This document shows positions 1 through 20,798 of a stretch of 20,798 nucleotides of DNA, piece by piece. Origin of the DNA: a virus; IMG/VR virus record IMGVR_UViG_3300017991_005227, positions 1-20,798 of that record, one strand, 5' to 3'. The first letter of the stretch is position 1. The number at the start of each line of letters is the position of its first letter. A program made the translations under genes and the position numbers. A model generated the notes under the pieces. The model was not told the origin of the DNA and searched no databases. It saw only the letters and a list, made by a program, of their open reading frames with translations.

Positions 1-387
1 CAAGACACTATTGGAGGAGCATTGAGTCAGTTAGGGTATGATAAAGAAGAATCGGAGGTTTTAGGGGGACTTCCAAGAAATATATTAAATTCTTTGATTA
101 GAAAAGGTGTTGTTCCTGGAAAAAAGCAGAAAGACCTGTTAGGCCCGCCACCTTTAAAAAGCAGAATGTCGCACTTAAAAAAAATAAGAAAAGCCCTTTT
201 AAAAAAGAATATTTTAGCAGAAGATGCTATATCTGATCTTAAAAATAAGGGATTTAGCGATTCTGATATAAAAATTGCTACAAGTGTAGAAATAACTGAT
301 GATATTATTCGGTATTTTTTAGATAAGACAAATAATGATCCTAAGAAAGCCATGAAAATTGCTAAAAGTTTTGGCTATAAGGTTTAG
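1..387 (+). CDS. C-terminal part of an unknown phage protein, cut by the window edge
   Basis: The reading frame is open from base 1 (first residues QDTIGGALSQLGYDKEE) to a TAG at 385-387, so this is most likely the 3' end of a gene that begins outside the window. A TTG at 22 is an internal alternative start, but the GGAGGAG before it sits only about 2 nt away, too close for a normal ribosome binding site. The visible 128 residues are charged and probably helical, with many Lys/Asp/Glu (for example KKIRKALLKKNILAEDAISDL). No signal peptide, membrane segment or known motif was seen. It ends 2 nt before the large virion protein, so the two are probably co-transcribed and translationally coupled. 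The context suggests a virion or injection-apparatus protein, but the function is not recognised. Confidence 0.6.
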   Translation, partial: QDTIGGALSQLGYDKEESEVLGGLPRNILNSLIRKGVVPGKKQKDLLGPPPLKSRMSHLKKIRKALLKKNILAEDAISDLKNKGFSDSDIKIATSVEITDDIIRYFLDKTNNDPKKAMKIAKSFGYKV

Positions 388-389
388 TT

Positions 390-3300
390 ATGGCTAATAG
401 GTTTGAGATATTGGCAGATGAAAAGAGGCCTAATAGGTTTGAAGAACTCGCAAAAGAGCATGAAGTTGTACCTAAAACAAAAAAAACTATGTTTAAAGAC
501 CTTGCAGAAAAAGAGAAGCTGCTAGATCTTTCTAATCCTTGGTCAGAAAATTATGATCCAGTTGCTGCAACAGATTTATCAATTAAATTAAAAAAGCCTG
601 CAATAGATGTTACACCTCTTAAAGAAGCGTTCACTAGAGGAGGGAGATCTGGGGTCAGTGGTTTATTGCTTGGTTATAAGCCAGATGAGGCTCCAAAAGA
701 TGAAAATTGGTTAGAGCATATGGCGGCACTTGCAGGAGAATTGATCTCTGACGTTCCGGGTTTTTGGGCAGGTGGCAAGTTAGGAGCATTGGTTGGTGGA
801 GGAATAGGATCTGTGATACCTGGAGTTGGGACTGCAGGAGGTATTTTAGGAGGGGGCGCAGCTGGTGCTATGGCCTTCCCGTCACTGATTAAGCATTCAT
901 TTCAGGAATATAGAGATTTTGTTGAAAAAGGTAACAACTTATCATTTGGAGAATTTTTAGAGAGAGCTGGTCGTATATCTAAGGAAACAGGGAAATCTGC
1001 TACAGTAGGCCTTGTAACTGCTGGGATGTCTAAATTTTTACCTTTTATGAAAAAAATTCCAAAATTTAATAAGTTGCTTGATACAAGGCCTGGAAGAGCT
1101 GTTGCTGGTACAGCGCTTGAGTATGCTGGACTTACAGGTGGGCAAGCTCTTGTTGAGGGCAAGCTTCCAACAGCTCAGCAAATGTTTGATAATGCAGCTC
1201 AGCTTATGATGCTTAAGTTGACACATGGAGCAAGAGCTAAAACTAGTGAGTTTTTCAAGGAGCTTTCAAAGCCAACACAGAAATCTAGAACTAAAGCGTT
1301 TATGAAGATGCTCCCTAAGAGTGTGCAGGAATCAATAAAACAACGTTTTCCAGATATCGGAAAAGAAACACAGCAGCAAAAGTTTAAAGAGATATTAAGA
1401 GATAATTTAGGAGTAAGAGAGAGAAAAATATATGAAAATCAAATGGAAGTTAAAGAAGCTCTAGAAAGGGCCCAGGGCAAAGGCAAATTTACATCAAAGC
1501 AGTTAGAGGAAATGATTTACTACAAACAAAAAACTGGCAATCCTTTTGTTGAAGGAGATTCATTAGAAAAACTTGTAAAGAGATTGCCAAAATCAGCGCG
1601 TGAGTTTGTTGATAAAGATGTTACTAATCATTTTGCAAAAATGGCAGCAGAATGGAATAAGCATCCGCGCACTAAAAATATGAATCCTCGTGAAGTGTTG
1701 CGTGAAATATATATGCCAGGTCTTTTTGAGTATAATACTAAGCAGTTTAATAAGGCATGGGATCGCGTTACATCTAAATTTAAAATAAAAAATCCTTTTT
1801 CTAAGCCAAAACAATTCCTTACTTTTTTAGAGGCATTTAGAGAGGCGGGATTAAAACCTAGGTATGATAATATTATTGATTTTATAAATAGTTATGACAA
1901 TAGAATTATAAGAACAATATCTAATATTAATCTTCTTGATGATGTTGCTAAACATCAAAAAAATAATCCTGAGCCACTCATTGTTAATTCATTTGATGGG
2001 GATGCATATAGAGATGCAAAGCTTGCAGGATATGTTCCTATGGATGATGTTTTTTTGAGAACCTATAAATTAGAGCCTAGTTCTGAAGGGCGGGTTGCGA
2101 AAAAGTTATGGAAAACGTCAGATTCTCCAGCGTTGGTACATCCAGCGTTTGCAGAAGCATTCCAGGGTGTCTTTTCTAAAGAGTCATATAGAGCTCCTAC
2201 TAAACTTGGTAAAATACTCGAAAAAACTGATCAGCTTAGGGATATTATACGATTTACTCGTGTAGAGTTATCCCCATTTCATTATTTTTCTCTTTTAGAG
2301 TCGCAACTTGGTTCAATGGGGTTTAAAAATCCGCGCTGGTATAGTGAAGGTGGTAGGCTTAAACAGAATAAAGCAATAATGAAAGATGCTATAGAGCATG
2401 GGCTTAAATTAGATTATCGTGCACGTGAATCAGGGCAAAAAGCAACAGGTTTGCTTGCTAAGGGTACAGAGTTGCTTTCCAAGGGTGTAGAGCAGCTTCC
2501 AGAAAATCTAGCTACAAAGGGGGCGAAAAAGAGTCTTCGTGTGATTGAGAAGAGTACAAATAATCTTTTCGAAGAGTTTCATCCTCGACTAAAGCTTTCA
2601 ACTTATAATCATTATGTCAATTCAGAAATAATTGAGCGTATTAATAAAGGCGAAAAGTTATCTAATAGAGAAGTAAAGTTGATCAAGCAAGATATTGCAG
2701 ACTTATGCAATAATATGTATGGTGGTCAAAATTGGGAATATATGAATTTTTTTAATTCTAAACGAAATTTAACAGGTCTTAGAAGGCTAGTTGGATATCC
2801 GGATTGGACAATGTCAACTATAAGACAGGCCCTAGATTTTACAGCACCTGGAGTAAAGGGAAAGCTTTCTCGTAATTTTTGGAAGAGATATGGTGTTGCT
2901 ATGGTAGGCGTTCATGGAGCGTTAAAATTTTTAAATTCAGGATGGAAGCAAACAGATGATAAAGACAAATCTATTAAAGGTCTTAAGTTTGATGTTAATA
3001 AAGCGCTGCGCGGCTTGATGACAGGTGGTCCAAAATGGGACAACTTTCCGCTTCCTGATATAGATGTAAAAATAGCAGGTCAGATATTTAATCCTGGAAG
3101 GGATGCAAAAGGCAAAAAGCTTGTTGGTCATTTTGGTAAGCAGGCAAAGGAGATTGTTAGGCACTTTGTGGATCCAATAAGCTCATTTTTCAGTAAGACT
3201 AATCCATTAATACAGATGGCTACAGATCAAATATTTGGCGGTACTCCTAGAAAAGGAGGGGGGATGTGGCTTGCTGAACCTGCCTGGAAATATGGAAAAT

Positions 3301-3764
3301 CAGTTCCATGGGAAGGAAAAGAAGGACTAGCACAAATTCCATCTAGGGTTAAGCATCTTCTTAAGGGATTACTCCCATATAGTACGTCTACGCTTACAGA
3401 TAAAGGACTTGCTCCGTATGTAGGATCATTATTTGGAGCCTTTCCAGTTTCTCAGGCAATAACTTCATATTCTGCTACACCTTATATAGAAGATGCAATT
3501 CGTGAACCAAACAATGCTCGAAGTAAGGAGAAGTTAGAGTCAATAAGAAGCTTGATGAAGGATGGTGGGATACCACAAGGTGCTATAAACAAACGTATTA
3601 ATACTGTAAGAAATGCGATAGAAGAAGAAAATGTTATGGATGATATGAAGTCAGCAATACGTTCTAATAATACAAAGGAAATTTCTCGCTTGAGAAAACA
3701 TCTTCTGGACAGAGGGGTTTCTAAGCAAAAGATATCTTGGATAATAAAGAAAGCTAGGCGCTAA
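390..3764 (+). CDS. large internal virion / ejection-type protein (1124 aa)
   Basis: A very long protein beginning with short repeated motifs, NRFEILA (residues 3-9), NRFEELA (15-21) and MFKDLA (34-39). Such 'RF-x-x-LA' peptides are often seen at the N-terminus of very large polyvalent or internal phage proteins. Residues about 125-167 form a long Gly/Ala-rich hydrophobic stretch (GKLGALVGGGIGSVIPGVG and onward), with a second Gly/Ala-rich region near 203-250. These resemble the membrane-active segments of podovirus ejection proteins. The rest is Lys-rich and helical. No transglycosylase or protease motif was recognised. The ATG at 390 lies 2 nt after the previous stop with AAGG about 6 nt upstream. 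The position before the fibre genes fits a late structural protein. The ejection role is inference from size, membrane segment and context; a tail-tape-measure-like or polyvalent protein is the alternative. The stop overlaps the convergent RHH gene by 4 nt. Confidence 0.6.
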   Translation: MANRFEILADEKRPNRFEELAKEHEVVPKTKKTMFKDLAEKEKLLDLSNPWSENYDPVAATDLSIKLKKPAIDVTPLKEAFTRGGRSGVSGLLLGYKPDEAPKDENWLEHMAALAGELISDVPGFWAGGKLGALVGGGIGSVIPGVGTAGGILGGGAAGAMAFPSLIKHSFQEYRDFVEKGNNLSFGEFLERAGRISKETGKSATVGLVTAGMSKFLPFMKKIPKFNKLLDTRPGRAVAGTALEYAGLTGGQALVEGKLPTAQQMFDNAAQLMMLKLTHGARAKTSEFFKELSKPTQKSRTKAFMKMLPKSVQESIKQRFPDIGKETQQQKFKEILRDNLGVRERKIYENQMEVKEALERAQGKGKFTSKQLEEMIYYKQKTGNPFVEGDSLEKLVKRLPKSAREFVDKDVTNHFAKMAAEWNKHPRTKNMNPREVLREIYMPGLFEYNTKQFNKAWDRVTSKFKIKNPFSKPKQFLTFLEAFREAGLKPRYDNIIDFINSYDNRIIRTISNINLLDDVAKHQKNNPEPLIVNSFDGDAYRDAKLAGYVPMDDVFLRTYKLEPSSEGRVAKKLWKTSDSPALVHPAFAEAFQGVFSKESYRAPTKLGKILEKTDQLRDIIRFTRVELSPFHYFSLLESQLGSMGFKNPRWYSEGGRLKQNKAIMKDAIEHGLKLDYRARESGQKATGLLAKGTELLSKGVEQLPENLATKGAKKSLRVIEKSTNNLFEEFHPRLKLSTYNHYVNSEIIERINKGEKLSNREVKLIKQDIADLCNNMYGGQNWEYMNFFNSKRNLTGLRRLVGYPDWTMSTIRQALDFTAPGVKGKLSRNFWKRYGVAMVGVHGALKFLNSGWKQTDDKDKSIKGLKFDVNKALRGLMTGGPKWDNFPLPDIDVKIAGQIFNPGRDAKGKKLVGHFGKQAKEIVRHFVDPISSFFSKTNPLIQMATDQIFGGTPRKGGGMWLAEPAWKYGKSVPWEGKEGLAQIPSRVKHLLKGLLPYSTSTLTDKGLAPYVGSLFGAFPVSQAITSYSATPYIEDAIREPNNARSKEKLESIRSLMKDGGIPQGAINKRINTVRNAIEEENVMDDMKSAIRSNNTKEISRLRKHLLDRGVSKQKISWIIKKARR

Positions 3765-3895
3765 GAGCTTTTAATTATTGCTCTTATTACAAGTTTTGTG
3801 ATTGTTATATTTCGTCCTTTTGCTGCTACTTTTAATTTTTCATGTAGCCATATAGGTATGTCCATAGATAATCTTTTACGGCCTTTGCGGCTCAT
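3761..3895 (-). CDS. 44-aa ribbon-helix-helix (Arc/CopG-like) regulator
   Basis: A short gene reading leftward between two rightward late genes. The protein has the classic RHH layout: a basic N-terminus (MSRKGRK), a beta strand RLSMDIP that would insert into the major groove, helix A (IWLHEKLKVAAKGRN) and helix B beginning ITITKLVIRAII. At 44 residues it is close to phage Arc (about 53) and other minimal RHH dimers. AAGGAG (3904-3909) lies 8 nt before the ATG at 3895-3893, a near-ideal ribosome binding site. The stop TAG (3763-3761) overlaps the stop of the convergent virion gene. The family is known to bind DNA as dimers at short inverted repeats, and a 12-bp palindrome lies just upstream of this gene. 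It probably represses its own promoter and perhaps the divergent fibre gene. The target is inference. Confidence 0.82.
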   Translation of the reverse strand: MSRKGRKRLSMDIPIWLHEKLKVAAKGRNITITKLVIRAIIKSS

Positions 3896-3926
3896 ATTCT
3901 AATCTCCTTGTTAAGAAACATCTACA

Positions 3927-3971
3927 TTGTGTACACAAATAATCTTAATTATTTGCATTAGATAATTTCAA
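3927..3971 (-). promoter_or_regulatory. candidate promoter plus palindromic operator of the RHH gene
   Basis: Positions 3927-3938 are a perfect 12-bp palindrome, TTGTGTACACAA. Reading leftward there is a possible promoter, TTGAAA (3971-3966) and TAAGAT (3947-3942) separated by 18 nt. This would place the transcription start at about 3935, inside the palindrome. A palindrome over the start site is the expected place for autorepression by the RHH protein, but the operator role is inferred. The same 127-nt gap must also hold whatever drives the rightward fibre gene. It is very AT-rich and I found no good rightward -35/-10 pair there. Confidence 0.45.
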
Positions 3972-4022
3972 TATATTTCACTAAATATAGTAGATTTTTA
4001 ATTCTTAATAAGGAGAGCCAAA

Positions 4023-6710
4023 ATGGCAGTTAATCGAATCACACGAAATGTGGGTTATGGGCTTGGATCGCCTCTAATTGATCTAGCTCCAACGCCAATC
4101 ATAGCTCAGCGAGCTCCAACTACCGCCGATAAAGCGGAAACTGGTACGCTCTGGGTTGATCAGGCAAATGATAACGTATACGTATTGGCATCTGTTACAT
4201 CCAATGTAGCTTCTTGGCAAATAACTACGGCTGAGGGAACTGGAGGTACAGACGGCCAGTTGCTCATTGGTGAAACGGGTGCTGACCCATCATGGGCAAA
4301 TCTCACCTCCAGTGGTGGCACGCTTGTTATAACAAATGGTGCAGGCGCTATTAATATGGAAGTATCAGGTGCTACTGTAAGCTCATTTCCAACAGATGCT
4401 GGTACAGCTAATCCGCTTTTAGGGGCTACCAATATAGCTGGAGGCTCGAACTTAAATACATCTGCTGCAGGTAATACTGTAACGCTTAATTTAGATGCTA
4501 GTCCTGCTATAACAGGATCTTTGACGGTTGCTGATAGCTTTACCATGTCGGCAGGCACGTGTACCATAACAGCAGATGATAATACAGCAGACGTAATATA
4601 CTTACATGCAGATGGTGGTACCTCTGAAACCATTAGGCTTCATGCTGATCAGGGAACGGGTGTAGCTTCTGTTGCGCTTATATCAGATGTCGGAGGAATA
4701 ACTCTAGATGCAGGAATAGCTAGCGCAGATGCTATTAATATAGATGCGTCAGATGCTGCAGGCGGTATAGACATAGATTATGGCACAGGTGGCTGTGCCG
4801 TTGATGGTGCAAACGGTGCGTTTACGCTTCAAACAGGAACCGGAGCAATTAGCTTGGGGGCTGACGCAGCTGCTAAAACAATCACTCTAGGCAACCCAAC
4901 TGGTGCAACGCAGGTGAATGTTGATTGTGGAACTGGTGGAGCATCATTTGGAGCTTCTGCAACTGCGCATACAACAACAGTAGGTGGAACAAATACAACC
5001 TCTGCGACAGTTATACAGTCTGGTACGGGTGATGTTACAGTTACCTCTACAGACGCTATTCTTTTAGATTCTGCAGGCGTGCTAGAACTTAACTCTTCTG
5101 GAGGTGTTATTAGTGTTGGAAACGATGCAGTGGCACAAGCGATTAATATTGGTACAGGCGCAGCTGCTAGAACAATCACTGTAGGAAATGGCACAGGCGC
5201 TACTTCAGTAGTACTAGATTGTGGTACCGGCGCGCTTAATGTTGGAACAAACGCGATTGCGCATACAGTAACTGTAGGAACAACAACCGGCGCAGGGGCT
5301 ACAACCATACAGGCTGGAACAGGTGCTGTAACTATCAATGGCGGTGGTGCAGTAGACGTTGATGCCGTGGGTGCCTTGTCCCTTAACTCTTCTGGTGCTG
5401 CTATAAATGTTGGTGATGATGCAGTTGCTCAAAATATTAATATTGGTACAGGAGCAGCAGCTCGTACGGTTACTATAGGTAACATAACAGGTGCGACTGC
5501 AGTTGATATAAACACTGGTTCAGGTGGTTGTGCGATTACCACAACGGATGCAACATTAGCGCTAAATTCTGGAACGGGGGCGGTAAATATTGGAACTGAT
5601 GCGGCCGCTCATACAGTAACTGTGGGTTCAAACACTGGAGCTGCTGATACTGCGATACAGTCTGGTACTGGCGGTATTGACATGAATACGTATACTGGTG
5701 ACTTTGACCTTAATACTGGTGGTGGAGCTGTTACTATTAATTCTGGTACAGGTGCTATGGATATAGCAGCAGATGCAACAGCACATATATTAACGCTTGG
5801 AAGTACAAACACAACGTCGCAGACAATAGTTCAATCAGGGACTGGGGATGTTAACATAACATCAACAGACGCAGTTACAGTTGATGCAGCAGGTGTTCTA
5901 GAATTGAACTCGAGTGCAGGTGTAATAGGAATAGGAAATGACGCGGTAGCTCAAAACATTAATATGGGGACTGGAGCAGCCGCAAGAACTATAACAATCG
6001 GTAATATTACTGGTGCGACAGCATTGGCTCTAAACTCAGGAACAGGGCATATAACTCTTACTTCGACAGGCGCTGGTGACATTGTCCTTGTTGGGGGCGA
6101 TGCCATTACATTGGATGCAGTAGGTGTAGTTGAGCTCAACTCCTCTGGTGCAGCAATAGGAATAGGAACTGACGCGGATGCATTTGCAATTAACATAGGT
6201 ACCGGCGCATCAGCTAGAACAATCACTGTAGGAAATGGATCTGGCGCGACAAGTGTAGTGCTTGAAGCAGGTACAGGAGCTGTTAACATAGGCACAAACG
6301 CGATTGCTCATACAACAACTGTTGGCACAACAACGGGCGCAGCGGACACAACAATTCAAGCAGGTACAGGTGGGATTACTTTGTCAGCAGCTGGTATATG
6401 CGATGTTGTTCCGGCAACTAATTCGGTAGCAGGTGTAGCGCTTACTATTGATGCAAACGTTGGCGTAGGGACATTTACAGGGCAAGTAACAGCATCAGGA
6501 GCGCAGGTTACGTTTACTGTTACTAATAGTGTTGTTACTGTTAATTCTGCCATTTTGTGCACTGTTGCTAATAAGGGTGCAAATGACGCAAGGCTTACTA
6601 TAGAGCGGGTACAACCAGCAGCTGGATCGTTTACAGTTCAGTGTCAGAATAATGGAGCTGCAGCACTTAACGGCGATGTTATCATTACATTTTGGGTGCT
6701 AGCGGTTTAA
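4023..6710 (+). CDS. giant repetitive fibre / receptor-binding protein (895 aa)
   Basis: A Gly/Ala/Thr/Asp-rich, Lys-poor protein. Residues about 30-70 contain APTTADKAETGTLWVDQ followed by VYVLAS and a Trp, a module typical of phage fibre N-termini and shared with the protein at 12162-13163. From residue 75 (GTDGQLLIGETGADPSW) it carries one copy of the repeat that also builds the second fibre. Residues about 270-790 are irregular repeats of the type INIGTGAAARTIT, GNxTGAT, GTGAVNIGT, AHTVTVG and TTIQAGTG, consistent with a beta-helical shaft. The last 90 residues (from VALTIDANVGVG to the end) form a compact beta domain seen at the C-termini of other phage fibres. AAGGAG (4010-4015) precedes the ATG by 7 nt. 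It ends before tandem terminators, so it is probably its own transcription unit. Fibre or adhesin is the best reading; the receptor is unknown. Confidence 0.75.
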   Translation: MAVNRITRNVGYGLGSPLIDLAPTPIIAQRAPTTADKAETGTLWVDQANDNVYVLASVTSNVASWQITTAEGTGGTDGQLLIGETGADPSWANLTSSGGTLVITNGAGAINMEVSGATVSSFPTDAGTANPLLGATNIAGGSNLNTSAAGNTVTLNLDASPAITGSLTVADSFTMSAGTCTITADDNTADVIYLHADGGTSETIRLHADQGTGVASVALISDVGGITLDAGIASADAINIDASDAAGGIDIDYGTGGCAVDGANGAFTLQTGTGAISLGADAAAKTITLGNPTGATQVNVDCGTGGASFGASATAHTTTVGGTNTTSATVIQSGTGDVTVTSTDAILLDSAGVLELNSSGGVISVGNDAVAQAINIGTGAAARTITVGNGTGATSVVLDCGTGALNVGTNAIAHTVTVGTTTGAGATTIQAGTGAVTINGGGAVDVDAVGALSLNSSGAAINVGDDAVAQNINIGTGAAARTVTIGNITGATAVDINTGSGGCAITTTDATLALNSGTGAVNIGTDAAAHTVTVGSNTGAADTAIQSGTGGIDMNTYTGDFDLNTGGGAVTINSGTGAMDIAADATAHILTLGSTNTTSQTIVQSGTGDVNITSTDAVTVDAAGVLELNSSAGVIGIGNDAVAQNINMGTGAAARTITIGNITGATALALNSGTGHITLTSTGAGDIVLVGGDAITLDAVGVVELNSSGAAIGIGTDADAFAINIGTGASARTITVGNGSGATSVVLEAGTGAVNIGTNAIAHTTTVGTTTGAADTTIQAGTGGITLSAAGICDVVPATNSVAGVALTIDANVGVGTFTGQVTASGAQVTFTVTNSVVTVNSAILCTVANKGANDARLTIERVQPAAGSFTVQCQNNGAAALNGDVIITFWVLAV
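4950..6370 (+). repeat. degenerate internal repeats of the fibre shaft
   Basis: The coding sequence repeats at several spacings. The INIGTGAAARTIT block starts at 5142, 5436, 5958 and 6189, so the spacings are 294, 522 and 231 nt: in frame but irregular. A longer unit, AHTTTVGGTNTTSATVIQSG to ELNSS near 4965-5097, recurs near 5775-5910. NAIAHT(V/T)TVGTTTGA recurs near 5250 and 6300. Most copies differ in synonymous codons, pointing to old duplication kept at protein level. A 26-nt stretch near 5167 and 6212 is identical. Confidence 0.75.
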
Positions 6711-6728
6711 TGTAAACTTGTTATATTC

Positions 6729-6780
6729 AGAGTTTATAAACTCTTCTTTTTTCCCCGGCCAATTGGTCGGGGTTTTTTTT
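6729..6780 (+). terminator. tandem rho-independent terminators after the giant fibre gene
   Basis: The strong terminator is CCCCGGCC-AATT-GGTCGGGG (6753-6772; 8-bp stem with one G-U pair) followed by eight T (6773-6780). Just upstream, 6729-6744 is a perfect 16-nt palindrome (AGAGTTTATAAACTCT) followed by a T-rich run, a weaker terminator-like hairpin. Together they end the unit that starts at 4023. The downstream genes therefore need their own promoter. Confidence 0.9.
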
Positions 6781-6791
6781 GCTCTATATCG

Positions 6792-6817
6792 TTAAGTAAA
6801 GATACGCTTTTACTTGA
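6792..6817 (+). promoter_or_regulatory. inverted repeat upstream of the small structural genes
   Basis: AAGTAAA (6794-6800) and TTTACTT (6809-6815) are perfect inverted arms separated by 8 nt, lying between the terminator and the ATG at 6848. The following bases are AT-rich (GATAACATTATTAAC), but no -35/-10 pair with proper spacing stands out. The arms resemble the TTACTT/AAGTAA arms around the leftward promoter near 15.9 kb, so a shared regulator is possible but unproven. Confidence 0.35.
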
Positions 6818-6847
6818 TAACATTATTAACATTTAAAAAGGGTTATT

Positions 6848-7048
6848 ATGACGCAAAAAGCTGTTGTCAAACTTGTAAAAGAAGTTGACGAAAAAGTATA
6901 TTCTTTTGAAATGCCTATTGGAGCTCCATTTGGGCAATCTTATGATGTTTTGTTTGAGATGCTGCAAGAGGTGATAGAGATGTCTAAAACTGCAGCTGAA
7001 AAGGCAAAAAGAGAAGAAGCAAAAGGCGATGGAGAAGAGTCTGAGTAG
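6848..7048 (+). CDS. small acidic protein of unknown function (66 aa)
   Basis: A short protein with a beta-like first half (VVKLVKEVDEKVYSFEMPIGAPFG) and a helical, highly charged second half ending EEAKGDGEESE. The pattern VYSFEMPIGAPFGQSYDVLFEML followed by Glu/Lys-rich helix has no catalytic or metal-binding residues. AAAAAGGG about 5 nt upstream of the ATG is a reasonable ribosome binding site. It is the first gene after the strong terminator and precedes two small beta-rich structural proteins by 25 nt. It could be an assembly or chaperone protein for them. The function is not recognised. Confidence 0.7.
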   Translation: MTQKAVVKLVKEVDEKVYSFEMPIGAPFGQSYDVLFEMLQEVIEMSKTAAEKAKREEAKGDGEESE

Positions 7049-7076
7049 TTGAGCGATACCTTAATAAGGAGGAATG

Positions 7077-7418
7077 ATGCCAAAAAGCTTTATTTTACCC
7101 CTTGAAGTAGACACAATTGATGCAACAACTTTTACCGGTGCGCTGCAGAAGGTAACAGTTCTTGGTGGAATTGCTGAAACCTGTATTATTTTGCGTATTA
7201 TTAACGATACTAGTGAAGATGTTGAAGTTAGCTACGATGGTTTTACTATTAACGATTATATACCGTCTGGCCAAACCCTACAGTTAGATTTCCAGGCAAA
7301 TGCGCAGCCTAACGCAAACGTTGCTGTATTGAAAAAAGGTACAGATGTTTGGGTTGGTAGTACGGCGGGAGCAGGAACCGGAGTGTTATATCTTACAGGA
7401 TATTATCAACCTGAGTAG
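7077..7418 (+). CDS. small beta-rich virion structural protein, copy 1
   Basis: A 113-aa protein made mostly of predicted beta strands: ETCIILRIINDTSEDVEVSY, a short DGF turn, then SGQTLQLDF, TDVWVG and a terminal GVLYLTGYYQ. The order (strand, 'D-G', strand, 'G-T-x-V-W/Y-V', 'G-V-L/Y-L') matches the next protein, so the two are probably paralogues. Two ATG codons stand in tandem at 7074 and 7077. AAGGAGG at 7066-7072 is only 1 nt from the first and 4 nt from the second, so the second is preferred. The context between fibre genes suggests a decoration, collar or fibre-attachment protein. This is inference, as no named family was recognised. Confidence 0.7.
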   Translation: MPKSFILPLEVDTIDATTFTGALQKVTVLGGIAETCIILRIINDTSEDVEVSYDGFTINDYIPSGQTLQLDFQANAQPNANVAVLKKGTDVWVGSTAGAGTGVLYLTGYYQPE

Positions 7419-7433
7419 TAGTGAGGATAGATA

Positions 7434-7778
7434 ATGTATGGAATATTAAATAGGGCTGTATTTGAACCTGCTAAGTCTTTGGCTTTTAGTTCTATTGGTG
7501 CGGCATATATGGGTGTTGGGACTGCATTTAGCAAGCCACAGCGTATTCTGATATTACAAAATTTAACAGATGGAATCGTATGGTTCTCCTTTGACGGAGT
7601 AAATGATCATGTGCCTTTGGCTAGTATTAGTTATATAATACTTGATCTTACTGCTAATAAAGGTGCGAGTAGCGGTTGGTTTATTGATGAGGGCACTCGA
7701 GTATACGTGAAGCAACTTGGTGCAGCGCCAACGAGTGGTTCTGTATATGTCTCAGCATTACACGGTAAGGAGCGCTAA
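7434..7778 (+). CDS. small beta-rich virion structural protein, copy 2
   Basis: A 114-aa protein that parallels the preceding gene: PQRILILQNLTDGIVWFSFDG aligns with the ILRIINDTSEDVEVSYDG stretch of copy 1. It then has SYIILDL, an EGTRVYVKQLG strand (compare KGTDVWVGSTAG) and a final SGSVYVSALHG (compare GTGVLYLTGYY). Identity is low but the order of elements is conserved. GAGG at 7423-7426 lies 7 nt before the ATG. The stop abuts the next ATG, and the second fibre's AAGGAG lies inside the end of this gene, so translation is probably coupled. No transmembrane segment or catalytic residues were seen. Likely a virion component tied to fibre attachment, by position only. Confidence 0.7.
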   Translation: MYGILNRAVFEPAKSLAFSSIGAAYMGVGTAFSKPQRILILQNLTDGIVWFSFDGVNDHVPLASISYIILDLTANKGASSGWFIDEGTRVYVKQLGAAPTSGSVYVSALHGKER

Positions 7779-9569
7779 ATGTCGCAAATGGGAAAATTCT
7801 CCGGAGGTCTTCTGGGGATACCAATAAATACAATTACGGGTAATGTTGGTGGTGCAGTTGGTCCGGATGCATTTTCGAATGTAGATTTATTAGGCTCTAC
7901 GCCTATAACGGTTACGGGTAATCCGGCGGCATGGACATTGACGATAACGGTTGATTCGGCTACTACGACTTCTGAGGGTGTGGTTGAATTGGCAACTGAT
8001 GCTGAATCGATAGCGGGAGCTGATACGACGCGTGCTATAGTTCCGAGTTCTTTGGTTGCAAAATTGGGCACTATGACAGCAAATGGTGTGGCATATGGTG
8101 CAGGTACGGCAGCTGCTGTTAATTGGACTGCGGTTGGAACAGATGGCCAGGTGCTTATAGGGGCAACTGGTGCGGCGCCGGCATTTGCAACAATGGCTTC
8201 TGCGGGAGGCACGATAGTATACACGCCGGGTGCCAATACATTGAATTTAGAAGTCGGTGGTATGTTTGTGCAGTCTTTTGCGACAGATGTTGCGGGCCCA
8301 GTGGTACCATTAGCTGGTACAATCACTATGGCAGGCGGCAGTAACATTAGTACTGATGGCTCTGTAGCGAATACGGTTACGTTTAATCTTAGTGGTACAA
8401 CGGATCATGCGGTTCAGATAGGGAATGCTGGTGGTAGTTTAACGTCAGTGGCTGTTGGAACGGACGGTCAGGTTTTGATTGGAGCAACTGGTGCGGATCC
8501 TGCTTTTGCTACTATAGCGTCCGCAGGAGGAACGATAGCATTTACACCTGGCGCTAATACTCTAAATATGGAAACTGGCGGTACAGTGGCAATTTCGTTT
8601 GCTACAGACGCAGCTGGGCCCCAATCTCCACTTGCAGGTACTATAACGATTGCTGGTGGCAATAATATAACTACAGATGGTACTACTGCGAATACGGTTA
8701 CTATAGATTTAACTGGAACTACTCAGTATGCGTTGCAGGTTGGAGATGCTACGGGCAGTTTAGATTCTTTGGCTATAGGTACAGCAAATCAAGTTTTAAT
8801 GTCGGGTGGTGCTGGAGCAAATCCTGCATGGAGTACTGCGACATATCCAGCTACAGCAGCTACGGGAGACGTGTTATATGGGTCTGCTGCTAATACCATA
8901 ACTGCCTTGGCATTTGATAATACAGCTACGCGTTATTTGGCTAATACTGGTGGTGGTGCGACAATTCCGGCCTGGGATCAGATTAATTTAACGAACGGGG
9001 TAACGGGCATTTTGCCGGTTGCTAATGGTGGTACAGGTTTGAACACGATAACTGATCATAGTTTAATGCTTGGTTCGGGGGCAGCTGCGGTTACTCCGTT
9101 AGGAGCGGCTACAAATGGCCAGATTCCAATTGGCTCAACTGGTGCGGATCCAGTCTTGGCTACTATCACGCAGGGTGCGAATATTACCGTAACGAATGGC
9201 GCTGGTTCTATAACAATAGCATCTACGGCTTCAGGCGGTATTTCGTGGAATGTTATAACTTCTGATTTAAATCCAATGGTTGTCGACAATGGCTACATTT
9301 GTAATAAGGCTGGTTTATTGAGCGTTACTTTACCATCAACATCTTCAACTGGAAGTGTATTACGTGTAACTGGTATGAATACAGACGCTGGATGGAAGAT
9401 TGTACAAGGAGCAGGACAACAGATACATTTTGGAGATGTTTCAACAACATCAGGAGCTGGAGGATATTTAGCTTCTACCCTAAAAAGGGACAGTGTTGAA
9501 TTAGTGTGTGTAGTTGCTGATACGGAGTGGAATGTGATTTCTAGTCTTGGCAACATTGAAATTGTATAG
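7779..9569 (+). CDS. second fibre protein with 107-residue repeats (596 aa)
   Basis: A Gly/Ala/Thr-rich fibre. The N-terminus carries ITGNVGGAVGPDAFSNVDLL, a module shared with the protein at 12162-13163. Residues 120-226 and 227-333 are near-identical repeats beginning GTDGQVLIGATGA. A partial third (GTANQVLMSGGAGANPAW) starts at 334 and a fourth-like block (NGQIPIGSTGADPVLATI) occurs later. GILPVANGGTG is a motif common in phage tail fibres. The last 110 residues (from SWNVIT) match a widespread fibre tip domain with the pattern GYI-N, LP, GW-I-Q-GQ-I-FG, and a final W-V-SS-GN. AAGGAG (7767-7772) precedes the ATG by 6 nt and overlaps the end of the previous gene. A receptor-binding or tail/collar fibre is the likely role. 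Confidence 0.82.
   Translation: MSQMGKFSGGLLGIPINTITGNVGGAVGPDAFSNVDLLGSTPITVTGNPAAWTLTITVDSATTTSEGVVELATDAESIAGADTTRAIVPSSLVAKLGTMTANGVAYGAGTAAAVNWTAVGTDGQVLIGATGAAPAFATMASAGGTIVYTPGANTLNLEVGGMFVQSFATDVAGPVVPLAGTITMAGGSNISTDGSVANTVTFNLSGTTDHAVQIGNAGGSLTSVAVGTDGQVLIGATGADPAFATIASAGGTIAFTPGANTLNMETGGTVAISFATDAAGPQSPLAGTITIAGGNNITTDGTTANTVTIDLTGTTQYALQVGDATGSLDSLAIGTANQVLMSGGAGANPAWSTATYPATAATGDVLYGSAANTITALAFDNTATRYLANTGGGATIPAWDQINLTNGVTGILPVANGGTGLNTITDHSLMLGSGAAAVTPLGAATNGQIPIGSTGADPVLATITQGANITVTNGAGSITIASTASGGISWNVITSDLNPMVVDNGYICNKAGLLSVTLPSTSSTGSVLRVTGMNTDAGWKIVQGAGQQIHFGDVSTTSGAGGYLASTLKRDSVELVCVVADTEWNVISSLGNIEIV
8136..8777 (+). repeat. two in-frame 321-nt tandem repeats
   Basis: The codons for GTDGQVLIGATGA start at 8136 and 8457, and the next (GTANQVL) at 8778, an exact period of 321 nt (107 residues). 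The protein copies are very similar, while many codons differ synonymously. This indicates selection on the fibre fold after an in-frame duplication. Confidence 0.85.
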
Positions 9570-9595
9570 CCGCAATAGATAGGTTGACGGTTTTT

Positions 9596-9604
9596 TGATA
9601 TAAT
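9596..9604 (+). promoter_or_regulatory. possible extended -10 promoter of the HNH gene
   Basis: TGATATAAT (9596-9604) is a perfect extended -10 (TG-N-TATAAT) just before the HNH gene. No -35 sits at 17 nt; TTGACG at 9584-9589 is too close. Transcription would start near 9611, right at the AAAGGA ribosome binding site, giving an almost leaderless message. This makes the call tentative. Confidence 0.35.
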
Positions 9605-9623
9605 TATAGTGAAAGGAATCACT

Positions 9624-10316
9624 ATGAGAATATGCAAAGACTGTAAAATTGAAAAGCCGCTGAGTGAGTTTCACAGGAACGGCAAATCGAAAGCCGGAAA
9701 AGTATGGTATAGAGGTAGATGTAGAAAGTGCCATAATTTGAAATTTAACCCGCCGACAGGCAAGCCACATCTTGGGCGCTTTAAGAAGGGGCGTAAAAAT
9801 CCTCCAGGGTTCAACGTTGGTAGAGTCCCCTGGAACAAGGGCAAGAAGATGGGGCCTCCATGGAACAAGGGGCTTAGGAATACTGGTTTCAAGCCAACCA
9901 ATGGTTTCACGAAGGGGCATACCAGGACGAACGGCATTAAAAAAAGTCCGGAGCATATTTCGAAGATGAAGGCAACTAAGTATAAGAAGGCAACCAGCAG
10001 GCATTGCAAAAAGCACCGAGATTGGAAACAGGCGGTTTGGAAGAGGGATAGTTATAAATGTGTGAAGTGTGGATCAACCGATAAAATATGTGCGCACCAT
10101 ATTAAATCATGGGATAATTATCCTGAGCTGAGATTTGAAATTGATAATGGGATGACGCTGTGTTGTTCGTGCCACTCTAAGCTGCACAATGCCGGCAGGG
10201 AGTTCTCAATAGAGAGTCGCATTAAAATGAGTGAGGCACACAAGGGCAAGAGGCTCTCAAAAGATCAGCGCAAGAAGATTAGTGAATCCCTATATGCTTA
10301 TTATAGAGAGGGTTAG
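9624..10316 (+). CDS. HNH homing-type endonuclease with zinc fingers (230 aa)
   Basis: From the ATG at 9624, Cys4/Cys7 and Cys33/Cys36 form a zinc-binding pair around KPLSEFHRN, a common N-terminus of phage HNH proteins. Residues about 50-105 are a basic linker with repeated PWNKG motifs (69-73 and 79-83) and FKKG/FTKG. The HNH core is at about 141-188: YKCVKCG (Cys146, Cys149), AHHI (His158/His159), Asn175 in EIDNGMTLC, and CSCHSKLH (Cys183, His184, His188). The C-terminus has a NUMOD3-like DNA-binding motif, IKMSEAHKGKRLSKDQRKKI. It would cut or nick double-stranded DNA, probably as a free-standing homing endonuclease inserted among fibre genes. AAAGGA lies 6 nt before this ATG. A GTG 15 nt upstream is in frame but would overlap the ribosome binding site. 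Confidence 0.9.
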   Translation: MRICKDCKIEKPLSEFHRNGKSKAGKVWYRGRCRKCHNLKFNPPTGKPHLGRFKKGRKNPPGFNVGRVPWNKGKKMGPPWNKGLRNTGFKPTNGFTKGHTRTNGIKKSPEHISKMKATKYKKATSRHCKKHRDWKQAVWKRDSYKCVKCGSTDKICAHHIKSWDNYPELRFEIDNGMTLCCSCHSKLHNAGREFSIESRIKMSEAHKGKRLSKDQRKKISESLYAYYREG

Positions 10317-10319
10317 TTT

Positions 10320-10520
10320 ATGATTAAGTTAGTTGGTATAGCGATAGTTGCTGGAGCAGTTATTGTTGGTGTGGCATCAAGGTTTATCTTTAAGAAGTCG
10401 GACAATGTTGTTGAAGAGATAGCAGAGAAGGTTATTAAAGAGAAGACTGGGTATGATGTTGATTTAAGTCCAGATACTCCGGAAAAGGTTAGGGATGCCA
10501 AAAACAAACGCAATAAATAA
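10320..10520 (+). CDS. small one-TM membrane protein (66 aa)
   Basis: The N-terminus is one hydrophobic helix (LVGIAIVAGAVIVGVASRFIF, residues 4-24). It is followed by a charged tail containing VVEEIAEKVIKEKTGYDVDL and ending DTPEKVRDAKNKRNK. There is no lipobox or cleavage motif. GAGGG lies about 7 nt before the ATG, which is 3 nt after the HNH stop. The last 26 nt overlap the next fibre gene. It could be a holin-like or virion membrane-associated protein, but the position inside a fibre cluster and the single TM segment do not settle this. The function is unknown. Confidence 0.7.
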   Translation: MIKLVGIAIVAGAVIVGVASRFIFKKSDNVVEEIAEKVIKEKTGYDVDLSPDTPEKVRDAKNKRNK

Positions 10521-11157
10521 TCAGTCTGCTGAGTTAACTATCGATCCAGGTGCATCTGGAGATTCGTTTATTCAGTTTGATATTAACGGTACGGGTGAGT
10601 TTCGCATTGGGGTAGATGATACTGATTCTGACAAGTTTAAAATATCGCAGGGTAGTGCGCTAGGTACTAATGATACGTTTATTATGACGGCTTCAGGTGA
10701 GAGAACAATGCCCTTACAGCCAGCATTTTTAGGCTATCTTGCTCTACAAGATTCAAATGTTAGTGGAGAGGGCACTGTTTATACTTTAGGTAGCGGAAAT
10801 GCCCTTACGGAAGTGTTTGATCAGGGTGGTGATTTTGTTACCACAGGTACATTTACGGCGCCAGTTACAGGCAGATATTATTTTAGCATGTCTCTTCAGA
10901 TAGGCGGTGTAGGTGCTGGACATTATGGAGAAATGAGATTGGTAACTTCGAATGGTACGTATTTGTTGTATAAAAATGACATAGTAAATATGGGTACAAC
11001 TGTTGAGTATACAAGCAGTGCTTTTGTTGACATGGATGCGTCAGATACAGCAACTACAACGTTGGATGTTGCAGGTGGAGCAAAGACAATTGATGTAGCT
11101 GGAGGCACATTGGGCGGCGGGGCCCCTACGTGGTTTTCTGGTTATTTAGTTGCGTAA
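10495..11157 (+). CDS. short fibre protein with C1q-like head, copy A (220 aa)
   Basis: The N-terminal 75 residues (AELTIDPGASGDSFIQFDIN, EFRIGVDD, FKISQGSALG) form a module often found before the tip domain of phage fibres. Residues about 77-220 look like a C1q/TNF-type jelly roll: AFLGYLALQDSNVSGEGT, then FDQGGDF, the hallmark GTFTAPVTGRYYFS, and a closing WFSGYLVA. Such heads trimerise and bind receptors. The gene overlaps the small TM gene by 26 nt; AAAAGG lies about 6 nt before the ATG. The next gene is a tandem paralogue. A receptor-binding or short tail fibre is likely; an alternative is a capsid-attached fibre. Confidence 0.8.
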   Translation: MPKTNAINNQSAELTIDPGASGDSFIQFDINGTGEFRIGVDDTDSDKFKISQGSALGTNDTFIMTASGERTMPLQPAFLGYLALQDSNVSGEGTVYTLGSGNALTEVFDQGGDFVTTGTFTAPVTGRYYFSMSLQIGGVGAGHYGEMRLVTSNGTYLLYKNDIVNMGTTVEYTSSAFVDMDASDTATTTLDVAGGAKTIDVAGGTLGGGAPTWFSGYLVA

Positions 11158-11166
11158 GGAGATTGT

Positions 11167-11838
11167 ATGGCAAAAATAAATGCGATAAGCAATAAGTCTG
11201 CAGAGCTTACTGTAGACCCGGGAGCTTCTGGAGACTCATTTGTACAATTTGATATTAACACAACGGGAGAGTTTCGTATTGGCGTAGATGATGATGCTTC
11301 TGATGCGTTTAAAATTTCTCAAGGCAGTGCGCTTGGTTCTAATGATACATTTGTAATGTCCGCGGCAGGTGAGCGGACAATGCCCTTGCAGCCAGCGTTT
11401 TTGGCGTATTTGGGAACTACTGATAGTAATGTTACTGGTGATGGCACCTACTTTACTGTTGGTAGTGGCAATGCAATGACAGAAGTGTTTGATCAGAATA
11501 GTGATTTTAACACAAACGGAACATTTACAGCTCCTGTTACTGGGCGCTATTTGTTTTGTGGTCAGATCGAGCTCGATGATATAGTGTCTGCGCATACCTT
11601 GGGTTTGGGTGTATTTGATTCATCAAATGGTTTGTGGAGATTTGATAGAAGTGATTTTGGGAATATTGGTGTTACAAATGGGTTACAAGTCGGTGGTTCT
11701 GTTCTCATAGATATGGATGCTGCGGATATTGCGACTATGGATATTGGTGTTTTTAATAGCACGAAAACGGTTGATGTAATTGCTGTTGCGCCGGCAACCG
11801 GCGCGGGAACTTGGTTTTGTGGGTATTTAGCGGTTTGA
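11167..11838 (+). CDS. short fibre protein with C1q-like head, copy B (223 aa)
   Basis: A tandem paralogue of the preceding gene. The first 80 residues align without gaps with about 65 identities (AELTVDPGASGDSFVQFDIN, EFRIGVDDDASD, GERTMPLQPAFL). The C1q-like head keeps the framework (DSNVTGDGT, FDQNSDF, GTFTAPVTGRYLF, WFCGYLAV), but its middle, from about residue 130 to 210, is largely different. That is the face expected to contact the receptor, so the pair looks like duplication followed by diversification of binding specificity. AAGGAG at the end of copy A precedes this ATG by about 5 nt. Both are probably translated from one message. Confidence 0.82.
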   Translation: MAKINAISNKSAELTVDPGASGDSFVQFDINTTGEFRIGVDDDASDAFKISQGSALGSNDTFVMSAAGERTMPLQPAFLAYLGTTDSNVTGDGTYFTVGSGNAMTEVFDQNSDFNTNGTFTAPVTGRYLFCGQIELDDIVSAHTLGLGVFDSSNGLWRFDRSDFGNIGVTNGLQVGGSVLIDMDAADIATMDIGVFNSTKTVDVIAVAPATGAGTWFCGYLAV

Positions 11839-11847
11839 GGTGAATTT

Positions 11848-12147
11848 ATGATAGTAAAAGTAGACAATGTTGATTTGTTTGAACTTAATGAAACGCAAAA
11901 GAATGTTCTTAAGAATGATATTAATTCAAATGTATTTGAAGATGATGTGAAGCGTCGTTTGTTTTATATCATAAATCATAAGTACGAGCAGTGTTATAAG
12001 AGGTTGAAGCAAGAGTGGGAGCCAAAGTTGGCATCTAGAGGTGTAGAGTCTATACCGACGGATAAGGATGCGTTTGCGAAGTTGGTGTTTTCTCAGGAAG
12101 ACTATAAAGACAGGGCTGCTCGAGATGCCGATGCGGCGCAAGTTTAA
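11848..12147 (+). CDS. small helical protein of unknown function (99 aa)
   Basis: A charged, mostly helical protein with a short beta start (MIVKVDNVDLFELNETQKNV). The centre is KRRLFYIINHKYEQCYKRLKQEWEPKLASRG and the end IPTDKDAFAKLVFSQEDYKDR. It has no membrane segment and no metal-binding cluster. GAGGTG about 6 nt before the ATG serves as ribosome binding site; the gene follows copy B by 9 nt and precedes the third C1q fibre by 14 nt. I have an impression that the D-A-F-x-x-L-V-F-x-Q-x-D-Y-K-D-R pattern recurs in small proteins of other phage fibre clusters, but cannot name a family. A fibre assembly factor is one possibility, by position only. Confidence 0.7.
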   Translation: MIVKVDNVDLFELNETQKNVLKNDINSNVFEDDVKRRLFYIINHKYEQCYKRLKQEWEPKLASRGVESIPTDKDAFAKLVFSQEDYKDRAARDADAAQV

Positions 12148-12161
12148 TATAGGAGAGTGTA

Positions 12162-13163
12162 ATGGCATCAAGAAGGGATAGTAGAAGGACGGGTTTGAAT
12201 CCGTTAGCGTATATGGGTGTAGAGCCTGTTTCTCCTCCGTTGTTGTTTACAGACAATAGGGCGCCTACCTCGAATGATTATGCTAACTACAATGTTGGAA
12301 CAATTTGGGTTGATAGAAGCACAGCTCCTTCTGAAGATATTTGGATGTTGGTTAATAAAGATAATAATGTAGCTCGATGGGTTCAATTTGATACTGGTTC
12401 TGGTAATGTGCAAACATTAACTGGCGATGTAGGAGGAGCCGTTGGGCCAGATGCTCTCGGTAATATAGATATTACAGGAGGTAACAGCATTTCTACTGCT
12501 GGTACTCCAGCATCGAACAATGTTGAGGTTAGTGTATCTGGCACTACGCAATATGTTCTCCAGATTGGGGATGCGAGTGGAGCCTTGGATAATCTTCCTG
12601 ACGGGGTTGGCGTTGATGGTGAGGTTTTAACGTCTCGTGGTCCTGGAATGGCGCCTATGTGGGAGCCATCGCCTTTCGCCTTTACGGGATTTCAGGCGTA
12701 TATGTCTACGAGTCAGTTTAATGTTACTGGAGATAATACTACTTATACATTACCATTTGATCTTACTGAGTTTAATTTTGGAAATGATTTCGATACAGCT
12801 AATCATTGGTATGTAGCCCCAACAGATGGATATTATCAGTTTGTTTATACGGTTTTTTTTAATAATATTAATCCTGCGAATGCATATGATAATAGTGAAG
12901 TATTCTTGGTTCGATTTAGGCCGGCAGGGGCTTTAACGCGTAATTATCCGCATTCAAATATTAATCCTCAACCTATTACGGATAATACGACCTCTACATA
13001 TGAGTTTGATTGTTGTAATACTGATATTATTGAGTTGCAAGCTGGTGATCGTGTTTATTTGACAGCTAAGGTTGGCAGTAGTACAAAAACAGTTGGTTTT
13101 ACAGGTTTATTTACCACGCAGCTTAGAACAAGGTTGGCAGGTTGGTTGTTGACTGAAATATAA
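12162..13163 (+). CDS. third fibre protein with C1q-like head (333 aa)
   Basis: A mosaic of modules used elsewhere in the window. Residues about 27-75 (FTDNRAPTSNDY, VGTIWVDRS, ARWVQFD) match the N-terminal module of the giant fibre. LTGDVGGAVGPDALGNIDI matches the start of the second fibre. VSGTTQYVLQIGDASGAL and GEVLTSRGPGMAPMW match its 107-residue repeat. The last 155 residues form a C1q/TNF-like head: FTGFQAYMS, FNVTGDNTTYTLPF, FDTANHWYVAPTDGYYQFVY, LQAGDRVYLTAKV and a final GWLLTEI. AGGAG lies 6 nt before the ATG. It is the last rightward late gene before the gene-free interval. The role is receptor binding by family resemblance. Confidence 0.82.
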   Translation: MASRRDSRRTGLNPLAYMGVEPVSPPLLFTDNRAPTSNDYANYNVGTIWVDRSTAPSEDIWMLVNKDNNVARWVQFDTGSGNVQTLTGDVGGAVGPDALGNIDITGGNSISTAGTPASNNVEVSVSGTTQYVLQIGDASGALDNLPDGVGVDGEVLTSRGPGMAPMWEPSPFAFTGFQAYMSTSQFNVTGDNTTYTLPFDLTEFNFGNDFDTANHWYVAPTDGYYQFVYTVFFNNINPANAYDNSEVFLVRFRPAGALTRNYPHSNINPQPITDNTTSTYEFDCCNTDIIELQAGDRVYLTAKVGSSTKTVGFTGLFTTQLRTRLAGWLLTEI

Positions 13164-13196
13164 AAAGTCTCATTAACTCTCTTTTACATAATAAAC

Positions 13197-13238
13197 GCAT
13201 CGTAATGCCCCTGGATAAATCCAGGGGCATTACGATGC
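13197..13238. repeat. perfect 19-bp inverted repeat with TAAA loop
   Basis: GCATCGTAATGCCCCTGGA (13197-13215), loop TAAA, then its exact complement (13220-13238). It lies 34 nt after the stop of the last fibre gene and would form a very stable hairpin in either transcript. No T-run follows, so it is not a textbook terminator. A bidirectional transcription block, an RNase III site or an element end are possible. A second, weaker hairpin (13241-13266, about 10 bp) follows directly. Confidence 0.7.
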
Positions 13239-13273
13239 CAGAAAAGCTTTCATTTAAAGGCTTTTCGTGTTAA

Positions 13274-13453
13274 TATTTCAATACTAGGGCGGGACACGTC
13301 CGAAGCCACGCCTGTGGAGATCAAGTGAGACCTGGGGAACATGCGTTAGTTCAAAGCTGTAAAAGTTCCCACGTGGAACTTAATAGCGATAACCAAGCAT
13401 ATTCCTTGGGCAATGATCGTCGAACCAGGAACGTGAAACCGCAAGGTTCATGA
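13274..13453 (+). pseudogene. tnpB C-terminal-like fragment overlapping an omega-RNA-like scaffold
   Basis: The frame between the TAA at 13271-13273 and the TGA at 13451-13453 reads YFNTRAGHVRSHACGDQVRP, then about 35 more residues ending RRTRNVKPQGS. The 'N-x-x-RAGHVR-x-HACGD-x-VRP' string resembles the tail just after the zinc-finger region of IS200/IS605 TnpB proteins, and the stop falls at the foot of the right-end hairpin as in intact elements. No start codon, RuvC motif or zinc finger is present: only 110 nt separate it from the fibre gene. Read as a remnant whose sequence may be kept for the overlapping RNA rather than for protein. The resemblance is from memory of the family, not from a search. 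Confidence 0.4.
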
Positions 13454-13485
13454 ATCCCCCGAATTTATTCGTGGGGAGTTGTCAA
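13275..13485 (+). ncRNA. orphan TnpB-type omega RNA / reRNA-like scaffold
   Basis: Dense hairpins: CCAC/GTGG near 13307-13316; AAGTTCC-CACGT-GGAACTT (13363-13381); CCAAG/CTTGG near 13393-13409; an ACC-GCAA-GGT stem with a GNRA tetraloop (13438-13447); and a final hairpin CCCCCGAAT-TT-ATTCGTGGGG (about 13456-13476). The order 'GCAA-capped stem, then GAATCCCCC hairpin, then GGGGAGTTGTCAA' is the typical 3' end of guide RNAs from IS200/IS605 elements, in which the guide is the sequence after the element end. Here it would begin at 13486 (ATATTCTTATTTTTTCTCC). No tnpB or iscB gene is adjacent. The 5' limit and any transcription are unknown. Confidence 0.5.
13452..13485 (+). mobile_element. IS608-like right end (IS200/IS605 family)
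   Basis: GAAT (13452-13455) stands directly at the foot of an imperfect hairpin whose 3' arm carries one unpaired T (13472), followed by GGAGTTG and TCAA (13482-13485). In IS608, TnpA recognises a hairpin with an extrahelical T, and GAAT guides cleavage after TCAA at the right end. All these parts are visible here. The left end is not clear: TTAC, the IS608 target flank, occurs at 13184-13187 and 13230-13233, but neither is followed by a matching AAAG-plus-hairpin with a bulged T. No transposase gene is present, so this is a remnant or a non-autonomous element. Confidence 0.55.
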
Positions 13486-13518
13486 ATATTCTTATTTTTT
13501 CTCCTTTTTTGGTTAAGT

Positions 13519-13538
13519 GAGGGGCCATGTGGCCCCTC
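13519..13538. repeat. GC-rich hairpin between convergent operons
   Basis: GAGGGGCC-ATGT-GGCCCCTC, an 8-bp perfect stem, lies 45 nt beyond the end of the leftward Erf gene. There is no T-run on either side, so a rho-independent terminator is not clear. It may block transcription between the rightward late genes and the leftward early operon. Confidence 0.55.
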
Positions 13539-13582
13539 TTAAGCAAGCAGTTCTCCCATACTAAGGAGTGCATGAAAGCTTT

Positions 13583-14323
13583 TTATTTACCGTCTCTGAG
13601 TTGTACGATTTGTCTTATTCTCTTTATTGCAGTGAGAAATTTAGACTTTGGGATGTCCGAGAGTGTTTGTATTTTCATTTTTTCTAGTATCTCTTCGGCT
13701 AGGTCGGTGTGTGATTTTAGTTCGTATCTTATTTCTTCTAGTTGTTCCTTGGTAATGGTTTCGTATGATTGTTCTTTTGGATTGTATTTGTGGTTTAGTT
13801 TTTTGCCTTCGTTAAAGTCTTTTCGTTGTTGATGTACGGCTACTTCGCCATCATCGTCTTCGTCTGAAGATACGACGCCTACAAGGGATGCGTATGCGTA
13901 TCGTTTTAGGTATGTTATGTAGCTGCCTAGAGATTGTACGTCATTTTTGGGTGGTACTATTCTCATTCTGGACTCTATCCATTGTCCTGAGCTGTGTAGT
14001 AGTATTGTGTTTAGGATGTTTGCTCCGTCTTCGTTTTGTACTATTTGTTGTAGGACGGATAGTCCGTTTTTGGCTAGTGCTGGGCGTGATACTTTGACTA
14101 TCTCGGCTAAGTCTGAGTATCTTGACTTGAAGTATGGATTTTCTTTTGTAAGGCCAGCAATTTTAAACTCTGCTTGCGCTTTTGCTAGCGCAGCGCTCAA
14201 GTCCTTAATAGATTCAGAGCGTGCCGGAGCAATCGTTTTTGGTGGTTTTATGTCTAAGTTTTGTATTAGTTGTTCTATGTTGGTTATTTTGTCGAGTATT
14301 TCAATGCTCTTTGCTTCTTCCAT
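13583..14323 (-). CDS. erf: Erf-family single-strand annealing recombinase (246 aa)
   Basis: The core (residues about 40-165) fits the ERF superfamily: LSAALAKAQAEFKIAGLTK, then NPYFKSRYSDLAEIVKVSRP, ALAKNGLSVLQQI, LLHSSGQWIESRMRI and YITYLKRYAYASLVGVVSS followed by the acidic DEDDDGE. ERF proteins form rings on single-stranded DNA and anneal homologous strands during phage recombination and genome circularisation. The C-terminal 80 residues are charged and helical (EQLEEIRYELKSHTDLAEEI), probably for partner binding. It is the last gene of the leftward operon. Its ribosome binding site, GGAG 7 nt before the ATG, lies inside the 3' arm of a 12-bp hairpin, suggesting translational control. A shorter Erf-like gene is immediately upstream. 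Confidence 0.88.
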   Translation of the reverse strand: MEEAKSIEILDKITNIEQLIQNLDIKPPKTIAPARSESIKDLSAALAKAQAEFKIAGLTKENPYFKSRYSDLAEIVKVSRPALAKNGLSVLQQIVQNEDGANILNTILLHSSGQWIESRMRIVPPKNDVQSLGSYITYLKRYAYASLVGVVSSDEDDDGEVAVHQQRKDFNEGKKLNHKYNPKEQSYETITKEQLEEIRYELKSHTDLAEEILEKMKIQTLSDIPKSKFLTAIKRIRQIVQLRDGK

Positions 14324-14325
14324 GT

Positions 14326-14362
14326 ACTATCTCCAGTATTGTTAATAATGACTGGAGATAGT
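14326..14362 (-). promoter_or_regulatory. hairpin that buries the ribosome binding site of the erf gene
   Basis: On the leftward strand ACTATCTCCAGT (14362-14351) and its exact complement ACTGGAGATAGT (14337-14326) are separated by 13 nt. The second arm contains the GGAG ribosome binding site and ends 2 nt before the erf ATG (14323). In the message a 12-bp stem would sequester the site. The region could alternatively be a DNA operator or an RNase cleavage site between the two Erf-like genes. The structure is visible; the control mechanism is inferred. Confidence 0.6.
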
Positions 14363-14372
14363 TTATCATGGT

Positions 14373-14834
14373 TTAGTCTTCGTTGTCGCATCCTAGGCTT
14401 AGCTGTGATTGTAGTAATCTTCGTTTTGTGTATGTGAATACGGTACTTACAGCTTGTTGATATGGCAGTCCTTTTTTTGCCATGGCTTCAACGAGCGCCG
14501 GGTCTGGATTTGCTATATCGGTAGCGTCGAGCCACTGTCCGCTTGTGTGAAATAGTGTTGAGTGCATTATACGTGTCTTTAAGTCCGAATAGTATTCTGG
14601 GTGCTGGTATAGAAGTATGTTGTGTTGTGCTAATATCTTTTTGCAGCAATTTATGTAATCTTCTAGGTCTGAGTAAGGCCCTCTGTTTCCAGATTGGCTT
14701 TTTTCTGGAGTTGGCATGCTTAATGTTGCAGCTATTAGGTCTGGTATTATTTTATCTATTTTGTCAGACATAAGTTTTTTTGAGTGTTTTATTTCTTTTA
14801 TGGGGTGTGTTGTTAGTAGTTCTTTATTTTCCAT
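14373..14834 (-). CDS. second, shorter Erf-like protein (153 aa)
   Basis: It resembles the core of the next gene: GPYSDLEDYINCCKKILAQHN parallels the SRYSDLAEIVKVSRPALAKNG stretch of the first Erf. TRIMHSTLFHTSGQWLDATD parallels the LLHSSGQWIES segment, and AVSTVFTYTKRRLLQSQLSLGCDNED parallels the ITYLKRYAYASLVGVVSSDED motif. The N-terminus is shorter, the acidic tract is reduced to DNED at the very end, and there is no C-terminal extension. Tandem Erf-like genes suggest duplication, perhaps giving mixed rings or a modulator. The start ATG (14834) overlaps the end of the zinc-ribbon gene by 11 nt; GGAAA lies about 8 nt upstream, so coupling to the previous gene is likely. Confidence 0.72.
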   Translation of the reverse strand: MENKELLTTHPIKEIKHSKKLMSDKIDKIIPDLIAATLSMPTPEKSQSGNRGPYSDLEDYINCCKKILAQHNILLYQHPEYYSDLKTRIMHSTLFHTSGQWLDATDIANPDPALVEAMAKKGLPYQQAVSTVFTYTKRRLLQSQLSLGCDNED

Positions 14835-15039
14835 AGTTTAGTTTTCCGTTGTGAACTATTAGTAGTTCTAGTTCGTGCATAGATACTTTATGTGCTGTTT
14901 TAGGCCCAGCTAAGTTCATGAATAAATCTCGGCATTTTTTGCAGCAAAACATTGTTTGCCTATCTCTTGGTTCAGTCTTTCTGCACTGTAGACACTTCAT
15001 AGTTTTACTACTGCTTCTAGAATTGTTGTTAATAGCCAT
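14824..15039 (-). CDS. small zinc-ribbon protein (71 aa)
   Basis: Two Cys pairs, KCLQCRK (Cys16/Cys19) and FCCKKCRD (Cys32-33/Cys36), form a likely zinc ribbon. An Arg/Asp loop (TEPRDRQTM) lies between them, and the C-terminal tail is HKVSMHELELLIVHNGKL. The N-terminus is Ser/Asn-rich and basic. Such small ribbons usually bind nucleic acid or a polymerase subunit. Placement next to the Erf genes suggests a recombination or transcription accessory role, which is inference. AAGGAT lies 5 nt before the ATG. The end overlaps the start of the short Erf-like gene by 11 nt. Confidence 0.72.
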   Translation of the reverse strand: MAINNNSRSSSKTMKCLQCRKTEPRDRQTMFCCKKCRDLFMNLAGPKTAHKVSMHELELLIVHNGKLNYGK

Positions 15040-15047
15040 GGTTATCC

Positions 15048-15287
15048 TTATTCATTATTAGGTTCCTGCAATTCTTTTAGTGCGTCAAATAATTGTACCT
15101 TATCTGGATGCTGCGCTCTAATAAGTGCGTCGACTGGTTCTAGTTCTTTTAGTATGTCTGACATCTTTAGGTGTGTTTTGTCTAGTTTTTCTCGTAGTTT
15201 TTTGGCTTCTTTGCCGAGGGTTGTGAATAAGTCTAGTTGTTCGTCTATGAGTTTTTGTAGTGTATCTGAAGCTTTTTTAATTGTCAT
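15048..15287 (-). CDS. coiled-coil protein of unknown function (79 aa)
   Basis: Almost the whole protein is predicted helix with heptad-like spacing (TLQKLIDEQLDLFTTLGKEAK, then KLREKLDKTHLKMSDILKEL), ending LFDALKELQEPNNE. No metal ligands or membrane segment are present. AAGGAA about 6 nt before the ATG is a good ribosome binding site, and the ATG overlaps the stop of the upstream gene (15284-15287). Its first 89 nt are duplicated, with a 12-nt deletion, as a 25-codon ORF at 15559-15636, so this gene was the source of a recent local duplication. The function is not recognised; it may interact with other early proteins through the coiled coil. Confidence 0.75.
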   Translation of the reverse strand: MTIKKASDTLQKLIDEQLDLFTTLGKEAKKLREKLDKTHLKMSDILKELEPVDALIRAQHPDKVQLFDALKELQEPNNE

Positions 15288-15544
15288 TGATCTTTCCTTG
15301 TTGATATGCCATATAATTCTGGGCGTACTTTTTTTTCTATCTGTTCTATGATTATTCTCATCATTATTGACAGCAAGTTAGATGCGTCGCTTGCAGGCTC
15401 GCAGACTTCCCAATATTCTTGTAGTTCGTCTAGTATGTTGTGAATCTCGTCATATGGCTTTTCGAGTTTGTTTACTAACTCTATTAGTCTTTCCTTTTTT
15501 GGTTTCTTTAAGTTACCGCTCTTGAATAGGTATTTTTCATTCAT
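15284..15544 (-). CDS. small helical protein of unknown function (86 aa)
   Basis: The N-terminus is basic (MNEKYLFKSGNLKKPKKERL), followed by long amphipathic helices (LIELVNKLEKPYDEIHNIL, LLSIMMRIIIEQIEKKVRP) and an acidic middle (WEVCEPASDAS). There is one Cys and no clear metal site. GAGGAGTAT about 12 nt before the ATG resembles the ribosome binding region of the first gene of the operon (GAGGAGTAT 5 nt before ATG at 15840), suggesting that both leaders derive from a common block. It overlaps the next gene by 4 nt (ATGA), implying coupled translation. The function is unknown. Confidence 0.7.
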   Translation of the reverse strand: MNEKYLFKSGNLKKPKKERLIELVNKLEKPYDEIHNILDELQEYWEVCEPASDASNLLSIMMRIIIEQIEKKVRPELYGISTRKDQ

Positions 15545-15558
15545 CTCTGGATACTCCT

Positions 15559-15636
15559 CTATTTGGCTTCTTTGCCGAGGGTTGTGAATAAGTCTAGGAG
15601 TTTTTGTAGTGTATCTGAAGCTTTTTTGATTGTCAT
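15559..15636 (-). pseudogene. truncated 25-codon duplicate of the coiled-coil gene
   Basis: Positions 15562-15638 repeat 15201-15289 almost exactly, with one mismatch and a 12-nt deletion between two TAGAC direct repeats. Leftward this gives a 25-residue ORF whose sequence (MTIKKASDTLQKLLDLFTTL, then GKEAK) equals the start of the coiled-coil protein minus four residues; a TAG then ends it. It keeps its own AAGGAT ribosome binding site, so it may still be translated as a short peptide. It looks like debris of a recent partial gene duplication. Confidence 0.7.
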
Positions 15637-15645
15637 TGTTAATCC

Positions 15646-15840
15646 TTATATTGATTCTTCTAGTTTTTCTGCGAGTGTATCGTATTCGCTTTCTTTGGTG
15701 TGTTGTTTTTCTCTTTCATATCCGGCTATTATTTCGTTTATGCAGTGATCGCATAGGTGATGTTTTAGCACGTGTTCTATGAAGTGCATTGTGTTTTCGT
15801 ATTGATCATCTAGTTCTTTTAGGGGTGTTTTGTTTGACAT
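15646..15840 (-). CDS. first gene of the leftward operon, small His/Cys protein (64 aa)
   Basis: A short, acidic helical protein with a central cluster HFIEHVLKHHLCDHCINEI (His19, His23, His27, His28, Cys30, His32, Cys33), which could bind a metal. The ends are charged (MSNKTPLKELDDQYENTMH at the start, EYDTLAEKLEESI at the end). It is the first gene after the strong leftward promoter, with an untranslated leader of about 35 nt. GAGGAG lies 6 nt before the ATG at 15840. First position in an early operon often holds a host-takeover or regulatory peptide, but nothing in the sequence proves that. The function is unknown. Confidence 0.72.
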   Translation of the reverse strand: MSNKTPLKELDDQYENTMHFIEHVLKHHLCDHCINEIIAGYEREKQHTKESEYDTLAEKLEESI

Positions 15841-15881
15841 AATATACTCCTCTATAGGGGTTAAACTGATTACTTAACTAT

Positions 15882-15910
15882 ATAATAACATTAAATAGAT
15901 AAACTGTCAA
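15882..15910 (-). promoter_or_regulatory. strong leftward early promoter
   Basis: Leftward: TTGACA (15910-15905), a 17-nt spacer, and TATTAT (15887-15882), close to the sigma70 consensus. The start of transcription would be near 15875, about 35 nt before the first ATG of the leftward operon (15840). Inverted arms TTACTT (15870-15875) and AAGTAA (15909-15914) flank the promoter and touch the start site and the -35 box, a possible operator pair. Confidence 0.85.
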
Positions 15911-15932
15911 GTAAGTTTATTAATAAAAGTGC

Positions 15933-15961
15933 TTGTCATTCTAAAATGAGTTTGGTATAAT
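15933..15961 (+). promoter_or_regulatory. strong rightward promoter, back to back with the leftward one
   Basis: TTGTCA (15933-15938), a 17-nt spacer and TATAAT (15956-15961) preceded by TGG, which makes an extended -10. Transcription would start near 15968. The -35 boxes of the two divergent promoters are 22 nt apart, a typical early-region switch. The first feature downstream is a structured RNA, not a gene. Confidence 0.85.
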
Positions 15962-15967
15962 GTTGGT

Positions 15968-16108
15968 AAGAGTAAAAGCTACTACAATGTGGCAATGTGT
16001 GAGTGTGATATGGCTGTATGGCACATTGCCCTTCCTTCTTAGCTCATTTGAAGAATTGTAGAATGTTTTTGGTTAGGGTAACCCTTTGATGTTAGGGTTA
16101 CCCTTTTT
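15968..16108 (+). ncRNA. candidate structured small RNA or regulatory leader (about 140 nt)
   Basis: Between a near-consensus promoter and an intrinsic terminator lie about 107 nt without a gene. They can fold into an outer stem CTACAAT (15982-15988) with ATTGTAG (16055-16061) and an inner perfect 9-bp stem GGCAATGTG (15991-15999) with CACATTGCC (16022-16030). A small TTCTT/AAGAA hairpin is possible at 16036-16055, sharing one base with the outer stem. The terminator hairpin ends the RNA. It could be a free phage sRNA, an attenuating leader for the 48-aa ORF, or a put-like antitermination site. The fold is from visible complementarity; no family was recognised. Confidence 0.6.
16075..16108 (+). 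terminator. intrinsic terminator after the structured RNA
   Basis: AGGGTAACCCT (16075-16085), an 8-nt loop, and the exact complement AGGGTTACCCT (16094-16104), with a T-run TTTTT (16104-16108). The 11-bp stem and T-tract make it a convincing rho-independent terminator. It lies 17 nt before the ATG of the small ORF at 16126, so read-through here would decide that gene's expression. Confidence 0.85.
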
Positions 16109-16125
16109 ATGTGTGAGGCATAAAT

Positions 16126-16272
16126 ATGAGAGAGAATCTGTATATAAATAAAAAATTGTTAGTCCTATTGTATGAACAACTGAATCTTTGGTTAGCAGAA
16201 CTAGTACTTTTGTTAGAAATGTGGTTTCAGAAAGAAAAGTTTTATACGGTAGGGCTATCATGTTCTGCCTGA
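16126..16272 (+). CDS. 48-aa leucine-rich small protein
   Basis: The ORF starts with ATG at 16126 and ends with TGA at 16270-16272. GAGG 7 nt upstream is a good ribosome binding site. The peptide begins MRENLYINKKLLVLLYEQLN and continues LWLAELVLLLEMWFQKEKF, a hydrophobic, Leu/Trp-rich helix with scattered charges that could be membrane-associated or amphipathic. It ends YTVGLSCSA. It lies just after a terminator and has no other gene within almost 500 nt downstream. It may be expressed only on read-through or antitermination. The function is unknown, and a chance ORF cannot be excluded. Confidence 0.45.
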   Translation: MRENLYINKKLLVLLYEQLNLWLAELVLLLEMWFQKEKFYTVGLSCSA

Positions 16273-16764
16273 GTAGCTCCCATAGCTGCTTTAAAGCATG
16301 TGCTGTATGGCTATTTGTAACGCTACTGTATTGGAGAAAAAAAAGCTTGACAGGGCAAAAGTGCTGTGTGACAATACATTACGTGGCATGCGCAGGCTTA
16401 TGCCAGTTCTTCCTTTTTGGTCAGAACTGTTTAACGCCTTACTTATGCCTTGCTTCGCTTAGCAATATCCACTTAGAATCCTTCTTAAATCCTTTATTTA
16501 AAAACTCTCAGTTACTTTGCACATCAACGTTTGAACGCGTATCTGGCTTGAGTTCAGAGTACATGAACTTCTCTCCGAGTGATTATCTCCAACATTCAAA
16601 AGCAACAAACAAAAAAAGATTTCTTCTCTCCTTAAGCACGGGTCTAAGGGTGAGAGATATTCTTTTCAAACCCACATTTAATGCCCCTCAGTTGGAATAA
16701 ACATTTATTCATATAGTAACCTCAGCAAGTCAAAAAAAGATAGTAATAAAGAGAAGGTACCAAT
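16273..16764. other. gene-free 490-nt interval with hairpins and a possible promoter
   Basis: No reading frame here looks like a real protein. TTGACA (16347-16352), 17 nt, and GACAAT (16370-16375) may be a rightward promoter. Just after its expected start are GGCAT/ATGCC (16385-16404) and CAGTTCT/AGAACTG (16404-16429), two adjoining hairpins. A 12-bp palindrome TGCTTTAAAGCA lies at 16287-16298. Near 16466-16500, ATCC recurs three times at 11-nt spacing (ATCCACTTAGA, ATCCTTCTTAA, ATCCTTTATTT), reminiscent of short iterons. The strand composition changes from T/G-rich to A/C-rich across this interval. It could be a long leader or an origin region; neither is proven. Confidence 0.4.
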
Positions 16765-17856
16765 ATGAGCAACTCTTTTCCAAGTGTCATAGAACATAAA
16801 CTCAAATTCCTGAAGCTAACTAGAAACGGCAAAGTCAAACTAACCCCATTTTCAGAGAAAATCTTATATCACGCTTATAACAAAATGCTACGAACCTACG
16901 ACAAAACCCCCGAATACCCTTTCAACCACTTCTATGCATTCGCACTTTTAGAAGCAAAACGAATACAGTTCGAACCTGACTGGAACATGCTAACCCAATT
17001 TGCCAACTACAACGACAAAGCCGCAGCGACAGCTGACGGCGAAACACTAGATATGAAAAAATGCCACATGGTTATCGATAACCTAAACTCCTACACCAAA
17101 AACAAAAACAAATACAAAAAAGTATACCACTCCTCCAAAAGAACACTAGGACCAACATTCAACGAAGGCGTAACATACTGGAAACACGGACGAACATACC
17201 AATACCCAGACCAAGCGCTAGACGAAGACTCAGCCCCAACACAACCAATAAGCAACTACAAAAAACCATTATCTCAAGACGATCCGTACAGATACACCAC
17301 AAACACTCATGACGAACTAAAAAAAGCCATACGATCAAACAAAATGAGCAAACAAGGACTCACCCTTTTAAGGAACACCTTCTCAAAAGATCCAAAACTA
17401 TTGCAAATCATAGATGCATACCTAGACACTAAGAAGGATGCAGGGCTTTGCCCTGCAAACCAAGAAATAATTCCTGAAAAGGGAGGGGATGAGGATTTAT
17501 CTTCATTCGTACCCCATGTCCTAGACATGCCACAATTGAAATACAAAGGACCAACTGATATAATAAAGCATAGCCAGTGCTACAAAAGGGAGATCGATAT
17601 TGAAATACTTAAAAGACCCAAATACCGTATTTCGCTACGTAACCTACGGCGAACCAATACCACTCTGCAAGGTTGTAGAGACCCCGGAACCACAAGAGTG
17701 GAACGACTACAAACAACGACGATTCCACTTTGCACAAACAATAAAGAACCAACACGAAAAATACTTCATAAACTGCTGCTTCGAGGAAGGGGCTATAAAC
17801 CCCCGACAATTAATACCCGGACCAATACAACTCGAGGTAACATTTCATATGCCTAA
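16765..17856 (+). CDS. unknown early protein, A/C-rich gene (363 codons, doubtful 3' end)
   Basis: A hydrophilic protein rich in Lys, Asn, Tyr and Thr. It begins MSNSFPSVIEHKLKFLKLTR, with an aromatic stretch YPFNHFYAFALLEAKRI, a Lys/Asn-rich middle, and a helical part, DELKKAIRSNKMSKQGLTLL. GAGAAGG about 8 nt upstream is a good ribosome binding site. Codons favour C and A at the third position, unlike the late genes. From about 17430 the composition becomes G-richer, with a GCAGGGC/GCCCTGC hairpin (17440-17456). From 17600 the frame runs through the RusA-like gene in another phase and reads like noise (Thr/Arg/Asn-rich). The natural end was therefore probably earlier and a stop has been lost by mutation or frameshift. 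Position suggests a replication or early role; no motif supports a specific one. Confidence 0.65.
   Translation: MSNSFPSVIEHKLKFLKLTRNGKVKLTPFSEKILYHAYNKMLRTYDKTPEYPFNHFYAFALLEAKRIQFEPDWNMLTQFANYNDKAAATADGETLDMKKCHMVIDNLNSYTKNKNKYKKVYHSSKRTLGPTFNEGVTYWKHGRTYQYPDQALDEDSAPTQPISNYKKPLSQDDPYRYTTNTHDELKKAIRSNKMSKQGLTLLRNTFSKDPKLLQIIDAYLDTKKDAGLCPANQEIIPEKGGDEDLSSFVPHVLDMPQLKYKGPTDIIKHSQCYKREIDIEILKRPKYRISLRNLRRTNTTLQGCRDPGTTRVERLQTTTIPLCTNNKEPTRKILHKLLLRGRGYKPPTINTRTNTTRGNISYA
17536..17564 (+). promoter_or_regulatory. internal promoter for the RusA-like / terminase unit
   Basis: TTGAAA (17536-17541), a 17-nt spacer and TATAAT (17559-17564), preceded by TGA, forming an extended -10. Transcription would start near 17571, about 30 nt before the TTG start of the RusA-like gene, with AAAGGGAG in the leader. 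It lies inside the 3' part of the preceding ORF, supporting the view that this ORF's real end is nearby. Confidence 0.7.
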
Positions 17857-18043
17857 ACCAAAAACACGCAAGCCAAAAGAACCACACGCAGAAACACCAC
17901 CAGCTTACGTACTATACAACTTCGTAGACCACACCCTCCAAGGCATAGTGTACAAAAAAGATATCGCCATATCCATTGCAAAAATGAAAAAACTATACGA
18001 CACCAAACCACGAACCGAAATTACCATTACGAGGCTTAAATGA
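17600..18043 (+). CDS. RusA-like Holliday junction resolvase, catalytic acids degenerate (147 aa)
   Basis: The end of the protein follows the RusA pattern: PGPIQLEVTFHMPKPKTRKP is the conserved strand and basic loop, VDHTLQGIVYKKDIAISIAK matches the 'xxDxLxGxxxxDDxxI' helix and loop, and KKLYDTKPRTEITI matches the final Lys and strand. RusA resolvases are dimers that cut four-way junctions using three aspartates (Asp70, Asp72 and Asp91 in E. coli). Here the PDxDN motif is replaced by PPAYVL and the following Asp-Asp by KKD, so at most one acid remains. It may be inactive, a junction-binding protein, or use other residues. The start is TTG with AAAGGGAG 7 nt upstream; no nearer ATG fits. The stop overlaps the next ATG by 4 nt. 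Confidence 0.68.
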   Translation: MKYLKDPNTVFRYVTYGEPIPLCKVVETPEPQEWNDYKQRRFHFAQTIKNQHEKYFINCCFEEGAINPRQLIPGPIQLEVTFHMPKPKTRKPKEPHAETPPAYVLYNFVDHTLQGIVYKKDIAISIAKMKKLYDTKPRTEITITRLK

Positions 18044-18582
18044 AAAAGAAAACAACAAAAAAGCCTAGCAGAAAGAAAAAATTACCGTCAATTCTCGGGA
18101 CAGAAGCTGCTTACCAGTACTTACAGGAAAACCCTGCAACCGAAAACCAAATAAACCACATATGCGAACAACTCATAGAATACGCATGCAGCCAAGACGG
18201 ACTGTATATAGGAAGCTTCCTGAGAAAAATGCGCATACCCAAACAAACGTTCCATAACTGGCAAAAAAAATGGCCCCAATTGCGAGAAGCTGTCAGAGAA
18301 GCCGAATACTACCTAGGATACGGCCGCATGGAAGGCGCTATAACAAAACGACTCGACAAAGGAGCAGTGCTGCATTCACAACACCGCTTTGGAGAAGAAT
18401 GGAAGCAGGATGACGCATATCATGACCAACGTAAACAAGCCGAAGAAGATAAAACCGCAAACATCAAAGTAATTGTGCAAAAACCAGAAGAAGTGATAGA
18501 TAGAACCAAATACAAACCACTTAAAGGAAGGGAATGCGAGCACTCAGAAAAAAGTGCTGCTGCTGCAGAGAAACAGAAATAA
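18040..18582 (+). CDS. terminase small subunit-like DNA-packaging protein (180 aa)
   Basis: A basic N-terminus (MKKKTTKKPSRKKK) leads to a helical region and then a helix-turn-helix-like segment, GSFLRKMRIPKQTFHNWQKK (residues 58-77). This continues into LREAVREAEYYLGYGRMEGA and RLDKGAVLHSQHRFGEEW. The order 'HTH, W, alternating Glu/Ala helix, GAV-H-RF-EEW' is typical of small terminase subunits that recognise the packaging site. The C-terminus is acidic and Ala/Lys-rich. It overlaps the RusA-like stop by 4 nt (ATGA) and the next gene by 49 nt. The large subunit follows after four short genes. A DNA-binding regulator of another kind is a less likely alternative. Confidence 0.72.
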   Translation: MKKKTTKKPSRKKKLPSILGTEAAYQYLQENPATENQINHICEQLIEYACSQDGLYIGSFLRKMRIPKQTFHNWQKKWPQLREAVREAEYYLGYGRMEGAITKRLDKGAVLHSQHRFGEEWKQDDAYHDQRKQAEEDKTANIKVIVQKPEEVIDRTKYKPLKGRECEHSEKSAAAAEKQK

Positions 18583-18770
18583 GGGTCCTGCTTGAAGGGA
18601 CTTTATGCGAATTTTGCCCAAAAGAAATAGCCGAAATAGTTCATGATCAATTAGAATCCGAACAACAAAAACCCAGAAGCGAACAAAAAGGCTGCATAAC
18701 ATTTATTATGAAGCCAGAAAATTTAAACGGAAAGAAAACACATAGAGAGGAAAACGATGAATCCAAGTAA
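18534..18770 (+). CDS. small Cys-rich protein, probable zinc ribbon (78 aa)
   Basis: The start overlaps the end of the terminase-small-like gene by 49 nt in another frame. AAGGAAGG just before the ATG supports it. A run KKCCCCRETE (Cys8-Cys11) and LCEFC (Cys25, Cys28) could form a zinc ribbon. The rest is charged (IAEIVHDQLESEQQKP, then KPENLNGKKTHREENDESK). Third codon positions still favour A and C at first. It overlaps the next gene by 14 nt, so a coupled operon is likely. The function is unknown; the Cys run lies partly in the overlap and could be forced by the other frame. Confidence 0.55.
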   Translation: MRALRKKCCCCRETEIRVLLEGTLCEFCPKEIAEIVHDQLESEQQKPRSEQKGCITFIMKPENLNGKKTHREENDESK

Positions 18771-19044
18771 CGTAGTACTTTTAGCTGTCGCCTTATTAAT
18801 AATCGCAGATTTGATAATCACATACGTATCATATATACAGTACTCTAAAGATATCGCTAAGCTGGATAAGAAGATTAAGAATCTCGTATACGATCTAGCC
18901 GAACTACAATGCGCCACACGTACCAATTATGAGCAAATAGAGAAGCTAACCGATCGGTTAACCCTTTTAAGGAGAGATTGCAACGCTATGAAGAGAGAGC
19001 TAGAAAAGCCAAAACCTAAGCAAAGGAAGGATGCGAAATCATGA
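18757..19044 (+). CDS. one-TM coiled-coil protein, spanin-like (95 aa)
   Basis: Residues about 6-27 are a hydrophobic helix (VVLLAVALLIIADLIITYVS), followed by heptad-rich segments (DIAKLDKKIKNLVYDLAEL, EQIEKLTDRLTLLRRD) and a basic tail ending KPKQRKDAKS. An N-terminal anchor with a periplasmic coiled coil is the layout of inner-membrane spanins (Rz type), which with an outer-membrane lipoprotein fuse membranes at lysis. No lipobox gene (Rz1 type) was found nested in it, so the spanin call is tentative. AGAGAGG lies about 6 nt before the ATG. The end overlaps the next gene by 4 nt. Confidence 0.55.
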   Translation: MNPSNVVLLAVALLIIADLIITYVSYIQYSKDIAKLDKKIKNLVYDLAELQCATRTNYEQIEKLTDRLTLLRRDCNAMKRELEKPKPKQRKDAKS

Positions 19045-19232
19045 AACGTTCTAAAAAATTTTCGGGCGATTATGGGGTGAGTAATATCGTTTCGAAACCA
19101 TACAAAGTAGAAAAAGGCAAAACGTTCGATATTACGCGCATTAATGCAGTGCCGGGGTCGGACGTTGTTAAAATGACTGATTGGTACGCATGGTTAAAAG
19201 AGATCCGCAAAGAAGAGGAAGGGGGACAATGA
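19041..19232 (+). CDS. small protein of unknown function (63 aa)
   Basis: A basic start (MKRSKKFSGDYGVSNIVSKP) precedes a central KPYKVEKGKTFDITRI and an end with aromatic and charged residues (DVVKMTDWYAWLKEIRKEEE). There is no membrane helix, no metal ligands and no known motif. Its ATG lies in an ATGA overlap with the coiled-coil gene, and its own stop shares 4 nt with the next ATG (19229-19232), so the three genes are translated in tandem. AAGGAAGG about 9 nt upstream gives a ribosome binding site. Given the neighbours it may belong to a lysis or packaging accessory set, but this is only position. Confidence 0.65.
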   Translation: MKRSKKFSGDYGVSNIVSKPYKVEKGKTFDITRINAVPGSDVVKMTDWYAWLKEIRKEEEGGQ

Positions 19233-19417
19233 AAGGCTTGGAAGGGCTTCTAAGCTTAGAAACAACTAAAGATACAATTGCAATTGTATCTTTTTGGATT
19301 AAGTGCCGCATATATGGAGAAATTATCCTCAATGCAATTGTACTTATAGTAATACTGTATTTAGGTATACGCTACAGACGTCACATAGGAGATTTTTTAA
19401 GAAAAATATTTGATTAA
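19229..19417 (+). CDS. small one-TM protein, possible holin (62 aa)
   Basis: The best start is the ATG at 19229, overlapping the previous stop by 4 nt, with GGAAGGGGG about 4 nt upstream. Residues about 36-54 form one transmembrane helix (ILNAIVLIVILYLGIRY), followed by a basic tail, RRHIGDFLRKIF. An earlier amphipathic stretch, DTIAIVSFWIKCRIYGEIIL, could be a second, weaker membrane segment. Small membrane proteins near a spanin-like gene are often holins or antiholins. No endolysin gene is present in the window to confirm a lysis cassette. A perfect 26-bp palindrome (19268-19293) lies inside the coding sequence. Confidence 0.55.
   Translation: MKGLEGLLSLETTKDTIAIVSFWIKCRIYGEIILNAIVLIVILYLGIRYRRHIGDFLRKIFD
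19268..19293. repeat. perfect 26-bp palindrome inside a coding sequence
   Basis: The half-site AAAGATACAATTG (19268-19280) is followed directly by its complement (19281-19293), then TT and GG. As RNA it would fold into a hairpin followed by a short T-run (TCTTTTT), resembling a weak terminator; as DNA it could be a dimeric protein site. It lies between the small genes and the large terminase. Confidence 0.75.
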
Positions 19418-19451
19418 CAAAAACTGAAGGGGAGCGGTAACGGGAGAGTGC

Positions 19452-20798
19452 ATGTTGTTAACTCCGGAGACAGAAGTACATCTAAATAAGTTTAAACCAC
19501 GTGAGTATCAGAAGGCTGCTTTTGATGCCATAATTAACATGGGCTATAAAAAAGTTATGTGCATATGGCCCAGGCGCGCAGGCAAAGATCTGACTGCTTG
19601 GAATATATGCATCCATGAAATGATAAGAAAAGTGCAGACAATATATTATGTTTTTCCAACATACTCTTCGGGCCGTCGTATATTGTGGGACGCCATAAGT
19701 AACGACGGCTTTCGCATACTCAACTATTTGCCAGAAGAGCTTATCGAGTCTAAGAACGAACAGCTTATGCGTATCAGGCTCAAAAACGGCTCTCTTTTTC
19801 AGGTGATTGGCTCCGATAATTATGATAATGCTCTAGTGGGAACTAACCCACAGGGCGTAGTATTCTCTGAGTTTGCAATAAGTAATCCAAACGCTTACTC
19901 CTTCGTGAGGCCCATCCTATCTGCAAATGACGGATGGGCTTTAATTGTTAGTACGCCACGTGGCCGCAACTTCCTTTGGGAGATGTATAACGTAGGCCTA
20001 GAAAACCCTCAATCGTGGTTTGTGTCTAAGCTAACCGTGGATGATACATTACATATCCCTTTTGAGGTAATTGAGCGTGAGCGCATAGAAGGTGAGATGT
20101 CCGAAGATTTGCAGCTGCAAGAGTACTGGACGTCGTTTGAGATGGGCGTGGAGGGCGCATACTATACTAAATACATAGATAAGGCGCGCTTAGATGGTCG
20201 TATAGCAGACGTTCCATGGGAGCCTGGATTGCCCGTACATACCAGCTGGGATATCGGCTGCAGAGACATGACGAGCATTATCTTCTTTCAGATTGCTAAC
20301 AACGTTGTTCGTGTAATAGATTGTTATGAAAAGAACAAAGAGGGTTTGGAGCATTATATAAATGTGCTTAAATCTAAAGACTATACGTATGGCAAGCACA
20401 TAGGGCCACATGACATAAGAAATATGGACTTTAGTACAGGCATCACAAGGTGGGAAAAGGCGCGTAGGCTAGGCTTTACATTCGTTGTGGCTGATAAGAT
20501 AAGCGTTGTTGATGGTATAGAGGCTGTTCGTTCGAAGTTGCCTACTATGTGGTTCGACCAGAAGAAGTGCGCGCCGTTACTCAAGGCGCTAGAAAATTAT
20601 AGACAGGAATTTGATGCCAAGAAAAAAGTATACAAGGACAAGCCATTACATGATGTGTTTAGTAACTTTGCTGACAGCATGCGCTATTTATGCATATCTC
20701 TTCATAAGGTGCGTATGGGAAGTAGCGCTGAGGATATAAACAAGCGCTATAGGCGCGCCATGTATGGTGATGAAGCGAATATTCCGCCTATTTTTAGG
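19452..20798 (+). CDS. terL: terminase large subunit, 5' part (449 codons in window)
   Basis: The frame is open from ATG 19452 to the window end. Walker A is WPRRAGKD (residues 39-46), the phage form with Arg-Arg-x-Gly-Lys. Walker B is VVFSE (136-140), and the coupling motif is LIVSTPRG (164-171). The RNase-H-type nuclease begins at SWDIG (Asp267) and continues with HDIRNMDF and a final Asp-rich helix (DVFSNFADSMRY). The ATPase motor pumps DNA into the prohead and the nuclease cuts concatemers. GGGAG lies about 5 nt before the ATG. The gene is about 0.9 kb beyond the terminase-small-like gene, separated by four small genes; portal and capsid genes should follow outside the window. Confidence 0.93.
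   Translation, partial: MLLTPETEVHLNKFKPREYQKAAFDAIINMGYKKVMCIWPRRAGKDLTAWNICIHEMIRKVQTIYYVFPTYSSGRRILWDAISNDGFRILNYLPEELIESKNEQLMRIRLKNGSLFQVIGSDNYDNALVGTNPQGVVFSEFAISNPNAYSFVRPILSANDGWALIVSTPRGRNFLWEMYNVGLENPQSWFVSKLTVDDTLHIPFEVIERERIEGEMSEDLQLQEYWTSFEMGVEGAYYTKYIDKARLDGRIADVPWEPGLPVHTSWDIGCRDMTSIIFFQIANNVVRVIDCYEKNKEGLEHYINVLKSKDYTYGKHIGPHDIRNMDFSTGITRWEKARRLGFTFVVADKISVVDGIEAVRSKLPTMWFDQKKCAPLLKALENYRQEFDAKKKVYKDKPLHDVFSNFADSMRYLCISLHKVRMGSSAEDINKRYRRAMYGDEANIPPIFR

Follow-up and report, generated by a model that had tools for sequence, protein, structure and literature searches.

In the window, by which we mean the whole 20.8-kb stretch of viral DNA analysed here, plus-strand tail genes that end at 13163 converge with a minus-strand gene block that ends at 13583, and between them lies a 298-bp insert (13188–13485), followed from 13486 onward by phage flank. 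The initial annotation had placed an omega-RNA-like element at 13274–13505; such a feature is indeed found there, but the element that carries it reaches further left, includes a left end and stops at 13485. The features of the locus are as follows, with the evidence in parentheses.

13184–13187, plus strand: TTAC, target and left cleavage site and predicted TAM, owned by the phage (sequence; left junction against sister phage L019)
13188–13485, plus strand: whole non-autonomous IS200/IS605 (IS608-type) element (absent from L019; ends fit the IS608 type)
13197–13238, no strand assigned: left-end palindrome of 42 nt with a perfect 19-bp stem (DNA fold)
13241–13267, no strand assigned: second left-end hairpin (DNA fold)
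13273–13368, plus strand: match to Rfam RF02269 (HPnc0580), 44.2 bits (gathering score 37)
13274–13450, plus strand: open frame, relic of a TnpB C-terminal tail (...RSHACGDQVRP...) with no catalytic part (likeness to TnpB tails)
13284–13413, plus strand: omega-RNA scaffold core, match to covariance model R2, 81.5 bits, E 6e-20 (model built without the window)
13287–13301, plus strand: helix H1, GGGCG/CGUCC with loop GGACA (4 of 5 pairs changed on both sides)
13319–13418, plus strand: helix H6, GAUCA (13319–13323) with UGAUC (13414–13418) (3 of 5 pairs changed on both sides)
13331–13410, plus strand: helix H2, CCUGGGGAA (13331–13339) with UUCCUUGGG (13402–13410), enclosing the long arm (covariation)
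13364–13380, plus strand: inner hairpin AGUUCC/GGAACU of the long arm, helix 5 (long-arm covariation test)
13434–13450, plus strand: stem capped by a GCAA tetraloop of the GNRA type (RNA fold)
13452–13485, plus strand: IS608-type right end, GAAT, bulged-T hairpin and TCAA (same form in L200, L203 and L232)
13486–13505, plus strand: predicted would-be guide ATATTCTTATTTTTTCTCCT, in the phage flank (position only)

In the flanking genes, 13583–14323 and 14373–14834 encode adjacent Erf-like single-strand annealing proteins, the second shorter, in what looks like a duplication or a split. The tail region holds tandem paralogous genes with similar N-termini (10495–11157 and 11167–11838), a very repetitive 895-aa protein is encoded at 4023–6710, and a duplicated segment (85% identical, from cross-matches of contig L018 to the window) lies at 15201–15289 and 15562–15638.

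Related phage loci (N = 24) were gathered by a search with the neighbouring Erf-like gene. The closest long relative, sister phage contig L019 (several blocks of ~90–95% DNA identity, and 95% across the 83 bases to the right of the insert), has an uninterrupted site with the flanks joined at the insertion point: it reads ...GTCTCATCAACTCTCTTTTCATTTTCTTATTTTTTCTCC..., and the window reads ...GTCTCATTAACTCTCTTTTAC[298 bp]ATATTCTTATTTTTTCTCC.... This comparison set the left junction after TTAC (13184–13187) and the right junction after TCAA (13482–13485). Around the target, L019 has TTTT-C|ATTTTC and the window TTTTAC|element|ATATTC, with one base different at the target. The insertion is clean, lies 3′ of a short target and is without target duplication, and both subterminal hairpins are present beside a right end of the IS608 type, all features by which an IS200/IS605 mini-IS or PATE is recognised. 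IS608-type elements insert 3′ of TTAC on the left and end in ...TCAA on the right; the two junctions therefore match the insertion mode expected of them. The right part of the element was confirmed in a second contig (L018), 99.9% identical to the window. Covariance model R2 detected one copy in the window, with no second match there and none in 12 related phage records, and blastn of the region against phages returned no match. The comparison with L019 demonstrated the insertion and fixed its boundaries computationally.

Both ends are strongly structured. On the left, the DNA fold of 13175–13275 has a free energy of –30.3 kcal/mol (z = –10.5). On the right, GAAT (13452–13455) runs into a hairpin at 13455–13477, TCCCCCGAA-TTTA-TTCG-T-GGGGA, with one unpaired T in the 3′ arm. 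The signature GAAT, a perfect stem broken by one T in the 3′ arm and TCAA within 12 nt, which the initial annotation had read correctly, has a single occurrence in the window; 23 related phage loci lacked it, and 200 shuffled windows together gave one (both strands). Right ends of like form adjoin TnpB-family scaffolds in L200, L203 and L232. We considered whether the likeness to an IS right end is due to chance and the region is instead a terminator or belongs to a different class of structured RNA, as terminators are common between converging gene blocks and the left palindrome scores as a minus-strand terminator. However, the boundaries of the structured region coincide with the insertion, in each of the two phages a terminator-like hairpin (GAGGGGCC..GGCCCCTC) is found beyond the insert, and both the independent covariance model (E 6e-20) and the covariation described below contradict it, leaving this explanation hardly credible. 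That the large left palindrome serves as a terminator of the phage itself was similarly rejected, since it is part of the insert and L019 lacks it.

The interior of the insert folds into a chain of hairpins, as initially annotated, with the GCAA-capped stem at its 3′ side; its fold (–69.2 kcal/mol) was better than that of every shuffled sequence (–55.2 ± 4.4 kcal/mol; 0/200 as good). The initial annotation had proposed covariance-model searches, a comparison with empty sites in related phages and a look for compensatory changes in the stems, and all three bore it out: the RF02269 match exceeds the gathering score, L019 lacks the insert, and compensatory changes were found in H1, H6, H2 and the long arm. 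Model R2 was built only from Helicobacter and Dependentiae mini-elements. For covariation, 12 Bacillota loci (9/12 with a tnpB match by tblastn) and two Dependentiae mini-elements were compared with the window (n = 15). Over H1, H6 and the first H2 pairs, 95.5% of cells were paired against 68.5% after shuffling, 44 cells were changed on both sides against 14, and the covariation score was 0.665 against 0.172 (0/500; slid structures ≤0.157), numbers that are descriptive because the alignment was hand-trimmed to helix arms and the structure was partly read from the same sequences. In helix H2, 95.5% of cells were paired and 4/9 pairs were changed on both sides. In the long arm, tested on the mini-elements, 16/34 pairs were changed on both sides (0/500 shuffles as high); H4 and H5 were weakly supported, with register shifts in the window and Dependentiae sequences. 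A TnpB omega-RNA pseudoknot joins the 3′ end of the scaffold to an upstream GAA (ISDra2 geometry, PMC10097598); GA at 13302–13303, invariant in A4, is a candidate partner for the UC of UCAA. We conclude from these computations that the scaffold is homologous to, and conserved in structure with, the scaffolds of TnpB elements and HPnc0580. Together with the empty site in L019, the Rfam match, the independent model and the covariation uphold the reading of an orphan TnpB omega-RNA, without tnpB and with its guide starting at 13486. The predicted guide (13486–13505) shares 19/20 bases with the L019 empty site.

TnpA and TnpB queries gave no match in the window or in the 24 related loci, and Pfam PF07282 (TnpB) and PF01797 (Y1 transposase) gave none in the window and 12 whole related records; positive controls were detected in both searches. 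Computation thus shows tnpA and tnpB to be absent from the available sequence, to which the statement applies because the contig is a fragment and may be incomplete. The frame resembling a TnpB tail that was originally noted is open over 13274–13450 (59 codons; YFNTRAGHVRSHACGDQVRPGEHA... / YFNTRAGHVRSHACGDQVRPGEHALV...) and resembles TnpB tails adjoining homologous scaffolds, TRVGITRSYACGD in L165 and ...YAYGDCVRPA in L202; tails from Bacillota read ...RSYAYGDCVRPA... and ...RIYAFGESIRPT... where the window has RSHACGDQVRP. The L165 record (BK070119.1, a Helicobacter felis prophage record) contains four TnpB matches, two with identical scores.

In full-length relatives the scaffold overlaps the tnpB 3′ end. 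The motif chain of the window follows or overlaps that end in L200, L202, L205, L208, L210 and L216, and the full chain (H1, GGAGA, AAGACC, stem, GG, second arm, ATGAA, GGAA, right end) begins at or inside the tnpB tail in four Bacillota loci (L200, L202, L208 and L210). The 5′ hairpin with the GAAG..ACGCCTGTGGAGA motif was found at tnpB 3′ ends in Helicobacter prophages, haloarchaeal plasmids, Dependentiae and Bacillota. In two further Bacillota loci (L203 and L206, ~1501–1640), IS608-type right ends accompany a short scaffold, with no tnpB by tblastn. A blastn search of plasmids with the 221-bp scaffold gave only short matches, mostly of the first scaffold hairpin in or near haloarchaeal TnpB genes, and was set aside. 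Pattern matches in Secundilactobacillus (L003) and Mucilaginibacter (L007) had no Rfam match and were attributed to chance; a Bacteroidota search, which lacked a positive control, gave no match.

Relatives without tnpB are found in bacteria as dispersed units of roughly 275–320 bp. In whole-genome searches, each of four Helicobacter genomes had 5 to 11 matches, and 1/101 Dependentiae genomes had two copies that are 88% identical to each other. Most Helicobacter copies among those listed have a TATAAT-like box directly 5′ of the scaffold. In the Dependentiae copy L046, the left side shows TTAC followed by AAAG and a hairpin, and the right side consists of GAAT, a hairpin and TCAA. No tnpB was detected in the fetched flanks of the Helicobacter and Dependentiae mini-elements by tblastn with Dependentiae TnpBs, and the Dependentiae genome holding these nearest bacterial mini-elements has no TnpB match and only a broken TnpA. 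A Dependentiae host for the phage is at most tentative: this group supplies the closest bacterial mini-elements, but its genomes gave no match to a phage protein, and only one of the 101 carries the RNA.

HPnc0580 RNA is carried on miniIS605, a non-autonomous element of H. pylori isolates (PMC6531487). Since HPnc0580 is the RNA of miniIS605, the insert is read as a phage-borne non-autonomous IS200/IS605 element that keeps the guide RNA. Like the insert, miniIS605/HPnc0580 of Helicobacter is short, lacks tnpA and tnpB, has both ends and carries the same omega-RNA scaffold including the long arm; it is multicopy, and it differs in ending in TTCAC with another left-end sequence, where the phage element is of the TTAC/TCAA type, and in its mostly present TATAAT-like box, whereas the phage element has the extra GCAA-capped hairpin and a phage setting. 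ISHp608 shares the TTAC target and the right end of GAAT, unpaired-T hairpin and TCAA that characterise IS608, but has the tnpA and tnpB that the insert lacks, and the left-end palindrome of the insert is longer and more perfect than the IS608 hairpin and is preceded by AAAC rather than AAAG. A PATE-like element of Halanaerobium hydrogeniformans consists solely of a left-end hairpin, the terminal 58 nt of tnpB and a complete right end; it is chromosomal and, in the section of PMC7290912 that treats it, is described without a guide RNA. TnpB works with a bound RNA that derives from the 3′ end of tnpB plus the right end and whose guide comes from the flank, and it requires a TAM beside the target (TTGAT for ISDra2); the ISDra2 omega-RNA/reRNA thus shares its plan with the insert, in which tnpB is missing and the scaffold sequence and arms differ (PMC10097598). 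TldR cassettes of temperate phages also place a TnpB-type guide RNA in a phage, but next to tldR, whereas the insert has no protein gene (PMC13418256).

Non-autonomous IS605 mini-elements are already known (miniIS605; the PATE-like element, PMC7290912). Less familiar are the occurrence of one in a phage for which an empty site can be shown, the recognition that RF02269 is an omega-RNA of TnpB type, and the long-arm subtype, here met only without tnpB. In those parts of the literature naming HPnc0580 that we consulted, no link to TnpB guide RNAs was found; the present results tie RF02269, annotated as an H. pylori sRNA family, to these RNAs.

Taken together, the insert is very probably a 298-bp, palindrome-associated IS608-type mini-IS, inserted 3′ of TTAC, that could be mobilised in trans and whose omega-RNA could be used by an outside TnpB. 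As it contains neither tnpA nor tnpB, both enzymes would have to come from elsewhere. Cutting and joining of the two ends would fall to a Y1 transposase (TnpA) of the host, acting in trans. The retained scaffold would correspond to the part that overlaps the tnpB 3′ end in full-length elements, a rightward transcript would carry the adjacent phage sequence as its guide, and a TnpB from the host or a resident IS would load this RNA in trans. Guide RNAs acting in trans have been proposed for IscB. The loaded TnpB would cut TTAC-flanked copies of the site lacking the element, and such cutting would favour retention of the element and its spread between co-infecting phages. Transcription, mobilisation by TnpA, loading of TnpB and target cutting are steps that we infer. 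If such RNAs do load a host TnpB, a gene-free 300-bp DNA could run an RNA-guided homing drive between phages, by analogy with the gene drive for ISs on plasmids that PMC11870625 reports for TnpB. The empty site of L019 has TTTC, not TTAC, at the TAM position, which may reflect either escape or drift.

Three other fates had been offered at the outset. A decaying remnant is disfavoured, as the ends and helices are intact and the insertion is absent from a close relative; nor does the phage appear to have kept the scaffold of a larger element, since what lies between the gene blocks is a whole small mobile element with both ends. Use as a decoy or regulator would mean that the phage employs the RNA itself, e.g. 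to titrate the TnpB of the host or to direct a TnpB-like repressor without nuclease activity against a gene of the host or of a rival phage. Such use has a precedent in phage-encoded RNA-guided TldR repressors (PMC13418256), and a figure legend in that paper suggests possible trans action of guide RNAs where tldR is broken. We nevertheless regard such domestication as improbable: the clean mobile-element ends and the absence from the sister phage point to a recent insertion, and a guide formed by the flank is what any ordinary IS would have. Trans use of a host TnpB is favoured over these fates.

A stronger competitor, for which the chances are somewhat short of even, is that the mini-element was recently mobilised in trans and is a dead passenger whose RNA is never made or never meets a TnpB in the host, its scaffold being intact for lack of time. 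With the insertion absent from a close relative, helix conservation in a single copy is uninformative on selection inside the phage; a host TnpB was not identified; and no sigma-70-like promoter was found in 13150–13600, so that any transcript would have to arise by tail-operon read-through or from a promoter of a different type. Against this, the helices are kept by changes on both sides in Helicobacter, Dependentiae and phage mini-elements despite the loss of tnpB, so selection has acted on the RNA in such elements.

The long arm (126–139 nt) sets these mini-elements apart. In Campylobacterota, tnpB ended at the scaffold in 0/24 inspected long-arm loci, which are related copies and not independent events, against 5/6 short-arm loci; two of the 24 have an unrelated tnpB on the opposite strand. 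A long arm is present in Helicobacter and Dependentiae mini-elements, in the window phage and in one other viral lineage (L245/L255, 56.7 bits, without tnpB), and no long-arm scaffold with tnpB was recognised among the best matches inspected from 398 Bacillota, 101 Dependentiae and 298 Campylobacterota genomes. One could speculate, at rather long odds, that scaffolds with the long arm (H2 and the H5/H4/H3 arm inside it) form an omega-RNA class of their own that acts only in trans: protein-free phage and bacterial mini-elements would drive their own spread through an enlarged guide RNA that competes for host TnpB.

Guide-RNA-only IS elements were also found in other phage contigs. The core pattern occurred at 29 sites in 28 viral contigs, about two-thirds of them at a tnpB. 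About seven distinct further sites, not previously described, are without tnpB (L232, L238, L240/L250, L245/L255, L247, L251 and L257), as judged upstream by tblastn with 10 TnpB queries and open-frame inspection, which a divergent TnpB could escape. Clear IS608-type right ends between phage genes were seen in L232 and L257. Of three other patterns searched in viral contigs, GTGAGACCTGNNGNNNATGCGTT had no match, the 40 matches of ATGCGTTNG..CAAA..GTAAAA were due to chance (none below E 1 with model R1), and among the 36 matches of GTGAGACCTGNNGNANNTGC only L245/L255 was real, the other 34 being without a model match. In L257, a scaffold with a TCAA right end (5979–6100) is flanked by genes for an HNH endonuclease and a likely, though weakly matched, small terminase, with no tnpB. 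The L232 record (G1207), a 79-kb viral contig, has three omega-RNA-like sites by model R2, at 10403, 17857 and 68231; the best of them is the L232 site itself, which has genes for RNA ligase and dNMP kinase on its two sides and lacks an upstream tnpB.
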